The position numbers were made by a program, and so were the translations under genes. The notes beneath the pieces are model-generated. The model did not search any database and was not told the origin of the DNA. It saw only the letters and a list, made by a program, of their open reading frames with translations. 64,000 nucleotides of DNA, from positions 84,950-148,949 of the forward strand of contig NZ_VUNG01000006.1 of the NCBI RefSeq assembly GCF_009695775.1, in the 5' to 3' direction. The DNA comes from Hallella mizrahii (lineage in GTDB: Bacteria; Bacteroidota; Bacteroidia; Bacteroidales; Bacteroidaceae). This document shows, piece by piece, positions 1 to 64,000 of the stretch (within the stretch, counting starts at the first letter, position 1; each line of letters opens with the position of its first letter).

Positions 1-834
1 GCCAAGCACTATACCACAGACCGTCTGCGTCAGGAATACCTTATCCAAAAGGTCTTTGTACCCGGTGAGGTCAACTGGACTTATTCCCTCTTTGACCGTT
101 TCCTCATTGGGGGAGCCGAGCCGACAACACAGCCTTTGACGCTGACGAGCATCGCACCGCTCTATACAGAGAAGACTACGGACAAAAAACGTTTGCTCGA
201 CAACCGTGAGATCGGCATCATCAACATCGGTGGTGACGGTACTGTGACGGTGGACGGCAAGAGTTATGACCTGAAATTTCAGGAAGCCATCTATATTGGC
301 CGTGCTGACGCAAAGAACGATCATCAGATCGTGCTCAGCAGTAAAGACGCAACCAATCCGGCTAAGTTTTACATGAACTCAGCCTGTGCTCACCAGACCT
401 ACCCCACAAAAAAGGTGACACTCAAGGATGCCAACAACATCGTGGCAGGAAGTCTTAAGGAGAGCAATGCCCGTGTCATCCATCAGCTGATCATTGACGG
501 TGTTGCCGGCGTGCGCACCTGCCAGCTTCAGATGGGTGTCACCGAGTTGCAAGAGGGTAGTGTTTGGAACACCATGCCTGCTCATACCCATCTTCGCCGC
601 ATGGAGACCTACCTCTATTATAAGGTTCCCGACGGCCAGCGTATCCTGCACGTCATGGGTGAGCCCAAGGAGACACGTCCCATGTGGCTGAGCAATGAAG
701 AAGCCGTCATTTCCCCTTCATGGTCCGTGCACTGTGCAGCCGGAACCAGCAACTACACCTTTATCTGGGGTATGGCCGGTGAAAACCTCGACTACGGTGA
801 CATGCAGAAGGTGATGCCAAAGGATTTTGAATAG
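1..834 (+). CDS. kduI: 5-dehydro-4-deoxy-D-glucuronate isomerase (KduI), 5' end cut by window edge
   Basis: KduI interconverts 5-keto-4-deoxyuronate and 3-deoxy-D-glycero-2,5-hexodiulosonate in cytoplasmic breakdown of unsaturated uronates from pectin or glycosaminoglycans. The frame is open from base 1 (AKHYTTDRLRQEYLIQ) to the stop at 834. The 277 visible residues nearly fill the family length of about 278, so only the first few to a dozen residues are missing. The cupin metal site is visible as PAHTHLRRME and the later histidine in SWSVHCAAGT. AHQTYPTKKVT and YTFIWGMAGENLDYGDM match the family. The ATG at 136 is internal and is not the start. The DUF4861 gene follows 55 bases later on the same strand, which suggests the end of a uronate or pectin operon lying mostly upstream of the window. 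Confidence 0.95.
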   Translation, partial: AKHYTTDRLRQEYLIQKVFVPGEVNWTYSLFDRFLIGGAEPTTQPLTLTSIAPLYTEKTTDKKRLLDNREIGIINIGGDGTVTVDGKSYDLKFQEAIYIGRADAKNDHQIVLSSKDATNPAKFYMNSACAHQTYPTKKVTLKDANNIVAGSLKESNARVIHQLIIDGVAGVRTCQLQMGVTELQEGSVWNTMPAHTHLRRMETYLYYKVPDGQRILHVMGEPKETRPMWLSNEEAVISPSWSVHCAAGTSNYTFIWGMAGENLDYGDMQKVMPKDFE

Positions 835-889
835 AATAGAAAGGCACATTCCACCTATTTTTGAATAATAGATTCATTTGAAACAAACA

Positions 890-2104
890 ATGTTCCCATT
901 CAGAAAACACATGAATCGACTTCTCAATCAGCAATACCAACCACTACAATCCACAAAGTTAGCAGCAGTTGGCGTGTCTTTGCTGTCATTTGTCCTGCTG
1001 ATTCCGTCTACTACTCTTTCTGCAGAGCCTCGCTCCGAAACTCAGGTGAAGGTGCTGACCTTCCATAACCCTTCATCATTCCAGCGCGATGAAGTCGTGG
1101 AAGTCAAGGGCTGTGAACTCTGCAAAGCATTGGGAGTGAAGGCCGGAACATCCGTTGTCGTCAAAGACAAACGAGGCAACGAGGTGACTTCTCAGTGGGA
1201 TCATGACGGCAACCTGCTGGTCGACGTCTTTGTTCGTCCGATGTCCACAACGACCTATACCGTTGCCGTGGGTCAGCCCTCGAAATACCGTCAATGGGTC
1301 TACGGCCGTCTCGTCCCGGAACGTAAGGATGATATAGCGTGGGAAAACGACCGCGGTGCCTATCGCATCTATGGTCCGGCACTGGAGAAGACCGGCGAAC
1401 GCTCGTTTGGTACGGACGTATGGGTGAAGAACACCCCCGATCTCGTCATCAACGACCGTTATGCCGGTGATGAGAAAGGCGTATCCTATCATGTCGATCA
1501 CGGCACGGGCTATGATCCCTACGATGTAGGTCCTACGCTCGGCTGCGGTGCGCCGGGCTTGCTTATCGACGGCAAGCTCAAGATGCCTTACTGCTGGAAG
1601 ACCTACAAGATACTGGACAACGGGCCACTACGCTTCACCGTCGAGGTGAGCTATGGCAATGAACATCGCATCATCAGCCTTGACAAAGGCAGCAACTTCA
1701 ACCGTATGACCGTCTGGTATGACCAGTTGCCTGCCGGTGCACGCCTCGCCACAGGTGTCGTACTCCATGACGCAGACTCTACTACTGTCGTCTTGGGCAA
1801 AGACTACGTGCAGTATGCCGATCCCACTGACAACATCTATGCCAACAACTGCCAGGTGTTTGTCGCCACACTCTTCCCTGATGGTGTCGACTCCACCTTT
1901 GTCTTGCCGCTCGATCATCCCGATAAGATCCGCTATGCCCACGCCTTAGGTACGCGTCCGCTGAAGAGCGGAGAGCGTTATACCTACTACTTCGGCTCTG
2001 CCTGGAGCCGCTATGATGTTCGCACCCAACGTGAGTGGCAATTGCGCATCGACGAGACACTCGAGTCACTGCGGCATCCTGTGAACTACATGTTCTCAAA
2101 GTAA
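890..2104 (+). CDS. DUF4861 family secreted protein
   Basis: The protein has about 404 residues, a signal peptide (hydrophobic core LAAVGVSLLSFVLLIPSTTLS, then AEP) and a body I recognise as DUF4861: YGRLVPERKDDIAWENDRG, then GTGYDPYDVGPTLGCGAPG and a C-terminal YYFGSAWSRYD. I chose the ATG at 890 over the in-frame TTG at 878. The ATG at 911 is also possible and leaves a more usual N-region. DUF4861 genes often sit beside polysaccharide lyases and unsaturated-uronate genes in Bacteroidetes, and kduI lies directly upstream, so a periplasmic role in uronide breakdown is plausible. I cannot point to a catalytic residue, so the function stays open. A strong terminator follows at 2141. Confidence 0.8.
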   Translation: MFPFRKHMNRLLNQQYQPLQSTKLAAVGVSLLSFVLLIPSTTLSAEPRSETQVKVLTFHNPSSFQRDEVVEVKGCELCKALGVKAGTSVVVKDKRGNEVTSQWDHDGNLLVDVFVRPMSTTTYTVAVGQPSKYRQWVYGRLVPERKDDIAWENDRGAYRIYGPALEKTGERSFGTDVWVKNTPDLVINDRYAGDEKGVSYHVDHGTGYDPYDVGPTLGCGAPGLLIDGKLKMPYCWKTYKILDNGPLRFTVEVSYGNEHRIISLDKGSNFNRMTVWYDQLPAGARLATGVVLHDADSTTVVLGKDYVQYADPTDNIYANNCQVFVATLFPDGVDSTFVLPLDHPDKIRYAHALGTRPLKSGERYTYYFGSAWSRYDVRTQREWQLRIDETLESLRHPVNYMFSK

Positions 2105-2140
2105 AATACTACTGTTTTCATAGACATTCATTCTTCCATG

Positions 2141-2181
2141 AGTTCTGACCTTATACTTTAATGGTGAGGTCAGAACTTTTT
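2141..2181 (+). terminator. Rho-independent terminator after the DUF4861 gene
   Basis: A perfect 11-bp stem (2141-2151 with 2167-2177, AGTTCTGACCT / AGGTCAGAACT) is followed by a T run. It ends the plus-strand kduI-DUF4861 transcript before the convergent glnN gene. Confidence 0.85.
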
Positions 2182-2203
2182 GTATGTGTTATACCCGACA
2201 CAC

Positions 2204-2239
2204 AAAAAAAAGGTGCCCTTGCCTCACGGCAAAAGCACC
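2204..2239 (-). terminator. Rho-independent terminator of glnN
   Basis: Read on the minus strand, a 12-bp stem (2239-2228 with 2223-2212, two G-U pairs) carries a GTGA tetraloop and is followed by eight T residues. It lies 44 bases past the glnN stop. Confidence 0.85.
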
Positions 2240-2282
2240 AAGCAAACTTAAACAACCAATAAAAGAAATAGATTGTCCTTGC

Positions 2283-4472
2283 TTATCGGATGAACAGAAG
2301 CTCGCGATACTTCGGCAGCGTCCAAAGCTCGTCGGCAACTACCAGCTCCAGCTTGTCGATCTGATAACGGATCGGCTGGAACTTCGACTCCACGGTGTCA
2401 TGGTAGGCGACAGCCTTCTCGCGGGCATCTTCTATCTTATTAGCGACCTTACGGGCATTGACAAGGTCTTCTACACCCTTCTCAATGATGGAGGTACGCT
2501 CAGCAATTTCCTTAATGATCTTCAGGTTGCGCTCACTGAGTTTCTTGCCTTCCTCAGCTCCGAAGATGTCCATCATGTTCTCCACATTCTTGGCCAACTG
2601 GCTCTGATAGTGAGTAGCTACCGGGATGATGTGGTTCATACTCAGGTCTCCGAGTACACGAGCCTCGATCTGAAGCTTCTTGGTATAGGTTTCCCACTTC
2701 ACTTCGTTACGTGCTTTCAGCTCGTTCTCCTTCATCACGCCCATCGACTCAAACATCTTGATGCTTGCATCGTCGAGGTAGCGGTCAAAGATCACGGGGC
2801 AGCTCTTCTCGGTGTCCAGACCACGTTTCTCAGCCTCAGCAACCCATTCGTCGCTGTAGCCGTTGCCGTCGAAGTGGATAGGAGCGCAGGTCTTGATGTC
2901 AGAACGCAACACGTCGATGATGGCAGAGAACTTGTCTTCGCCTTTGGCAATGATAGCATCGACACGCTTTTTGAAGTCTGTCAGAGCCTCAGCGACAGCA
3001 GTGTTCAGTACGATCATGGCGCTGGCGCAGTTAGCCTCAGAGCCTACAGCACGGAACTCAAAGCGGTTGCCGGTGAAAGCAAATGGAGAAGTACGGTTGC
3101 GGTCGGTGTTGTCGCGCATGATATCAGGAATCTCAGGGATATCAATCGTCACGCCCTCTTTGCCCTTGATATTGAACAGGTCTTTCTTGTCAGCTTTCTC
3201 GATATGGTCAAGAATGTCAGAAACCTGCTTGCCAAGGAAGGAAGAGATGATTGCTGGAGGTGCTTCGTTGGCGCCCAGACGGTGAGCGTTGGTAGCACTC
3301 ATGATAGAAGCTTTCAGCAGACCATTGTGCTTGTATACGCCCATCAACGTCTCGACGATGAACACCATGAAGCGAAGGTTGTCCTCAGGAGTCTTGCCTG
3401 GACCGTGGAGCAGGATGCCCGTGTCGGTAGAAAGACTCCAGTTGTTGTGCTTACCGGAACCGTTGATGCCGTCGAAAGGCTTTTCGTGAAGCAGTACCTG
3501 GAAGCCATGCTTGCGGGCAACCTTCTTCATCAGGCTCATCAACAGCATGTTGTGGTCGACAGCCAAGTTTGTTTCCTCGAAGATAGGAGCGCACTCAAAC
3601 TGGTTAGGAGCGACCTCGTTGTGACGTGTTTTGCAGGGAATGCCAAGCTCCAAAGCCTGAATCTCAAGGTCTTTCATGAAGGCCTGAACACGCTCGGGAA
3701 TGGTTCCGAAGTAGTGGTCGTCCATCTGCTGGTCCTTGGCAGAGCTGTGGCCCATCAGTGTGCGGCCTGTCAGCATAAGGTCAGGACGTGCGGCATAGAG
3801 ATCCTCGTCGACGAGGAAGTACTCCTGCTCCCATCCCAAGTTGCTGATACACTTCTTCACGTCGGGATAGAAATAATGACAGACATCGGTAGCGGCAACG
3901 TTCACGGCGTGGAGCGCGCGCAGCAGAGGTGCCTTGTAGTCCAGAGCCTCACCGGTGTACGAAATGAAGATCGTCGGGATACACAGCGTGTCGTCGATGA
4001 TAAACACAGGTGATGTAGGATCCCAAGCAGAGTAGCCACGTGCCTCAAAGGTCGAGCGGATACCGCCGGAGGGGAAGCTGGATGCGTCAGGCTCCTGCTG
4101 TACGAGCAGCTTACCGGAGAATTCCTCAATCATACCGCCCTTGCCGTCATGCTCGATAAAAGCGTCATGCTTCTCTGCCGTTCCCTCTGTCAGAGGCTGG
4201 AACCAGTGAGTATAGTGTGTGACGCCATTCTCGTCGGCCCACTGCTTCATGCCTGCTGCCACTGCATCGGCAATGCTGCGATCGAGCTGTGCACCGTTGT
4301 CGATAACATCAATAAGTTTGTCATACACTTTCGACGGAAGATATTTGTACATCTTCTGACGGTTGAACACTTTCTTGCCGAAGAATTCTGAAGGACGCTC
4401 TACCGGTGAGATGACCTCAACGGGCTTTCTGCGTGATGCCTCAGCGACGGCATCAAATCGTAAACTAGTCAT
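2283..4472 (-). CDS. glnN: Type III glutamine synthetase GlnN
   Basis: This enzyme makes glutamine from glutamate and ammonium with ATP. The 729-residue length is typical of the GSIII class, far longer than GSI (about 470). Family stretches visible include SEFFGKKVFNRQKMYKYLP near the N-terminus, THWFQPLTEGTAEKHDAF, a GGIRSTFEARGYSAWDP segment, EQEYFLVD, NQFECAPIFEE, the NGSGKHNNWSLST ATP/glutamate site and FRFMVF-like LRFMVFIVETLMG. It is the last gene of a minus-strand group after dapF, dapL and the outer-membrane barrel. It lies next to the divergent PII-amtB-amtB-asnB group, so nitrogen-dependent control is likely. A hairpin in the leader (4507-4534) may contribute. No TAnnTTTG box is visible just upstream. 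Confidence 0.97.
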   Translation of the reverse strand: MTSLRFDAVAEASRRKPVEVISPVERPSEFFGKKVFNRQKMYKYLPSKVYDKLIDVIDNGAQLDRSIADAVAAGMKQWADENGVTHYTHWFQPLTEGTAEKHDAFIEHDGKGGMIEEFSGKLLVQQEPDASSFPSGGIRSTFEARGYSAWDPTSPVFIIDDTLCIPTIFISYTGEALDYKAPLLRALHAVNVAATDVCHYFYPDVKKCISNLGWEQEYFLVDEDLYAARPDLMLTGRTLMGHSSAKDQQMDDHYFGTIPERVQAFMKDLEIQALELGIPCKTRHNEVAPNQFECAPIFEETNLAVDHNMLLMSLMKKVARKHGFQVLLHEKPFDGINGSGKHNNWSLSTDTGILLHGPGKTPEDNLRFMVFIVETLMGVYKHNGLLKASIMSATNAHRLGANEAPPAIISSFLGKQVSDILDHIEKADKKDLFNIKGKEGVTIDIPEIPDIMRDNTDRNRTSPFAFTGNRFEFRAVGSEANCASAMIVLNTAVAEALTDFKKRVDAIIAKGEDKFSAIIDVLRSDIKTCAPIHFDGNGYSDEWVAEAEKRGLDTEKSCPVIFDRYLDDASIKMFESMGVMKENELKARNEVKWETYTKKLQIEARVLGDLSMNHIIPVATHYQSQLAKNVENMMDIFGAEEGKKLSERNLKIIKEIAERTSIIEKGVEDLVNARKVANKIEDAREKAVAYHDTVESKFQPIRYQIDKLELVVADELWTLPKYRELLFIR

Positions 4473-4506
4473 ATTTCTTAATGTTGATGTTAAAGTTCTT
4501 TATAGA

Positions 4507-4534
4507 GGTGGTGCCTCGCTGAGGAGGTCACCAC
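4507..4534 (-). promoter_or_regulatory. Hairpin in the 5' leader of glnN
   Basis: Between the barrel gene and glnN there is an inverted repeat, GGTGGTG ... CACCACG in plus-strand terms, with an inner CCTC-GCT-GAGG stem. On the minus strand it would lie about 35-60 bases before the glnN start. The T-rich side is on the plus strand, so it is not an obvious minus-strand terminator. It could be a leader structure or an RNA processing site. Role inferred only. Confidence 0.4.
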
Positions 4535-4582
4535 GTTGTTTTTTGTTTTTATTAGCAGGCTGTTCCTGCTGTCGGTTGTGGG

Positions 4583-5289
4583 TTATGGATGCAGTGTGAA
4601 GCCGAAAGTGAAGTAAGCCTTCTGAGTGCTGGGGTTGGCATAAATGCCGGCGAAAAGTGGAACAGAGAAGGATTTGGTGATCTCGATGTCCTTGCAGGCC
4701 TTCAATCCTATGTTGGTGACTGCGAACCCGTTGGCAGTTGCGTAGAATGAGGTACTGAAAGGTACGGCACCTACTGTGGCGGTCCAGTCAAGAGAAGCCA
4801 GTTTGAATGGTGCGGCCAACTCTAAATAGGACGAGTAGGCTCTGTCTCCGTCTTTGTTCACTCCATCGTTTCCTGCGAAGTTGGTATACCAGTTGACAGC
4901 CAGCGGACCGAAGTCGTAACCGATGTTTCCTTCAAACACATGGCTCGTCTCGTGAGCCTTGTAAGCGAAGTACTTGTCGTTGGGCGAATTAAACCAGTAG
5001 TCTGTCACCCCAATGTGGAAGCCTCCTGTCGTGTAAGTAGCAGTGAGATCCAACTCTTTGGTGTCGTCTTTGTCAGACAAGCCCACGTTGCCCCATGCAG
5101 ATAGAGAAAACCCTTTGTAAGCTATGCCCAGCGTTGGCTGGATGCTCACGTCGCCTAAGTCTTGTCCACGCCAGATATACTGGTTGACAACATCGGTACT
5201 GATCGTACCTTCTACTTTGTCCTGAGCCTTGCAGTGAGTGCTGTCATGGCAATGGCAGCCAGACACATCATTCTTCTTACCTTTTTCAT
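4583..5289 (-). pseudogene. TorF-like outer-membrane beta-barrel protein with a frameshift behind the signal peptide
   Basis: The body reads as a small barrel: GTISTDVVNQYIWRGQDLGDVSIQPTLG, repeated amphipathic strands, and an end in FTFGFTLHP (terminal aromatic-x-aromatic pattern). A normal signal peptide (MKKVRRMMCLAAIAMTALTA) starts at 5289 but lies in another frame and stops after 25 codons. Restoring one base near 5230 would give ALTAKAQDKVEG, a sensible cleavage site. The span of 707 bases is one short of a multiple of three. The longer frame that opens at 5386 reads through the signal-peptide DNA out of phase and has no export signal. It sits between glnN and dapL, so a porin for a nitrogen source is a guess. 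Sequencing error, phase variation and true decay are all possible. Confidence 0.7.
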
Positions 5290-5473
5290 AACGACTTATT
5301 TTTAATTGTTCATATTTTGGCAGTACGATCCTGAAAGACAGTCTGCCGTTTTCTCTCACTTGCGTTTCTCTCTGTTTCCTCTTCAAGACCGATGTCTTTC
5401 GACATGTGGGTCTCTCTCTGCATTTGCAGTTTCTTGCTGCCTCTCGCGGCTACTGCTGCATTCCAGATATATC

Positions 5474-6712
5474 TTACTTCTTCAGTGACCACTCGGCGAT
5501 GCGTCGCATAGCCTCACGCACGTCTTCACGGTTGCCAAAGGACGTCAGGCGGAAATATCCTTCGCCGCTTGGTCCGAAGCCCACGCCCGGTGTGCAGACA
5601 ACACCGCATCCGTAGAGCAGCTGCTCGAAGAACTTCCAGCTGTCCATGCCGTCGGGCGTCTTGACCCACAGATAAGGAGCGTTGACACCGCCATAGACCT
5701 TATAGCTGAGCTTGCTAAGCGTCTCGCGCATGATCTTTGCGTTCTCCATGTAGTAGTCTATGGTCTCTTGGATCTGTTTCTTGCCCTCTGGTGTGTAGAT
5801 GGCTTCGGCGGCGCGCTGGCTGATATAGCTTGTTCCGTTGAACTTCGTGCTCTGTCGGCGATCCCATAACTGATTGAGATTGACGCGTTGCTTGCCGTCA
5901 ACGGTCACGGCTGTCAACTCTTTCGGGATGATCGTGTAGCCGCAACGTACACCGGTGAAACCAGCCGTCTTGCTGTAGCTGTGGAACTCTATCGCGCATT
6001 TGCGTGCTCCCTTGATCTCATAGATAGAGTGGGGGATCTCCGGATCGGTGATGTATGCTTCATAAGCGGCATCGTAGAAGAGGATGGAATCATTGCGCAG
6101 TGCGAAGTTCACCCACTTGCGAAGTTCCTCTTTCGGAAGCACAGTACCTGTCGGATTGTTGGGGTAGCACAAGTAAATCATGTCCACGTGACGGTCAGGA
6201 ATCTGTGGTACGAAGTTGTTGTCTGCCGTACATGGGAAATAGGTGACGTCTGTCCATTTGCCATTTTCGAAGACTCCTGCGCGTCCGATCATCGCATTGG
6301 AGTCGACATATACGGGATAGATAGGATCCGTAACGCCGATGTTGTTGTCCCAGCGCAGGATTTCCTGAATGTTTCCGGTGTCGCTTTTTGCGCCGTCGTT
6401 GACGAAGATCTCGTTGAGATCAATGTGGATACCTCTTGGCAGGAAATCGTTTTTCTGAATAGCCTCGCGCAGGAAGTCGTAACCTCTCTCCGGTCCATAG
6501 CCACGGAAAGTGGCCTTGTTGGACATCTCATCCACAGCTTTGTGCATAGCTTCGATGACCACAGGAGCCAACGGCCGCGTCACATCGCCGATACCCAGGC
6601 TGATTACCTTGACCTTGGGATGCGACACCTTGAAGGCGTTGACCCTTTTGGCAATGTCGGCAAACAAATAGTTGCCGGGTAATTTCAGGAAGTGTTCGTT
6701 TACTAATGCCAT
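5474..6712 (-). CDS. dapL: LL-diaminopimelate aminotransferase DapL
   Basis: This PLP enzyme converts tetrahydrodipicolinate directly to LL-diaminopimelate, bypassing the acylated intermediates, for lysine and peptidoglycan. The 412 residues match the family. Signature stretches are VISLGIGDVTRPLAP, FRGYGPERGYDFLREAI, FVNDGAKSDTGNIQEI, YLCYPNNPTGT and the PLP lysine in FHSYSKTAGFTGVRCGYTIIP. It starts 71 bases downstream of dapF on the same strand, so the two steps LL-DAP formation and epimerisation are co-transcribed. The start at 6712 gives the usual MALVNEHFLKLPGNYLFADI N-terminus. Confidence 0.97.
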   Translation of the reverse strand: MALVNEHFLKLPGNYLFADIAKRVNAFKVSHPKVKVISLGIGDVTRPLAPVVIEAMHKAVDEMSNKATFRGYGPERGYDFLREAIQKNDFLPRGIHIDLNEIFVNDGAKSDTGNIQEILRWDNNIGVTDPIYPVYVDSNAMIGRAGVFENGKWTDVTYFPCTADNNFVPQIPDRHVDMIYLCYPNNPTGTVLPKEELRKWVNFALRNDSILFYDAAYEAYITDPEIPHSIYEIKGARKCAIEFHSYSKTAGFTGVRCGYTIIPKELTAVTVDGKQRVNLNQLWDRRQSTKFNGTSYISQRAAEAIYTPEGKKQIQETIDYYMENAKIMRETLSKLSYKVYGGVNAPYLWVKTPDGMDSWKFFEQLLYGCGVVCTPGVGFGPSGEGYFRLTSFGNREDVREAMRRIAEWSLKK

Positions 6713-6783
6713 ATTCTTAAATTCCTTTTATGTTGTGTGTTAAGTTTGTCATTATCGTTTTCTATGTCTCTCAGCATGTCTGC

Positions 6784-7668
6784 CTATTTATCTTCCGGCA
6801 ATTCTATGTCGCCCTCAAAGGCGAAAGCAGCCGGTCCGGTCATATATACATGGTTGTCGTTCGGACTCCATGTGATGTCGAGATCGCCGCCGTCCATGGC
6901 GATGACAGCGTGTCTGCCACAGACACCGAGCTTTGCGGCGGCTACGGCTGTGGCGCAAGCACCTGTGCCGCAAGCCATGGTGATGCCGCTGCCCCGTTCC
7001 CAGACACGGGTGCGAAGCTTGCCTTCACCCACAAGCTGTGCAAACTCAATGTTGCATCGCTGTGGGAAGGCTTTCTCTCTCTCCAATAACTTTCCTAACG
7101 TTGTGATATCCATGTGCTGTACATCGTCCACGAAGATGACGTAATGTGGGTTGCCCATACTCACAAAGAGACTCTTGGGCTTTCCGTCTTCTGTCCGTAG
7201 GACGTGGTCAGACAAGGCTTTGACGCTGTTCAACTCGTCGGGTGTATGCCCGGTGAATTGCTCTTTGACATCAAAGGCAGGCTCTAACATATCTACTGTG
7301 ACACTCTCCACTTTTCCAGCTTTCAGATGCAGGCTGAGGATCTTCACACCGGAAAGCGTCTCCAATCTGATCGTAGTCTTGTCGGTGATACCTTTCTCAT
7401 AAAGATACTTGGCGATGCACCGGCTTGCATTTCCGCACATCATAGCTTCAGAACCGTCGGCATTGAAGATGCGCATCGCGTAGTCGGCTTTCTCCTCGTC
7501 CTTCGGTTTACCAATAAGCACCAGTCCATCGCTGCCAATGCCCGTATGCGGCTTGCTCCATGCGATGGAGGCTGCGCTCGGATCGGGGATACTATATAAT
7601 AAGGTGTTGACGTATATATAGTCATTACCAGCCCCGTGCATCTTTGTGAAGTGAATGGTCTTTGACAT
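6784..7668 (-). CDS. dapF: Diaminopimelate epimerase DapF
   Basis: The enzyme converts LL-diaminopimelate to the meso form used in peptidoglycan and lysine synthesis. It has 294 residues. The N-terminal [14 protein letters not shown] motif and both catalytic thiols are present, in MMCGNASRC and [15 protein letters not shown] proline-rich or otherwise odd insert is not seen. It is the first gene of the minus-strand group dapF-dapL-barrel-glnN, with a good TTTG-19-TAACTTTG promoter at 7719-7749. The intergenic region is shared with the divergent PII gene. Confidence 0.97.
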
Positions 7669-7718
7669 AATGAAGCAATTTATTTCTTATTGATTGACTT
7701 AATGTTTTGAATACGCTG

Positions 7719-7749
7719 CAAAGTTAATACAAAAAGATAGAACCGCAAA
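7719..7749 (-). promoter_or_regulatory. Bacteroidetes-type promoter for dapF-dapL
   Basis: On the minus strand TTTG (7749-7746) is followed after 19 bases by TAACTTTG (7726-7719). This fits the -33 TTTG / -7 TAnnTTTG consensus of the Bacteroidetes primary sigma factor. It lies 51 bases before the dapF start. Confidence 0.75.
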
Positions 7750-7904
7750 GAAAAGCACGACATTTTTTAGAAACTTTTTCTATGAAAGTGTTAGATTGTA
7801 ATGTCTGAAGGCGAAAATCATTACAGTTTATCAACGAAACCGGCATTTCGGAAGACTTTTTGCAAGCAATTAAAAAATAACACTAACAAAAAGAGCATTG
7901 TTTG

Positions 7905-7935
7905 TTGTCTGTATAAACAAATTGTATTAACTTTG
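7905..7935 (+). promoter_or_regulatory. Promoter for the PII-amtB-amtB-asnB group
   Basis: TTG at 7905-7907 is followed after 20 bases by TAACTTTG at 7928-7935, about 60 bases before the PII start. The 326-base divergent region 7669-7994 holds this promoter and the dapF promoter and no gene. I see no clear operator. Confidence 0.75.
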
Positions 7936-7994
7936 CACCCGAAAGATTACATTACGTAAGCAACCATTAGTTTAACCATAAAGAAAGGTAAGTT

Positions 7995-8351
7995 ATGAAG
8001 AAGATTGAAGCGATCATCCGTAAGACTAAATTTGAGGATGTAAAGGAAGCATTGCTTGCCGCCGACATCGAATGGTTTTCCTATTACGATGTCCGTGGTG
8101 AGGGAAAGATGCGCCAGGCCCGAATCTATCGTGGCGTGATGTACGATACGAGCAGTATAGAGCGTGTATTGATGAATATCGTGGTGCGTGACAAGAACGT
8201 CGACAAGACCGTCAAGGCCATCACCGACGCCGCCCGCACAGGTGAGATCGGCGATGGACGTATCTTCATCATACCGGTTGAGGACACCATCCGCATCCGT
8301 ACTGGTGAGCGCGGAGACATTGCCCTGTATAACGCAGAGCAGGAGAAATAA
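7995..8351 (+). CDS. PII family nitrogen regulator (GlnB/GlnK type)
   Basis: This 118-residue trimeric signal protein senses 2-oxoglutarate and ATP/ADP and usually controls the adjacent ammonium transporter. It starts MKKIEAIIRKTKFEDVKEAL. The T-loop region reads GEGKMRQARIYRGVMYDTSS; Tyr50 aligns with the uridylylated Tyr51 of E. coli GlnB/GlnK. The C-terminal nucleotide-binding part GEIGDGRIFIIPVEDTIRIRTGERG is intact. It lies 93 bases before amtB with no terminator, so PII-Amt linkage holds as in other bacteria. Whether Tyr50 is modified here cannot be read from this window, and no GlnD is present in it. Confidence 0.95.
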   Translation: MKKIEAIIRKTKFEDVKEALLAADIEWFSYYDVRGEGKMRQARIYRGVMYDTSSIERVLMNIVVRDKNVDKTVKAITDAARTGEIGDGRIFIIPVEDTIRIRTGERGDIALYNAEQEK

Positions 8352-8444
8352 GGCTTCTGCACGCTTTCTTTCCTATATAAAGAAGGTGTATGCAATAGAG
8401 AGAACATAGAAACACAATTAGGGTAACAAAAAATCAATCGTATT

Positions 8445-9713
8445 ATGACAGTTCAAGATTTAAGCATTTCCATAGATACCGTATGGATGCTGCTTGCAGC
8501 CATGCTCGTATTCTTTATGCAACCAGGTTTCGCCTATTGTGAGGCGGGTTTCACCCGGCGTAAAAACACCACAAACATTCTGTTCAAGAACTTCGTCGAC
8601 TTCATGCTGGGCTCAGTGCTTTTCTGGTTTGTCGGTTTCGGCTTTATGTTCGGTTCTGATGGTCAGGGCTTCATCGGCATGCCCAACTTCGGCGATCTCT
8701 CTTTCTACCACAATGCCAACGGTTTGCCTACAGAGGGTTTCCTGATGTTTGAGACCGTATTCTGTGCCACGTCAGCTACCATTGTTTCCGGTGCCATGGC
8801 AGAGCGTACGAAGTTCAACATGTATGTTGTCTATTCGTTCTTCATTTCTTTGATCATCTATCCTGTCGAGGGTCACTGGACCTGGGGTGGCGGCTGGCTT
8901 TGCAACGCTGCTGACGGCAGTTTCATGATGGACACCTTCGGTCATGCGTTCCACGACTTTGCCGGTTCCACGGTTGTGCACTCTGTCGGTGGTGTACTGG
9001 CTTTGGTGGGTGCCATCTTCCTTGGTCCCCGTTTGGGCAAGTACCGCAAGGACGGCAAGAGCAACGCTATTCCGGGTCACAGCCTGACGCTGGCTTCTCT
9101 CGGTGTGTTCATCCTCTGGTTTGGCTGGTTCGGTTTCAACCCGGGCTCTCAGCTGGCAGCCAGTGGTCAGGTCAACCGTGAGGCCATCAGCCACGTGTTC
9201 CTGACAACCAACATGGCAGCCGCCTGTGGCGGTCTGGCAACCATGTTCCTCACCTGGCTGAAGTATGGTAAGCCATCCTTCTCATTGACACTGAACGGTA
9301 TTCTTGCCGGTCTGGTAGGTATCACAGCCGGTTGCGACTGCGTGTCAGTAGTGGGTTCTATCATCATCGGTTGCTGCTGCGGTATCGCACTGCCGTTTGC
9401 CGTTGAGTTCATCGACCAGAAACTTCATATCGACGACCCTGTCGGTGCCAGTTCCGTTCACTGGGTCAATGGTGTTCTCGGTACTTTGCTGACCGGTCTA
9501 TTCTCCACCAGTGAGGGTGCTTTCTATGGTCACGGCTTCGGATTCTTCGGTGCAGAGGCCTTCGGCGTTCTTTGTGTAGACGCTTGGGCAGCCGCCTGCG
9601 GTATTGTACTCTTCTGGACGATCAAGCACACCGTTGGACTCCGTGTTGACAAGCGCGTGGAGGAAGAGGGACTTGACATCTATGAGCACGGCGAGAGCTG
9701 CTACAACGGATAG
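8445..9713 (+). CDS. Ammonium transporter, first of two
   Basis: This is an inner-membrane Amt/Mep/Rh channel of 422 residues with about 11 hydrophobic segments. The N-terminal FMQPGFAYCEAGFTRRKNTTNILFKN is typical of the plant-like Amt branch. The twin histidines of the pore are visible in FAGSTVVHSVGGVLALVG and SSVHWVNGVLGTLLTG, and the entry region in FETVFCATSATIVSGAMAERTKF. The tail KRVEEEGLDIYEHGESCY matches the cytoplasmic end that docks PII. It is directly downstream of PII. A strong UUCG hairpin follows the stop, so expression of the second transporter may differ. Confidence 0.95.
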   Translation: MTVQDLSISIDTVWMLLAAMLVFFMQPGFAYCEAGFTRRKNTTNILFKNFVDFMLGSVLFWFVGFGFMFGSDGQGFIGMPNFGDLSFYHNANGLPTEGFLMFETVFCATSATIVSGAMAERTKFNMYVVYSFFISLIIYPVEGHWTWGGGWLCNAADGSFMMDTFGHAFHDFAGSTVVHSVGGVLALVGAIFLGPRLGKYRKDGKSNAIPGHSLTLASLGVFILWFGWFGFNPGSQLAASGQVNREAISHVFLTTNMAAACGGLATMFLTWLKYGKPSFSLTLNGILAGLVGITAGCDCVSVVGSIIIGCCCGIALPFAVEFIDQKLHIDDPVGASSVHWVNGVLGTLLTGLFSTSEGAFYGHGFGFFGAEAFGVLCVDAWAAACGIVLFWTIKHTVGLRVDKRVEEEGLDIYEHGESCYNG

Positions 9714-9736
9714 TTTCCACTTAACTCTAATACTTG

Positions 9737-9772
9737 AAGACTTCAGCCTCCCTTCGGGGAGACCGAGGTCTT
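9737..9772 (+). terminator. UUCG-capped hairpin after the first amtB
   Basis: The stem runs from 9737-9752 to 9757-9772 and is capped by TTCG (9753-9756); the five inner pairs are CTCCC/GGGAG, with two mismatches further out. It starts 24 bases after the stop. Only a short T stretch follows, so it may act as a partial terminator or an RNA-stabilising 3' structure rather than a full stop to transcription. Confidence 0.6.
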
Positions 9773-9774
9773 TC

Positions 9775-9817
9775 CATCGGAACCCGTTTCCAAAGATCAT
9801 CGGAACCCGTTTCCAAA
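9775..9817 (+). repeat. Two 20-bp direct repeats with a dyad core, upstream of the second amtB
   Basis: The unit CATCGGAACCCGTTTCCAAA occurs at 9775-9794 and 9798-9817, perfectly repeated with a 23-base period. Each unit contains GGAA-CCCG-TTTCC, a near-palindrome. Two dyad sites two helical turns apart look like an operator for a dimeric regulator, or a tandem RNA structure, 111 bases before the second amtB. Function is inference. Confidence 0.65.
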
Positions 9818-9927
9818 CTTTGTTATCATTACAACTCATTATTCATCAACTGATTCAAAAAGATTCTGTGTAAGTAACCATCAAGACAAGGACAGAAGCA
9901 AACGAATAGTAAAACAACTCAACCATT

Positions 9928-11166
9928 ATGATTGATACAGGAAATACAGCGTGGATCACCACTGCCACTATCTTAGTGATGTTTATGACCGTTCCGGCCC
10001 TGGCATTGTTCTACGGTGGCCTCGTACGTTCAAAGAACATCCTTAGCATTCTCATGCAGTGTCTCATCTGCACTGCCGTGGGCAGCATTCTCTGGGTAGC
10101 CATTGGCTACAGCTGGGTATTTGGTACCAGTCTTCAGGGTACGGCTTTGGGAGGCGTGATCGGAGGTTTCGACAAGGTCTTTCTCCGTGGCGTGACCATT
10201 CACTCGGTGTTGGCGCCGGCCCATATCCCCGAGTTGACGTTTGTACTCTTCCAGTGCATGTTTGCCGTGATCACTCCTGCGCTGATCATTGGTGCGTTTG
10301 CCGAGCGCATGCGCTTCTCGGCTTTTCTGTTGTTCACGATTCTTTGGTCTGTCATCGTCTATTATCCCATGGCCCACTTCGTCTGGGGTGGTGGTTTCCT
10401 TCAGCAGATGGGAGCCATAGACTTTGCCGGTGGCACAGTGGTACATATCAATGCTGGTGTCGCTGCCTTGGTGACCGCTCTGATGCTGGGGCGTCGTACC
10501 GGCTATCGTCCGGGGCGTCCTATACCAGCCACCAACGTTCCCTTTGTGTTCATCGGTGCCGCCATGCTGTGGCTGGGATGGTTTGGTTTCAATGCAGGCA
10601 GCGGTCTGACCGCCGACGGTCTTGACGCCAACGCTTTCCTTGTCACTCATCTGGCAACAGCAGTAGCCGCCGTCACGTGGATGACGATCGACTGGATTCA
10701 CAGCGGCCGTCCCACCTGCGTGGGCATGTGCACGGGTGCTGTGGCTGGCTTGGTGGCCATCACGCCGGCAGCCGGCAGCACGGACGTACTTGGAGCTATC
10801 TGTATAGGACTCATCACTTCCATGATCTGCTACTTCATGGTGGCCTTCGTGAAACGAGTCTGCGGCTACGACGACGCACTCGACGCTTTTGGCGTGCACG
10901 GCATCGGTGGTATCATCGGTTCTGTTCTGACCGGTGTCTTTGCCACCAAAGCGGTGACCGGTGGGGTCTGTGGCGCACTCTATGGCGACTGGCATCAGCT
11001 GGGTGTGCAGCTCATCGCTACAGTCTTCGGCATCGTCTTCAGCGGTGTGCTGACATGGATCATCTTTGTCATCATCGACAAGACGGTCGGCATGCGTGTT
11101 GACGCTCGTGTGGAGGAAGAAGGACTTGACATCTACGAGCACGGAGAATCAGCATATAATCTCTAA
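9928..11166 (+). CDS. amtB: Ammonium transporter AmtB, second of two
   Basis: This 412-residue Amt channel is closer to classical bacterial AmtB than its neighbour: TVPALALFYGGLVRSKNILSILMQC, FQCMFAVITPALIIGAFAERMRF, the first pore histidine in DFAGGTVVHINAGVAALV and the second in FGVHGIGGIIGSVLTGVFA. The tail ARVEEEGLDIYEHGESAYNL is almost the same as that of the first transporter, consistent with a common PII partner. The two proteins differ through the rest of their length, so this is not a recent tandem duplication. A hairpin at 11180-11222 separates it from asnB. Confidence 0.96.
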   Translation: MIDTGNTAWITTATILVMFMTVPALALFYGGLVRSKNILSILMQCLICTAVGSILWVAIGYSWVFGTSLQGTALGGVIGGFDKVFLRGVTIHSVLAPAHIPELTFVLFQCMFAVITPALIIGAFAERMRFSAFLLFTILWSVIVYYPMAHFVWGGGFLQQMGAIDFAGGTVVHINAGVAALVTALMLGRRTGYRPGRPIPATNVPFVFIGAAMLWLGWFGFNAGSGLTADGLDANAFLVTHLATAVAAVTWMTIDWIHSGRPTCVGMCTGAVAGLVAITPAAGSTDVLGAICIGLITSMICYFMVAFVKRVCGYDDALDAFGVHGIGGIIGSVLTGVFATKAVTGGVCGALYGDWHQLGVQLIATVFGIVFSGVLTWIIFVIIDKTVGMRVDARVEEEGLDIYEHGESAYNL

Positions 11167-11179
11167 CTGAAAAACACAG

Positions 11180-11222
11180 CTCCCTCGGGCATCGTCACTC
11201 CGGTGACGCTTGCTCTTGGGAG
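11180..11222 (+). promoter_or_regulatory. Nested hairpin between amtB and asnB
   Basis: The outer arms CTCCC (11180-11184) and GGGAG (11218-11222) enclose a perfect GTCAC-TCCG-GTGAC hairpin (11194-11207). It lies in the leader of asnB, 41 bases before its start. No T run follows directly beyond GTTTC, so attenuation or RNA processing is more likely than simple termination. Confidence 0.45.
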
Positions 11223-11263
11223 TTTCAACGTATACATTCACAAAATTAAAAGCTTTTACAACC

Positions 11264-12985
11264 ATGTGTGGAATAGTAGGAATTTTCAACATTCAGGAGC
11301 AGACTCCTGATTTGCGCCAAAAGGCGTTGCGTATGAGTCAGAAGATCCGTCATCGCGGACCCGACTGGAGTGGTATATACACCGGCAGCTCAGCCATCCT
11401 CTGTCATGAGCGACTGAGCATTGTAGACCCAGAGAGCGGTAAGCAGCCACTGTTCTCGCCCGACAAGAAGGAAGTGCTCGCCGTGAACGGTGAGATCTAC
11501 AACCACCTCGACATCCGGTCGTCTTTCCCCGACTATGCTTTTCAGACGGGCAGCGACTGCGAAGTGATCCTTGCTCTGTACCGTCAGTGGAAGGAGGCAG
11601 CGCACTCACTGACATCGGCCGAGTCCTTGCATGCTTCCATCGTCCGCATGATAGAGAAGCTCAGTGGCATCTTTGCCTTTGCGCTCTATGATGCCGAGGA
11701 TGGCTCATTCCTCGTAGCCCGCGACCCTATCGGCGTGATACCTCTTTATATAGGTTACGATCCTGACGGCAAGGTATATGTCGCCAGTGAGTTGAAAGCA
11801 CTGGAAGGACAGTGCGATCATTACGAGCCGTTCCTGCCCGGTCACTACTATTGGAGCAAGGATCCGGGCATGAAGCGCTATTATCACCGTGATTGGATGG
11901 AAGGAAAGACTCGCCCCAAAACTGCCCTGTCTTACGGTCAGGCCGTAGAGGAGATCCGTCAGGGACTGATGTCGGCTGTGAAGCGTCAGCTGATGAGCGA
12001 CGTGCCTTACGGCGTGTTGCTCTCCGGCGGACTGGACTCGTCGGTGATCTCTGCCATTTCCGAGCGCTTCTCTTCCACACGTGTTGAGGAAGGCGGCGAG
12101 ACACGTGCCTACTGGCCACGGCTTCACAGCTTTGCAGTCGGCTTGAAAGGTGCGCCGGACTTGGCCAAGGCTAAGCTTGTCGCGGACTATATCGGCACCG
12201 TACACCACGAGATCAACTACACCATTCAGGAAGGTCTTGACGCCATCCGCGACGTGATCTATTTCATCGAGACCTATGATGTGACCACCGTGCGTGCTTC
12301 TACGCCGATGTATCTCCTGGCCCGTGTCATCAAGTCGATGGGCATCAAGATGGTGCTCTCGGGCGAGGGTGCCGATGAGATCTTCGGTGGTTATCTCTAT
12401 TTCCACAAGGCTCCGTCGCCGGAGGAGTTCCACAAAGAGACCGTGCGCAAGCTTTCCAAACTCTATCAGTACGACTGTCTGCGTGCCAACAAGAGTCTGG
12501 CAGCGTGGGGCGTGGAGGGTCGTGTGCCCTTCCTCGACAAGGAGTTCCTGGATGTAGCCATGACGATAGATCCGAGCTATAAGATGTGTCCGGGCAAGAC
12601 CATCGAGAAGAAGGTGGTGCGTGACGCGTTCACCGACATGCTCCCCGAGGAAGTGGCATGGCGTCAGAAAGAGCAGTTCTCCGACGGCGTAGGCTACAGT
12701 TGGATCGACACCTTGAAGCAGATCACCGCTTCAGCCGTCAGCGACGAGCAGATGGCGCACGCTGCTGAGCGCTTCCCGATCAATCCGCCGCGCAACAAAG
12801 AGGAGTATTACTATCGTTCGATCTTTGCCGAGCACTTCCCCAGCGACTCTGCCGCCCGCTCAGTGCCCAGCGTGCCGAGTGTGGCATGCTCCACTGCTGA
12901 AGCCCTCGCTTGGGACGAAGCCTTCAAAAACATGAATGAGCCCAGCGGACGTGCCGTCAAAGATGTGCACGAGGACGTTGAGTAA
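11264..12985 (+). CDS. asnB: Asparagine synthase (glutamine-hydrolysing) AsnB
   Basis: The enzyme makes asparagine from aspartate, ATP and glutamine. It has 573 residues from the ATG at 11264. That start places the nucleophile Cys at position 2 (MCGIVGIFN) after Met removal, as the amidotransferase requires; the longer frame from 11210 would bury it. The glutaminase domain covers about the first 200 residues (RHRGPDWSG, NGEIYNH). The synthetase domain has the ATP pyrophosphatase loop LLSGGLDSSVISAI and the later SGEGADEIFGGY. It is last in the PII-amtB-amtB group, so it adds a glutamine-consuming step to the ammonium uptake unit. A two-way terminator follows at 13053. Confidence 0.97.
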   Translation: MCGIVGIFNIQEQTPDLRQKALRMSQKIRHRGPDWSGIYTGSSAILCHERLSIVDPESGKQPLFSPDKKEVLAVNGEIYNHLDIRSSFPDYAFQTGSDCEVILALYRQWKEAAHSLTSAESLHASIVRMIEKLSGIFAFALYDAEDGSFLVARDPIGVIPLYIGYDPDGKVYVASELKALEGQCDHYEPFLPGHYYWSKDPGMKRYYHRDWMEGKTRPKTALSYGQAVEEIRQGLMSAVKRQLMSDVPYGVLLSGGLDSSVISAISERFSSTRVEEGGETRAYWPRLHSFAVGLKGAPDLAKAKLVADYIGTVHHEINYTIQEGLDAIRDVIYFIETYDVTTVRASTPMYLLARVIKSMGIKMVLSGEGADEIFGGYLYFHKAPSPEEFHKETVRKLSKLYQYDCLRANKSLAAWGVEGRVPFLDKEFLDVAMTIDPSYKMCPGKTIEKKVVRDAFTDMLPEEVAWRQKEQFSDGVGYSWIDTLKQITASAVSDEQMAHAAERFPINPPRNKEEYYYRSIFAEHFPSDSAARSVPSVPSVACSTAEALAWDEAFKNMNEPSGRAVKDVHEDVE

Positions 12986-13052
12986 TCGTTGTTGTATAGT
13001 TGCAGGATTATTTCCTTCAAAAGTAAGATTCGTTTTCAAGGATACATACGTA

Positions 13053-13086
13053 AAAGAGGCTGCATCCGTTAGGCTGCAGCCTCTTT
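13053..13086. terminator. Bidirectional terminator between asnB and cca
   Basis: A perfect 12-bp stem (13053-13064 AAAGAGGCTGCA with 13075-13086 TGCAGCCTCTTT) with A-rich and T-rich flanks sits between two convergent genes and can serve both. Confidence 0.8.
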
Positions 13087-13136
13087 CTTATGGTCTATAG
13101 CCATGAGCAAGCTTTACCCAGCTTTGCTTAGTCTTC

Positions 13137-14672
13137 TTATACTTGTTTCGTTTTCAGTCCTAACGCCTTAGCTTTCTCCTGCAACAGTGCCATGAGGGGC
13201 TCGCGCTCGTTGGGTACGGTGTTGTCGAGTACAGCCTGCTTCAAAGCTTGTTTGAGCTGTCCTACCTCTCTTGAAGGCTTCAGGTCGAACATCTCCATGA
13301 TCTCATTGCCGTCGATGCAGGGCTGCAGCAGACGCTTGTAGTCCTTCTCTTTCAGATCCGTGATCTTCTCACGCACCATGCGGAAGTTCTCCAGGAAGCG
13401 CTGCTTGCGTTGGCTGTTCTTGCTGGTGATGTCGGCTTCGCAGAGCATCATCAGGTCGTCGATGTCGTCGCCAGCATCATTGACCAGTCGTCTGACGGCA
13501 CTGTCGGTGACCTCTTCGTCGGCGATGACAATAGGCCGCATGTGCAAGTCCACCAGTTTCTGCACATATTTCATCTTCATGTCCATCGGCAGCTTCATGC
13601 GCCGGAAGATCGCCGGCACCATCTTGGCACCTACATAGTTGTGGTTGTGGAAGGTCCAGCCCTGCACGTCGTCCCACCGCTTGCACTTTGCCTTGCCGAC
13701 ATCGTGCATCAGCGCAGCCCAGCGCAGCCAGAGACGGTGGTCGTCGAGATGCTGAAGGTCGGCTTTCCACTCCTCTTTTTGCTTTTCGTCGGCATCCTTA
13801 TCCTGGAGTTTCTCCACAAGATAGCTCCGGCGCTCGTCCTGTCGGCGACAAACGTTGTCGAGGACTTCGAGGGTATGGTAGAAGTTGTTTTTATGTGCAC
13901 GGCCCTTGCGTGTCTCCACATTGTCGAGTACGGTGAGCTCAGGGAGAATCAGCGTGAGCAGCCCCGCACGGTGCAGGTCCACGAAGCCACGGCTGGGTTG
14001 GTCAGCGAGAATGATCTTGTTGAGTTCCTCCTCGATGCGCTCTCCACTGATGATCTTCAGCCGTTCGGCGTTGCGTGTCAATGCGTCGAAGGTCTCGTCT
14101 TCGATATAGAACTTCAACTGTGTGGCAAATCTCACGCAGCGCATCATGCGCAGCGGGTCGTCGGAAAAGGTAATGTCAGGGTCAAGGGGCGTGCGGATGA
14201 TGCCGTCCTCCAGGTCAGCGAGTCCGTCGAAAGGATCGACGAGCTCGCCAAATCGGTCGGCGTTGAGACAGACGGCCAGCGCGTTGATGGTGAAGTCGCG
14301 CCGGTTCTGGTCGTCCTCCAGCGTGCCGTCTTCGACATGCGGCTTGCGGCTGTCGTGGCTGTAGCTTTCCTTGCGTGCACCGACAAACTCCACCTCTGTG
14401 TCGTGGTATTTGACTTGTGCAGTGCCGAAGTTGCGGAATACACTCAGATGGGCGGCTCGTCCGAGCCGGTTCTTCAAAGTTTGTGCCACATCGATGCCGC
14501 TTCCGACGACGACCACGTCGATGTCGTTGGATGGTCTTTCGAGGAAGAGGTCACGCACATAGCCCCCTACAACGTAGCACTCTACGCCCAGGCCGTCGGC
14601 CACTTCCGATATAGTGTGAAAGATTTTTTTGTCGAGCAGCATAGCCAGCTCGTCGTCACTCAGCATTCTCAT
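13137..14672 (-). CDS. cca: CCA tRNA nucleotidyltransferase with HD domain
   Basis: The protein adds or repairs the 3' CCA of tRNA. I take the ATG at 14672 (MRMLSDDELAML, 511 residues). The frame stays open to 14777, but the extra codons overlap the promoter at 14691-14721. Class II poly(A)/CCA polymerase motifs are in order: CYVVGGYVRDLFLERPSNDIDVVVVG with the metal aspartates, RRDFTINALAV, and DPLRMMRCVRFATQLKF. An HD phosphohydrolase domain follows (LRWAALMHDVGKAKC ... HNHNYVGAKM), as in many HD-type members of this family. It is a single gene, convergent with asnB. Confidence 0.93.
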   Translation of the reverse strand: MRMLSDDELAMLLDKKIFHTISEVADGLGVECYVVGGYVRDLFLERPSNDIDVVVVGSGIDVAQTLKNRLGRAAHLSVFRNFGTAQVKYHDTEVEFVGARKESYSHDSRKPHVEDGTLEDDQNRRDFTINALAVCLNADRFGELVDPFDGLADLEDGIIRTPLDPDITFSDDPLRMMRCVRFATQLKFYIEDETFDALTRNAERLKIISGERIEEELNKIILADQPSRGFVDLHRAGLLTLILPELTVLDNVETRKGRAHKNNFYHTLEVLDNVCRRQDERRSYLVEKLQDKDADEKQKEEWKADLQHLDDHRLWLRWAALMHDVGKAKCKRWDDVQGWTFHNHNYVGAKMVPAIFRRMKLPMDMKMKYVQKLVDLHMRPIVIADEEVTDSAVRRLVNDAGDDIDDLMMLCEADITSKNSQRKQRFLENFRMVREKITDLKEKDYKRLLQPCIDGNEIMEMFDLKPSREVGQLKQALKQAVLDNTVPNEREPLMALLQEKAKALGLKTKQV

Positions 14673-14690
14673 AATTTTCGTTTTAAGGTA

Positions 14691-14721
14691 CAAAGGTACT
14701 GCAAACCGAATACAATACAAA
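14691..14721 (-). promoter_or_regulatory. Promoter for cca
   Basis: On the minus strand a T-rich TTG (about 14721-14718) precedes TACCTTTG (14698-14691) by 19 bases. The -7 box ends 18 bases before the ATG at 14672, which supports the shorter cca start. Confidence 0.7.
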
Positions 14722-14853
14722 AAAAAAGAATCAGAAAATTCGTTTTTTTTATATCTCACACGGAGACATAGGGACACAGAGAAGGCTTTGCCTTGTAAAG
14801 TATAAGTCTGTTACTCTGTCTTTTCTTGTTAACGCTCCGCTATGCGGAATAAA

Positions 14854-14900
14854 GAATATAACCGAATATCAAGAATACATATTTTCGATATTCGTTCATC
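14854..14900 (+). repeat. AT-rich palindromic repeat, left copy
   Basis: GAATATAACCGAATAT (14854-14869) and ATTTTCGATATTCGTTCATC (14881-14900) are separated by 11 bases. The same two blocks recur at 15652-15689. CGAATAT and ATATTCG inside the block can pair as a hairpin. It is followed by CCTGACTTCGTCA (14906-14918). Confidence 0.7.
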
Positions 14901-14957
14901 ATCGTCCTGACTTCGTCAATGCGTCACCCTGAATCGAGAATAAGTTTTTGGAAAATA

Positions 14958-15126
14958 GTCACGTACAGACTTTAGCTCCCCATGGAGCTATGGTGCTGAG
15001 GTGATGGGGGACAGCCTTACGAGCAAGCTCGTCGGCTGCCCCCCATCACCTCAGCACCACCCCCTACGGGGGACAAAGCCTGCCCGTGACGAAAATCGCT
15101 ATCGCGTAAAATTGCGCAGAGCGCAT
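14958..15126 (+). repeat. Multi-hairpin element 1 (conserved loop, variable stem)
   Basis: An outer stem (GTCACG 14958-14963 with CGTGAC 15085-15090, continued inward with interruptions) encloses three hairpins. H1 is 7 bp with loop CCAT (14973-14990). H2 is a 25-bp stem with one G-T type mismatch (14992-15016 with 15034-15058) and the 17-nt loop TTACGAGCAAGCTCGTC. H3 is CCCCC-TAC-GGGGG (15060-15072). A fourth hairpin, ATTGCGC-aga-GCGCAT, follows at 15111-15126. The same plan, inverted, is seen at 15291-15452. Folding as RNA or as a DNA cruciform is inference. Confidence 0.8.
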
Positions 15127-15290
15127 AAAATATTCAGCACCCCCTAAATCTGCTCACAATTATTTTAGAAAGCCCTGATGATATCGTCGTGGTAATAATA
15201 ACGCTCTATCTGTGCTTTGGGCCATGCATTCATGTAACGCGTTTTACTTTTACGTTTTACTTGCAAACGACTATTCAGCCGCTTTATTTT

Positions 15291-15452
15291 ATGCGCTTGC
15301 GCAATTTTATGCCTTGGCAATTTTCTTCATGTATAGGCTTTGACCCCGAAAGGGGTGAGTCTCAACCAGTGGGATAGCCGTCGAGCTTGCTCGTAAGGCT
15401 ATCCCGCTGGTTGAGACTCAGAGCTCCTCATGGAGCGTAAGCCTGTACATGA
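15291..15452 (-). repeat. Multi-hairpin element 2, inverted relative to element 1
   Basis: Read on the minus strand: outer stem TCATGTA...TACATGA (15452-15446 with 15333-15327) plus AAGCCT/AGGCTT; H1 GCTCC-ATGA-GGAGC (15436-15423); H2, a 23-bp stem with one wobble (15419-15397 with 15379-15357) and the loop TTACGAGCAAGCTCGAC; H3 CCCC-TTTC-GGGG (15355-15344); and H4 TTGCGC-AA-GCGCAT (15304-15291). The loop matches element 1 at 16 of 17 positions. The H2 stem has no sequence similarity to that of element 1 apart from AGCC/GGCT next to the loop. Confidence 0.8.
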
Positions 15453-15651
15453 TTTTCTTTTTTCTTTATCATCTGGAGATGCAAGGCAATATGAGTCAGG
15501 ACAAAGACATTGACTGTCTGCCGGGCTGTTAAGGAGGGATATCATTCCATCATTCGGAATTTCGTCACCATCAATTGCTGAATTAAGCTTATAACTAACT
15601 GATAATCAATGATGGCACTTCATCCAACCAAAGATGTGATGAAGTCAGGAT

Positions 15652-15689
15652 GAATATAACCGAATATGTATTTTCGATATTCGTTCATC
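15652..15689 (+). repeat. AT-rich palindromic repeat, right copy
   Basis: GAATATAACCGAATAT (15652-15667) and ATTTTCGATATTCGTTCATC (15670-15689) repeat the left copy, with 2 bases instead of 11 between the blocks. It is preceded by TGATGAAGTCAGG (15637-15649), the near reverse complement of the 13-mer beside the left copy. Confidence 0.7.
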
Positions 15690-15867
15690 TTCGTTATTCC
15701 ATCGAAGATGGAGCATTCAACTTCAAGACATTGCATCTTCGGCCAAGAACGCGAAGAATCACACCTTCCCGCTCTTTTCGCATGTACTTTCCTCTCATCT
15801 CACACAGAGTCATTCCCGTTTTTCCTCTCACACAATCGGAAATCCTCACAAAGAATAGGGATTTCCC

Positions 15868-15899
15868 TTTGCGACTTTGAGGTCTATCTCTTAATTTTG
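15868..15899 (+). promoter_or_regulatory. Promoter for the SIMPL-domain gene
   Basis: TTTG (15868-15871), 20 bases, then TAATTTTG (15892-15899), ending 46 bases before the ATG. It fits the -33/-7 consensus. Confidence 0.75.
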
Positions 15900-15945
15900 C
15901 AACCATCAGATAGAAATCTAAATCAACCATTAAAAGCATAAGACC

Positions 15946-16653
15946 ATGAAAGAACGTATTCTCTCTTCTGCCATTGTGGCCCTGGGCATCGTCTTGCTCG
16001 GCATCTTTCTGAAAGCCGGTATGGACAACTTCACAGAGAAAGACCGCAAGGTCACCGTGAAAGGACTCGCCGAGAAGGAAGTCAAGGCCGACAAGGTGAC
16101 GTGGCCGATTATCACCAAGGAGATCGGCGACGACCTGCCCGAACTCTATGACCGTATCGCTGCCAAACAGAAGACCATCCGGCAGTTTCTGCTCTCCAAT
16201 GGCATCCAGCCCGGCGAGATCAGCACGGGAGCACCGAAGGTTATCGACATGAACGCGGAGCAGTATTCGGGCAACGACAAGCCTTACCGCTACAATGTCA
16301 CGGCGGTGATGACCGTCACCTCGACGCATGTCGACCAAGTGCGCCAGATCATCGCACGCCAAGGTGAGTTGCTCAAGCAGGGCGTTGCCGTGGTGGCAAG
16401 CGACTACGACGCGGCCAACTGCCTGAGCTATCAGTTGACTTCATTTAAGAAAATGAAGCCGAAGATGATGACCGAGGCCATTGAGAATGCTGAGCAGACG
16501 GCGCAACAGTTTGCCAAGAACAGCCATTCCAAGCTCAACAAGATTGTCAGTGCCGACCAAGGACAGTTCTCCATCGATGACCGAGACGTCAACACGCCTT
16601 ACATCAAGCGAGTGCGTGTCGTCACCACCGTCACCTACTCGTTGAAAGACTAA
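15946..16653 (+). CDS. SIMPL domain-containing (DUF541) membrane-anchored protein
   Basis: The 235 residues start with one N-terminal hydrophobic segment (ILSSAIVALGIVLLGIFL) that anchors or exports the protein. A SIMPL/DUF541 domain follows from about residue 35 (VTVKGLAEKEVKADKVTWPI ... IRQFLLSNGIQPGEISTGAPKVID ... PYRYNVTAVMTVTSTHVDQVRQI) to the typical end VRVVTTVTYSLKD. SIMPL proteins are periplasmic or surface oligomers of poorly defined role; some members are linked to oxidative or envelope stress. It has its own promoter and stands alone. A degenerate dispersed repeat separates it from pncB. The domain assignment is firm; the role is not. Confidence 0.88.
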   Translation: MKERILSSAIVALGIVLLGIFLKAGMDNFTEKDRKVTVKGLAEKEVKADKVTWPIITKEIGDDLPELYDRIAAKQKTIRQFLLSNGIQPGEISTGAPKVIDMNAEQYSGNDKPYRYNVTAVMTVTSTHVDQVRQIIARQGELLKQGVAVVASDYDAANCLSYQLTSFKKMKPKMMTEAIENAEQTAQQFAKNSHSKLNKIVSADQGQFSIDDRDVNTPYIKRVRVVTTVTYSLKD

Positions 16654-16832
16654 TCATCAGGCAAAGCACAACTTGTTGAAGAAACTGACAAAAAAACGGC
16701 TCTGAGACGGCGATTTTCAGAAGCAAGTCGTCCTTTGCCCGGATTTTCGCGATTTTCAGGGAGTTTTTGATAACACCCTGACTAACAGCAAGATATCGAC
16801 ACTTTGACGAATTGCATATCACAGAAGAGGCT

Positions 16833-16870
16833 CTTTGACAGGATATTCTTGAAAGAAATTCCTGTCAAAG
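16833..16870 (+). repeat. Perfect 11-bp inverted repeat inside copy A
   Basis: CTTTGACAGGA (16833-16843) and TCCTGTCAAAG (16860-16870) can form a hairpin with a 16-base loop. Copy B has a different short hairpin nearby (AATGCTT-CAAA-AAGCATT, 43975-43992), so the structure is not conserved base for base. Confidence 0.6.
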
Positions 16871-16886
16871 TACCCTTTTGATGCAG

Positions 16887-16989
16887 TCATCTCAGTTGTT
16901 TTACCCGGTCATCTCAGTTGTTTGATAAGGTCATCTCAGTTGTTTGATGAGGTCATCTTACTGTTTTGACAGCGGCATCTTCGTTTTTC
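16887..16989 (+). repeat. 22-bp tandem array with TCATCTCAGTTGTTT core
   Basis: Units start at 16887, 16909, 16931 and 16953, with a degenerate fifth at 16975, each exactly 22 bases apart. The first three cores are identical (TCATCTCAGTTGTTT), the fourth reads TCATCTTACTGTTTT, and the fifth is recognisable only as GCATCTTCGTTTT. A period of two helical turns would put every unit on the same DNA face. There are no unique spacers of CRISPR type. Confidence 0.75.
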
Positions 16990-17292
16990 CGTCTTTCAAA
17001 GCCACTTTTCTGCCATTTTCACCATTGTGGTTTCTCTAGATTGCATCTTCGGAATGAAGTTGTTTTGTCAACACATTTCAATTCTAAATCACCTTGTCTG
17101 TGTTCCAATCACTACTACGTCTTTCTGAAATTCCAAAAGAAAAGAGCATACCGGCAGACAATATTCAGGATAGGAACACGTTATATTACAATTAGGCACT
17201 GGCAGCCACGACATGCTCATCGAGCCACCATTGATGTTCCTTGTCACCCAACTGTCCATTGCTCCTCAAAAAGTTTTATAGAAAATTATATT

Positions 17293-18492
17293 ATGCGGCA
17301 AATCATCAACCATTTTACCGACGACGACCTATACAAATTCACAATGTGCTGTGCAGTGATCGACAACTATCCACGCGCATGGGTGAAGTATGAATTCAAC
17401 GACCGTGACAACACCGTCTATCCCAAGGGATTTGCCGACCTCGTCATGGAGCAGGTGGGGTATCTCGAAAAGCTCACCATCACCGACGAAGAGATTGCCT
17501 TTATGCGGCGTAAATGCTATTATCTACCCGACTGGTTCTTCATCTATCTGCGCGGCTTTCGTTTCAGTCGCAAGTGGGTTCACGCCTGGCAGGACGAGAA
17601 CGGGCATTTGCATATAGAGTTTGAAGGCGTTTGGGCAGAGACGATCTTGCTGGAGGTAAAGGTGCTCGCCATCGTTTCAGAACTGTACTATATCGTGTGC
17701 AACGAAAAAGACAAGTTTGACTATGACGCATATTACCATAAAACTTACCACAAGGCAGAGCGTCTGCTTGAGGCAGGATGTACCTATTCCGACTTTGGCA
17801 CACGCCGCCGTGCGTCGTTCCAAGCCGAGGACACAGTGGTCAAAGCCATGAAAGACTGCCAGAAAGCGCGGCATTGGAAAGGCAGATTCGTAGGGACAAG
17901 CAACGTCTATCTCGCCATGAAATACGACCTTACCCCTGTAGGCACCATGGCGCACGAGTTCATAGCAGCCATAGGAGGTATGTACGGCCCACAGATGGCC
18001 AACCACATCGCCATGAATGCCTGGAGACATACTTTCAATGGAGCACTCGGCACATATCTCTACGACACCTTCGGGTGGAATATCTTCTCTCTGAACTTCT
18101 CCGAAGATTTTGCCAACCTCTTTAAGGGTCTGCGTGTCGATTCCGGCGATAACATAGAGCAACTGCAAAGGATCTGTGCTAAATACCGGAGCTTAGGCAT
18201 CGACTCCAAGTCGAAGCAGGTCATCTTCTCCAACGCTCTCGACACCAACCGAGCCATTGCATTGCAGAAAGTAGCAGAAAAGTATGTGCAACCCTCGTTT
18301 GGCATCGGCACGCATTTCACCAACGACTTCGACAACATACGCCCGATGAACATCGTCATCAAACTTGTAGCTGCCAAGATCACTGAGTCGTGGCCATTCT
18401 ACAACGATACCTGCAAGATCAGTGAAGACAGTGGCAAGCACACCGGCAACCCACAGGTGATCAGACGATTCATGGAGGCGCTGCACCTTTGA
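17293..18492 (+). CDS. pncB: Nicotinate phosphoribosyltransferase PncB
   Basis: The enzyme converts nicotinate, PRPP and ATP to nicotinate mononucleotide for NAD salvage. It has 399 residues from the ATG at 17293 (MRQIINHFTDDDLYKFTM). The open frame continues upstream to 16966, but that part is the dispersed repeat and shows no homology, so it is rejected. Family stretches include DDDLYKFTMCCAVIDNYP, YLRGFRFSR, FSDFGTRRRASF-like YSDFGTRRRASFQAE, GTSNVYLAMKYDLTPVGTMAHEF (with the catalytic histidine), VDSGD and FGIGTHFTND. Unusually for its strand neighbours, no clear TAnnTTTG promoter is visible directly upstream. Confidence 0.95.
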   Translation: MRQIINHFTDDDLYKFTMCCAVIDNYPRAWVKYEFNDRDNTVYPKGFADLVMEQVGYLEKLTITDEEIAFMRRKCYYLPDWFFIYLRGFRFSRKWVHAWQDENGHLHIEFEGVWAETILLEVKVLAIVSELYYIVCNEKDKFDYDAYYHKTYHKAERLLEAGCTYSDFGTRRRASFQAEDTVVKAMKDCQKARHWKGRFVGTSNVYLAMKYDLTPVGTMAHEFIAAIGGMYGPQMANHIAMNAWRHTFNGALGTYLYDTFGWNIFSLNFSEDFANLFKGLRVDSGDNIEQLQRICAKYRSLGIDSKSKQVIFSNALDTNRAIALQKVAEKYVQPSFGIGTHFTNDFDNIRPMNIVIKLVAAKITESWPFYNDTCKISEDSGKHTGNPQVIRRFMEALHL

Positions 18493-18563
18493 AAGGTAAA
18501 AAAGTAAAAAGTTACTTCATTCATCCATGGGAGTCCTCTACGACATATCCCTACCATTGTACA

Positions 18564-18655
18564 ACCCCATGTCTCTCTGTCCTTGTGAGGCTAAGGTCTC
18601 ACAAGGACAGAGAGACATGGGGTCATTCATAGTGTGTCCCCCTCCGGGGACATGC
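18564..18655. repeat. Long perfect inverted repeat followed by a C/G hairpin
   Basis: A 26-bp perfect stem (18564-18589 with 18598-18623) has the 8-nt loop GCTAAGGT. It is followed at about 18635-18652 by TGTCCCC-CTCC-GGGGACA. The plan of long stem plus short C/G hairpin recalls the elements at 14958 and 15291, and the loop read on the other strand has CCTTA in common with theirs. No T run follows, so a simple terminator is not the best reading, although it lies between convergent genes. Confidence 0.65.
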
Positions 18656-18714
18656 AACTAAGTAAACACCTGTTGATGTTTTAAATACCAGTTGCTGTTT
18701 TCGTCAAAATTTTA

Positions 18715-19072
18715 TTATTTCACAATTATCTTTTTACCGTTGACAACGACAATGCCTTTGTAGTGCTCATCGACTCGCTGACCTTTGAGGTTGTAGCGGA
18801 TATTTGTTGGAACTGTAACGGTTGTAGCATTCGTTGGTCTTCGGATCCCGGTCGGTGTACCAGAATCCCCACCAAGTGTTTTGTGTTCCGCTGCCATATT
18901 CGAGTACCTTTTTAGGAGCCAAGAGCGGGTGCAGTGCCGCTTTGAGTTCAGCGCCTTTCTTGCCTTTCAGCGTCTGTGCGTACTTGATGAGCTCAGCGCA
19001 GCTGATGGCGTGCGTAGAAGACAAGCCGCAAAGAAGTAGTGCAGCCGCGAGAAGGTAATGTTTTAATATCAT
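18715..19072 (-). pseudogene. Endonuclease I-like secreted protein, internally deleted and frameshifted
   Basis: The N-terminal part (from 19072) has a signal peptide (YLLAAALLLCGLSSTHA) and about 65 residues resembling the start of Bacteroidetes endonuclease I family proteins (LKGKKGAELKAALHPLL, then GTQNTWWGFWYTDRD and CYNRYSSNKY). At SSNKY the frame changes. The overlapping frame continues as NIRYNLKGQRVDEHYKG and ends IVVVNGKKIIVK at 18715, a C-terminal tail of the type found on secreted Bacteroidetes proteins. The whole nuclease core between the two is missing. It lies just after the SusC-SusD locus on the same strand. The family call on the short N-terminal part is moderately sure; the broken state is clear. 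Confidence 0.65.
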
Positions 19073-19114
19073 GTTGTTATGGATATTACTTTTTTACCTT
19101 TTTTACTTTTTTGC

Positions 19115-20668
19115 TCATTCGTCGAGTATCGGCAGCAAAGTGGCATCGTCGCCCTCTTTCACGAGCGGATTGACATAACCCAAACTCTTGAGCTTGCCTT
19201 CACCACTAATCGTGAACGCGGGTGCGCCGGTAGGTTCACCGCCAACCATGTTGTAGAAATAGAGGTGATAAGTTCCTGATTTCTGCGTGCCGATGATGAG
19301 ATAGTCAAATGACGAGCTGCCCGCGAAGTAGCGGTTGCTCACAAAGGTAATCTTCTCGTCGGCAGGAATCCCCTGCAGCGAGAGTTGCTTCTCAGCCTCT
19401 TCCTGTACGAGATTATAACTGTAGAGCTTGTTGTCGTCGACAGCGTAGCCGATAGTTGCCGTACGGCTGTTGAAGGCACGCAGGGAAGCCTTGGCAAAAT
19501 GACTGTCAGGACTGATGGCGCGCACACTGCTGATGGTGGCTTTCGTCATGGCGCAGTCGATGGCATAGAGCAGTTTCTTTGACGCGTCGTTGTTGTCCTG
19601 CAAGAGAAAATAAGTCTTGCCGCCGGCAGCCTCGCAGAAGCCACAGTCGAGACAAGTCGCCTGCAGGTTAGTAGCCTCATAGCCGGGGACGGCAGAGATG
19701 ACAGGCATCGACGTGCCGTTGTAGTCGAGTGCCTCGATGCTGTGTGCGGTAGAACTCCAATAGCAGATGGCGTAGAAGCTAGCGTTGCCGCCACTGGCCA
19801 CATGCACGCTGGCAGGATCACCGTTGGCAAAAGCAAAGATGCCGGTGGAACCCGTGTAGCAACTATACACGCCGTTGCTGGTCAGATAATAGATACTGTA
19901 CCATCCTCTCACGGTACGATAAGGGATCTCACCCTTCACCGGATCGTAGTGGGCGTTGGCAGGACTGACGACTGTTCGTCCGTCCTGCAGGCTCATGAAG
20001 CGCATGCTGTCGGCTTCTGTGGTGAGGCAGAGCATGTTCGCACCGGCGGGATTGCCTTGTGCGTCGACATAGCTCATGTTGTAGATGACATCCATGCAGC
20101 GTGGCGCTCCCGGCATGGCTTTGCCTTGATAGGTCTGGAGCACGTTGCTGACCAGCGACTTCTTTGAGGGATTGTAGAGATCGAGATCGGTGTTGCCCTC
20201 GCTGTTCTCCTTGAGCACATAGAAGCCCTCGGCCAATGCCGATGCCGTGTTGAGTGCCGTGACGAAGTGCTGGCTGTAGCCGGTAGACTTCGAAGTGACC
20301 GTGTAGATGAGTTTATAGTTGCCGTCGGGCAGACCCACTGGCATGTCAAGGTCGCGGTTGTGACTGAGCGTGTCGGCCTTGGGATAGGTCGTCGTGTTGG
20401 TGTTGGGATCGTAAGTACTCTCCGTGCCTTTGGAAGCGAGATAGTAAGTCCACAGATATTCCAAGTCGTTGTCGTCGAAAGAAGAACTGATCTGCGGCTT
20501 GATGACAAGCTTCTCGCTGCTGTAGGAAGCAATGCTATAGCTCTCAGCGATGCCCGAGAGACGGATGAAGGTCTTTCCCGGTGTGCCGTAGGTGGAGTCG
20601 TCGGAAACGCAGGAGGCGAGTAGCGTCAGCACCATGGCTACGGGGAGAAGGATATGTTTGAAGTTCAT
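19115..20668 (-). CDS. PKD-like family lipoprotein of a SusC/D locus
   Basis: This 517-residue lipoprotein (lipobox VLTLLASC, Cys at about 20) has an N-terminal PKD-like domain (YLWTYYLASKG, LPDGNYKLIYTVTSKSTGYSQHF), then a repeated-blade body (GFYVLKENSEGNTDLDLYN, TYFLLQDNNDASKKLLYAID) that may form a propeller. It is the fourth gene after SusC, SusD and the DUF4843 lipoprotein, with gaps of 45 bases or fewer between the three lipoprotein genes. Such proteins sit on the cell surface with SusD and are thought to bind ligand. No catalytic motif is seen, so the substrate is unknown. A CLDCGFC cysteine cluster is a small oddity. Confidence 0.85.
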   Translation of the reverse strand: MNFKHILLPVAMVLTLLASCVSDDSTYGTPGKTFIRLSGIAESYSIASYSSEKLVIKPQISSSFDDNDLEYLWTYYLASKGTESTYDPNTNTTTYPKADTLSHNRDLDMPVGLPDGNYKLIYTVTSKSTGYSQHFVTALNTASALAEGFYVLKENSEGNTDLDLYNPSKKSLVSNVLQTYQGKAMPGAPRCMDVIYNMSYVDAQGNPAGANMLCLTTEADSMRFMSLQDGRTVVSPANAHYDPVKGEIPYRTVRGWYSIYYLTSNGVYSCYTGSTGIFAFANGDPASVHVASGGNASFYAICYWSSTAHSIEALDYNGTSMPVISAVPGYEATNLQATCLDCGFCEAAGGKTYFLLQDNNDASKKLLYAIDCAMTKATISSVRAISPDSHFAKASLRAFNSRTATIGYAVDDNKLYSYNLVQEEAEKQLSLQGIPADEKITFVSNRYFAGSSSFDYLIIGTQKSGTYHLYFYNMVGGEPTGAPAFTISGEGKLKSLGYVNPLVKEGDDATLLPILDE

Positions 20669-20713
20669 AAACGTCGATGTTTTTATGTATGAAACAGTTG
20701 GGAAGACAAGCCT

Positions 20714-21481
20714 TTAGAAGCCACCGGCGAAGTCAACCAGTGTGCCGTCGGCTTCTTTCAGCGGATCTAAGCCTTGCGCGGCGCGCTGCTGGTTGAGGGC
20801 GTCGAGCTCTTTCTGTAACTTGTTTTGATAATAGCGCATCAAGTCTTGGTTGTTGCTGATGCTGTTGATGTAGGCGTCATCCCAGTTCTTGCCGGTATGA
20901 TCGATCATGAACTGGTGTTTCACCTTGCCCCAATTGCCGAACCAATACCACATCAGGCTGCCGAAGTCGCGCCATACCGATGGGCGGCTGAGCTCGTTGG
21001 TGATGGTGATCTGCATGGAAGCCTGAGTGAAGTAGCCCACTTGGAAGTTGACATTGGGCTTCAGCGCCACGTTGAGGATGAAGGTGGCGGTGTCAAGTGT
21101 CTCGTCTTTGAGCAGGATGATGGGCACTCGGGCATAGTTCTTTCCTGCGGGCACGGTGAGGTAAGACTTCATCGCCTCGTCGTCGAAGCCTACGTAGTGC
21201 TTGCCAGGTATGGCGTCGTGGTTGCCCGATGTGATCTGTTGCAACTCAAACGGACGGTTCTCATTGGAGAGCTTGCCCATGGTGTTGAGCTGTATCCACG
21301 CGGTATCCTTCGTTTTTCCTTTGCTGAAGACAAAGGAGTAGTTGACCACACCGCTGGTGTATTGAGTGTAGTCGAAGTTGAGCCTTGCCTGCGGGTCGCT
21401 GTACGTGGGCAGATCCTGCTCACAGGCAGAGAAGGCAGCGAGCAGTATCACCGCAGAGAGAAAAACAAATATCTTTTTCAT
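20714..21481 (-). CDS. DUF4843 domain lipoprotein
   Basis: The protein has 255 residues with a lipobox (LLAAFSAC, Cys at about 20) followed by EQDLPTYSDPQARLNFDY. The body has the DUF4843 pattern: a beta-rich domain with IPGKHYVGFDDE, TVPAGKNYARVPIILLKDETL and FILNVALKPNVNFQVG, followed by a C-terminal part around WRDFGSLMWYWFGNWGKVKHQFMID. It lies 8 bases after SusD and 45 bases before the PKD-like gene, so it is part of the operon. It is likely a surface accessory lipoprotein of the SusC/D transporter. No enzymatic role is known to me. Confidence 0.85.
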   Translation of the reverse strand: MKKIFVFLSAVILLAAFSACEQDLPTYSDPQARLNFDYTQYTSGVVNYSFVFSKGKTKDTAWIQLNTMGKLSNENRPFELQQITSGNHDAIPGKHYVGFDDEAMKSYLTVPAGKNYARVPIILLKDETLDTATFILNVALKPNVNFQVGYFTQASMQITITNELSRPSVWRDFGSLMWYWFGNWGKVKHQFMIDHTGKNWDDAYINSISNNQDLMRYYQNKLQKELDALNQQRAAQGLDPLKEADGTLVDFAGGF

Positions 21482-21489
21482 GTCTTAGC

Positions 21490-23055
21490 CTATTTAGTGG
21501 TGGAAGAGGTGCCGCTGGAGGCGGCATTAGGGTCGAACTCGGTGTTGGGCAACGGCAGCACATACTGAGCTTCCTTCATCGGTGCAGTGCCGAAGAGCAT
21601 CCATGTCACGCCCCAACGCTTGTAGGCATAGAAGGTTTGACCCTCGCCATAGAACTCGCGGGTGTATTCATATTCGAGTTCCTCTTTGACGGCATTGAGA
21701 CTCTTGAAGTCGTCGGTGATGTTGACATTGTGCGACTGCATGTAGGTCTTGTACAGACTGTTGGCCTGCGCGAGATCGTCGGTGCTCTCGATGGCGATGA
21801 GATAGAGCTCGGAAAGACGCAGCATCGGCATGAGCTGAACCTTGGTCAACAGCGTGTTGTAGCGCGCGGATGTGTTGTAGTATGCCGTGTTGTAGAAGTA
21901 TTTCGTCAGAGTCGGCACCTTCTTGCCCGAAGCGTTGTGGGCGTCGTGGTTCCAAACATAGAGATAACGGTTGTCGCTGGTGGTGTTGCGGCCGTTGTAG
22001 AGCTGCTTGTCGAGCATGTTGGTTGTGATATGCAGCGAGGAGCCCTCGTCGACGGCCAAGCCTCCGTTGCCCAACAGCGAGAATGCGTAATTAGAGAGCT
22101 TGCGGTTGCTCAGGGCGAAGACGCACTCGTCGGGCAGGGTCGCATAGGAGGTCAGCGAGCCATCGACAGTGATGCCGAGATCCTTGTTGCCGGCAAGTGT
22201 CATGAACGGCTGACCGTTGACCTGGGCGTTGATCACTGCCATGGCATCGTTGTAGGCCTGCTGGCGGTTGCCGACGTAGAGGTCGAGGCGGGCGAGGACA
22301 CCCTTCACCGCATAGTAGTTGAGCCGGAACTGACGGTAGGTCATGAAGTCGTCGTCGAGTTTGGCAGCGTCGGTGCCTTGTTGGTTGAGGGCATCGATGC
22401 TGTATTTGGTGATAGGATCAGAAAGCTTCAGCAGGCTGTCGGCCTTGTCAAGATCGCGGTAGAGCATCTTAACATAGCTATTGAAGTCGTACCAGGCTGC
22501 CAACTCATGGATGTCGGACTTGGTGGCGTAGGGCAACTTGACGGCCGTGCCCTGCTGCTGTGGCATCTGTCCGAAGAGACGCAGCACGTCGAACTGGCAG
22601 TAAGCGCGCAGGGCGAGAGCCTCTCCCTCCATGACGTTGCGGGCATCGGGATCGGTGATGGCACCGTTGTCGATATGTTGCAGGATCTTGTTGGCCTGAG
22701 CCGTGACATTGAAGAGCCCGCCATAGATCGCTTTGATGGCACTCTCTGCGTCGGGCGAAGTATAGAAGTGGCTGTGGAAAGCATACGCTTCGGGCATCTG
22801 AGTCTGGTTGGGTGCGTCCCACAAACAAGCCAGACACTCCACGTCGGTCATGGTCAGCCGTTCGCCATAGAGGTCTGTTCCCGCCATCGTGCTGTAACAT
22901 CCGGCAAGTGCGTCCTTGAAACCCTGATAGGAAGTGAAGAGGTCTTTCTCCCGATCCTCAGTCTCCGGCTTCACATCGAGCCAGTCAGAGCAAGAACCCA
23001 AGAGTGTTGCCAAGGCGAGAAACAACAGGGACCAATGAAAATATCTTGTGTTCAT
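21490..23055 (-). CDS. RagB/SusD family outer-membrane lipoprotein
   Basis: This 521-residue surface lipoprotein caps the SusC channel and binds its substrate. The lipobox is LATLLGSC followed by SDWLDVKPETEDREKDLF. SusD_N and RagB domains show GFKDALAGCYSTMAG, ANKILQHID, EGEALALRAYCQFDVLRLFG and LRLSELYLIAIE, with the C-terminal YEYTREFYGEGQTFYAYKRWG. It is 40 bases downstream of SusC. The substrate cannot be read from the sequence, and there is no glycoside hydrolase or lyase nearby to suggest a glycan. Confidence 0.93.
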   Translation of the reverse strand: MNTRYFHWSLLFLALATLLGSCSDWLDVKPETEDREKDLFTSYQGFKDALAGCYSTMAGTDLYGERLTMTDVECLACLWDAPNQTQMPEAYAFHSHFYTSPDAESAIKAIYGGLFNVTAQANKILQHIDNGAITDPDARNVMEGEALALRAYCQFDVLRLFGQMPQQQGTAVKLPYATKSDIHELAAWYDFNSYVKMLYRDLDKADSLLKLSDPITKYSIDALNQQGTDAAKLDDDFMTYRQFRLNYYAVKGVLARLDLYVGNRQQAYNDAMAVINAQVNGQPFMTLAGNKDLGITVDGSLTSYATLPDECVFALSNRKLSNYAFSLLGNGGLAVDEGSSLHITTNMLDKQLYNGRNTTSDNRYLYVWNHDAHNASGKKVPTLTKYFYNTAYYNTSARYNTLLTKVQLMPMLRLSELYLIAIESTDDLAQANSLYKTYMQSHNVNITDDFKSLNAVKEELEYEYTREFYGEGQTFYAYKRWGVTWMLFGTAPMKEAQYVLPLPNTEFDPNAASSGTSSTTK

Positions 23056-23095
23056 ATTTATATAATATGGTGTATGGTTCTAAATGAAAAAACGA

Positions 23096-26000
23096 TTAGA
23101 AGGTGAGCGTGACTGTACCCTGCACGTTGCGGGCATAGGGATAGCTGGTGCCTCGCTCATACTTGACCGACGACCAGTAGAACAGATCAGAGGCGTTGAT
23201 GCCAAAGACGAGAGACTCCAGCCCCGTGTGGTGTTGCAGCCAACTGTTGTTCCAACGATATTGCAGGCTGACGCTCTGCAGCTCCAGCACACGGTCGTCA
23301 AAGACATAGCGTGACGTAGCGTGTGGTGTGGTCGTCTCATCGTCGAAGTTGCGGAAGAAAGTCTCGTCGCCGGGATGCATCCAGCGCGAGGAGAGCACAC
23401 GCTCATCGACGTTTTTCGAGCCGATGACGTTCTTGGTCACTTCCACGCGGTCGCGCAGCGTAGAGTTGTAGAGCTTGCCGCCCCAGTGATAGCCGAAGGA
23501 GACGTTGAACGTGAAGTCGTGCCACATCACCATCGTGCGGAAGTTGCCTCGCCACAATGGCTGCGAGGGACCGAGATAGACTTTGTCGCTTGCGCTCCAT
23601 GTGCTGGTGAGGTTGCCACTACGATCGTAGAACACTTCCTGGCCGGTACTTGGGTCTATGCCAGCTGAGCGTACAGCATAGATGGCATTGAGCGGGCGCC
23701 CCTCGTAGAAGAGATTGCTCACGTCGACATTCTGCGCGAGATACTGCTCATTTTGGTTTTTGATGGCATCAGAGAGCCTGATGATCTTATTCTTGTTGTA
23801 GACCATCTGTCCGCCCACCATCCAGTTGAGGCGCCGCTTGCTGTCACGGATGATGTAAGCGTTGAGCGATGCCTCGAAACCGTTGTTGCGCATCTTGCCC
23901 ACGTTGGCCGTGTACTGCGAGAATCCGCTGCTCAAGGGCAGGTCCATGGCAGAGAGCAGGTTGCTCGTGGTCTTGATATAGTAGTTGAATTCAGCGGTGA
24001 CGCGGTTGTCAAGAACACCAATCTCTGTGCCGATGTTGACTTCCTTGGTTTTCTGCCAGGTCAGAGAGCTGTTGCCCAGTCCCATCATTCGTGCGGCAGC
24101 CCAACTGAGATAGCGGTTGTCGTTGGAGTAGTCGTAGGTAGTGTACACGCTCTCAGTGGTGAAGTTCTGCGTTCCCGTGATACCATAGGAAGCCTTCAGG
24201 CGCAGATTGCTGAAGATATTCTGGTCTTTCATCCACTTCTCTCGGTGGATATTCCAGCCGATGCCGGTGCTCCAGAAGGGTGCGAAGCGTTTGTCGCTGC
24301 CGAACTTCGAACTGCCGTCGACACGGTAGCTGAGGTCGATATAGTAGCGGTTGTCGTAGGTGTAGTTGGCGTTGCCCGTGAAGCCTACCAGTCGTGTCTT
24401 GGTGCGGTCGCCCTTGGGATGACTGTCGAGCTGATACTGTGCAGCGTTGGAGATGAGGTTGAGATTGGAGTTGGAGAAACCTTCTGCCGTAAAGCTGTAG
24501 TTGTAGAGCTTCTCGTCACTCATCGAGTAGTCCACACCGACATAGATCTGATGCTTGTCAGCAAACGTGCGTGAGTAGCTGGCCGTCACGTTGGCACTGA
24601 AGAGGTTGTCGGTTCCGTTGCCGTAAGTGTACAGGCCTTTGCGCAGCTGTCCGCTGGCGGTCTGGTAATCGTCGGAAGTGAAGTAGGAGCTCTCGGCCGG
24701 CAGGAAATAGTCGGAGCTGCTGCGGTTGGTGGTCACACCGAGCTTGGCACGCAGTCGCAGTCCTTCCAGGATCTGCCATTCCACAGAGAAGTTGTTGATC
24801 AACTGCAAGTACTCGCTCTTGTTGATGGTGTTGAGCGAAGCGTCGTAGAGCGGATTGCCGATGAGATTCTTGCTGTGGTTGTAATCATAGAAAGTCTTGA
24901 CGAGATTACCCTTCTCGTCGTACGGACTGTTGTAGGGCTCCATGTCGACATAGTCCTGGAACGAGCCGTACTTGCTTTCATTAGCGTGGTTGCTCGTCAC
25001 GCTGGTGTAGTTGCGGAAGATCAGGTTCTTGACGCTGTACATCAGGGTGATGTCGCCATTGAGGTTCTTACGGCTGCTGCCCTTCATGGCTCCTTGTATG
25101 TCGTTGTAGCCTAAGGAGGCGGCCCAGCGGAAAGCGCCGGCGCCACCGTCGAACCGGATATTGTAGTTCTGACCCACGCCGGTGTGGACGGGCTTGTGGA
25201 TCCAGTCGATGTCTATACCGTTGAGCACCTGTTGCAGACGCTCGTCGTAGTACTCGGCATATCTGAGCTTGTCGTCGAGCTTGTCGGGATCATACAGTCC
25301 GACCGCCTTTTCCAACCGCAGTTTGTCGGCTGCATGAAGAAGGTGATAACTGGAAAGATCTGGTATCTGCAGGCTGATGCCGGCTTTTGCCGTCACACGG
25401 AGACGGCCCTCCTTGGGTTGTTTGGTGACAACGACAATGACACCGTTGGCACCACGTGAACCGTAAATGGCTGTGGCGGCAGCATCTTTCAGGATGTTGA
25501 TGCTCTCGATCTGGTCGTCGTTGTAGTCCATGAGTTTGGTCAGACTGATCTCGAAACCGTCGAGGATGATGAGTGGTGTGTTGACTGTCTGTTCAGCATT
25601 GGTGTTGAACTCCTCTACGTTCATTGGTAGGGTAGAGGTGCCACGGATGTCAAGGTTAGGCAAGACATTCGGGTTGCTACCCGCAACATTGTTGATGGGG
25701 AAGTTGAGCGAGGCGTCCACGTTCTTCAGTGTTTGCAGCAGGTTGCTGCCACGGAACATTTCCAGCTTTTCCTTGCCTACGGTAGAGACAGCACCGGTGT
25801 AGCTCTCCTTGGCTTTGCGGAAGATGCCGGTGACGACAACCTCGCCGACTTGCTTGACATCAGATTCCAGTCCGATGTTCATCATCTTGGTCATCTTCAC
25901 GACACGGGTCTTCATGCCTACGTAGCTGATCTGGGCAGACTCGCCGCCACGCAATAGGTAGTCGAAGCTGAACGCACCGTTGACATCTGTCACTGTGGCG

Positions 26001-26431
26001 ATATTCGTACCGAGAATCCTCACTTGTGCACCGATCACCGGCTCTTTCGTGGCCACGTCATAGACATATCCGCCGACAGACTCCAGCTTACCGGACTTGG
26101 GCTTTTCTGTTTGGTTCTCCGTGCTGTTGACCTTAGAGATGTTGATAAACTTTCCGTCGATCGTATATTTCAGCGGCTTTCCTTTCAACAGAAAGTCCAC
26201 GATAGCCAGGAAAGGCGCGTTGTGTACCGTCCCTCGGACATGGTAAGGCTCCAAGTCTTCGTAGGTGAAGAGGAAACGGTAACTGGAATTCTTCTCCAAC
26301 CGCGCCAGTGCGCTGGGCAGGTCTTCGTTGTTGAACTCCATGGAGAGCCTCACGTCATTCTGCGCGTTTGCTGTCAGCGCTGTCAGCATCAGCAACAGCG
26401 TCAGCAGTAGAGGCAGGACTGTTCTTTTCAT
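23096..26431 (-). CDS. SusC/RagA family TonB-linked outer-membrane protein with STN domain
   Basis: This 1111-residue TonB-dependent importer has, in order: a signal peptide, an STN (secretin/TonB N-terminal) domain at about 30-110 (RLEKNSSYRFLFTYEDLEPYHVRGTV), a CarboxypepD_reg-like domain (GGYVYDVATKEPVIGAQVRILGTN), a plug (NVDASLNFPINNVAG ... DDQIESINILKDAAATAIYGSRGANGVIVV) and a 22-stranded barrel ending in VTLTF. An STN domain normally signals to an anti-sigma/ECF sigma pair, but none is visible within the window on either side. It heads the operon; a candidate promoter lies at 26558-26589. Confidence 0.95.
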   Translation of the reverse strand: MKRTVLPLLLTLLLMLTALTANAQNDVRLSMEFNNEDLPSALARLEKNSSYRFLFTYEDLEPYHVRGTVHNAPFLAIVDFLLKGKPLKYTIDGKFINISKVNSTENQTEKPKSGKLESVGGYVYDVATKEPVIGAQVRILGTNIATVTDVNGAFSFDYLLRGGESAQISYVGMKTRVVKMTKMMNIGLESDVKQVGEVVVTGIFRKAKESYTGAVSTVGKEKLEMFRGSNLLQTLKNVDASLNFPINNVAGSNPNVLPNLDIRGTSTLPMNVEEFNTNAEQTVNTPLIILDGFEISLTKLMDYNDDQIESINILKDAAATAIYGSRGANGVIVVVTKQPKEGRLRVTAKAGISLQIPDLSSYHLLHAADKLRLEKAVGLYDPDKLDDKLRYAEYYDERLQQVLNGIDIDWIHKPVHTGVGQNYNIRFDGGAGAFRWAASLGYNDIQGAMKGSSRKNLNGDITLMYSVKNLIFRNYTSVTSNHANESKYGSFQDYVDMEPYNSPYDEKGNLVKTFYDYNHSKNLIGNPLYDASLNTINKSEYLQLINNFSVEWQILEGLRLRAKLGVTTNRSSSDYFLPAESSYFTSDDYQTASGQLRKGLYTYGNGTDNLFSANVTASYSRTFADKHQIYVGVDYSMSDEKLYNYSFTAEGFSNSNLNLISNAAQYQLDSHPKGDRTKTRLVGFTGNANYTYDNRYYIDLSYRVDGSSKFGSDKRFAPFWSTGIGWNIHREKWMKDQNIFSNLRLKASYGITGTQNFTTESVYTTYDYSNDNRYLSWAAARMMGLGNSSLTWQKTKEVNIGTEIGVLDNRVTAEFNYYIKTTSNLLSAMDLPLSSGFSQYTANVGKMRNNGFEASLNAYIIRDSKRRLNWMVGGQMVYNKNKIIRLSDAIKNQNEQYLAQNVDVSNLFYEGRPLNAIYAVRSAGIDPSTGQEVFYDRSGNLTSTWSASDKVYLGPSQPLWRGNFRTMVMWHDFTFNVSFGYHWGGKLYNSTLRDRVEVTKNVIGSKNVDERVLSSRWMHPGDETFFRNFDDETTTPHATSRYVFDDRVLELQSVSLQYRWNNSWLQHHTGLESLVFGINASDLFYWSSVKYERGTSYPYARNVQGTVTLTF

Positions 26432-26557
26432 AAGCGATGGTGTTTGGTTACTCTCAGAGTATGATAATGAATGATTATAGCGTGAAATATATTTAATGCT
26501 TGTGTGAATACGATGTCTTCTGTGCTTGTAAATGGTGCAAAAATACTAAAAAGAATT

Positions 26558-26589
26558 CAAAAATACGAATGGTGAGCGATAAAAACAAA
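26558..26589 (-). promoter_or_regulatory. Candidate promoter for the SusC/D operon
   Basis: On the minus strand a TTTTG (26589-26586) is followed after 20 bases by TATTTTTG (26565-26558), 126 bases before susC. A second TATTTTTG lies at 26545-26538. The region is AT-rich, so chance matches are possible. Confidence 0.5.
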
Positions 26590-26604
26590 AAAGAAGAGAT
26601 TCTT

Positions 26605-26635
26605 TTTGTTCTTTCGCTTATTTACCGTAACTTTG
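26605..26635 (+). promoter_or_regulatory. Promoter for the nucleotidyltransferase gene
   Basis: TTTG (26605-26608), 19 bases, then TAACTTTG (26628-26635), 47 bases before the ATG at 26683. A clean consensus match. Confidence 0.8.
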
Positions 26636-26682
26636 CAATGCTTTAGGAAGCACATTTTCTAACTGATTTAAAAATACACAGT

Positions 26683-27597
26683 ATGAAACCTACATTATTA
26701 CTGCTTGCTGCCGGTATGGGCAGCCGTTACGGTGGTTTGAAACAATTAGACGGTCTGGGTCCCAACGGCGAGACTATCATGGACTACAGTATCTATGATG
26801 CGATTCAGGCCGGTTTCGGTAAGATCGTTTGGGTGATCCGCAAGGATTTTGAGCAGGACTTCCGTGAGAAGATCCTTTCTAAATATGAGGGACATATTCC
26901 CTGCGAGCTTGTGTTCCAGAGCCTCGACAAGATTCCCGAGGGCTACTCTGTTCCTGAGGGCCGCACAAAGCCATGGGGTACCAACCATGCTGTGATGATG
27001 GCCAAAGAGGTGATCCACGAGCCTTTCTGTGTGATCAACTGCGATGACTTCTATAACCGCGACTGCTTCAAGGTCATTGGCAAGTTCCTCTCTGAACTCC
27101 CTGAGGACAGCAAAGGTAAGTATGCTATGGTGGGCTTCCGCGTAGGCAACACGCTGAGCGACAATGGTTCTGTGTCACGCGGCGTGTGCTCGAAGAATGC
27201 CGAGAACCTGCTCACCGGTTGCGTGGAGCGTACTGAGATCGAGCGTCAGGCCGACGGCAATGTGGCTTATAAAGACGAGAACGGCAAGTGGGTGGAGATT
27301 GCTGACACCACACCAGTCAGTATGAACGTGTGGGGCTTCACTCCGGAATACTTCGAGTACAGCGACAAGTACTTTAAAGAATTCCTCGATGCACCTGAGA
27401 CCAAGGCCAATCCTAAGGCAGAGTACCTGATTCCTTGGGTGGTGAACAAGTTGATCAATGAGGGTAAGGCTACCTGCGAAGTGCTCGACACGACGAGCAA
27501 GTGGTTCGGTGTCACCTATTCCGCTGACCGCCCGGGTACTGTAGCCCGCATCCAGCAGCTTGTTGACGAGGGTGTATACCCCAACAAGCTCTTCTAA
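26683..27597 (+). CDS. Sugar-phosphate nucleotidyltransferase family protein
   Basis: The 304-residue protein has the nucleotidyl transferase signature at its start, LLLLAAGMGSRYGGLKQLDGLGPNGETIMDYSIYDA, followed by the GTNHAVMMAKEVI and VINCDDFYNRD (metal-binding Asp) segments. It therefore transfers a nucleotidyl group onto a sugar phosphate or similar acceptor. The second half (PVSMNVWGFTPEYFEY, FGVTYSADRPGTVARIQ) is typical of a conserved Bacteroidetes group without an assigned acceptor. It stands alone between its own promoter and a strong terminator, so neighbours do not help. Confidence 0.85.
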   Translation: MKPTLLLLAAGMGSRYGGLKQLDGLGPNGETIMDYSIYDAIQAGFGKIVWVIRKDFEQDFREKILSKYEGHIPCELVFQSLDKIPEGYSVPEGRTKPWGTNHAVMMAKEVIHEPFCVINCDDFYNRDCFKVIGKFLSELPEDSKGKYAMVGFRVGNTLSDNGSVSRGVCSKNAENLLTGCVERTEIERQADGNVAYKDENGKWVEIADTTPVSMNVWGFTPEYFEYSDKYFKEFLDAPETKANPKAEYLIPWVVNKLINEGKATCEVLDTTSKWFGVTYSADRPGTVARIQQLVDEGVYPNKLF

Positions 27598-27656
27598 CAG
27601 CAGTTTTTCTTAGCGGATGACCAGCCTGCCGGCATGGTCAACTGTTATACAATGAT

Positions 27657-27688
27657 AAAGCCCCGGGTGATGTTTTCATCCGGGGCTT
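27657..27688 (+). terminator. Terminator of the nucleotidyltransferase gene
   Basis: A stem of about 14 pairs with TTTT as loop (AAAGCCCCGG...CCGGGGCTTT, 27657-27688), 60 bases past the stop. The T run after it is short. Confidence 0.75.
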
Positions 27689-27725
27689 TGCGTTATTGGC
27701 CACACCTTATTTATATATAGAGAGA

Positions 27726-27798
27726 TGACAGAAAACAGCAAGAAGCTTGCGCTGTCAGTCTTTAATAAAAACAACAAGGCGATTTCGCCTTTCTTTTT
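27726..27798 (+). other. Structured spacer with hairpins and T-run before lpxA-like gene
   Basis: TGACAG (27726-27731) pairs with CTGTCA (27752-27757) around an inner GCAAG-aag-CTTGC stem. Then GGCG-ATTT-CGCC (27778-27789) is followed by TTTCTTTTTTT on the plus strand. The last hairpin can also end the minus-strand lpxA-like transcript. It could be a two-way terminator array or a short plus-strand RNA; no good promoter is visible for the latter. Confidence 0.45.
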
Positions 27799-28575
27799 TT
27801 ATTTCGATATGATGCCGACCTGTGTGGAGTTCAGGAATTCGATGATATTGCGGACTTGTTCCCCGTCGGGCACCTGGTCACGGATCTGCAAGGCAGCGTC
27901 GAAGACACTCACCTTGCCGTTGAAGACAAGACGGTAAGCGTTGGCCACGTGTTTGCGGATACGCTCTTCGATATGCCAGGCTTCCATCATGGTGTTGTTG
28001 GGGCCTGCATACTCAATAGGGTTGCCGCCCGCAATGACATAGGGGGGAACATCCTTGGAGAAGCGGGTTCCCGCTTGGAGCATGGCCAGGTTGCCAACGC
28101 GCGTGCCGGCATTCTCTATGACCGACGATGAGAAGATGACACCGTCGCCGATCTGGCAGTCACCGGCAATCTTCGTACCATAGCCAAAGACATTGAAGTT
28201 GCCGATCTTGGTGTCGTGGCTGATATGTACACCCTCCATGAGCATGTTGTTGTTGCCAATCACCGTCTGTCCTCCCTCGTGCGTACCACGGTTGACGATG
28301 ACGTTTTCGCGGATCACGTTGTTGTCACCGACAACCACCTCACTGCGCTCACCCTTGAAGGCAAAGTCCTGGGGAAGGGCACCGAGGACGGCACCTTGAT
28401 GCAACTTGTTGTCCTTGCCTATCTTCGTGCCGTTGAGAATACTTACAAAGGGAAAGATGACACAGTTATCGCCGATCTCCACATAGTCCTCGATATACAC
28501 GAAGGGGAATATCTTGATATTGTCACCGAGCTTCGCCTTGGGCGATACTACGGCTTTATCACTGATGTTGTTCAT
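27799..28575 (-). CDS. lpxA: LpxA-like acyl-ACP-UDP-N-acetylglucosamine O-acyltransferase
   Basis: The 258-residue left-handed beta-helix protein (hexapeptide repeats such as IGDNCV, IGKDNK, VGDNNV, IGNNNM) has an alpha-helical C-terminus, the LpxA arrangement for the first acylation of UDP-GlcNAc in lipid A synthesis. The GALPQDFAFKGE lysine loop, RENVIVNRGT and the catalytic histidine in VHISHDTKIGN are present. Positions aligning with E. coli His144 and His160 appear as Asp (KIAGDC) and Glu (SSVIENAG). It is the last gene behind an RND efflux operon instead of lying with lpxC/fabZ or lpxD, so it may be a paralog. Confidence 0.85.
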   Translation of the reverse strand: MNNISDKAVVSPKAKLGDNIKIFPFVYIEDYVEIGDNCVIFPFVSILNGTKIGKDNKLHQGAVLGALPQDFAFKGERSEVVVGDNNVIRENVIVNRGTHEGGQTVIGNNNMLMEGVHISHDTKIGNFNVFGYGTKIAGDCQIGDGVIFSSSVIENAGTRVGNLAMLQAGTRFSKDVPPYVIAGGNPIEYAGPNNTMMEAWHIEERIRKHVANAYRLVFNGKVSVFDAALQIRDQVPDGEQVRNIIEFLNSTQVGIISK

Positions 28576-28636
28576 AATTCAAATTTGGTTTTTCGTCATT
28601 GAATCAATTCATCACTCAACACTCATCGTTCAACAC

Positions 28637-30028
28637 TTATTTCGCTCCTCCGCCCAGGGCATAGTAGAGGTTGACGACAGCCTGCATCTTGCTGAAGTCG
28701 TCCTGTACTTTGTTGAGTTGTGAGTTGAGCAAGTTGCTCTCGGCGGTGATGACTTCGAGATAGGTAGAGCCTGCGCTGGCCATCAAACTCTTCGTGTCTT
28801 CCACGTTGCGCTTGAGCACGGCGATGCGCTTCTCTTCCAGTTGACTTTTTGCTTCAGATGTGTTGTAGAGCACCAGAGCGTTGCTGACTTCACTTCCTGC
28901 CGACAGCACACTGTTCTGCCAGGTGTTGTAGGCTTGTTTGTACTGATCCTCGGCTACGCGCAGTCCGGCTTTGAGCTGACCTTTGGCGAAGATAGGCTGT
29001 GTCAGCGATGCCACGGCCGACCACAGCATCTTGCCCGGATTGGTGATGCCCAAGCCACCGCTGTTGGTGAAGGCCCCTGTAGCGCTGATGGTCAGTGACG
29101 GGTAGAAACGAGCGCGGGCAGCCTCTACGTTATAGAAGCATTTGGCGAGTGCCATCTCGTTGGCGTGGACATCGGCACGGTTGCTGAGCAACTGAATGCC
29201 TACCCCCGTTGAGAAATTAGTGGGAAGATTCTGACTGTCGAGATCACCGCGTGGGATGGCATGAGCCTGCTGACCGAGCAGCAGCGAGAGACTATTCTCT
29301 GTCTCTCTGATCTGTCTTTTGAGATCTTCCTTCTGTGTCTGTACGCTCAGATAGTTGGCCTCGGCACTTTGCACGGCGGTAGAGCGCACCCCAGCTACCG
29401 ACTGGTGTTGGATTTTCATGATCTCCCACGTGTCCTTGGTGAGTTTCTCCATGTCGGTGACGATCTGCAGCTGCTTGTCGAGCATGAGCAGGGTATAGTA
29501 CATATTAGCCACATTGGCGATGAGCTTGGTCTGCACAGCCACCTGATAGTCCTTGGTCTGAAGCATGGAGACCTGAGCGGCACGCTTGGCGGCTGTGAGG
29601 TTGCCAAAGAGGTTGGCATCCCAGCTGGCACTGATGGGCAGTTGGTAGGTCTTGACGGCTTTGTTGTAATCCCATGAGGAGATGGTTCCCTGCGGCGTGA
29701 ACGAGATGCCCGGCAAGAAGGCAAGTTTGGCAGCCTTGAGCTGCGCCTCTGCCATATCTACGTTGAGAGCCGCGTTGAGCAGGTCGGGATTGTTGGTCAG
29801 GCATGTGCTGATGAGCGACTGCAATTGTGGATCTGTGAACACCGAGCGCCACGGGATATTGGCGAAACTGGTGGTGTCGGTCACGGCAAGTGTGTCGGTG
29901 TTGCTCACCGCGTCGCGGACCAGCCCGGCCGTGTTGACCTGTGGCCGCTCATATTTGCCGTAAAGGCTCTTGCAGCCCGTCATGGCGACGGCTGCAAGAC
30001 CTGTAAGTATGAAATGATATATCTTCAT
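28637..30028 (-). CDS. TolC/OprM-type efflux outer-membrane lipoprotein
   Basis: The 463-residue lipoprotein (lipobox VAMTGC, Cys at about 19) forms the outer-membrane duct of a tripartite RND pump. NodT-family features are the SLISTCLTNNPDLLNAALNVDMAEAQLKAAKLAFLPGIS first repeat and the matching second repeat LLSNRADVHANEMALAKCFYNVEAARARFYPSLTIS, each with a long coiled-coil after it. It lies 22 bases after the permease gene and 61 bases before the lpxA-like gene. Confidence 0.93.
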   Translation of the reverse strand: MKIYHFILTGLAAVAMTGCKSLYGKYERPQVNTAGLVRDAVSNTDTLAVTDTTSFANIPWRSVFTDPQLQSLISTCLTNNPDLLNAALNVDMAEAQLKAAKLAFLPGISFTPQGTISSWDYNKAVKTYQLPISASWDANLFGNLTAAKRAAQVSMLQTKDYQVAVQTKLIANVANMYYTLLMLDKQLQIVTDMEKLTKDTWEIMKIQHQSVAGVRSTAVQSAEANYLSVQTQKEDLKRQIRETENSLSLLLGQQAHAIPRGDLDSQNLPTNFSTGVGIQLLSNRADVHANEMALAKCFYNVEAARARFYPSLTISATGAFTNSGGLGITNPGKMLWSAVASLTQPIFAKGQLKAGLRVAEDQYKQAYNTWQNSVLSAGSEVSNALVLYNTSEAKSQLEEKRIAVLKRNVEDTKSLMASAGSTYLEVITAESNLLNSQLNKVQDDFSKMQAVVNLYYALGGGAK

Positions 30029-30050
30029 GATATAGAAACTCTACATTGTG

Positions 30051-33000
30051 TTACTTTGTATACGCGTCGATGTAAGGCTCTTGCTTGTCGGCGTGGGCAT
30101 ACTGCTCAAGCTCTGCTTTGACCTCCTCGTTCTCTTCGTCTTCGAACTTCATCGGCTTGATCTTCTCCTGCAACCACTGGAAGATGCAGAACAGAGCCGG
30201 CACGACGAAGATCTGAATCAGCGTACCGATGAGCATACCGCCGACGGCGGCAGCACCCAACGTCTGGTTGCCGTTCTTGCCCACACCAGAGGCGAACATC
30301 AGCGGCAACAGACCGATGACCATGGCCAACGATGTCATCAGAATAGGACGAAGACGGGCGGCAGCACCAAGGATGGCAGAGTATTTGATAGCCATACCAG
30401 TTTCACGACGCTCCAAAGCGAACTGCACAATCAAGATGGCGTTCTTTGACAACAGACCGATCAACATGATCAGTGAGATCTGCATGTAGATGTCGTTGCT
30501 GTGCCCAAAGAGGTTGGTGAAGGCAAAGGCACCCGCCAAACCGAATGGTACGGACAGCAATACAGACAGCGGAAGGATGTAGCTCTCGTACTGTGCGCTC
30601 AGAATCAGATAGACGAACACAAGACAGAGTATAAAGATCAGTGCCGTAGAGTTGCTCGACTCTGCCTCGGAACGGCTCAAACCTGAATACTCATAGCCAT
30701 AGCCGTCGGGCAGATTGTCCTTGGCCACTTCCTCGATGGCTTTCATCACCTGGCCGGATGAATAACCGTCGTTGGCGTTGACACTGACGTTGATGGCGGT
30801 GAAGAGGTTGAAGCGGTTGATGTTGGACGGGCCATAGACCTTTTGCAGTTTGACAAACTCGCTCACCGGTGCCATATCGCCTGTGGCGGTGCGCACATAG
30901 ATGCGGGTCAGGCCTTCCGGTGTCATACGGCTGGCTACATCGCCCTGGACCATCACACGGAAGAGCTTGCCGAAGGCGTTGAAGTTAGAAGCATACAGAC
31001 CGCCATAATATCCTTGAAGCACAGAGAGCACTATCTTGGGCGAGATGCCGGCCTGCTTGGTCTTGGCAACATCCACGTCGACCATATACTGAGGATAGTT
31101 AGGGTTGTAGGAGGTCATGGCCTGCTGGATCTCCGGACGCTTGTTCAGCTCTGCCAGGAAGCTCTTGGTCACTTCAAAGAACTTGTTCAGGTCGCCGCCT
31201 GTCTTGTCCTGCATGGTCATGGTCACACCGTTCTGTACGGAGAAGCCTGGAATCATAGGAGGACCGAAGGCCAGGATCTGTGCGTCCTTGATGCTTGCCG
31301 TTTGCTTGTAGATCATACCCAGCACGGAGTTCTGCTCATAAGGATTGACCACGAGTGCCATGGGATCCTTGTCGTGGATAGCGCGCTTGATGCGGTCGGT
31401 GATGCCACCGGCACGATCTTCAAAGGGCTTCAGCTTGATGATGAACGTTGCCTGGTCTGAACCCTGACCGGCAATGAAGTTATAACCGATGATGGCATTG
31501 CGGTGAAGGATAGCCGGATTGTTGGCCAGCATCTTGTCTACCTCGTCCACTATCTGCTTGGTACGCTCCTGGGAAGTTCCCGGATTGGCAGAGATGGTCA
31601 CGAAGATCGTTCCCGTGTCCTCATCTGGCACAAGGCCTGTCTTTGTGGTATTCATCAGTATGGCAAGAGCAGCAATACCCACTGCCACAATACCTGCTGT
31701 GATGATGCGGTGATTGATCACGTGCTCAACACCCCGCTTATATTTATTGGTGGTCTTCTCAAATACGCGGTTGAAGCCAGCGTGGAAGCGAGCCACAAAG
31801 CTCTTGTTGCTCTCGTTCTCCTCTGCTTGGTGCGGCTTCAAGAACATGGCGCAAAGTGCTGGAGACAAAGTCAAGGCGTTGACAGCCGAGATGACGATAC
31901 TTACAGCCATTGTCACACCGAACTCGCGGTAGAATGTGCCGCTCGTACCTCCCATGAACGATACAGGGACGAACACAGCAGCCATGACGAGCGTGATGGA
32001 GATGATGGCACTGGAGATCTCATTCATGGCATCGATAGCAGCCGTGAGCGAGTTGTCGTAACCTTGGTCGAGCTTGGCGTGTACGGCCTCGACGACCACG
32101 ATGGCATCATCCACCACGATGGCGATAGCTAACAGCAAGGCAGATAGCGTCAAGAGGTTGATGGAGAAACCAAAGATCCACAGGAAGAAGAAGGTACCTA
32201 TCAAGGCCACCGGCACGGCAATCATAGGGATGAGCGTCGAGCGGAGGTCCTGCAGGAAGACATACACCACAATGAACACGAGTACCAGGGTGATGAACAG
32301 CGTCATCAACACCTCTTGAATGGATGCGAAGAGGAAGTCGGTCACATCGTACATGATCACCGTCTTCATCCCCGGCGGCATGCTCTTCTGCTGCTCTGCA
32401 AGTGCAGCTTTCACGTCTGTGGCAATCTGTGTGGCGTTGGAGCCTGCAATCTGCTGCACCATACCCATACAGGCAGGGATACCGTCGTTGATCAGACTCA
32501 CGTTGTACATCAGAGAGCCAAGCTCGATCTTGGCCACGTCTTTCAGCTTCAATGTCTGGCCTGTGGTCTTGCTCGTCAGGATGATGTTCTCATATTGTAT
32601 AGGCTCTGACAAGCGTCCCTTGTATCGCAGGGTGTACTCGTAAGCTACGTTGGAGTTCTCGCCGAACTTACCCGGTGCAGCCTCGATATTCTGTTCTGCC
32701 AATACACCGAGGATGTCTGACGGCATAAGTCCGTATTCTTTCATCTTATCTGGCTTGAGCCAGATGCGCATGGAGTAGTTGGCGGTAGAAGGACTATTTA
32801 CGTCGCCCACACCATTGATACGCTTGATGACCGGAACGATGTTGATGTTGTTGTAGTTCGTGACAAACTGACCGTCGTAGCGGCCGTCAGAGGTGAGAGC
32901 GTACATGATGACGTTGGAGGTCTGACGCTTGGTGACGGTCACACCGACCTGCGTTACTTCAGAAGGCAAGAGGGCCTGAGCCTGCGACACACGGTTCTGC

Positions 33001-33323
33001 ACGTTCACGGCAGCCATATCCGGGTCAGCACCCTGCTTGAAGTACACGGTGATCATACACATACCGTCGTTGGTGGTCTGTGAGGTCATGTAGGTCATGT
33101 TCTCCACACCGTTGATGCTTTCCTCCAGAGGCACGGCGACAGATTTCATTACCGTCTGCGCATCAGCACCCTGATAGCTGGCCTGCACCATGATAGTAGG
33201 AGGTGCTATGTCCGGATATTGCTCAATAGGAAGCGACACCAATCCGATAGAACCCAGCAAGACAAGCAGGATGGAGACCACGGTGGAGAGTACCGGACGC
33301 TTGATAAAATTGGTAAATGTCAT
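30051..33323 (-). CDS. RND efflux permease, AcrB/MexB (HAE1) type
   Basis: This 1090-residue inner-membrane proton/drug antiporter has the start MTFTNFIKRPVLSTVVSILLVLLGSIGL, the porter domain (NRVSQAQALLPSEVTQVGV), and transmembrane segment 4 with paired acidic residues LLAIAIVVDDAIVVVEAV. The second half mirrors the first and ends in GGMLIGTLIQIFVVPALFCIFQWLQEKI. A charged tail of about 40 residues (EEVKAELEQYAHADKQEPY) makes it longer than E. coli AcrB. It is the middle gene of the acrA-acrB-oprM type operon; export of drugs or bile compounds is expected, but the substrate range is unknown. Confidence 0.96.
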   Translation of the reverse strand: MTFTNFIKRPVLSTVVSILLVLLGSIGLVSLPIEQYPDIAPPTIMVQASYQGADAQTVMKSVAVPLEESINGVENMTYMTSQTTNDGMCMITVYFKQGADPDMAAVNVQNRVSQAQALLPSEVTQVGVTVTKRQTSNVIMYALTSDGRYDGQFVTNYNNINIVPVIKRINGVGDVNSPSTANYSMRIWLKPDKMKEYGLMPSDILGVLAEQNIEAAPGKFGENSNVAYEYTLRYKGRLSEPIQYENIILTSKTTGQTLKLKDVAKIELGSLMYNVSLINDGIPACMGMVQQIAGSNATQIATDVKAALAEQQKSMPPGMKTVIMYDVTDFLFASIQEVLMTLFITLVLVFIVVYVFLQDLRSTLIPMIAVPVALIGTFFFLWIFGFSINLLTLSALLLAIAIVVDDAIVVVEAVHAKLDQGYDNSLTAAIDAMNEISSAIISITLVMAAVFVPVSFMGGTSGTFYREFGVTMAVSIVISAVNALTLSPALCAMFLKPHQAEENESNKSFVARFHAGFNRVFEKTTNKYKRGVEHVINHRIITAGIVAVGIAALAILMNTTKTGLVPDEDTGTIFVTISANPGTSQERTKQIVDEVDKMLANNPAILHRNAIIGYNFIAGQGSDQATFIIKLKPFEDRAGGITDRIKRAIHDKDPMALVVNPYEQNSVLGMIYKQTASIKDAQILAFGPPMIPGFSVQNGVTMTMQDKTGGDLNKFFEVTKSFLAELNKRPEIQQAMTSYNPNYPQYMVDVDVAKTKQAGISPKIVLSVLQGYYGGLYASNFNAFGKLFRVMVQGDVASRMTPEGLTRIYVRTATGDMAPVSEFVKLQKVYGPSNINRFNLFTAINVSVNANDGYSSGQVMKAIEEVAKDNLPDGYGYEYSGLSRSEAESSNSTALIFILCLVFVYLILSAQYESYILPLSVLLSVPFGLAGAFAFTNLFGHSNDIYMQISLIMLIGLLSKNAILIVQFALERRETGMAIKYSAILGAAARLRPILMTSLAMVIGLLPLMFASGVGKNGNQTLGAAAVGGMLIGTLIQIFVVPALFCIFQWLQEKIKPMKFEDEENEEVKAELEQYAHADKQEPYIDAYTK

Positions 33324-33440
33324 GTTTGAATGTATGTTGAATGATGAATAATTGATGTTGAGTGATATTCATGTTGAATGATGAGAGTTCAAAGATGATT
33401 CTTGCAGGAATGCATCCCCGTCATCGTTGAAGCCTTTCAG

Positions 33441-33463
33441 CATTCAACATTCAACATTCAACC
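33441..33463. repeat. Short CATTCAAC tandem repeat between efflux genes
   Basis: Three near-perfect CATTCAA(C) units lie just before the membrane fusion gene's stop region, with inverse-sense TTGAATGATGA runs at about 33325-33385. The two sets can pair. Similar CAACACTCAT runs occur at about 28610. These are simple degenerate intergenic repeats with no known role. Confidence 0.5.
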
Positions 33464-34663
33464 TTATTTTCCCGTCATCGCTTTGACGAAGCCCTTTGCT
33501 GATCCTTGTTCTTTGGACAAATTGGCTGCATCGTCGATTTTCTTTTGATATTGTTCTTCTGTGAGCGGTTTGATCTTCTCACCATCCGTGAGTTTGCTGA
33601 TGCCTTTCGATACATAACGGTCACCCGCATTCAGTCCGGAAGTGACGATGTAGGTAAGTCCGTCGTTCTGGGGGCTGACAGTGATCTCGGTGTATTTCAC
33701 TTTGTTGTCTTTGTCTACCTTATAGACGAAGTATTTGTTCTGAACCTGTGAGGTAGCTTCCTGTGGGATGCTGATGATGTTGTTGCTTACATGCGGCACA
33801 ATGATCTGTCCGGCACCGCCACTCTTCAACAGTCCCTGGGGATTGGGGAAGTGTGCAATCAGTGTATAGGCACCTGTGGTGGCGTCGATGATGCCGCTCA
33901 TCTTTACGACACGTCCCGGCTGGTTGTAAGTAGTGCCATCGGCAAGCTGCAGCTTCACAGTAGGCATCTCGCGCAGTACACCGGCAACACTGCCAGCCGT
34001 CTTTGACATGCTGAGGATGTCCGGCTCGCTCATAGAGAAGAACACTTCCACGGTGGAGACGTCGCTGACGGTTGTCAGTGTGCTCTGAGCTGACACGAGT
34101 GCACCTTTCTTAAAAGGCAGAGAGCCGACAACGCCTGATGCCGGAGCCGTCACGGTGCACCATGCCAATGTCTCGCGGGCGGAAGCCAGACTGGCACGTG
34201 CCTGGGCTACTTGAGCTTCAGCGGTCTTGTAGCTGTTTAAGGCCGTTTCCAACTCGTACTGGCCGATGATGTGCTGAGCAAAGAGCTTCTTGTTGTTCAA
34301 GTAGGTCAGCTTCGTTGTGTTGGCTTGTGCGATGGCGGTATTCAGCGCAGCCCGCGACTGGTTCACAGCAGCGCGATAGGTTTCACTGTCGATGGTGAAC
34401 ATCACCTGACCGGCACGTACATATTGTCCTTCATGAACATACACATTGGTGATATAGCCCGAAAGCTTGGGATGCACCTCCACATCCTGAATACCCTTGA
34501 TGGTTGCCGGGTAAGTAGACTGCATACTGGCACTTGACTCGCCTGCAGTGCTTACGGCAAACTCATTGTCTTGAAGGTCAGCCAAGCTGTTTCCGCCCTT
34601 CTTACCACATGATACAAGAGAGAGCGCAGCCAAGGCTACGAACATACAATTTTTGATTTTCAT
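33464..34663 (-). CDS. RND efflux periplasmic adaptor (membrane fusion protein)
   Basis: This 399-residue AcrA/MexA-type adaptor is anchored by a lipobox (LAALSLVSCGKKG). The order is: barrel-sandwich half (VEVHPKLSGYITNVYVHEGQYVRAGQVMFTID), alpha-helical hairpin (about residues 105-170), second lipoyl half (CTVTAPASGVVGSLPFKKGALV), beta barrel and membrane-proximal domain. It is the first gene of the pump operon with a consensus promoter at 34744-34774. No repressor gene is adjacent. Confidence 0.95.
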   Translation of the reverse strand: MKIKNCMFVALAALSLVSCGKKGGNSLADLQDNEFAVSTAGESSASMQSTYPATIKGIQDVEVHPKLSGYITNVYVHEGQYVRAGQVMFTIDSETYRAAVNQSRAALNTAIAQANTTKLTYLNNKKLFAQHIIGQYELETALNSYKTAEAQVAQARASLASARETLAWCTVTAPASGVVGSLPFKKGALVSAQSTLTTVSDVSTVEVFFSMSEPDILSMSKTAGSVAGVLREMPTVKLQLADGTTYNQPGRVVKMSGIIDATTGAYTLIAHFPNPQGLLKSGGAGQIIVPHVSNNIISIPQEATSQVQNKYFVYKVDKDNKVKYTEITVSPQNDGLTYIVTSGLNAGDRYVSKGISKLTDGEKIKPLTEEQYQKKIDDAANLSKEQGSAKGFVKAMTGK

Positions 34664-34743
34664 ACCTATTTATATATAACGTTTAATTTCTTTGAAGTTT
34701 TAAAAAGAATTTGGAGCAGGACAGAATCTCTCCTTTCACCTTG

Positions 34744-34774
34744 CAAAGGTAACCATTATAGATGAAAACTCAAA
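34744..34774 (-). promoter_or_regulatory. Promoter for the RND efflux operon
   Basis: Minus-strand TTTG (34774-34771), 19 bases, TACCTTTG (34751-34744), about 80 bases before the adaptor gene start. A clean consensus match. Confidence 0.8.
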
Positions 34775-34906
34775 GCGTCGTAGGAGTTTTTTAACAATCG
34801 TTCGTGTTTTTGTATTCACACTAACAATTAGGCGTTTACATGTTTATTTAGCATTACCTTTGCCTTGGAAAAAATAAACAGTAAATGCGTAGCTTTGAAA
34901 AGCAGC

Positions 34907-35488
34907 TTAACTTATTGTCGTCTGCAAGTGCCGCATTTCGTGTCCACCCCATGTAGTGTCGTTGACATATTCAAAGCCAAGGCGGTGATAGAGACGTTCT
35001 GCGCTGGGATTGCCTTTGTCGACCAAAAGGCCGACAGGCTGTTTCCGTCCCTTTTGGTCGATGAGTTTTCTCAGCAGCAACGTGGCGAGTCCTTGGTGAC
35101 GATAGCGTGTATCTACGGCAAGAGAGTCGATATAGTACTCACCAGCCTGTGTCTCATCGTCCATGCCGCTGAAGTCCTGATCCAGGTATTTCTTGGCTGC
35201 TTGCAGGAAAGCTTCTCGCAATCTTCGCAGGTCAGCACCGTCGTAGCCCACAATGACTCCGGCTACGACGGGCTTGCCGTTCTTTGTCTTGTCATCGAGG
35301 GCTACCCATGCATTGCGGTAACTGTATTGGCTGTCTTCCCTTCTGACTAGAGTTGTCATCATCCGGTGGAAGTCCGCTAAGGAGTGTTGCGGGCCGGCGA
35401 AGTTCTGGCAGCACTCATGGTTCATCGCCATCATGATGAGAGAGGCGATCGACTCTGCTTGTTCTGCAGATGCAGGAATGATGTTCAT
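34907..35488 (-). CDS. GNAT family N-acetyltransferase
   Basis: The 193-residue protein has the GNAT fold markers: GEYYIDSLAVDTRYRHQGLATLLLRKLIDQ (acetyl-CoA loop R/Q-x-x-G-x-A in RYRHQGLA) and a C-terminal NPSAERLYHRLGFEYV. The N-terminal third MNIIPASAEQAESIASLIMMAMN is also typical. It would transfer an acetyl group from acetyl-CoA to an unknown amine. It lies alone, 112 bases after a radical SAM gene on the same strand; no operon partner suggests a substrate. Confidence 0.88.
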   Translation of the reverse strand: MNIIPASAEQAESIASLIMMAMNHECCQNFAGPQHSLADFHRMMTTLVRREDSQYSYRNAWVALDDKTKNGKPVVAGVIVGYDGADLRRLREAFLQAAKKYLDQDFSGMDDETQAGEYYIDSLAVDTRYRHQGLATLLLRKLIDQKGRKQPVGLLVDKGNPSAERLYHRLGFEYVNDTTWGGHEMRHLQTTIS

Positions 35489-35600
35489 ATAATCTTATCT
35501 TTGTTGTCAGCTCGACAGAAGTCAAGCGTTAATAAAGAGAAAGCCTTCTTTTGCTGGGATGTGGTGAGGCAGCTCTTGGGTTGAGAAACGGTCTATAGCT

Positions 35601-36368
35601 TTAATACGAGGCCGTACAGGGAATGCCCAATGCGATGACACGGTCGCGGATCGCATCCAGTTCCTCATGCGAAGCCTTGCGCAATTTCTGGTCTGGTGTC
35701 TCACGGTCAATGGTGTAGACCATCACTTCCTGGGGCTGAATGTATTTGACGGCTTCCAGCCATGGCGCAACATATTCCTCACCCGTGTTGTCTGTGCCAT
35801 CGCCTTTCATAAACATTGTCTGGATAATCACGTGTCCTTTGAACCACCGCATGTTCTCGATGATATCCTTCACATTGTAGGATGGTTGTGTCGGGCGGTC
35901 CACCTTGCGGATATAGTCCATGTTGACCGTGTCGAGTTTCAGAATGTTGTTGTCCACCTTGAGCAAAGCCTGGCGGATGTCGTCATGCCCTGAGAAGGTA
36001 GCATTGCTCAGTACGCTGATCTTTGCCTTGGGGCACCATTTGTCGCGCAGCTGGATTGTGTCGTCAATGATACCGGAAAATTCCGGATGGCTGGTGGGCT
36101 CCCCATTGCCTGCAAAGGTCAGTACGTCGGGATGCTGCTGGTCGTCGTGCATCTTGATGAGCTGTTTTTCCAAGGCTTCCGCCACTTGTTGCCTTGTAGG
36201 ATGAGGGGAATGTGTGCGGCGGTCCTTGTTGAAGCCACATTCACAATACAGGCAATCGAAGGTGCATATCTTCCCGTCTGCCGGCATCAGGTTCACACCT
36301 AAGCTTAGTCCTAAACGACGGCTGTGCACTGGGCCGTAAATGGGACTTGGATAAATAACAGTACTCAT
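35601..36368 (-). CDS. Radical SAM protein
   Basis: The 255-residue protein starts SPIYGPVHSRRLGLSLGVNLMP and carries the iron-sulfur motif CTFDCLYC (C-x3-C-x2-C) at about residues 34-41. This is followed by LTFAGNGEPTSHPEF (the GGE-type SAM contact) and ISVLSNATF. It is short, with no extra cluster domain. Proteins of this subgroup are widespread in Bacteroidetes but I know no assigned reaction. It is divergent from ftsX and shares that 179-base intergenic region. Confidence 0.88.
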   Translation of the reverse strand: MSTVIYPSPIYGPVHSRRLGLSLGVNLMPADGKICTFDCLYCECGFNKDRRTHSPHPTRQQVAEALEKQLIKMHDDQQHPDVLTFAGNGEPTSHPEFSGIIDDTIQLRDKWCPKAKISVLSNATFSGHDDIRQALLKVDNNILKLDTVNMDYIRKVDRPTQPSYNVKDIIENMRWFKGHVIIQTMFMKGDGTDNTGEEYVAPWLEAVKYIQPQEVMVYTIDRETPDQKLRKASHEELDAIRDRVIALGIPCTASY

Positions 36369-36507
36369 AATTCTGTTCTTACTTTAATTCTCGATTCTTA
36401 TCAGAATTCTTGAGCAAAGATAATAAAAATATATCATTCTCGGTGCTTTTCTTCTTGAATATTTGGTTAATGCAAGTTAATCATCTCTTTCTCTCTAAGA
36501 TTTTGAT

Positions 36508-36515
36508 TAACTTTG
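36508..36515 (+). promoter_or_regulatory. -7 box upstream of ftsX
   Basis: TAACTTTG at 36508-36515, 32 bases before the ATG at 36548. No exact TTTG is at the right distance upstream (a TTT-rich stretch lies at 36487-36493). It supports starting ftsX at 36548. Confidence 0.6.
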
Positions 36516-36547
36516 TATCCAAATATGCAAGATTATTGACCACTGCA

Positions 36548-37432
36548 ATGGGAAAGAAAAGAAATAAGGTAAGCAGGCACACTGGGCGTCTGCAAGCTGT
36601 TACATTGTGTATCAGCACAGCCATGGTGCTTGTGCTGTTGGGGCTTGTCGTGTTTTCTACACTCACCGGCCGCAATCTTTCGTCGTATGTAAAAGAGAAC
36701 CTTGTCGTCACCATGATGCTGGAGCAGGATATGAGTGACAACGAAGCCATGACCATGTGCTCTCACTTGAAGCAACAGCCCTATATCAAGCAAGTGCACT
36801 TCATCAGCAAACACGAAGCACTGACCGATGCTACCCGTCAGATGGGAGCCGATCCTTCAGAATTTACCGATGGCATCAATCCCTTCCCCTCATCTGTAGA
36901 GCTGACCTTGAAGAGCGACTATGCCAACAATGACTCACTGAAATGGATCTCAGCCCAGTTGAAACGCTATCCAAAGGTATCGGAAATCAACTATCAGAAA
37001 GACTTGGTGGATGCCGTGAACCGCAATCTGGCGAAGATCGGCATCATTCTACTGGTCATTGCGGCTTTGCTCACCTTTGTATCCTTCTCTTTGATCAACA
37101 ACACCGTGAAGCTCGGTATCTATGCCCGCCGCTTCTCCATCCACACGATGAAGCTCGTCGGTGCCTCCTGGAGCTTTATCCGTGGGCCGTTTATCCGCCG
37201 TGCCGTCCTGACAGGACTGCTGGCTGCGCTGCTGGCCATTGCTGTCTTGGGGGGATGCATGTATGCGCTGTATCGCTACGAGCCGGAGATTTTGAACATC
37301 GTGACATGGCGCGAGATGACTATTACGGCAGTAGCAGTGATTGCTTTCGGCATTATCATTACGGCCATCTGTGCTTCCATCTCTGTGAACCGCTTCCTGA
37401 AGATGAAGGCAGGTGAACTCTATAAGATTTAA
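36548..37432 (+). CDS. ftsX: Cell division protein FtsX
   Basis: FtsX is the membrane subunit of the FtsEX complex that activates peptidoglycan hydrolases at the septum. It has 294 residues from the ATG at 36548; the TTG at 36410 further upstream precedes the promoter and is rejected. One transmembrane segment (TLCISTAMVLVLLGLVVFSTL) is followed by the extracytoplasmic domain (LVVTMMLEQDMSDNEA ... PFPSSVELTL) and three C-terminal membrane segments with IYARRFSIHTMKLVGASWSFIRGPF. It leads the ftsX-DUF3098-uppP-truB-queA-folK operon common in Bacteroidetes. ftsE is not adjacent. Confidence 0.93.
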   Translation: MGKKRNKVSRHTGRLQAVTLCISTAMVLVLLGLVVFSTLTGRNLSSYVKENLVVTMMLEQDMSDNEAMTMCSHLKQQPYIKQVHFISKHEALTDATRQMGADPSEFTDGINPFPSSVELTLKSDYANNDSLKWISAQLKRYPKVSEINYQKDLVDAVNRNLAKIGIILLVIAALLTFVSFSLINNTVKLGIYARRFSIHTMKLVGASWSFIRGPFIRRAVLTGLLAALLAIAVLGGCMYALYRYEPEILNIVTWREMTITAVAVIAFGIIITAICASISVNRFLKMKAGELYKI

Positions 37433-37551
37433 TGAAAGATCTCTTGCTTGATCAGCAAGCAAGATTTCATTCCCTCTTCCGCAGTCTCAAAGACATACTG
37501 AATAATGGTGGAATAGGAAACATGGAACAAAGAATAATGATTAAACAAAAT

Positions 37552-37827
37552 ATGGATAAAAGAAATTATGCATTCGACCGTACCAACTTCACGTTGTTGG
37601 CTATCGGTTTTGCCATCGTGGTCATCGGCTTCATTCTGATGAGTGGCAGCAGTTCTACGGAACAGGCTTTTAATCCCGACATCTTCAGTTTCCGCCGTAT
37701 CAAGGTAGCTCCTGTGGTGTGCTTTGTTGGCTTCATCTCCATGATCTATGCCATCATCCACAAGCCTAAGGACAATGGCGACGAGAACACTCCTGCCGAA
37801 GCACCATCTAACAACGAGGAGGCCTGA
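37552..37827 (+). CDS. DUF3098 membrane protein
   Basis: The 91-residue protein has two hydrophobic segments (FTLLAIGFAIVVIGFILMSG and VAPVVCFVGFISMIYAII) around a short loop with FNPDIFSFRRIKVAP. A charged tail (KPKDNGDENTPAEAPSNNEEA) follows. I start it at ATG 37552 (MDKRNYAFDRTNF), which matches family N-termini; the frame is open from 37432 but the earlier part is not conserved. DUF3098 genes regularly sit between ftsX and uppP in this phylum, which hints at an envelope role, but none is established. Confidence 0.85.
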   Translation: MDKRNYAFDRTNFTLLAIGFAIVVIGFILMSGSSSTEQAFNPDIFSFRRIKVAPVVCFVGFISMIYAIIHKPKDNGDENTPAEAPSNNEEA

Positions 37828-38657
37828 TGACACTGATACAGACTATTATCATCGCTATCGTGGAGGGACTTACAGAGTTCCTTCCAGTGTCGTCGACAGG
37901 CCACATGATCATCACCCAGAATCTTTTGGGTGTACAGCAGGGTGATCCTTTTGTCCACGCCTTCACGTTCATCATTCAGTTCGGTGCCATTCTCTCTGTT
38001 GTGTGTCTATATTGGAAGCATTTCTTTCAGATGCGCAACTATGAGGAGTTTGTCGACAAGATGAAATTCTACGGACTGCTTATCGTGGGTGTGTTGCCTG
38101 CCGTAGTCATTGGCTTGGCAGCCAAGAAGAGCGGTCTGCTCGACTGGTTGCTGGACAGTGTGGTCGTCGTGGCTGCTATGCTTGTCATAGGTGGCGTATT
38201 CATGCTCTTCTGTGATCGTATCTTCAACAAAGGGTCAGAGAACAATCAAGTCGATTGGAAGCGTGCATTTCTCATTGGCTGTTGGCAGTGCTTGTCAGTC
38301 ATTCCAGGAACAAGTCGCAGTATGGCTACTATCGTAGGAGGAATGCAGCAGAAGCTGACACGCAAGCGCGCGGCAGAGTTCTCTTTCTTTCTGGCTGTGC
38401 CGACGATGGCTGGTGCTACGCTTCTCGACCTGATCGATATGTTCAAGGAAGGCACTACGTGGGCTACCAGCAACAATATCATGTTGCTCATCGTAGGCTG
38501 CGTCATCGCTTTTGTGGTGGCTATGCTTGCTATGAAGTGGTTTGTCGGTTTCTTGACCAAATACGGTTTTCGTGCATTCGGCTGGTATCGCATCATCATT
38601 GGTGCCGTCATACTACTGATGTTGGCAACCGGTCACTCACTTGTTATGGTTGATTAA
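37827..38657 (+). CDS. uppP: Undecaprenyl-diphosphatase UppP (BacA)
   Basis: This membrane phosphatase recycles undecaprenyl diphosphate to the monophosphate carrier for peptidoglycan and O-antigen synthesis. It has 276 residues with about eight membrane segments. The two active-site motifs EGLTEFLPVSSTGHM and IPGTSRSMATIVGG are present. The ATG shares its A with the stop of the DUF3098 gene (TGATG), so translation is coupled. Confidence 0.96.
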   Translation: MTLIQTIIIAIVEGLTEFLPVSSTGHMIITQNLLGVQQGDPFVHAFTFIIQFGAILSVVCLYWKHFFQMRNYEEFVDKMKFYGLLIVGVLPAVVIGLAAKKSGLLDWLLDSVVVVAAMLVIGGVFMLFCDRIFNKGSENNQVDWKRAFLIGCWQCLSVIPGTSRSMATIVGGMQQKLTRKRAAEFSFFLAVPTMAGATLLDLIDMFKEGTTWATSNNIMLLIVGCVIAFVVAMLAMKWFVGFLTKYGFRAFGWYRIIIGAVILLMLATGHSLVMVD

Positions 38658-39436
38658 TGAGAGATTTTATCAAAGGAGAGATCTTAGCTATCGACAAGCC
38701 CTATGGCATGACGAGCTTCGGCGCACTGGCTCACATCCGTTTCCTGCTCTCACAAAAATTAGGGCAGAAGGTGAAAGTGGGGCATGCCGGCACGCTCGAC
38801 CCATTGGCGACGGGTATTCTGATCCTCTGCACAGGCAGGTGCACCAAGCAGATCGAGACGCTGCAAAGCCATACCAAGGAATACACGGCGACGCTGCAGT
38901 TGGGCGCAACCACAGCCAGCTATGACCGTGAGCACGAGGTCGACACTACCTATCCCGTGGAGCATATCACACGTGAACTCATCCTTGATGTGCTGAAACA
39001 GTTCGAGGGTGACATCCAGCAGGTGCCTCCAACCTACAGTGCATGTAAAGTAGAAGGTACGAGATCCTATCAGTTGCGACGTAATGGCGAGGACGTGAAA
39101 CTGAAACCGAAGGCTATACATATAGACGAGGTGGAGCTCACGGATTATGACGACGTGAAGAAGACCATGGCCATCCGTGTTGTCTGTGGCAAGGGTACCT
39201 ATATCCGTGCGCTGGCCCGCGATATTGGCCGGGCATTGAATAGCGGTGCTTATCTCACGAGCCTGCGTCGGACACGTGTGGGCGACATCAGCGAAAGCGA
39301 CTGCATTGCGTTTAATCATTTCGGCGAATGGCTGGACAGTGAGATACACAATGAGGTGAGCGCAGCAGCACTCCAGCGTCCTGCCGAGGCAAAGCCTCAG
39401 ATCACTCCCAAGGCAGCCGGCAGCTTTATGGAATAA
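38657..39436 (+). CDS. truB: tRNA pseudouridine-55 synthase TruB
   Basis: TruB isomerises U55 of the T-loop in all elongator tRNAs. It has 259 residues. The catalytic aspartate is in KVGHAGTLDPLATGILILCTG, and QVPPTYSACKVEGTRSYQLRR and GTYIRALARDIGRAL are conserved. The start codon overlaps the uppP stop by one base (TAATG). A C-terminal tail (EAKPQITPKAAGSFME) beyond the core is not diagnostic. Confidence 0.96.
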   Translation: MRDFIKGEILAIDKPYGMTSFGALAHIRFLLSQKLGQKVKVGHAGTLDPLATGILILCTGRCTKQIETLQSHTKEYTATLQLGATTASYDREHEVDTTYPVEHITRELILDVLKQFEGDIQQVPPTYSACKVEGTRSYQLRRNGEDVKLKPKAIHIDEVELTDYDDVKKTMAIRVVCGKGTYIRALARDIGRALNSGAYLTSLRRTRVGDISESDCIAFNHFGEWLDSEIHNEVSAAALQRPAEAKPQITPKAAGSFME

Positions 39437-39493
39437 ACAGAGCAAATCCCAACCAGGATTATTATCAGACAGAATAGAAAGGAAATATACATT

Positions 39494-40687
39494 ATGAAGT
39501 TATCGCAGTTCAAGTTTAAGTTGCCGCCCGAGTCGGTGGCCCTTTATCCTCACAGCATTGTGAGGGAGTATACGAACGACGATGGTACGAAGGGTTCTTT
39601 TCGGATTACCCGTCGTGACGAGTCCCGTCTGATGGTGCTGCACCGGACAACGGGCGAGATAGAACTCTATAAGAAGGATGACAAGGGACAGCCGATCAAA
39701 GGCGAGTATCTTGACTTCCGCAACGTCATAGACTATTTTGATGATGGCGACGTATTCATCCTCAATGATACAAAGGTATTCCCCGCCCGCCTGTATGGTA
39801 CGAAGGAAAAGACCGACGCCAAGATCGAGGTCTTCATTCTTCGTGAGCTCAACGAGGAGACGCATCTGTGGGATGTGCTCGTAGAGCCGGCGCGCAAGAT
39901 CCGTATCGGCAACAAGCTCTTCTTCGACGAGGTGGGCACCATGGTGGCAGAGGTCTATGACAACACGACCAGCCGTGGACGTTCCCTGCGATTCCTCTAT
40001 GACTGTCCTCACGATCAGTTCAAGCGCGACCTCTTCGCTCTTGGCGAGGCCCCGCTGCCGGAGTATGTGCTCAACGGCCGTCCTGAGGATCCCGATATGA
40101 AGGGCATGCATGTGCACTCCCACGCGACCAAGGACGACCTCGAAGACTTTCAGACGCTTTTTGCCCGCAACGAGGGTGCTGTCACCGTGCCAGCTACCGG
40201 TCTTCATTTCAGCCGTGAACTGTTGAAACGCATGGAGATCAAAGGCATCAACACGGCGTTTATCACGCTGCATTGCGGCTTGGGCAACTTCTCGCCGATC
40301 GAGGTAGAGGATCTTACCAAGCATAAGATGGACTCTGAGCAGATGTTTGTCAACAAAGAGGCTTGCGACATGGTCAACACCGCCAAGAAAGAGGGTCATC
40401 ATATCTGTGCCGTCGGAACGAGTGTGGCCAAGGCTACTGAGACCGCAGTAGGCACTGATGGCTTCCTCAAGGAGTATGAGGGATGGACTTCCAAGTTTAT
40501 CTTCCCACCCTACGAGTTTGGTCTTGCTGACACAATGATCGCCAACTTCTATCATCCCGAGTCAACGCTGTTGATGTCTACAGCGGCCTTCGGTGGTTAC
40601 GAAAATGTGATGGCCTGCTATGCATTGGCACTGAAGCATGGCTATAAGTTTGGTTGCTATGGCGACAGTCTGCTGATCGTGGACTGA
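39494..40687 (+). CDS. queA: S-adenosylmethionine:tRNA ribosyltransferase-isomerase QueA
   Basis: QueA transfers the ribosyl part of SAM to preQ1 in tRNA to give epoxyqueuosine, which QueG (52642-53586 in this window) reduces to queuosine. At 397 residues it is longer than E. coli QueA (about 356). Conserved parts are FILNDTKVFPARLYG, VPATGLHFSRELL, LHCGLGNFSPIEVEDL and the end NFYHPESTLLMSTAAFGGYE. An N-terminal extension and an insertion around RVTRRDESRLMVLHRTT-like sequence account for the extra length. Confidence 0.95.
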   Translation: MKLSQFKFKLPPESVALYPHSIVREYTNDDGTKGSFRITRRDESRLMVLHRTTGEIELYKKDDKGQPIKGEYLDFRNVIDYFDDGDVFILNDTKVFPARLYGTKEKTDAKIEVFILRELNEETHLWDVLVEPARKIRIGNKLFFDEVGTMVAEVYDNTTSRGRSLRFLYDCPHDQFKRDLFALGEAPLPEYVLNGRPEDPDMKGMHVHSHATKDDLEDFQTLFARNEGAVTVPATGLHFSRELLKRMEIKGINTAFITLHCGLGNFSPIEVEDLTKHKMDSEQMFVNKEACDMVNTAKKEGHHICAVGTSVAKATETAVGTDGFLKEYEGWTSKFIFPPYEFGLADTMIANFYHPESTLLMSTAAFGGYENVMACYALALKHGYKFGCYGDSLLIVD

Positions 40688-40721
40688 CCGTGTAGCAATC
40701 CCATAGTTGTGAAAACGGCTT

Positions 40722-41159
40722 ATGGCAGATATAAACAATCCTGCTTTGCATAAAGTCTATCTCAGCTTAGGTTCCAATATCGGGAATCGGCGGGGCTTGA
40801 TACGACAGGCTGTGGAATTGTTGGAGAACAGGGTAGGGCATGTCTCTGCCTTGTCTTCTCTTCATGAGACCGAGCCGTGGGGGTTTGAGTCTCCCAATAA
40901 GTTTCTCAATGCGTGCTGCTGTTGTCTGACGACAATGCCGCCGCGGCAAGTGCTCTTGGCCACGCAACGTATTGAGCGCGACTTGGGTCGTACGGGGAAA
41001 TCAGTTGACGGTGTCTATCACGACCGTGTCATTGACATCGACATCCTGCTTTATGACGACTTGAAAGTGGATGAACCCGGTCTAAAGATTCCCCATCCGC
41101 TGATGTATGAGCGCGACTTCGTCATGGAGCCGCTCAAGGAGATAATGAAACATGTTTAG
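40722..41159 (+). CDS. folK: 2-amino-4-hydroxy-6-hydroxymethyldihydropteridine pyrophosphokinase FolK
   Basis: FolK transfers pyrophosphate from ATP to hydroxymethyldihydropterin in folate synthesis. At 145 residues it is slightly shorter than E. coli FolK (159). It has YLSLGSNIGNRRGLIRQAVELL, FLNACCCCLTTMPPRQVLLATQRIERDLGR and the metal-binding HDRVIDIDILLYDD, followed by PHPLMYERDFVMEPL. It is last in the ftsX operon; a two-way terminator lies at 41295-41338. Confidence 0.95.
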   Translation: MADINNPALHKVYLSLGSNIGNRRGLIRQAVELLENRVGHVSALSSLHETEPWGFESPNKFLNACCCCLTTMPPRQVLLATQRIERDLGRTGKSVDGVYHDRVIDIDILLYDDLKVDEPGLKIPHPLMYERDFVMEPLKEIMKHV

Positions 41160-41294
41160 TGTATAGGTTTAAATCTGAAATGATTCATCCTAATCCCTGA
41201 ATAATAAATCCTAATTCTCCAATAATAATTCCTCCATTCAAAATCCCGAATCGTCAATAACAGACAGCTATATCAGGAAGAAAATATTCTGAAA

Positions 41295-41338
41295 AAAACT
41301 CCATACGTTGCAGGCTAAGTCCACAGCGTATGGAGTTT
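41295..41338. terminator. Bidirectional terminator between folK and typA
   Basis: Arms AAACTCCATACG (41296-41307) and CGTATGGAGTTT (41327-41338) form a perfect stem with A-rich and T-rich sides between convergent genes. Confidence 0.8.
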
Positions 41339-41377
41339 CTTTATATATTATATATATAATAATGTGTAGGAAACGGC

Positions 41378-43180
41378 TTATTCCTTGTTGGCACGCTTAC
41401 GCTCGAGGTGATCGAGGATGATCTTGCGCATACGCATCGACTTAGGAGTGACCTCCACATACTCGTCGCTCTTGATGTATTCCAGGCACTCCTCAAGACT
41501 CATGACAGTCTTCGGGATGACACGCGCCTTCTCATCAGAGCCGGAAGCACGCACATTGGTGAGCTGTTTAGCCTTGGTGACGTTGACCACGAGGTCGTTG
41601 TCGTGGACATGCTCACCGATGACCTCACCGGCATAGACTTCCTCACCCGGGTCGATGAAGAACTTACCACGATCCTGCAGCTTGTCGATGGAGTAGGCGT
41701 AGGCGGTACCCGTCTCCATGGCGATCATGGATCCATTGATACGGCGAACGATTTCTCCCTTGTAAGGCTGATACTCCTTGAAGCGGTGTGCCATGATGGC
41801 CTCACCCTGAGAAGCAGTGAGCACATTGGTGCGCAGGCCGATGATACCACGTGAAGGGATGTCGAACGTGATGTTGACACGGTCGCCTTCGGTGTCCATA
41901 CCTGTCAGATCACCTTTGCGGCGTGTGACCATATCCACCATCTTGCTGGCATAATCCTGCGGCACATTGATGTCGAGTTCCTCAACAGGCTCGCACTTCT
42001 GACCATCGATCTCCTTGTAGATGACCTGCGGCTGTCCTACCTGGAGCTCAAAGCCCTCGCGACGCATGGTCTCGATGAGCACAGAGAGATGGAGCACACC
42101 ACGTCCACTGACAATCCAGCGGTCGGTAGAGCCCTCAACATTGCGCACGCGCAGTGCCAGGTTTTTCTCCAGTTCTTTCTGCAAACGGTCGCCGATCTGA
42201 CGGGAAGTACAGAACTTACCTTCCTTACCGAAGAAAGGAGAGTCATTGATGGTAAAGAGCATACTCATCGTAGGCTCGTCGACAGCGATCGGCGGCAGAG
42301 CCTCGGGGTTTTCAAAGTCAGCGATGGTGTCACCGATCTCGAAGTGCTGAAGGCCGACCACAGCGCAGATGTCACCACTGTCGACATGGTCGCAGCGCTT
42401 GTGAGTAATTCCCTCGAAAGTATGCAACTCTTTGATTTTATCTTTCTCAAAGGTGCCGTCACGGTGGCAAACGGTAATGTTCATACCGTCTTTGAGTGTA
42501 CCTCTGTGCACACGGCCGACAGCGATACGTCCGGTATAGGAACTATAGTCGAGAGAAGTGATGAGCATCTGAGGTGTACCCTCCAGGCGCTTAGGTGCCG
42601 GGATGACCTCAAGGATCTTATCAAGCAGATAATCGATGTTGTCTGTGGGCTTGTTGAAGTCGGGTCCCATCCAGCCGTTCTTGGCAGAACCATAGACAAC
42701 GGGGAAGTCGAGCTGGTCTTCTGTGGCGTTGAGATCACACATCAAGTCAAACACCATCTCGTAGACCTGCTCAGGACGGCAGTTGGGCTTGTCGACCTTA
42801 TTGACGACAACGATGGGCTTGAGTCCGAGTTTGAGAGCTTTCTGCAGCACGAAACGAGTCTGAGGCATAGGACCCTCGAAGGCGTCAACAAGCAGCAGAC
42901 AGCCGTCGGCCATGTTGAGCACACGCTCCACCTCACCGCCGAAGTCAGAGTGCCCCGGGGTATCGAGAATATTGATCTTCACTCCTTTCCATGTGATGGA
43001 AACGTTTTTGGAAAGGATAGTTATCCCTCGCTCGCGCTCCAAGTCATTGGAGTCCAATACTTCGCCGCTGTTGTCCTGGCCGTCACGGAACAGTTTACCA
43101 GCGAGCATCATCTTGTCAACCAGCGTAGTTTTGCCATGGTCGACATGCGCAATAACTGCGATGTTACGAATGTCTTGCAT
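41378..43180 (-). CDS. typA: Translational GTPase TypA/BipA
   Basis: This 600-residue ribosome-associated GTPase works in 50S assembly and stress adaptation. G motifs are visible: [35 protein letters not shown] and [13 protein letters not shown]. Domains II and III and the BipA-specific C-terminal part follow ([44 protein letters not shown]). It is divergent from rpsO. The start [13 protein letters not shown] matches the family. Confidence 0.97.
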
Positions 43181-43213
43181 TATTTTACCTTAATAGAGCT
43201 AATAATTTGCTTG

Positions 43214-43221
43214 CAAAATTA
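43214..43221 (-). promoter_or_regulatory. -7 box for typA
   Basis: Minus-strand TAATTTTG (43221-43214), 33 bases before the typA ATG. The upstream side is a long T run, so the -33 box cannot be placed exactly. Confidence 0.55.
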
Positions 43222-43264
43222 CAAAAAAAACTGGTAAAAGTGGCTGATTCTGAGAACTTTTTTG

Positions 43265-43272
43265 TAACTTTG
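43265..43272 (+). promoter_or_regulatory. -7 box for rpsO
   Basis: TAACTTTG at 43265-43272, 108 bases before the rpsO ATG. It leaves a long leader, as is common for ribosomal protein genes that are autoregulated; no specific structure is proposed. Confidence 0.6.
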
Positions 43273-43380
43273 CAGCGCATTTTCGGAGATACCGATGCAT
43301 TTAAGGCCGCTTGAGCAATGATGAAGACTCCTGCGGACGAAGGATGTAATGATGCAACAACAATTAATCATCAACAAACA

Positions 43381-43650
43381 ATGTATTTAAACAAAGAGAA
43401 GAAGGAGGAAATCTTCGGCCAGTATGGCAAGAGCAATGCAGACACCGGTTCTGCTGAGAGCCAGATCGCACTGTTCACTTATCGTATCGCACACCTGACA
43501 GAGCACGTCAAGACTCATCACAAGGACTTTGTGACAACTCGTTCTCTGACTCGTCTGGTAGGAAAGCGCCGTGCTTTGCTGGACTACCTGAAGGATCGTG
43601 ACATCGAGCGTTACCGTGCCATTGTGAAGGCTCTCGGTCTCCGCAAATAA
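43381..43650 (+). CDS. rpsO: 30S ribosomal protein S15
   Basis: This 89-residue protein binds the central domain of 16S rRNA. It shows the family pattern GSAESQIALFTYRIAHLTEHVKTHHKDFVTTRSLTRLVGKRRALLDYLKDRD. I use the ATG at 43381 (MYLNKEKKEEIF), which gives normal length; the frame open from 43318 adds 21 unrelated residues. It has its own promoter and a strong terminator. Confidence 0.97.
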   Translation: MYLNKEKKEEIFGQYGKSNADTGSAESQIALFTYRIAHLTEHVKTHHKDFVTTRSLTRLVGKRRALLDYLKDRDIERYRAIVKALGLRK

Positions 43651-43696
43651 TCACGCGAAGCGCTTCTTTCATACGAGAAGAAAATTAGGCAAGAGA

Positions 43697-43733
43697 AAAG
43701 CCCGTGCTACAGTGGTAGTTCGGGCTTTTTTTT
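43697..43733 (+). terminator. Rho-independent terminator of rpsO
   Basis: AAAAGCCCG (43696-43704) pairs with CGGGC plus T run (43721-43733), with eight T residues after the stem. 46 bases past the stop. Confidence 0.85.
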
Positions 43734-43844
43734 AGTTGCTTTAGACACTGCCATCCCTCTTAGCACAAATCCGTTTCCGCTGATTGTGGAAGGCAGGCCA
43801 CTTAGTTGCTTCACTTTTGCCGCAAGCGCGGAAATGTCTTGAAA

Positions 43845-44240
43845 AGTGACATTTTCCCGCCCAAATACAGCCAAATTTCTGAACCGACCCATCCTTGGCT
43901 CTGAATTTCTCGATTTTTAAGTGTATTTTTATAAATCTTTATAAATCAACCACTTATAAAAACATTCGTTCCTCAATGCTTCAAAAAGCATTGTTTTTAC
44001 CCTGTTTTTTCAAAGAAATGCCCATCAAAACACTGTTTTGTGCCTATCATCTCAATTGTTTCTACTGATAAAACAACTGAGATGACCAGATGAAACAACT
44101 TGTTTCTTCAACTCATCTCACTGTTTTGTAAACGACCAACCACCATTTCGTGGTTAAAATCACCATTTTTCCATCTTTATCCTGCTTTTATTTTTCTAGA
44201 ATGCAAGTGTTGAGAGACATGGTTTTGTAAGAACATATCA
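43845..44240 (+). repeat. Dispersed intergenic repeat, copy B
   Basis: This aligns with 16686-17080 with almost no gaps (constant offset 27160). Core units are TCATCTCAATTGTTT (44047-44061) and TCATCTCACTGTTTT (44113-44127) in the same orientation as copy A. The two units between them read in the opposite orientation (AAACAACTGAGATGA at 44071-44085 and a partial one from 44093). The 650-base gap between the rpsO terminator and the tRNA terminator holds this repeat and no credible gene. Confidence 0.7.
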
Positions 44241-44349
44241 CATAATCTTCCTGCTTTGACTTATGACATCTTTTCAAGTCCCTTAAACTCTTTACAAATG
44301 TCGGTGTAGGTATGTTTTAAGTTCTTCCGACAATTGACCGAAAGACAAT

Positions 44350-44379
44350 AAAAAAAAGGAGAATGTCGTATTCTCCTTT
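44350..44379 (-). terminator. Terminator of the tRNA-Pro/tRNA-Lys unit
   Basis: On the minus strand AAAGGAGAAT pairs with ATTCTCCTTT (44379-44355) and a run of T residues follows to 44350. It lies directly after tRNA-Lys. Confidence 0.85.
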
Positions 44380-44382
44380 CTG

Positions 44383-44455
44383 TGACTCGCATGGGGTTCG
44401 AACCCATGACCCCAACATTAAAAGTGTTGTGCTCTACCAACTGAGCTAGCGAGTC
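44383..44455 (-). tRNA. tRNA-Lys (anticodon TTT)
   Basis: This is a 73-base cloverleaf: acceptor GACTCGC/GCGAGTC, D arm with AGTTGGTAGA, anticodon loop CTTTTAA in an AACA-type stem, T arm ATGGG-TTCGAAC-CCCAT, discriminator A. CCA is not encoded. It lies 18 bases after tRNA-Pro on the same strand, so the two are probably one transcript. Confidence 0.95.
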
Positions 44456-44473
44456 AACGGTTTTGTATACTTG

Positions 44474-44546
44474 TCGGGATTACTGGACTCGAACCAGCGA
44501 CCTCGCGCCCCCCAGACGTGTGCGCTACCAACTGCGCCAAATCCCG
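44474..44546 (-). tRNA. tRNA-Pro (anticodon GGG)
   Basis: This is a 73-base cloverleaf with acceptor CGGGATT/AATCCCG (C1-G72, proline identity), discriminator A, T arm CTGG-TTCGAGT-CCAG, and anticodon loop CTGGGGG with G34-G36 reading GGG. The anticodon stem has an A28-C42 mismatch and a terminal T-G wobble. CCA is not encoded. Confidence 0.92.
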
Positions 44547-44679
44547 TAGTTTTTAAAACCGAGTGCAAAGGTACACATTCTATCTGAATCCACCAAATTT
44601 TCGGGCAACTTTTTCATTTGTTTGTTGTTTTTAATGTAAATATATAGGGTGTAACTACGTTATTTCAAGGGATATTTTG

Positions 44680-44687
44680 TATTTTTG
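44680..44687 (+). promoter_or_regulatory. -7 box for the M43-type protease gene
   Basis: TATTTTTG at 44680-44687, 33 bases before the ATG at 44721. The -33 element is weak. Confidence 0.5.
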
Positions 44688-44720
44688 CAAGACGTATAAA
44701 TAATGAAGAACGTACTATAG

Positions 44721-45878
44721 ATGTTGGTCAATCAAAAACATATTGCCCTGTGGCTGCTCCTAGCTCTGTGCTTGGGACTTACAGCCTGTGGGGGCGACGA
44801 CGGCCTTGTGTCGGTCGACGAAAGCAAATTGGTCACCGACACTGCTGAGATAGACAGTAACTATGAATATGAGTTGCCGGTTATCTTCCATGTCCTGTAT
44901 AAGGACCAGTCCGATGCGACCCAGTATATTCCTGCCGCACGTTTGAAAAACCTGCTGCAATATGTCAATGAGATCTATCAGGGAGGAATCTATGGCGAGA
45001 GCGAGAATCTGCATCTGAAGTTCGTCTTAGCGGAAAAGGACGAGAAAGGAAAGAAGCTCGGAACGCCGGGGGTCGAATATGTGAAGTACGACGGCGACTA
45101 TCCCATCGACGTCAGTGCCTTCATGTCTGACAACACCGGTGCCAATGTGAAATATATTTGGGACCCCAACCAATATATCAATGTGATGATGTTCAACTTC
45201 AAGTCAGCGTCTTCCAATGAGGTGACGTTGGGCATCTCTCACATGCCGCACACGGTAGACAACAGAGTAGAAGGGCTGGACAACGTCAAGACACAGTATA
45301 TTGCCAAAAGTCAACTGAAATATCCGCTTTGCTCTTCTATCAACAGCACTTATGCCGCACAGGCTTCTGGTGGTGGCTATTTCCAATCTGACCGATACAC
45401 AGACGACAACCATACAGCCCATACGCTCTCCACGACAGATGTCGTCGTCACGATGGCACATGAACTGGGACATTATCTCGGTCTCTATCATGCTTTCACG
45501 GAAGATAAGAAAGACGGAGGCTTTCAGCCCGTAGACTCTTGCGGTGACACCGACTACTGCAAGGACACGCCATCGTATAATCGTATCGACTATAATAATT
45601 ATTTGGAAACGCTGAACTTCGAACAAAACGACCCCAGCATTACTAAGAAGATGCTGTCAAGAAACTCATGTGACGGCAAGACCTTTGAGTCGGACAACAT
45701 CATGGACTACAGTTTGACGATGGGATTCCAGATCACAGCAGATCAGAAAAAACGTATCAGGAACGTGCTCTACTACAGTCCGCTCATTCCCGGACCCAAG
45801 AAAAACAATATCAACACCAGAACACGAGCCACAGACGACAGTCACCCGCTGGATTTGAAATTCACGATCATAAAATAA
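44721..45878 (+). CDS. Zinc-dependent metalloprotease lipoprotein (M43 pappalysin-like)
   Basis: The 385-residue exported lipoprotein has the lipobox LCLGLTACGGDDG (Cys at about 23). The metzincin zinc motif HELGHYLGLYH (HExxHxxGxxH) is complete, a CGDTDYCKDTPSYN segment matches the M43 cysteine/DTP region, and the Met-turn is NIMDYS. It should be a surface or periplasmic protease; the substrate is unknown. It has its own promoter and lies 14 bases before aroA, so it may be transcribed with the aroA-porW-porX group. The C-terminal part after about residue 350 (PKKNNINTRTRATDD) looks disordered. Confidence 0.9.
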   Translation: MLVNQKHIALWLLLALCLGLTACGGDDGLVSVDESKLVTDTAEIDSNYEYELPVIFHVLYKDQSDATQYIPAARLKNLLQYVNEIYQGGIYGESENLHLKFVLAEKDEKGKKLGTPGVEYVKYDGDYPIDVSAFMSDNTGANVKYIWDPNQYINVMMFNFKSASSNEVTLGISHMPHTVDNRVEGLDNVKTQYIAKSQLKYPLCSSINSTYAAQASGGGYFQSDRYTDDNHTAHTLSTTDVVVTMAHELGHYLGLYHAFTEDKKDGGFQPVDSCGDTDYCKDTPSYNRIDYNNYLETLNFEQNDPSITKKMLSRNSCDGKTFESDNIMDYSLTMGFQITADQKKRIRNVLYYSPLIPGPKKNNINTRTRATDDSHPLDLKFTIIK

Positions 45879-45892
45879 GCAACCAATAGATT

Positions 45893-47143
45893 ATGACATA
45901 CGATATTACAGCCCCGAAAACGCTCGACGCCAGCATCAAACTGCCGGCATCGAAAAGCATCAGCAACAGAGCACTGATCATCTACGCCCTCAGCGGCGGA
46001 GAGCATGTGCCCACCAACTTATCCGACTGTGACGACACTGCCGTGGTCATCAATGCCTTGAAGTCTGCCGAAGAAGTCATCGACGTGAAGGCAGCAGGCA
46101 CTGCCATGCGTTTCCTCTCGGCATATTTGTCTCTCACACCCGGCGAGCGTGTCATCACCGGTTCTGAACGCATGAAGCACAGACCCATTGGAATCTTGGT
46201 CGACGCCTTGCGCGCACTGGGCGCTGACATCGAGTACGCCGGTGAGGAGGGCTTTCCTCCCTTGCGCATCAAAGGTCATCAGCTGGAAGGCGGCCAGCTG
46301 GAGATTCCCGGCAACGTCAGCTCTCAGTTCATCTCAGCTCTCCTGCTCATTGGTCCTATGCTGAAAAATGGCTTGCAACTGACACTTCAAGGCGAAATCA
46401 TCTCACGTCCTTACATCGACCTGACGCTGTGGGTGATGGGAAGTTTTGGCGCACAGGCCAGTTGGATGGACAACACCACGATAGAGGTGAAGCCTCAGCC
46501 TTACGTCAACAAACCCTATGTCATTGAGAACGACTGGAGCGCAGCCAGCTACTGGTATGAGATGGTAGCTCTCTTCGGCGACAGCATGCCGGAGGTGAGG
46601 CTCAACGGACTCATGGACAGCTCACGCCAAGGCGACTCGATCATCAAATACATCTTCTCGCTCTTAGGCGTAAAAACCTCGTTCAGTACTGATCCCAAGA
46701 CGGGTGAGACCTTTACCACACTGAAACATAAGATCGGCGGTGTGCAGCATTTGGACTTTGACTTCATCAACTGTCCCGACTTGGCTCAGACCGTTGTGGT
46801 GACCTGCTGCGCCTTGGGAGTTTCCTTCCACTTCACGGGACTGGCAAGTCTGAAGATCAAGGAAACCGACCGCATAGAAGCCTTGAAGAACGAGCTCCGC
46901 AAGATGGGCTTCCTCATCCGTAGCGTGAATGACAGCGAACTGATTTGGGATCACGGACGTTGCGAGCCTACTTTCGACGCCATCGACACTTACGAAGATC
47001 ACCGCATGGCCATGTCGTTTGCTCCTCTTGCCATCGTGCATCCCCATCTGCGCGTCAATCATCCCGAAGTCGTCAGCAAGTCTTATCCCCATTTTTGGAG
47101 CGACCTGCGCCAAGCTGGATTCCTTATTGAAGAGCAACAATGA
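45893..47143 (+). CDS. aroA: 3-phosphoshikimate 1-carboxyvinyltransferase (EPSP synthase) AroA
   Basis: This enzyme joins shikimate-3-phosphate and PEP in the sixth step of the shikimate pathway. It has 416 residues. Substrate motifs are present: LPASKSISNRALIIYAL near the N-terminus, AAGTAMRFLSAYLS, GSERMKHRPIGILVDALRALGA, GNVSSQFISALLL, KIKETDRIEALKNELRKMG and YEDHRMAMSFAPLA. It overlaps the next small gene by four bases (ATGA), so translation is coupled. Confidence 0.96.
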   Translation: MTYDITAPKTLDASIKLPASKSISNRALIIYALSGGEHVPTNLSDCDDTAVVINALKSAEEVIDVKAAGTAMRFLSAYLSLTPGERVITGSERMKHRPIGILVDALRALGADIEYAGEEGFPPLRIKGHQLEGGQLEIPGNVSSQFISALLLIGPMLKNGLQLTLQGEIISRPYIDLTLWVMGSFGAQASWMDNTTIEVKPQPYVNKPYVIENDWSAASYWYEMVALFGDSMPEVRLNGLMDSSRQGDSIIKYIFSLLGVKTSFSTDPKTGETFTTLKHKIGGVQHLDFDFINCPDLAQTVVVTCCALGVSFHFTGLASLKIKETDRIEALKNELRKMGFLIRSVNDSELIWDHGRCEPTFDAIDTYEDHRMAMSFAPLAIVHPHLRVNHPEVVSKSYPHFWSDLRQAGFLIEEQQ

Positions 47144-47538
47144 GCATCATCGTCTATCTCCTCATCAGTCTCGTCGTGCTGGGCCTCATTAGTGCGGGCT
47201 CCAGCCTGATTTCCCGTCGTCGGGGACACGACGAGGCTCCTTTCATACCCGACGCCTCGGACAGTTGCGCCACCTGTACGGGCTTCAACGACAAGTGCGA
47301 GCAGGACTGCATGCTGGAAGCGGCGACAAAGCCCATCGAATATTTCGACGATGAGGAACTGGACGCTTTCAAAGGTCGTCCTTCCAATCAGTACACCGAC
47401 GAAGAGGTTGAGCAGTTTGCAGAAGTGTTGGAGTCGTTGCGCCCGGAAGAAGTCGCGGCATGGGGCAGAAGCCTCCATCTCAGAGGAATAGAATTGCCGG
47501 ACATTCTGAAGGATGAATACGTGGCAATGGTGAAATAG
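47140..47538 (+). CDS. Small membrane-anchored protein with Cys-rich motif, function unknown
   Basis: The 132-residue protein starts with one hydrophobic segment (MSIIVYLLISLVVLGLISAGSSLI), then RRR, then a four-cysteine motif CATCTGFNDKCEQDC (C-x2-C-x7-C-x3-C), and then an acidic helical C-terminus (EYFDDEELDAFKGRPSNQYTDEEVEQFAEVLESLRPEEVAAWGRSLHLRG). The cysteines could bind a metal or cluster, on the cytoplasmic side if RRR marks it. It overlaps aroA by four bases and lies one base before porW. I know no characterised homologue. Confidence 0.75.
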   Translation: MSIIVYLLISLVVLGLISAGSSLISRRRGHDEAPFIPDASDSCATCTGFNDKCEQDCMLEAATKPIEYFDDEELDAFKGRPSNQYTDEEVEQFAEVLESLRPEEVAAWGRSLHLRGIELPDILKDEYVAMVK

Positions 47539-47539
47539 C

Positions 47540-50500
47540 TTGAGAATAAATCACAAAGTGAAGGTTCGAGGTACATTTTTGATATCCGTCTCCCTACTGT
47601 CAGTCCTCATCTGTGTCATTGCGGGCTGCTCCAGTAGTAAGAACACCGCGGGCACTCGCTGGTGGAAGGCCTTCAACGCCCATTACAACACCTATTATAA
47701 TGGTACGCTGGCCTACATCGACGGTTCTCTGGAAAAAGAGAATGGCAACAAAGACAACTTCACGGAACTGATCCCTCTCTATACCGTCGGCAACAAAAAC
47801 AGCCGTGAACTGGGCAAATCCAACTACGACAGGGCAATACAGAAATCGCAGAAGGCCATTCAGCGTTATAGCATCAAACGACGACCCGAATGGGACAAAA
47901 ACCGCAAAAAGACGGCGCGAGACATCGAATGGCTGCAACGGAGAGAGTATAATCCCTTTCTGTGGAAGGCTTGGATGCTGATGGGACGCTCGCAGTTTTA
48001 CGAGGGAGACTTCGACGGAGCCGCTTCTACATTCAACTACATGTCGCGCCTCTATGCCACTCAACCGGCCATCTACAGCCGTGCCCAGGCTTGGCTGGCC
48101 AAGACCTACGTGGAGAGTGGCTGGCTCTACGATGCCGAGGAGGTCATCCGCAATGCCCGCCGCGACACGATACCCAGTGTTGCCCGCAAGGAATGGGACT
48201 ATACGCTGGCCGACTACTATATCCATACACAGCACTATGCCGAGGCGATCCCCCATCTGAAAAAGGTCATCCGCCATGAGATGCGACGCAAACAGAAAGC
48301 ACGCGAGTATTTCCTGCTCGGGCAGATCTATGCACTCACCAACATGAATCAGGATGCCTATAAGGCATATCAAAGGGCTGTCCGCACCAATCCGCCCTAT
48401 GAACTGGAACTCAATGCCCGTGTGGCTCAGACGGAAGTCATGGCTGCCCGGCAGGCGGGGAAGATGATCGGCAGGCTCAAGCGCATGGCGGCTTCTGACA
48501 AGAACAAAGACTATCTCGACCAGGTATACTATGCGATGGGTAACATCTATCTTTCCCAGCGCGACACGGCAAAGGCTATCTCTGCTTACGAGCGGGGCGG
48601 TGCCAAGTCCACACGCAATGGAGTGGAGAAGGGTGTGCTGATGCTGAAACTGGGAAATCTGTATTGGGACAAAGAACGCTTTGCCGATGCACAGCGTTGC
48701 TATACCCAGGCGGTCGGCATGTTGGACAAGGAGCGGAAGGACTATGCACAGCTCACGGAACGATCCAAAGTCCTTGACGCTCTCGTCCCCTATACCGAAG
48801 CCGTACATCTGCAAGACTCTCTGCAGTCGCTGGCAAAGATGGATGACGCTCATCGCAACGCCGCTATCGACCGCGTCATCGAGGCTTTGAAACAGAAGGA
48901 AAAGGAGGAAAAACGCGCGCAAGAGGCGCAGGACGCTTCCAACCAACTGGCTGAAGGCAATGATATGGAGCGTCAGCAACAGACTTCTTCGCAACGTCAG
49001 GCCACTGTGTCTGCTGCCCAGCAGAATGGTGCCTGGTATTTCTATAACCCCGTCGCCGTACAGCAGGGCAAGCAATTGTTCCAACGGATGTGGGGAAAAC
49101 GAAAGAACGCTGACAACTGGCAACGGGCCAACAAGACGGTGGTGGCTGACAATACGTCCAACACAAATATTGCCGCTGCGGACTCCTTATTTAATAGTAA
49201 CACTGGCAATGAAGCCACAGCCGATTCTGTAAGTGAAGACGCCAAGAAGCTTAACCCCTCTGATGACCCGCACACGAGAGCATACTACATGGCGCAAATA
49301 CCTTTCACTGACGATCAGCGCAAAGCCAGCAACAGCATCCTGTGCGACGGACTGTTCAACAGTGGCATCATCTTCAAAGACCAGCTGGGCAACCTCGAGC
49401 TCAGCCGTAAGGCCTTGGAGCGTCTCGACCGTAATTATCCCGACTACGAGAAGTCTGACGAGGTGCTTTATCACCTCTTCCTGCTCTACTCGCGTATGGG
49501 TGAAGCTACTCTGGCTCAGCAACAAGTGACGAAGCTCAAAGCCAAATATCCCAACAGCCATTGGACGACGCTGCTCTCTGATCCCAACTATCTGTCCAAT
49601 GCCCGCTATGGCGAGCAGATAGAAGACTCGCTCTATGGTGCTACCTACGATGCTTTCAAGGCTGAGCGCTATACCGAAGTAATGGCTAACAGCCGTGTCT
49701 CGGAACGGCGCTTTCCACAGGGGCAGAATCGTGATAAGTTCATCTTCATCTATGGGCTGAGCCGTCTCAACGAGGGCGACAGCCAGGGATGTCTCGCGGC
49801 GATGGACACGCTGGTAGCGAATTTCCCCGAGAGCAAACTGGCTGAGCTGGCGGGAATGATCATCAACGGAGTGAAGGCTGGACGACAGCTCCGTGGCGGG
49901 CATTTCGACATCGGCAACTTCTGGCAACGGCGTACCGACGTGCTGACCGAGGCCGACAAGAAAAGAGAGATGAAGCTAAGCAATGAGCGTAACACTCCTT
50001 TCTGCTTCCTGCTGGTCTACGCTCCCGATTCGGTCAGGGAAAACCAGCTGCTGTTCCAGGTGGCTCGCTATAACTTCACGAGCTATCTCGTACGTGACTT
50101 CGACATTGTCATTGACGACTTGGACGGCATACACCGTATGAGGATCTCCGGATTCAACAATTACGATGAAGCACGCCAGTACGCCAATCAGGTGATGCAA
50201 CAGCCGTCGGTACAGAAACTGACAGGCAAGGCCCGAGCTTTTATCGTCTCTCAGACCAACCTCCCACTGTTGGGAGCACAGTTCAGTTACGACGACTATT
50301 CCAAGTTCTACAACACCCATTTCGCGCCGTTGAAGATTTCAACCTCCAGATTGCTGATCGAACCCGCAGAGGTTGTCACCCAGCCCGGCAAAGAAAAGCT
50401 ACCGATGACAGAGAAAGAGGTCGACGACTACCTCAATGGCATCACAGTAGAGCCGGAAGATACGCAGGGATCTTCCTCCACGTATATTCCCGTTGACAAC

Positions 50501-51061
50501 GACGCTGACCAAAGCAAGGGTAAGAGCCTGTCGACAGAAGTTGTCACAGAACCAGAGAATAGACAGAAGCAAGGTGGTACTATCATCCCGACGAATGACG
50601 ATGATGCCCCGACTGTCTTGCCCGCTACAAAGCAGGAAAAGGCTGAAACAAAGGCAGATAAGCCCGCCATCAAGACTAAGCAGCAGGAATCTCAGCGACA
50701 ACAGCCTCTTCCCAAAGCACAAACGAGTGGGACTAAGAAGGAGACTCCAGCCGGGAAAACGGCCAACAAGGCTGAGGAAAAGAGAAAAACGGAAAAGCCG
50801 AAACTCTTTCCCGACATGACCAATGGTGCTGAAATCATCTTCGATGACACACCGGTACCCGCTAAACCTTCCAAGACAGGCGCTTCACAATCAAATAAGA
50901 CACAGGGAAATAAAACAAGCGCCGCCGCTAAGCAAGATGTGGCCGGCAAGGCCGGTAACAACTCTCAGCCTGACAAGGCGAAAGCAAATTCCAAGGCGCA
51001 GCCAAAGAGAGAGAAGTCCTTTGACTTAGAGGATGAGTATTACGATTTAGACGGATTTTAA
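47540..51061 (+). CDS. porW: PorW/SprE-like TPR lipoprotein of type IX secretion
   Basis: The 1173-residue protein has a lipobox (LICVIAGCSSSKNT) and the PorW/SprE-type start AGTRWWKAFNAHYNTYYNGTLAYIDGS. Many TPR-like helical repeats follow from about 100 to 460 and again from 600 to 780 (FLLGQIYALTNMNQDAYKAYQRAV, LYHLFLLYSRMGEATLAQQQV). The tail of about 200 residues is Lys/Gln/Thr-rich and disordered, so it is longer than P. gingivalis PorW (about 600). PorW is an outer-membrane lipoprotein that supports the type IX secretion machinery. The start is a TTG at 47540 or the GTG at 47558; neither is certain. porX follows after 2 bases. Confidence 0.82.
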   Translation: MRINHKVKVRGTFLISVSLLSVLICVIAGCSSSKNTAGTRWWKAFNAHYNTYYNGTLAYIDGSLEKENGNKDNFTELIPLYTVGNKNSRELGKSNYDRAIQKSQKAIQRYSIKRRPEWDKNRKKTARDIEWLQRREYNPFLWKAWMLMGRSQFYEGDFDGAASTFNYMSRLYATQPAIYSRAQAWLAKTYVESGWLYDAEEVIRNARRDTIPSVARKEWDYTLADYYIHTQHYAEAIPHLKKVIRHEMRRKQKAREYFLLGQIYALTNMNQDAYKAYQRAVRTNPPYELELNARVAQTEVMAARQAGKMIGRLKRMAASDKNKDYLDQVYYAMGNIYLSQRDTAKAISAYERGGAKSTRNGVEKGVLMLKLGNLYWDKERFADAQRCYTQAVGMLDKERKDYAQLTERSKVLDALVPYTEAVHLQDSLQSLAKMDDAHRNAAIDRVIEALKQKEKEEKRAQEAQDASNQLAEGNDMERQQQTSSQRQATVSAAQQNGAWYFYNPVAVQQGKQLFQRMWGKRKNADNWQRANKTVVADNTSNTNIAAADSLFNSNTGNEATADSVSEDAKKLNPSDDPHTRAYYMAQIPFTDDQRKASNSILCDGLFNSGIIFKDQLGNLELSRKALERLDRNYPDYEKSDEVLYHLFLLYSRMGEATLAQQQVTKLKAKYPNSHWTTLLSDPNYLSNARYGEQIEDSLYGATYDAFKAERYTEVMANSRVSERRFPQGQNRDKFIFIYGLSRLNEGDSQGCLAAMDTLVANFPESKLAELAGMIINGVKAGRQLRGGHFDIGNFWQRRTDVLTEADKKREMKLSNERNTPFCFLLVYAPDSVRENQLLFQVARYNFTSYLVRDFDIVIDDLDGIHRMRISGFNNYDEARQYANQVMQQPSVQKLTGKARAFIVSQTNLPLLGAQFSYDDYSKFYNTHFAPLKISTSRLLIEPAEVVTQPGKEKLPMTEKEVDDYLNGITVEPEDTQGSSSTYIPVDNDADQSKGKSLSTEVVTEPENRQKQGGTIIPTNDDDAPTVLPATKQEKAETKADKPAIKTKQQESQRQQPLPKAQTSGTKKETPAGKTANKAEEKRKTEKPKLFPDMTNGAEIIFDDTPVPAKPSKTGASQSNKTQGNKTSAAAKQDVAGKAGNNSQPDKAKANSKAQPKREKSFDLEDEYYDLDGF

Positions 51062-51063
51062 AG

Positions 51064-52638
51064 ATGAACAACGGAGACATATTATGGGTAGATGACGAGA
51101 TGGATTTGCTCAAGGCTTATCTCATCTTTCTGGAGAAGAAAGGCTATCAGGTAGCCACTGCCAGCAATGGTGCCGATGCCATAGAACTCTGTAAGACACA
51201 GACGTTTGACCTGATCATGCTCGACGAGATGATGCCGGGACTCACGGGACTGGAGACGTTGCAACGCATCAAAGAGATACAGCCTCAGACGCCCGTGGTG
51301 ATGGTCACCAAGAGCGAAGAGGAAGATATCATGGATCAGGCGATAGGCTCCAAGATCGCGGACTATCTTATCAAGCCTGTCAACCCCAGTCAGATACTCT
51401 TGACGCTCAAGAAGAACATCCATCGGCGGGAGATCGTCAATGAGGTCACACAGAGTTCTTACCAGCAGGAATATCAGCAACTGTCCATGCAGATCGATGA
51501 TTGCCGCACGTGGACAGACTGGATGGAGGTCTATCGTCGCCTGTCTTACTGGGATATGGAGCTGGGTAGCACCGACAGCACATTTGCCGAGATGCTGAGC
51601 ATGCAGAAAGAAGAAGCCAACAACGGCTTTGCCAAATACGTCAAACAAAACTATCTTGACTGGGTGGATCCTCATCGATTCCTTCAACAGAAAGCAGGGG
51701 AGGACCGCCCGCAGATGAGCCCCGACATCTTCAAGAAATGTGTCTTCCCCGCCATCAGCGCAGGGGAGAAGGTCTTCCTTGTCGTCATTGACAACTTCCG
51801 ATGGGACCAGTGGCGCACGCTGGCTACGGAGATTGGCGACCTGTTCGACATTCAGGAGGACATGTACATGAGCATTCTACCGACAGCCACGCAGTATGCC
51901 CGTAATGCCATCTTCAGTGGATTGATGCCGGTGAAGATCCAGCAGATGTTTCCGGAGCTGTGGGTTGACGAGGATGAAGAGGAGGGCAAAAACCTCAACG
52001 AGGCACCGCTCATCGCCACACAGATTGAGCGCTATCGCCGTCACGACCGATTCTCTTACCACAAAATCAATGACTCGGCTGCCGCCGACCGCTTTCTGCA
52101 ACAATACAACAGCCTGAAGGACAACGATCTCAACGTGGTGGTCATCAACTTCATCGACATGCTCTCTCATGCCAGAACGGAATCGAAGATGGTTCGCGAG
52201 CTCGCCAGTGACGAGGCTGCCTATCGCAGCATCACGCTGAGCTGGTTCCGCCACTCTGTCATCGGCGAACTCTTCCGACTGTTGTCTCAGAGCGATTACC
52301 ACATCATCCTCACCACAGATCACGGCTCCATCCGTTGCGAGAAGCCCATCAAGATCGTCGGTGACCGTAACACCAACACCAATCTGAGATACAAACTGGG
52401 AAAGAATCTCAACTACAACTCTAAAGAGGTCTTCACCATCAAAGCACCTAAAGACGCTCAGTTGCCGGCCCCCAATGTAAGCACGACCTACGCCTTCGCC
52501 ACGGGAAACACCTTCTTTGCCTATCCCAACAACTACAACTACTACGTGCAGTACTATCGCGACACCTTCCAGCATGGTGGCATCTCGATGGAAGAAATGC
52601 TTGTGCCGCTGATCACGATGAAGGCAAGAAAGAAATAA
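51064..52638 (+). CDS. porX: PorX: response regulator with PglZ domain
   Basis: This 524-residue two-domain protein has a receiver domain at 1-120 (DILWVDDEMDLLKAY, phospho-acceptor Asp54 in LIMLDEMMPG, MVTKSE, IKPVNPSQI), a helical linker, and a C-terminal PglZ (alkaline phosphatase superfamily) domain with VFLVVIDNFRWDQW, MLSHARTESKM and LTTDHGSIR metal-site motifs. PorX with its kinase PorY controls type IX secretion genes in Porphyromonas, and its PglZ domain is a zinc phosphodiesterase. It lies 2 bases after porW and 3 before queG. No porY kinase is in the window. Confidence 0.93.
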   Translation: MNNGDILWVDDEMDLLKAYLIFLEKKGYQVATASNGADAIELCKTQTFDLIMLDEMMPGLTGLETLQRIKEIQPQTPVVMVTKSEEEDIMDQAIGSKIADYLIKPVNPSQILLTLKKNIHRREIVNEVTQSSYQQEYQQLSMQIDDCRTWTDWMEVYRRLSYWDMELGSTDSTFAEMLSMQKEEANNGFAKYVKQNYLDWVDPHRFLQQKAGEDRPQMSPDIFKKCVFPAISAGEKVFLVVIDNFRWDQWRTLATEIGDLFDIQEDMYMSILPTATQYARNAIFSGLMPVKIQQMFPELWVDEDEEEGKNLNEAPLIATQIERYRRHDRFSYHKINDSAAADRFLQQYNSLKDNDLNVVVINFIDMLSHARTESKMVRELASDEAAYRSITLSWFRHSVIGELFRLLSQSDYHIILTTDHGSIRCEKPIKIVGDRNTNTNLRYKLGKNLNYNSKEVFTIKAPKDAQLPAPNVSTTYAFATGNTFFAYPNNYNYYVQYYRDTFQHGGISMEEMLVPLITMKARKK

Positions 52639-52641
52639 AAC

Positions 52642-53586
52642 ATGATGGAAGTAGCGGAACTCAAGCGTCAGGCATTCGAATTGGGCTTTTCTGCCTGTGG
52701 CATCGCACGGGCGGAACGTGTTGATGCCAAGACAGAGCAAGGCCTAAGGCAATGGCTCAGCGATGGCATGAATGCCGGGATGGACTATATGGACAACTAT
52801 CTCGACATGCGACTGGACCCACGACTGCTCATGCCCGGACTGAAGTCGATCGTCTCGGTAGCACTGAATTATGCGCCCGCACAGACGATGCCAAAGGACC
52901 AGCCTCAGATGGCAAGCTATGCGTTGGGACAGGATTACCACAACATCATGCGCGACAAGCTCCTGCGTCTGGCCTGTTTCGTACTGCCAGATGATGTTCG
53001 CTTCAACGGGAAAAAGCCCATTCCGTCACCACACTATCGTGTATTCGTCGACAGCGGACCCGTGCTGGAACGGTATTGGGCTGTGAAAGCGGGGCTCGGA
53101 TGGATTGGCAAGAACCATCAACTCATCATTCCCCATGCAGGAAGCATGTTCTTTCTGGGTGAGCTCTTCCTTGATATCGAACTTCCTTCCGACGATCCCA
53201 TGCCCAACCGCTGCGGCATCTGCCGTCGTTGTGTCGACGCTTGTCCCACGCACGCACTGCTTGAGACAGGAGAGTTCAATGCTGAGCGTTGCCTTTCTTA
53301 CCAGACGATCGAGAACAAGGGAGAACTTAGCGAGGAAGCACAGTCGGCAATGGGCAACTGCTTCTACGGTTGCGACCGATGCCAGCAAGCATGTCCGTGG
53401 AACAGGTTTGCCAAGCCCAACACTACCCCGGAACTGCAACCCAAAGAAGAACTGCTGGAGATGACACTCGATAAATGGCGGCAGCTCTCTGTCGAAGACT
53501 ACCGGCGACTCTTTAAAGGATCTGCCGTGAAGCGTGCCAAATACGAGGGACTGATGAGAAACATCCGTCATCTGAAACAAAAATAA
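52642..53586 (+). CDS. queG: Epoxyqueuosine reductase QueG
   Basis: QueG is a cobalamin and iron-sulfur enzyme that makes queuosine in tRNA from the QueA product. It has 314 residues. Its two [4Fe-4S] ferredoxin-type motifs are complete: CGICRRCVDACPTHAL and CFYGCDRCQQACPWN. The N-terminal GFSACGIARAE and the NYLDMRLDPRLLMPGLKSIVSVALNY region are typical. Proton donor region WIGKNHQLI is present. It starts 3 bases after porX, so queG is translated with the secretion regulator although the pathway link is unclear. Confidence 0.95.
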   Translation: MMEVAELKRQAFELGFSACGIARAERVDAKTEQGLRQWLSDGMNAGMDYMDNYLDMRLDPRLLMPGLKSIVSVALNYAPAQTMPKDQPQMASYALGQDYHNIMRDKLLRLACFVLPDDVRFNGKKPIPSPHYRVFVDSGPVLERYWAVKAGLGWIGKNHQLIIPHAGSMFFLGELFLDIELPSDDPMPNRCGICRRCVDACPTHALLETGEFNAERCLSYQTIENKGELSEEAQSAMGNCFYGCDRCQQACPWNRFAKPNTTPELQPKEELLEMTLDKWRQLSVEDYRRLFKGSAVKRAKYEGLMRNIRHLKQK

Positions 53587-53642
53587 AATCCTGATCAGAG
53601 CAGCATCTGACCCACATACCAAACTTAAAAACAAATACCAAT

Positions 53643-54425
53643 ATGCACGTAATCATTGAAAACAACTATGACGCCCTCTCTCGGTGGGCTGCTGACCATG
53701 TGATCCGACGCATCAACGCATCGCATCCGTCTGCCGACCATCCTTTTGTCTTAGGTCTGCCAACCGGTTCCACGCCGGAGGGCATGTATGCCCTTTTGGT
53801 CAAGGCATGTCAGAAAGGCGAGGTCTCTTTCCGCCATGTCGTGACCTTCAACATGGATGAATATGTCGGGCTGGCTGAGGATCATCCTCAGAGCTACCAC
53901 TCTTTTATGTTCACCCACCTTTTCAACCATATCGATTGCCCACGGGAGAACATCCATATCCTTAACGGCAATGCACCGGATTTGCAGGCAGAATGCGAAG
54001 CCTATGAACGTGCCATCACACAAGCGGGCGGTATTGACCTGTTTATCGGTGGCCTTGGCGTTGACGGGCACATCGCTTTCAACGAACCAGGATCGAGTCT
54101 GCGCTCACGTACGAGAGTGATGACGCTCAACGATGACACGCGTATCGCCAATTCCCGATTCTTCGATGGCGATGCCAGTCTCACGCCAGGACAGGCACTG
54201 ACTGTCGGCGTGGGCACCGTGACTGATGCTCGCGAGGTGATGATCCTTTGCAACGGACACCACAAGGCACGGGCTCTTCAAGCGGTTGTCGAGGGACCTG
54301 TCACACAAATGTGCCCGGCCAGTGCACTGCAACTCCATAACAACGCTCTCATCGTCTGTGATGAGCAAGCTACAGACGAACTGAAAGTTTCTACTTATCG
54401 CTATTATCGCTCCTTACAAAAATGA
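53643..54425 (+). CDS. nagB: Glucosamine-6-phosphate deaminase NagB
   Basis: The enzyme converts glucosamine-6-phosphate to fructose-6-phosphate and ammonium. The 260 residues match the family. The active-site set is intact: [11 protein letters not shown] (phosphate loop), [10 protein letters not shown] (catalytic Asp/Glu), [16 protein letters not shown] (Asp, His, Glu), and [16 protein letters not shown]. The released ammonium links it to the nitrogen genes upstream only in a general way. It overlaps the downstream NagB-like/PIG-L gene by four bases. Confidence 0.97.
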
Positions 54426-56416
54426 TTCATTACAACCTTACATCACATATTGTACTTAACAAAGTATCTGAAAATCTTTATCATCCCAAGACTGCCGTAG
54501 AACGGTCGGAACTCACCCGCTTCGAGAAAATCCACACCGACATCTTCCCTAAATCAGAAGATGCTGTGGACAACATCGCCGACGCTATAGAAAGAGAGAT
54601 CAAAGACAAGGCGCAGGAAAACAAACCTTGTATACTTGCGCTCGGTACCGGACAGAGTCTGACGCCCATCTATGAGGAACTCGTACGCCGGCATCAATAC
54701 CAGGGATTAAGTTTCCGAAATGTCATCGTCTTCAATGTCTATGACTATTTCCCACAGAAACAGGGTTCTGTCATCACCAGTCTGCAGCAACTACGTGACC
54801 GATTGCTTGACCATATCGACATCAACCCGGAGCATATCTTCTCGCCCGATGGCAGTGTCGCACAAGAGAATATTCAGAAACAGTGTGCGCTATATGAACA
54901 GCAGATTCAGAAGTTTGGCGGTTTGGACATTGCTCTTCTCGGTATAGGACGCTGTGGCAACATTGCGGCCAATGAGCCTGGATCTGTCATCACTTCAACG
55001 TCACGGCTGATTCTGATCGACAGTGTGTCGCGTGAAGAGATGACGATGAGTTTCGGTGGACAAGAGCCCGTACCGCCTTGCAGCATTACGATGGGCATCA
55101 GCACGATACTCTCTGCCCGCCATATCTTCCTCACGGCATGGGGCGACGACAAGGCCGACATCATCCAAAAAACGGTAGAAGGTCCTATCACAGAAGACAT
55201 TCCAGCCTCTTTCCTCCAGGCACACAACGACACACATGTGGTCATTGACCTCGCTGCCGCTGCCAAGCTGACACGTATCGTGCACCCTTGGCTGGTCTCC
55301 AGCTGCAAATGGGACGACAAGCTTACCTGTGCTGCTGTGGTATGGCTTTGTGAGAAGACACAGAAGCCTATACTGAAATTGACCAACAAGGACTATAACA
55401 GCAACGGTCTCTCCGAGCTTCTGGCACTCTACGGCTCGGCCTACAACTGCAATATCAGAATCTTCAATCACCTCCAGCATACCATCACTGGATGGCCCGG
55501 TGGCAAACCCAATGACGACGACACCTATCGTCCGGAACGCGCAACGCCATTTCCCAAGAGGGTCGTCATCTTCTCGCCTCATCCCGACGACGATGTCATC
55601 TCCATGGGAGGAACCCTGCACCGTCTTGTAGAGCAAGGCCATGATGTCCACATCGCTTACGAGACAAGCGGTGACATTGCCGTCAACGACGAGGAGGTAA
55701 CACGTTTCATGCACTTTCTCAATGGTTTCAACCAGCTGTTCATGAACGCTGGCGATCAGGTCATCGTCAACATGTATCACGACATCAAACAGTTTCTTGC
55801 CAACAAAAGAGAGGGAGACATAGACACACAGGACGTCAGAACGATCAAAGGACTGATCCGTCGTGGTGAAGCCCGCACGGCATGTACATATAATGGTGTG
55901 CATTCTGATCATGTCCACTTTCTCGATCTTCCTTTCTACGAAAGCGGCAGAGTGGAGAAATATCCGATGACCGAACGTGACGTGAACATCGTGCGCCGTT
56001 TGCTTCAAGACATCAAGCCCCATCAGATCTTTGTGGCCGGTGATCTTGCCGATCCGCATGGCACACACCGTAAATGCACCGATGCCGTGCTCGCTGCCAT
56101 AGACCTTGAGCAGCAGGCAGGAGCGGAGTGGCTTCGTGATTGCCGCGTATGGATGTACCGTGGCGCATGGGCTGAATGGGACGTAAAAGACATAGAGATG
56201 TGCGTGCCCATGTCTCCGGAACAACTGCGACATAAGCGCAACGCCATTCTCAAGCATGCTTCTCAAGCCGACTTCGCTCCTTTCTTGGGCAACGACGAGC
56301 GACTGTTCTGGCAGCGCGCGGAAGACCGCAACCGTGCCACGGCAAAGAAGTACGACGACTTAGGACTCGCCTGTTATGAGGCCATGGAAGCCTTTGTGGA
56401 GTACAAAAGAGACTAA
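54422..56416 (+). CDS. Fusion of NagB-like isomerase fold and PIG-L deacetylase
   Basis: The protein has 664 residues. Residues about 15-300 resemble NagB, but the catalytic positions differ: FNVYDY replaces FNMDEY, and [13 protein letters not shown] replaces [11 protein letters not shown], so Asp141 and His143 of E. coli NagB become Cys and Asn. This domain is probably not a deaminase and may bind a sugar phosphate. Residues about 380-640 form a PIG-L/LmbE domain with the zinc motif [14 protein letters not shown] and a later DPHGTHRKC, so de-N-acetylation of a GlcNAc compound is plausible. Its start overlaps the nagB stop (ATGA), so the two act together. No nagA is in the window. Confidence 0.88.
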
Positions 56417-56458
56417 AGCTGCCGGTTGGCTGAATGGTCTCCGCTTTTGGTTGAATGA

Positions 56459-56492
56459 TTGCACCTATATAGCGTTCTATTTCTTACCTTTG
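56459..56492 (+). promoter_or_regulatory. Candidate promoter for the two-component genes
   Basis: TTG (56459-56461), 23 bases, TACCTTTG (56485-56492). The spacing is slightly long. The -7 box is 221 bases before the kinase gene, leaving a long leader with an inverted repeat at 56559-56592. Confidence 0.55.
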
Positions 56493-56558
56493 CAATATAA
56501 TAAATCACAACCATTCAACACGACTTATGTAGAATAGTCTTTTCATTCATATATTTGC

Positions 56559-56592
56559 GGTGCAAGTTTCGTGGGGACATGAGGCTTGCACC
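56559..56592 (+). repeat. Inverted repeat in the leader of the kinase gene
   Basis: GGTGCAAG (56559-56566) and CTTGCACC (56585-56592) can pair around an 18-base loop. It lies between the promoter and the ORF. Its role is unknown. Confidence 0.45.
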
Positions 56593-56713
56593 ATTTTGAT
56601 GAAATTGTTTTGCTTCCTTACGAACGCTTGTAGACACAATATAAAGATGAGGTTCATAACGGACATGACACCTTATTATATATAATAACTTAGATGATTA
56701 ATCGTTAATATCT

Positions 56714-57847
56714 ATGATGAGTAGAAAGTTTTGGCTATCTCCAGAGAGTGCCGTATACTTAGTAATGTGGCTGCTTATTTTCCTGCTGCCCATCGCTATC
56801 TTCTACCTGCGTGCTGCTACATTCACGCAGGCAGTATTTCATTGGGATGAAGTGCTGCATACCTGGCAGTGGTTTCTCTACGTGTTTCTTTGTTTCCTTA
56901 TCCATAACTTTCTGTTAGCGCCATTGTTGCTGAGCAAGAAAAAAGTAGCTTACATGGTACTTGTGGCATTACTGTTTGTCTTTTTCTATTTACTTTCGAC
57001 AACAATCCATGGCCCACGGCCTCATAACGACCGACAGCCGGAGTGTGAATTGAATGATAACGGGACGAATACTAAAGCGAGCAATACACAAATGGCACCA
57101 CCCCCTCGTTTCGATGATCACCGCCCGGGACCTTTGGGACGGGAGATTCTCATCAATACCGTGCTCTTATCCGGCGTTCTCGGATTGAACATCGGCATAA
57201 AGTTTTATTTCAAATCGGAACAAGACCGTAATCATCTTCAGCAACTTGAGAAGGAGAGGATGTTTTTGCAACTGCAATATCTGAAGTTTCAAATCAATCC
57301 ACACTTCTTCATGAACACTCTCAACAACATTCAGGTGCTCATTGATATGGACGCTGAGAAAGCCAAGGAATGCCTGAGAGAATTGTCTGTGATGATGCGT
57401 TTCGTACTCTATGATGGCGATAAAAATCGAGTGTCTTTACATAAAGACATCCTCTTCCTGCGCAATTATGTGAAGCTGATGCGACTGAGATACAACAGCC
57501 GGCTGACCGTGACGATCGACATCCCTGACAATCTTCCCGACTACACGATACCTCCGCTTATCTTCCCTACCTTTGTAGAGAATGCCTTTAAACACGGGGT
57601 GAGCTATAAACAGGACAGCTTTATCAACATAGCGATGGACATCGAAGACGGTGAGCTGCTCTTTTCATGCATCAATAGCAAGAAACCTATGACAGAGACC
57701 AGCAAGGTTCCCTCGGTCGGTGGGGTAGGGCTCACCAACGTGCGGCGAAGACTGGACTTGATCTATGGCGACCGATATACGCTTGATATCAAGGACAAGG
57801 CAGACGTATATAATGTTCTCCTCCGACTCCCTATACAAAAAGACTGA
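56714..57847 (+). CDS. LytS/YpdA-type sensor histidine kinase
   Basis: The 377-residue membrane kinase has four likely transmembrane segments in the first 170 residues (VYLVMWLLIFLLPIAIFYL, WFLYVFLCFLIHNFLLAPLLL, VAYMVLVALLFVFFYLLS, and ILINTVLLSGVLGLNIGI). A His_kinase domain follows with the phospho-acceptor in LKFQINPHFFMNTLNNIQVL and an HATPase region (PPLIFPTFVENAFKHGV, GGVGLTNVRRRLDLIYG). There is no recognisable extracellular sensor; the loop of about 60 residues rich in Pro/Asn/Asp (about 95-150) is its main exposed part. The LytTR regulator gene follows after 5 bases. Confidence 0.93.
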   Translation: MMSRKFWLSPESAVYLVMWLLIFLLPIAIFYLRAATFTQAVFHWDEVLHTWQWFLYVFLCFLIHNFLLAPLLLSKKKVAYMVLVALLFVFFYLLSTTIHGPRPHNDRQPECELNDNGTNTKASNTQMAPPPRFDDHRPGPLGREILINTVLLSGVLGLNIGIKFYFKSEQDRNHLQQLEKERMFLQLQYLKFQINPHFFMNTLNNIQVLIDMDAEKAKECLRELSVMMRFVLYDGDKNRVSLHKDILFLRNYVKLMRLRYNSRLTVTIDIPDNLPDYTIPPLIFPTFVENAFKHGVSYKQDSFINIAMDIEDGELLFSCINSKKPMTETSKVPSVGGVGLTNVRRRLDLIYGDRYTLDIKDKADVYNVLLRLPIQKD

Positions 57848-57852
57848 TTATC

Positions 57853-58665
57853 ATGATTAGATGTTTAGCAATCGACGATGAGCCTCTGGCTCTGCAACAA
57901 CTGGTGAACTTCATCGGCAAAATCCCATACCTGCAACTTGTCAGGGCATGTTCCAGTGCCACAGAAGCAAAGGATGTTCTTTCACAAGACATGGTAGATG
58001 CCATGTTTTGCGACATCAACATGCCTGACCTCAATGGCATGGACTTCATCAAAGGTTTGTCGTTGCCGCCTCTTGTCGTTTTCACTACTGCTTACTCGGA
58101 ATACGCTGTGGAGGGATATAAAGTAGATGCTGTAGATTATCTTCTGAAACCGTTTGGACTCGATGACTTCCGAAGGGCAGCCGAAAAGCTGCGCCGCCGG
58201 CTGGGAGAACAAGAGCAAGAGGAAACCTCTGCTTCCAATCAGTTGTCAGCTAATCAAAATGAGCAAGACCACATTGCCGAAGATCCGAAAGCTTCTCTTC
58301 CCAAGATAGGCGAAAGCACCGATTCTCTCTTCGTCAAAGTGGAGGGGCGTATGGTCAAGATTAGGTTGAGTGACATCATCTATATTGAGGGAATGAGTGA
58401 ATATCTCAAGATTCATCTCGAAGGTAAGGATAGTCACGGACTACCACTGCGTCCTGTTGTATCCCTCTATTCACTCAAACGATTGGAAGAGCGCCTTCCC
58501 AACTATTTCATGAGAATCCATCGCTCCTATATCATCAACCTTCGTCACATACAAGAAGTAAGCAAGACGCGTGTGCTGCTCGACAACGACATTCTGCTGC
58601 CAATTGGTGACTTGTACAAGGATAGACTTAATGACTATTTGTGCAAAAACTATATTGGCAAGTAA
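57853..58665 (+). CDS. LytTR-family response regulator
   Basis: The 270-residue cytoplasmic regulator has a receiver domain at 1-120 (LAIDDEPLALQQLVNFI, Asp54 in FCDINMPDLNGMDF, VVFTTAYSEYAVEGYKVDAVDYLLKPF). A Gln/Glu/Asn-rich linker follows at about 125-160, then a LytTR DNA-binding domain (LFVKVEGRMVKIRLSDIIYIEGMSEYLKIHLE ... FMRIHRSYIINLRHIQEV). It is the partner of the kinase upstream. The adjacent FHS sugar transporter, convergent, is a possible but unproved target. Confidence 0.95.
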   Translation: MIRCLAIDDEPLALQQLVNFIGKIPYLQLVRACSSATEAKDVLSQDMVDAMFCDINMPDLNGMDFIKGLSLPPLVVFTTAYSEYAVEGYKVDAVDYLLKPFGLDDFRRAAEKLRRRLGEQEQEETSASNQLSANQNEQDHIAEDPKASLPKIGESTDSLFVKVEGRMVKIRLSDIIYIEGMSEYLKIHLEGKDSHGLPLRPVVSLYSLKRLEERLPNYFMRIHRSYIINLRHIQEVSKTRVLLDNDILLPIGDLYKDRLNDYLCKNYIGK

Positions 58666-58806
58666 AATAGTCCATGACATGCATCTTCACTGCAAGGAAT
58701 GCATGCAAGAAACCTTGCTCCCCCTTTTTCATATTCCACAGCGGACATTCGCTGAATGGATGTGATGATTTACTGAACAATGTACGATGCATCCGGTAGA
58801 AATGCG

Positions 58807-58974
58807 TATCTTTGCAACAGAAAAAAGATAAAGAGATTTTTAGGTTTCTATAATTATTATGGTTAAGATAATTGTATGATAAGGGAGTAAAATGAGATTT
58901 ACCATTAGATTGTATCTTTAGAGGTAACAAGAAGAAGAGACCGGAGCAGTGATTGCCCCGGTCTCTTCGCGTTT
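58807..58974 (+). ncRNA. Candidate small RNA between the LytTR regulator and the sugar transporter
   Basis: TATCTTTG at 58807-58814 fits a -7 box. About 120 bases later a stable stem (58934-58944 with 58958-58968, 11 bp, plus an inner GCA/TGC) is followed by GCGTTTTATT, a terminator shape. Between them there is only a 9-codon frame (from 58891, preceded by AAGGGAG). The hairpin can also end the convergent minus-strand transporter transcript, so the RNA is a hypothesis. Confidence 0.4.
58934..58968. terminator. Bidirectional terminator hairpin
   Basis: GAAGAGACCGG pairs with CCGGTCTCTTC, plus an inner GCA/TGC. T-rich sequence follows on the plus strand and, on the minus strand, TTCTTCTTGTT follows the stem. 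Confidence 0.75.
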
Positions 58975-59009
58975 TATTGATTATATTATGTCCTTACTGG
59001 AACTACTTC

Positions 59010-60344
59010 TCATGATGCCTGTTCTGCGCTGGCCTCCTTGTTGACGATACGTGATCCCCAAACGGCATAGAAGAACATGTAGCACATGGCCACGAGAGGC
59101 ACCACATACGACACCATATATCCTGCCTTGTCGGCGATTGCGTTCTGCACCATCGGCAGGATACCGCCACCCACTACCATCGTCATGAAAATACCACTGG
59201 CTGCGGCGGTGTATTTGCCTAAGCCCTCTGTGGCAAGGTTGAACGTACAACTCCACATCACGGAAGTGCACAGACCACAGCACACCAACAGGATGGCACT
59301 CAACGGCAACTCTGTCATCTCGAAACCGGAACCGGTGAAGACCGGGATAGCTCCCGTGACGGTCTTGGGAAGTACCATGGCGGTGATAATCAGACAGACA
59401 CCGATAGCATTGGTGGTACCCATCATCACACGGCTGGAAACCTTGGAGCCAATCAAGCCGGCAACAAAACGACCCACGAGCATCAGCAGCCAATAGGTGC
59501 CGGCAGCGAAGCCGCCGATCGTCGCAGCGGTTGCCACATTCAGTCCTGCACCCGCCGCAGACGTGTCACTAAGGAAGAAATTAAGCGTGCCGGGGATGCC
59601 CACCTCTGTACCGACATAGAGGAAAATGGCGATCACGCCCAACGTGAAATGACGGAAATAGAAGGGAGAGTGCTCAAAAGTCACGCCCTCGGTGTTGTTG
59701 CTTTCGGGATCAGCAATGGGGATGAAACTGAGGATGATGAATGTAGCAGCAAAGATGCCCATTGCCAGATAGAGCACGATGTTGACATCGCTGATGGCTG
59801 TGTCCTTTGTCACTGTGCCGATGAGCGCGCCAACGAGCATCGGAGTGAGCGTACCCATAAAGGAGTTGAGCGTTCCACCGATCTGCAACAGCTGATTGCC
59901 TTTCTTTCCGCCACCACCAAGTAGGTTGAGCATAGGGTTGACAACGGTGTTGAGCATGCACACCGAAATGCCAGCCACAAAGGCACCGAGCAAGTAGACA
60001 TAGAAGTTGGTGGGCAGACCCATCAACAAACTATGGGTGAACAGCTGACCGGAAAGAAACTGGATGAACACGCCAGCGAAGCCAAAGGCGACAGCCACCA
60101 GGGCGGTTTTCTTATAGCCGATGCGTTGCAGCATCTTTCCGGAAGGAATGCCCATGAACAAATAAGCCAGGAAGTTCATCATGTTGCCAAGCATTCCCAG
60201 TGTGTTGGAGCCTTCGAGTGCCGGCTGGTTCTTCCAGATGACACCGATAGGAGCGGCGAGATTTGTGACGAAAGCGATCATTCCGAAGAGGAAGATCATG
60301 GCCACGATGGCGATAGAACGCCCTTTCTGATTAGTCTCTTGCAT
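59010..60344 (-). CDS. Sugar MFS transporter, FHS/FucP-like family
   Basis: This 444-residue inner-membrane proton symporter has 12 predicted segments. Features of the fucose:H+ symporter family are FLFGMIAFVTNLAAPIG near the N-terminus, MNFLAYLFMGIPSGKMLQRIGYKKTAL, NTVVNPMLNLLGGGGKKGNQLLQIGGTLNSFMGTLTPMLVG and the late MWSCTFNLATEGLGKYTAAASGIFMTMVVGGGILP. Glucosamine, GlcNAc, fucose or glucose/galactose could be carried. The nearby nagB and PIG-L genes make an amino sugar attractive but not shown. It is convergent with the LytTR regulator. Confidence 0.9.
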   Translation of the reverse strand: MQETNQKGRSIAIVAMIFLFGMIAFVTNLAAPIGVIWKNQPALEGSNTLGMLGNMMNFLAYLFMGIPSGKMLQRIGYKKTALVAVAFGFAGVFIQFLSGQLFTHSLLMGLPTNFYVYLLGAFVAGISVCMLNTVVNPMLNLLGGGGKKGNQLLQIGGTLNSFMGTLTPMLVGALIGTVTKDTAISDVNIVLYLAMGIFAATFIILSFIPIADPESNNTEGVTFEHSPFYFRHFTLGVIAIFLYVGTEVGIPGTLNFFLSDTSAAGAGLNVATAATIGGFAAGTYWLLMLVGRFVAGLIGSKVSSRVMMGTTNAIGVCLIITAMVLPKTVTGAIPVFTGSGFEMTELPLSAILLVCCGLCTSVMWSCTFNLATEGLGKYTAAASGIFMTMVVGGGILPMVQNAIADKAGYMVSYVVPLVAMCYMFFYAVWGSRIVNKEASAEQAS

Positions 60345-60412
60345 TTTTCTTGTTTATGTTTTTAGTTAATAATCTCTTAATGATACGATTGAAAGGTAGA
60401 AAACACTTACGC

Positions 60413-60673
60413 CTAATATTCCGGCAATCGCCCCACAAGCAACATCGAAAAGCAGCGGCGGTACTCTTCCACCATCTTGGCATGTCCCGCTTTCTGGTAA
60501 CATGCGTGGAACACAGGGGTGAGAGAGAACCGTGGGTAGATCTCTTCGTAATGATCGAGCAATGCAAGTTTCATCCCACGTGGATCGTTGGGATCGACAT
60601 GAGCTTGCTGCAAAACCTGTAAAGCAAAGGTCCGGAAAAATGTCGTCACCTCCGAACGTATTCTATCTTTCAT
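60413..60673 (-). CDS. Small protein of unknown function, possibly on a leaderless mRNA
   Basis: The 86-residue frame (MKDRIRSEVTTFFRTFALQVLQQAHVD, then MKLALLDHYEEIYPRFSLTPVFHACYQKAGHAKMVEEYRRCFSMLLVGRLPEY) has a helical, charged composition and codon use like its neighbours. A promoter -7 box (TACCTTTG, 60685-60678) ends four bases before the ATG at 60673, so the transcript would start at or near the start codon. The alternative start is ATG 60574 (53 residues) with a 100-base leader. I do not recognise the family. Confidence 0.55.
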   Translation of the reverse strand: MKDRIRSEVTTFFRTFALQVLQQAHVDPNDPRGMKLALLDHYEEIYPRFSLTPVFHACYQKAGHAKMVEEYRRCFSMLLVGRLPEY

Positions 60674-60677
60674 ATTG

Positions 60678-60708
60678 CAAAGGTAAAAAATAAAACTACA
60701 AGAACCAA
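60678..60708 (-). promoter_or_regulatory. Promoter directly at the start of the small ORF
   Basis: Minus-strand TTG (60708-60706), 20 bases, TACCTTTG (60685-60678), then CAAT and the ATG. Confidence 0.65.
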
Positions 60709-60779
60709 GAAAAAAAGGTTAATTGTAGATGATCAGACTTGTTCGCTTCCTTGTGTCCTTGGTTGCTGCTGACGCAAGA

Positions 60780-61541
60780 TCATGCTTTGATGAAATGGGG
60801 ATGGTTTTCGTCGCCCAATCGAGGATTGTAAACAAAGCCATCCTCATTAAAAGCTTTGAGAGCTTGCAGGTTGTTGATCTGGTTTCGAATCACAAAGCGC
60901 GCCATTCCTCCACGGCAGCCCTTGGCATACATCGACACGATCTTGAACTGAGCACCTTGGTCAACATAGAAGTAAGGCTTCACGACTCTCACCTCTTTCT
61001 CCACGCGCTTCCAGTCAAAAAGATGCTCAAACTCCTCGGTAGCCAGATGGAGCAGTACACCGTCGTCGGCCTTGACGCGCTCAATGAGGCGGTCAGTCAA
61101 CCGATTTTTCCACCACGCAAAGAGTGTATTGCCGTCTGTAGTTTGCAACTTTACCTTGCCTTCCAACCGGTAGAGATGTATGCCGTCCAAGGGACGCAAG
61201 ATGCCATAAAGAAAAGAAAGAATCAACAAATGATTCTGAGCAAAACGAAAATCATCAGCTGAAAACTCGTCCGCACAAAGATGCTTGTAGGCTTGACCAT
61301 AGTAGGCGAGAATAGCAGGTATACTGCTCTCATCCACCATGAACTGCTGAAAACGCTGATGATTCTCCAAGGCAATGGCCGCGCTACAGTGCAAAGCCTT
61401 GGCGAGATCGGTGACTGACCATTGGAAAAGTTCCAACGCCAAGCGGCGTGCCGCGTCGTCAAAGATGGGCGTCGTCATTGTGGGAACCCGTCCTCGGTCT
61501 GCAGATCTCATGATTTTGGCACTGGCAAGTATCAGTTGCAT
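60780..61541 (-). CDS. yaaA: Peroxide stress protein YaaA (DUF328)
   Basis: YaaA lowers free iron under peroxide stress in E. coli and binds DNA. The 253 residues from the ATG at 61541 (MQLILASAKIM) match the family: TTPIFDDAARRLALELFQW, FDGDVYKGL-like AYKHLCADEFSADDFRFAQNHLLILSFLYGILRPLDGIHLYRLEGKVKL, and VKPYFYVDQGAQFKIVSMYAKGCRGGMARF. The longer frame to 61691 adds 50 unrelated residues and is rejected. It stands alone, downstream of the aldo/keto reductase terminator. No peroxide regulator site is seen. Confidence 0.93.
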   Translation of the reverse strand: MQLILASAKIMRSADRGRVPTMTTPIFDDAARRLALELFQWSVTDLAKALHCSAAIALENHQRFQQFMVDESSIPAILAYYGQAYKHLCADEFSADDFRFAQNHLLILSFLYGILRPLDGIHLYRLEGKVKLQTTDGNTLFAWWKNRLTDRLIERVKADDGVLLHLATEEFEHLFDWKRVEKEVRVVKPYFYVDQGAQFKIVSMYAKGCRGGMARFVIRNQINNLQALKAFNEDGFVYNPRLGDENHPHFIKA

Positions 61542-61724
61542 ATTATTAGTTTGTATTTTAATATTGTAATGAAACTCCACACCCCAGAGCAACGGTATTC
61601 GAAGATCACAGGGCTGAGATTGATAGTACAAATTTATAGCTATAATGTCAGACTCCAAAACAATTTCAGCAAAATGTTTATCATTAAGCATTTAAAATAC
61701 TGTAGTCTGCCAATACATAACAAA

Positions 61725-61759
61725 ACCTCCCTTTGTCTTGCATGAGAACAAAGGGAGGT
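61725..61759 (-). terminator. Terminator of the aldo/keto reductase gene
   Basis: A perfect 12-bp stem (61725-61736 with 61748-61759, ACCTCCCTTTGT / ACAAAGGGAGGT). On the minus strand TTTTG follows. 12 bases past the stop. Confidence 0.8.
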
Positions 61760-61770
61760 ACCTATTGAAG

Positions 61771-62805
61771 TTACTTGTTCTTGCTTGCCGCTACCCATAC
61801 AGGTTCTTCGTTCATCACGGGCTTGTTGACTGCCATCACACCTGAAAGATTGTGCGGCACATAGGGCTCTTCAAGATAACGAATGTCATCCGCAGAGAGA
61901 TGGACATCAAGCGACTTCACAGCACCCTCGATATGATGCAGTTTGGTGGCTCCTACTATCGGCGATTCCACCTTTTTCAGCAGCCAAGCCAGCGAAATCT
62001 GTGTCATCTCCACCCCGTAGCGGTCGGCCAGATCCACCACGCGCTCCACGATGCGGTTGTCCTGCTTGGCAGTGGCATCATACTTGAAGTGCATGAACGA
62101 GTCTTCCTGCTGTCGCTTAGAGGTCTCGCCGGGTCGCTTGGCTAACTTGCCAGAGGCCAATGCACTGTAGGGAGTCATGGCAATGTTTTCTTCGTGGCAG
62201 AACGGGAACATCTCACGTTCCTCCTCACGCATGATTAAGTTGTAATGGTTTTGGACGGAGATAAATTTTGCCCATCCATGCTGCTCTGCCATCGCGTTCA
62301 TCTTCGCCACCTGATAGGCATAGGCATTTGCGATACCGATATAGCGAGCCTTTCCCGTACGTACAGCCTCGTTCATTCCCTCCATGATTTCCTCGGCAGG
62401 AGTCTTGTAGTCCCAGATATGGTAGATGTATAGATCCACATAATCCATGCCAAGGTGCTGTAGGCTGCTGTCGATGTTATTGAGCACATGTTGCCGTCCG
62501 TTGATGCCTTGCTGGATTTCCTCCTCCGTGCGAGGCAAGAACTTTGTGGCTACTACCACATCTCCACGCCGTGCCATATCACGCAAGGCACGGCCCACGA
62601 ACTGTTCGGATGTGCCCAACTGATAGGCTATTGCCGTATCAAAGAAGTTTACGCCCAATTCCAGTGAGCGGCGTATAATCTCCCGTGTCGGCTCCTCGCC
62701 AATCGTCCACGAATGTTGTCCGATGGTGGGGTTGCCAAAGCCCATGCAGCCTAAGCAGATGCGCGACACACTGAGGTCAGAGTTTCCAAGTTTTACGTAT
62801 TCCAT
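61771..62805 (-). CDS. Aldo/keto reductase
   Basis: This 344-residue NADPH-dependent oxidoreductase has a TIM barrel. The catalytic tetrad is visible: Asp and Tyr in FFDTAIAYQLGTSEQF, Lys in VVVATKFLP, and His in LYIYHIWDY. The NADPH site is seen in SPIVGATKLHHIEGAV. It is close to the Tas/YajO type. The physiological substrate is unknown. It is transcribed with, or just after, the cupin/CMD gene upstream, with a degenerate fragment between them. Confidence 0.93.
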   Translation of the reverse strand: MEYVKLGNSDLSVSRICLGCMGFGNPTIGQHSWTIGEEPTREIIRRSLELGVNFFDTAIAYQLGTSEQFVGRALRDMARRGDVVVATKFLPRTEEEIQQGINGRQHVLNNIDSSLQHLGMDYVDLYIYHIWDYKTPAEEIMEGMNEAVRTGKARYIGIANAYAYQVAKMNAMAEQHGWAKFISVQNHYNLIMREEEREMFPFCHEENIAMTPYSALASGKLAKRPGETSKRQQEDSFMHFKYDATAKQDNRIVERVVDLADRYGVEMTQISLAWLLKKVESPIVGATKLHHIEGAVKSLDVHLSADDIRYLEEPYVPHNLSGVMAVNKPVMNEEPVWVAASKNK

Positions 62806-62834
62806 ATTGTTCGTTCGGCTTTAAATTTCTGCTC

Positions 62835-62945
62835 TTACTTCACCAAAATCTTCTTGCCATCCTTGATGAGGACACCCTTTTGTCCCTCTGTCGCAATAAA
62901 CGGTCAGCAGTATGAGGAAAAAGATGACTCTTTTCTTTGTGGTAC
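62835..62945 (-). pseudogene. Remnant of a secreted protein: signal peptide-like stretch plus C-terminal tail
   Basis: Read on the minus strand, one frame gives TKKRVIFFLILLTVYC, a signal-peptide-like run with no start codon. A second frame right after it gives QKGVLIKDGKKILVK and a stop at 62835, matching the C-terminal tails of secreted Bacteroidetes proteins. The body that should lie between is missing. It resembles the broken gene at 18715-19072, which ends KGIVVVNGKKIIVK. The region is only about 110 bases, so the reading is tentative. Confidence 0.5.
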
Positions 62946-62952
62946 ACTTTGT

Positions 62953-64000
62953 TTATTTGTCCGACTCCACGCTGCGGATGCAACTGAGTGCATTGAGTGT
63001 ACGCGGATAGCCGATGAAGGGAAGGTTACTGGAAATGACAGCGATGAGCAGGTCTTTGTCGTTGCCTACGTGGTAGTTGCCGGCAATATGTCCTTTCAAC
63101 TGTGGCTCGCAACCACCTTGGGCAGCAAGGAAACAGAACGTAATGAGCTCGCGCATCTTCAGGTCAAGTCCCGTGCGGGTGTAGTAATCGCCAAAGCAGT
63201 TGTCGGCCAGCCATTTGTTGATATGTCGGCTGTCCTCCGGCCCTGACTTCCAGAAGTCACGCATTGAGTCGCCGAAACAACTGATCTGTGCCTCTGTGCC
63301 AGCCTCACGACGGGTCTCTATCGTGGTGGTCTGCTGTGAAGCCAATGGCAGGATGATGCCACGAGCGGTCAGCACCTCGTTGGTAGCCGAGAGGAAGGGG
63401 CGGACGCGTCCCATGCCTAAATAGGCCGTAGCCTGATAGACGATTTCCTTCACCTCAACAGGTGTCACGCCTTTGGCGAGTGCTTCTGGCAGCAGTTCAC
63501 GGTATTCGCTGATGCCCTGACAGCCAAGGAGCGTGGCCAGATAGCAGATGTAGCGGGTACGGTCGTCGAGATGCGTCTTCACCTGTTCCACTACCTCGCC
63601 GAAAGCAAAGGCCTTGAAGCGCTGGTTGTATTCAGCGTCGGCGACGTCGAGTATCGTAGAGCTTGCAGGCAGCTTGTCGTACTCTGCATCCGTGACAGGC
63701 TCCAGCCACTCGTTGGAGGCGCCTTCTTCTACTTTTGTCATATAGGTGATGTGCTGCATCCACGAGTCTTTAGCGGCTCCATGCCAGTGCTTAGCCTCGG
63801 CAGGGATGGCCACGACCACACCCGGGCGCAGGACGACAGGTTCCTTGCCTTCCTCAACATACCATCCGCAGCCAGCCACACAGATGAGCACCTGCACCGA
63901 CTTGTGGTGGATGTGCCAGTTGTTGCGGCAACGGGGCTCGAAGGTGACGTTCACGGGACCTCCATTCTTGGCATCGAGGGGAGCCAGATAACTATTGCCT
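62953..64000 (-). CDS. Cupin and carboxymuconolactone decarboxylase (CMD) fusion protein, 5' end beyond window
   Basis: The frame is open to the window edge (GNSYLAPLDAKNGGPVNVTFEP...), so the GTG at 63954 is internal and the start lies outside. A cupin domain comes first (NNWHIHHKSVQVLICVAGCGWY, LRPGVVVAIPAEAKHWHGA), followed by two CMD/AhpD-like helical halves (RTRYICYLATLLGCQGISEYRELL and LKMRELITFCFLAAQGGCEPQLKGHIAGN, with a Cys-x5-His in the second). Such fusions are common near aldo/keto reductases and flavodoxins in Prevotella. The role is uncharacterised; it may act in redox or quinone chemistry. Confidence 0.88.
   Translation of the reverse strand, partial: GNSYLAPLDAKNGGPVNVTFEPRCRNNWHIHHKSVQVLICVAGCGWYVEEGKEPVVLRPGVVVAIPAEAKHWHGAAKDSWMQHITYMTKVEEGASNEWLEPVTDAEYDKLPASSTILDVADAEYNQRFKAFAFGEVVEQVKTHLDDRTRYICYLATLLGCQGISEYRELLPEALAKGVTPVEVKEIVYQATAYLGMGRVRPFLSATNEVLTARGIILPLASQQTTTIETRREAGTEAQISCFGDSMRDFWKSGPEDSRHINKWLADNCFGDYYTRTGLDLKMRELITFCFLAAQGGCEPQLKGHIAGNYHVGNDKDLLIAVISSNLPFIGYPRTLNALSCIRSVESDK

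What the first reader, a model, noticed from the sequence alone, without database searches (positions are those of the whole stretch)
14958..15452. Two inverted cloverleaf-like elements: conserved loop, unrelated but fully paired long stems
Elements at 14958-15126 (+) and 15291-15452 (-) share the same plan: outer stem, a short CNCC/GG hairpin, a long hairpin, a C/G hairpin, and a trailing TTGCGC/GCGCAT hairpin. The 17-nt loop matches at 16 of 17 bases, and AGCC/GGCT next to it is shared. The 25-bp and 23-bp stems have no sequence similarity, yet each pairs with only one wobble. The outer stems also co-vary (GTCACG/CGTGAC against TCATGTA/TACATGA). Selection therefore seems to act on structure and loop, with the stem free to vary. 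Candidates are a mobile palindromic element, a structured RNA family, or a cruciform target. I know no named family that fits.
Basis: partly seen in the sequence, partly recalled or inferred. Interest (0 to 1): 0.75.

Follow-up and report, generated by a model that had tools for sequence, protein, structure and literature searches.

The report
Nuclease element with folded DNA ends
The two cloverleaves are the mirror-image ends of one decayed copy of a repeated, likely mobile bacterial DNA element whose intact copies carry one predicted nuclease gene between such ends; the ends are predicted to fold as DNA and would likely be recognised by their shape, because their stems keep pairing while their letters drift.

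Summary
In detail: two inverted 126-133 nt cloverleaves (closing stem, short, long and short hairpin) with one loop and unrelated, almost perfectly paired long stems. They are not two elements but the ends (types A and B) of one ~746-bp element (window 14905-15650) with inverted ends TCCTGACTTC(G/A)TCA, deleted inside. 49 copies in four stem types were read in this genome; 42 form 21 convergent pairs, always one end from {B,C} and one from {A,D}. In two intact A/B copies, and in another Prevotella genome, the pair brackets one gene: a GxxExxY (TIGR04256/PF13366) PD-(D/E)XK-type nuclease (dN/dS 0.12 between those genomes). Of 76 GxxExxY loci, 63 have flanking inverted repeats (0 of 233 control stretches), and in a good part of them the flanks fold to the same closing-stem-plus-three-hairpin plan with little shared sequence. 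Covariation is overwhelming, and G.T and A.C mismatches are equally rare, which points to folded DNA rather than RNA. Several copies are flanked by direct repeats of very different length (10 to ~110 bp). How it moves, and that the nuclease acts on the folded ends, is inference. Nearest named structure: Rfam Clostridiales-1 'RNA', below its cut-off.

The parts
14905..15650 (.). Whole element: inverted end - A cloverleaf - gene remnant - B cloverleaf (inverted) - inverted end; deletion derivative
   Evidence: Inverted ends found by pattern search of the genome (C65:99854-99867 + and 100586-100599 -; window starts at C65:84950), read; longer gene-bearing relative of 1135 bp at C76:26784-27918
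14905..14918 (+). Left terminal inverted repeat TCCTGACTTCGTCA
   Evidence: A ends of other copies begin at the same motif
14958..15090 (+). Cloverleaf A: closing stem GTCACG/CGTGAC and CAG.CTT/AAG.CTG, hairpins H1, H2, H3
14973..14990 (+). A, H1: TAGCTCC/GGAGCTA hairpin
14991..15059 (+). A, H2: long stem with loop TTACGAGCAAGCTCGTC (apical GAGC..GCTC, tetraloop CAAG); one A.C mismatch
15060..15072 (+). A, H3: CCCCCTACGGGGG hairpin
15096..15131 (+). Interior small hairpins (TCGC..GCG and TTGCGC..GCGCATAAAAT); the second type is tandemly repeated in other copies
15165..15233 (-). Remnant of the GxxExxY gene: first two codons fused to the last 20 (22 residues and stop)
   Evidence: full-length gene in C29, C68 and L099
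15327..15452 (-). Cloverleaf B (inverted): closing stem TCATGTA/TACATGA and CAGGCTT/AAAGCCT, H1-H3, long stem GAGTCTCAACCAGCGGGATAGCC with one C.A mismatch
15453..15636 (.). B outer segment (184 bp), conserved among B ends
15637..15650 (-). Right terminal inverted repeat (reverse complement TCCTGACTTCATCA)
14854..14905 (+). Left copy of a 52/43-bp direct repeat abutting the element; not a clean target duplication, because the sequence recurs elsewhere in the genome
15652..15694 (+). Right copy of that direct repeat

Best explanation
The two cloverleaves are the inverted ends of a deletion copy of a repeated, likely mobile element whose intact copies carry a single gene, a GxxExxY-family protein predicted to have a PD-(D/E)XK nuclease fold, and the ends are predicted to fold as DNA into four-way junctions (closing stem plus three hairpins) that the nuclease would likely recognise by shape. 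Shown: heterotypic inverted pairs, the bracketed gene in intact copies, low dN/dS between two genomes, compensated stems, strand symmetry of mismatches, terminal inverted repeats, and direct repeats at several insertions. Inferred: that the DNA folds when single-stranded (replication or a transposition intermediate), that the element's own nuclease binds or cuts at the folded ends, and that staggered cuts of variable spacing give the variable direct repeats. Because recognition would be by shape plus the apical loop, the stem letters are free to drift; the two ends of one element carry different stems, which would keep each end folding on itself instead of annealing with the other. Short copies such as the window's have lost the gene and would be moved in trans or be relics.
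Confidence: 0.6

Rival explanations
1. Ordinary MITE-like elements: a classical transposase elsewhere in the genome moves everything between the terminal inverted repeats; the cloverleaf-nuclease-cloverleaf core is a passenger or a separate selfish module that rides in different shells.
For: The same core sits in at least two shells (TCCTGACTTCRTCA and GCACTGGATATTTYCCGTGG); D/C shell with an 8-bp duplication read by eye in L099; A/C hybrids exist; tiny copies without whole cloverleaves but with the same ends exist (C65:21029-21327, C37:29304-29601).
Against: Direct repeats of A/B copies vary from 10 to about 110 bp, unlike the fixed length of known transposases (recalled); the listed inverted-end matches show no longer, gene-bearing unit, though the assembly is fragmented.
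Confidence: 0.25
2. A structured RNA: the cloverleaf is a transcribed non-coding RNA or untranslated-region structure (akin to Rfam Clostridiales-1) that regulates or guides the nuclease.
For: Rfam Clostridiales-1 matches a C copy and a L099 copy at 38.6 and 37.9 bits with a similar plan and another C copy at 34.5; strong RNA fold.
Against: Ends are inverted to each other, so one strand shows only one of them in the same sense; G.T and A.C cells are about equally rare in upstream and downstream copies; below the family's cut-off of 48 bits and no match over it in 393 genomes of the order.
Confidence: 0.12
3. Palindrome self-correction: replication template switching copies one arm onto the other, so stems stay perfect without selection.
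For: Long stems are nearly perfect in most copies; such correction is a known mutational process (recalled).
Against: The closing stem, whose arms are over 100 nt apart, and H1 covary too (14 of 14 and 6 of 6 pairs with a change on both sides); the whole plan recurs in loci with little shared sequence.
Confidence: 0.05
4. REPIN/BIME-like paired palindromes moved by a Y1 (RAYT) transposase.
For: Short, inverted pairs of structured DNA in many copies.
Against: Far larger than REPs (recalled), bracket a PD-(D/E)XK gene, have terminal inverted repeats and direct repeats; GTAG tag and RAYT were not tested.
Confidence: 0.04

Closest known systems
GxxExxY protein family (NCBIfam TIGR04256; Pfam PF13366 PDDEXK_3)
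   Same: The gene between the ends is a member over both cut-offs
   Different: The family is named by motif; the papers found by its name or accessions (two, one) were seen as listings plus one passage, and what I saw of them does not describe flanking cloverleaves
Clostridiales-1 RNA (Rfam RF01699; Weinberg 2010, PMC2864571, passages seen)
   Same: Closing stem, long hairpin with GCUUGC loop, further hairpins; matches two copies at E 2.6e-5 and 4e-5
   Different: Below the cut-off of 48 bits; the passage seen lists it as a candidate RNA of Clostridiales and human gut, not as element ends; its gene neighbours could not be examined here
REPINs / BIMEs and IS200/IS605-type ends
   Same: Inverted pairs of folded DNA recognised by structure (recalled, and abstracts)
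   Different: Y1 (HUH) enzymes, small hairpins, no target duplication (recalled); here a PD-(D/E)XK gene and 120-130 nt four-way cloverleaves
MITEs of classical insertion sequences
   Same: Short, gene-less copies with terminal inverted repeats
   Different: Direct repeats of very variable length in the A/B shell; no parent transposase found
Parvovirus (AAV) inverted terminal repeats
   Same: About 125-nt folded, inverted ends with small inner hairpins (recalled)
   Different: Three-way, truly terminal and viral (recalled); here four-way, subterminal, in a bacterial chromosome

Membership tests
GxxExxY family (TIGR04256/PF13366), for the gene | Profile score over curated cut-off | tested here: met
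   91 bits against 35 (TIGR04256, C29 protein) and 86.6 against 22 (PF13366, L099 protein); the window keeps only two first and 20 last codons
GxxExxY family (TIGR04256/PF13366), for the gene | PD-(D/E)XK fold and active-site residues | tested here: met
   D83, E96, K98, Q110, Y114 invariant in 54 proteins; predicted fold matches PD-(D/E)XK nucleases; activity not tested
Rfam Clostridiales-1 (RF01699) | Score at or above gathering 48 bits | tested here: not met
   38.6 and 37.9 bits, 34.5 bits; none over cut-off in 393 genomes
Rfam Clostridiales-1 (RF01699) | Closing stem with a long GCUUGC hairpin and two further hairpins | tested here: inconclusive
   Alignments fit the long hairpin and, in one, the next hairpin; closing stem and last hairpin fit poorly
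MITE of a classical insertion sequence | Terminal inverted repeats | tested here: met
MITE of a classical insertion sequence | Target duplication of fixed length | tested here: not met
   A/B shell 10 to ~110 bp; D/C shell 8 bp read by eye in few copies
MITE of a classical insertion sequence | Autonomous parent with the same ends and a transposase | tested here: inconclusive
   No longer unit between such ends among the listed matches, but the assembly often ends near C-type copies
REPIN/BIME | Inverted pair of palindromic units | tested here: met
   21 convergent pairs
REPIN/BIME | Y1 (RAYT) transposase in the genome and GTAG-type tag | not tested
   no call made; tag recalled
Structured RNA | Tolerates G.U on the transcribed strand more than A.C | tested here: not met
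   31 G.T against 29 A.C in 25 places; 8/7 and 9/13 split by end; small counts
Structured RNA | Discrete transcript | not testable with these tools
   no expression data

The most novel reading that the evidence does not exclude
A new class of mobile element, 'junction-ended' elements, common in Bacteroidales: a lone PD-(D/E)XK nuclease (the orphan GxxExxY family) bracketed by two inverted DNA cloverleaves that mimic four-way junctions; the nuclease moves the element by recognising junction shape, cutting the target with a long variable stagger, and an orphan Rfam family (Clostridiales-1) is the same thing in Firmicutes, mistaken for RNA.
Probability: 0.3. Interest if true: 0.92.

Novelty: new variant of a known kind. 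Interest (0 to 1): 0.74.

Why it matters
GxxExxY genes match in 65 of 100 genomes sampled in this genus, and the few papers found by the family's name or accessions gave no role in what I saw. Showing that most sampled copies sit between inverted repeats, and a good part between folded ends, turns an orphan gene family into a likely selfish-element family with a testable substrate. The ends are a clean natural case where selection seems to keep DNA shape while letters drift, and the long variable direct repeats do not fit the standard transposase classes.

Tried and rejected
Rfam at curated cut-offs: only two tRNAs in the window. Weak microRNA matches on perfect hairpins were dismissed as generic hairpin hits. 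No PDB relative by sequence, no PADLOC match, none in plasmids or phages at E 1e-15 or in IMG/VR with close-relative patterns. A null from swapping flanks among loci was contaminated by related elements on opposite strands; against it 0 of 23 and 0 of 38 loci passed, and I replaced it by shuffles and control stretches. A first gene-finding regex missed 28 of 88 loci and was replaced by tblastn (90 of 90 found, 2 duplicates dropped; 76 of the 88 had enough flank). A general search for abutting direct repeats at 54 GxxExxY loci was negative. The empty-site search with joined window flanks found no joined site and showed that the window's flanking repeat is an interspersed repeat. L138 (G275) and L167 (G002) show long direct repeats near the element too, but the boundaries are unsure and they are left out of the list. 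In A3, 20 of 45 rows are second-strand readings of the same places. A fold comparison of both strands gave more G.U on the opposite strand in both upstream and downstream copies (25 against 50 in 21 copies), partly through extra pairs; I rely on the fixed-structure count instead. dN/dS could not be computed for G275 and G254, whose genes the script did not find. The 16 genomes were chosen because they hold relatives of the element protein or weak TIGR04256 loci, so that tally is not a random sample. The order-wide search with RF01699 gave 1 of 393 genomes, the window's own, below cut-off. The structure lists also hold many unrelated rows at similar scores.

Full report
What was checked. Window 14900-15500 holds two inverted copies of a structure with a closing stem, a short hairpin H1, a long hairpin H2 and a short hairpin H3. 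Both fold with z-scores of -12.1 and -11.3; the two-row alignment of 283 columns has 78% mean column identity. Each long stem has one A.C mismatch rather than a wobble.

Copies in the genome. A pattern search with the loop (up to 3 mismatches) gave 41 places in the 3.92-Mb assembly against 1 control match. In the stretches fetched around them 49 copies were read; more diverged copies elsewhere would have been missed. They fall into four stem types, A 14, B 8, C 19 and D 8 (types 48; the 49th, C12:92, is a C cut by a contig end). 42 of the 49 form 21 convergent pairs: A/B 8, C/D 8, A/C 5; none is homotypic, and each pair has one of {B,C} and one of {A,D}. Seven are unpaired: C12:92, one A with an internal deletion (C76:57995), and five C copies, some of which face a truncated partner.

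The unit. A ends start at TCCTGACTTCGTCA and B ends at the inverted TCCTGACTTCATCA, so the window pair lies in an element of 746 bp, 14905-15650. D/C pairs use other ends, GCACTGGATATTTYCCGTGG. The longest A/B copies (spacing 735, 735 and 756 bp) hold a 149-codon gene, intact in C29 and C68, with one stop in C76. The product is over the cut-offs of TIGR04256 (GxxExxY) and PF13366. The window copy keeps only its first two and last 20 codons (15165-15233, minus strand).

Other genomes. A scan of genome contigs with the protein gave 8 loci. L099 (uncultured Prevotella RUG753) is a complete element: inverted ends of the D/C kind, cloverleaf, gene (83% identity), inverted cloverleaf with yet other stems, and by eye an 8-bp duplication GTATGAAT. 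C29 against L099 gives dN/dS 0.12; C29 against C68, which differ little, 0.75. The covariance model R1, built from 8 own-genome copies including both of the window, matched 4 of 120 same-genus genomes under strict filters, one of them weakly, and 6 of 16 genomes chosen for carrying relatives of the protein or weak TIGR04256 loci; there 6 of 33 distinct places lie within 500 bp of a TIGR04256 hit, counted by hand.

A wider family. TIGR04256 matches in 65 of 100 same-genus genomes. Of 90 GxxExxY loci gathered, 88 were distinct; of the 76 with at least 490 bp on both sides, 63 show a 5'/3' inverted repeat above score 15; 0 of 143 random window stretches and 0 of 90 stretches from nine other loci do. 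Some loci are related by descent, so they are not all independent. A strict test (closing stem of 11 or more pairs, at most one mismatch, two or more hairpins inside) is met by 25 of 88 5' flanks and 25 of 88 3' flanks, both in 12, either in 38, against 17 of 440 shuffles on each side. Of the structures printed for 15 loci most are strikingly uniform: spans of 119-133 nt (one of 143), mostly three hairpins, the middle one longest, and by eye an apical tetraloop CAAG or close to it, in loci with little shared sequence (L139, L149, L150, L151, L156, L165, L167, L169, L058). R1 itself still finds L151, L149, L167 and L139 at 86 to 39 bits. The GAGCAAGCTC loop (one mismatch allowed) is in the expected orientation in 16 of 88 loci, in the other orientation in 5 of 88, in 40 of 1760 shuffles.

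DNA or RNA. On 25 places aligned to the model, 1166 cells are Watson-Crick, 31 G.T, 29 A.C and 65 other; 48 of 52 pair columns show two or more Watson-Crick types. Split by the gene's direction, 8 upstream copies have 8 G.T and 7 A.C, 10 downstream copies 9 and 13; 7 places could not be assigned. RNA selected on one strand should favour G.U over A.C; this is not seen. Together with the inverted arrangement this favours a DNA structure, single-stranded or extruded. It is indirect evidence, on small counts.

Direct repeats. Of 12 units with the A/B-type inverted ends, 7 have direct repeats abutting both ends: 10, 16, 20, 34, 57/56, 113/104 bp and the window's 52/43; one (C62) has 111 bp abutting only on the right; 4 have none. 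The 34-bp repeat of C73 occurs exactly twice in the genome. The window's repeat recurs at other places and is no clean duplication; uniqueness of the others was not tested. At 54 other GxxExxY loci no such repeat was found at the computed boundary.

Mechanism. The reading I find most likely is a selfish element whose lone nuclease recognises its two ends as folded DNA junctions. It accounts for structure kept while letters change, for the inverted arrangement, for the different stems of the two ends, and for a nuclease being the only gene. What moves the element is not shown; two different shells around the same core, one with apparently fixed 8-bp duplications, keep the passenger rival alive.

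Known families. At curated cut-offs nothing but two tRNAs matches Rfam in the window. Below cut-off, Clostridiales-1 (RF01699) matches a C copy and a L099 copy on the strand opposite to my reading, with a GCUUGC long hairpin; in the paper that introduced it the passage seen lists it as a candidate RNA of Clostridiales and human gut. No match over its cut-off was found in 393 genomes of the order. Literature searches for the protein family, its accessions, cloverleaf or cruciform elements, variable duplications, REPINs and Clostridiales-1 (listings and abstract starts seen) showed no description of this arrangement; the library lacks most subscription journals.

Noticed in passing
window 14854-14905 and 15652-15694: A repeat GAATATAACCGAATAT..TTCGATATTCGTTCATC flanks the element on both sides and recurs at several other places in the genome (C61, C17, C46, C65:49267, C21); probably another interspersed palindromic repeat.
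   Followed up: partly
G000 C65:21029-21327 (L090) and C37:29304-29601 (L091): Mini copies with the same inverted ends in which everything between the H1 hairpins of the two ends is gone, leaving one hybrid hairpin; the first is flanked by 57/56-bp direct repeats.
   Followed up: partly
L040 2389-2508 (same place as L063 1830-1949), L099 3546-3662, L215: Sub-threshold matches to Rfam Clostridiales-1 RNA with the same long-hairpin loop; that orphan RNA may be a relative of these DNA ends.
   Followed up: partly
G000 C12:92, C42:378, C62:258, C69:13966, C76:869: C-type copies often lie within about 1 kb of contig ends, so the assembly may break at them and longer or autonomous units could be missing.
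   Followed up: no
L037, L038, L040, L044, between the paired cloverleaves: A small hairpin unit AAATTGCGC..GCGCATAAAAT occurs in variable tandem number inside the elements.
   Followed up: no
L121, L126: Other GxxExxY loci hold CACAGATTTCACAGATT-type palindromic repeats beside the gene, a different end type.
   Followed up: no
G166 and G002: Two further same-genus genomes carry many cloverleaf copies without an intact gene, with their own stem sequences, as if amplified independently.
   Followed up: partly
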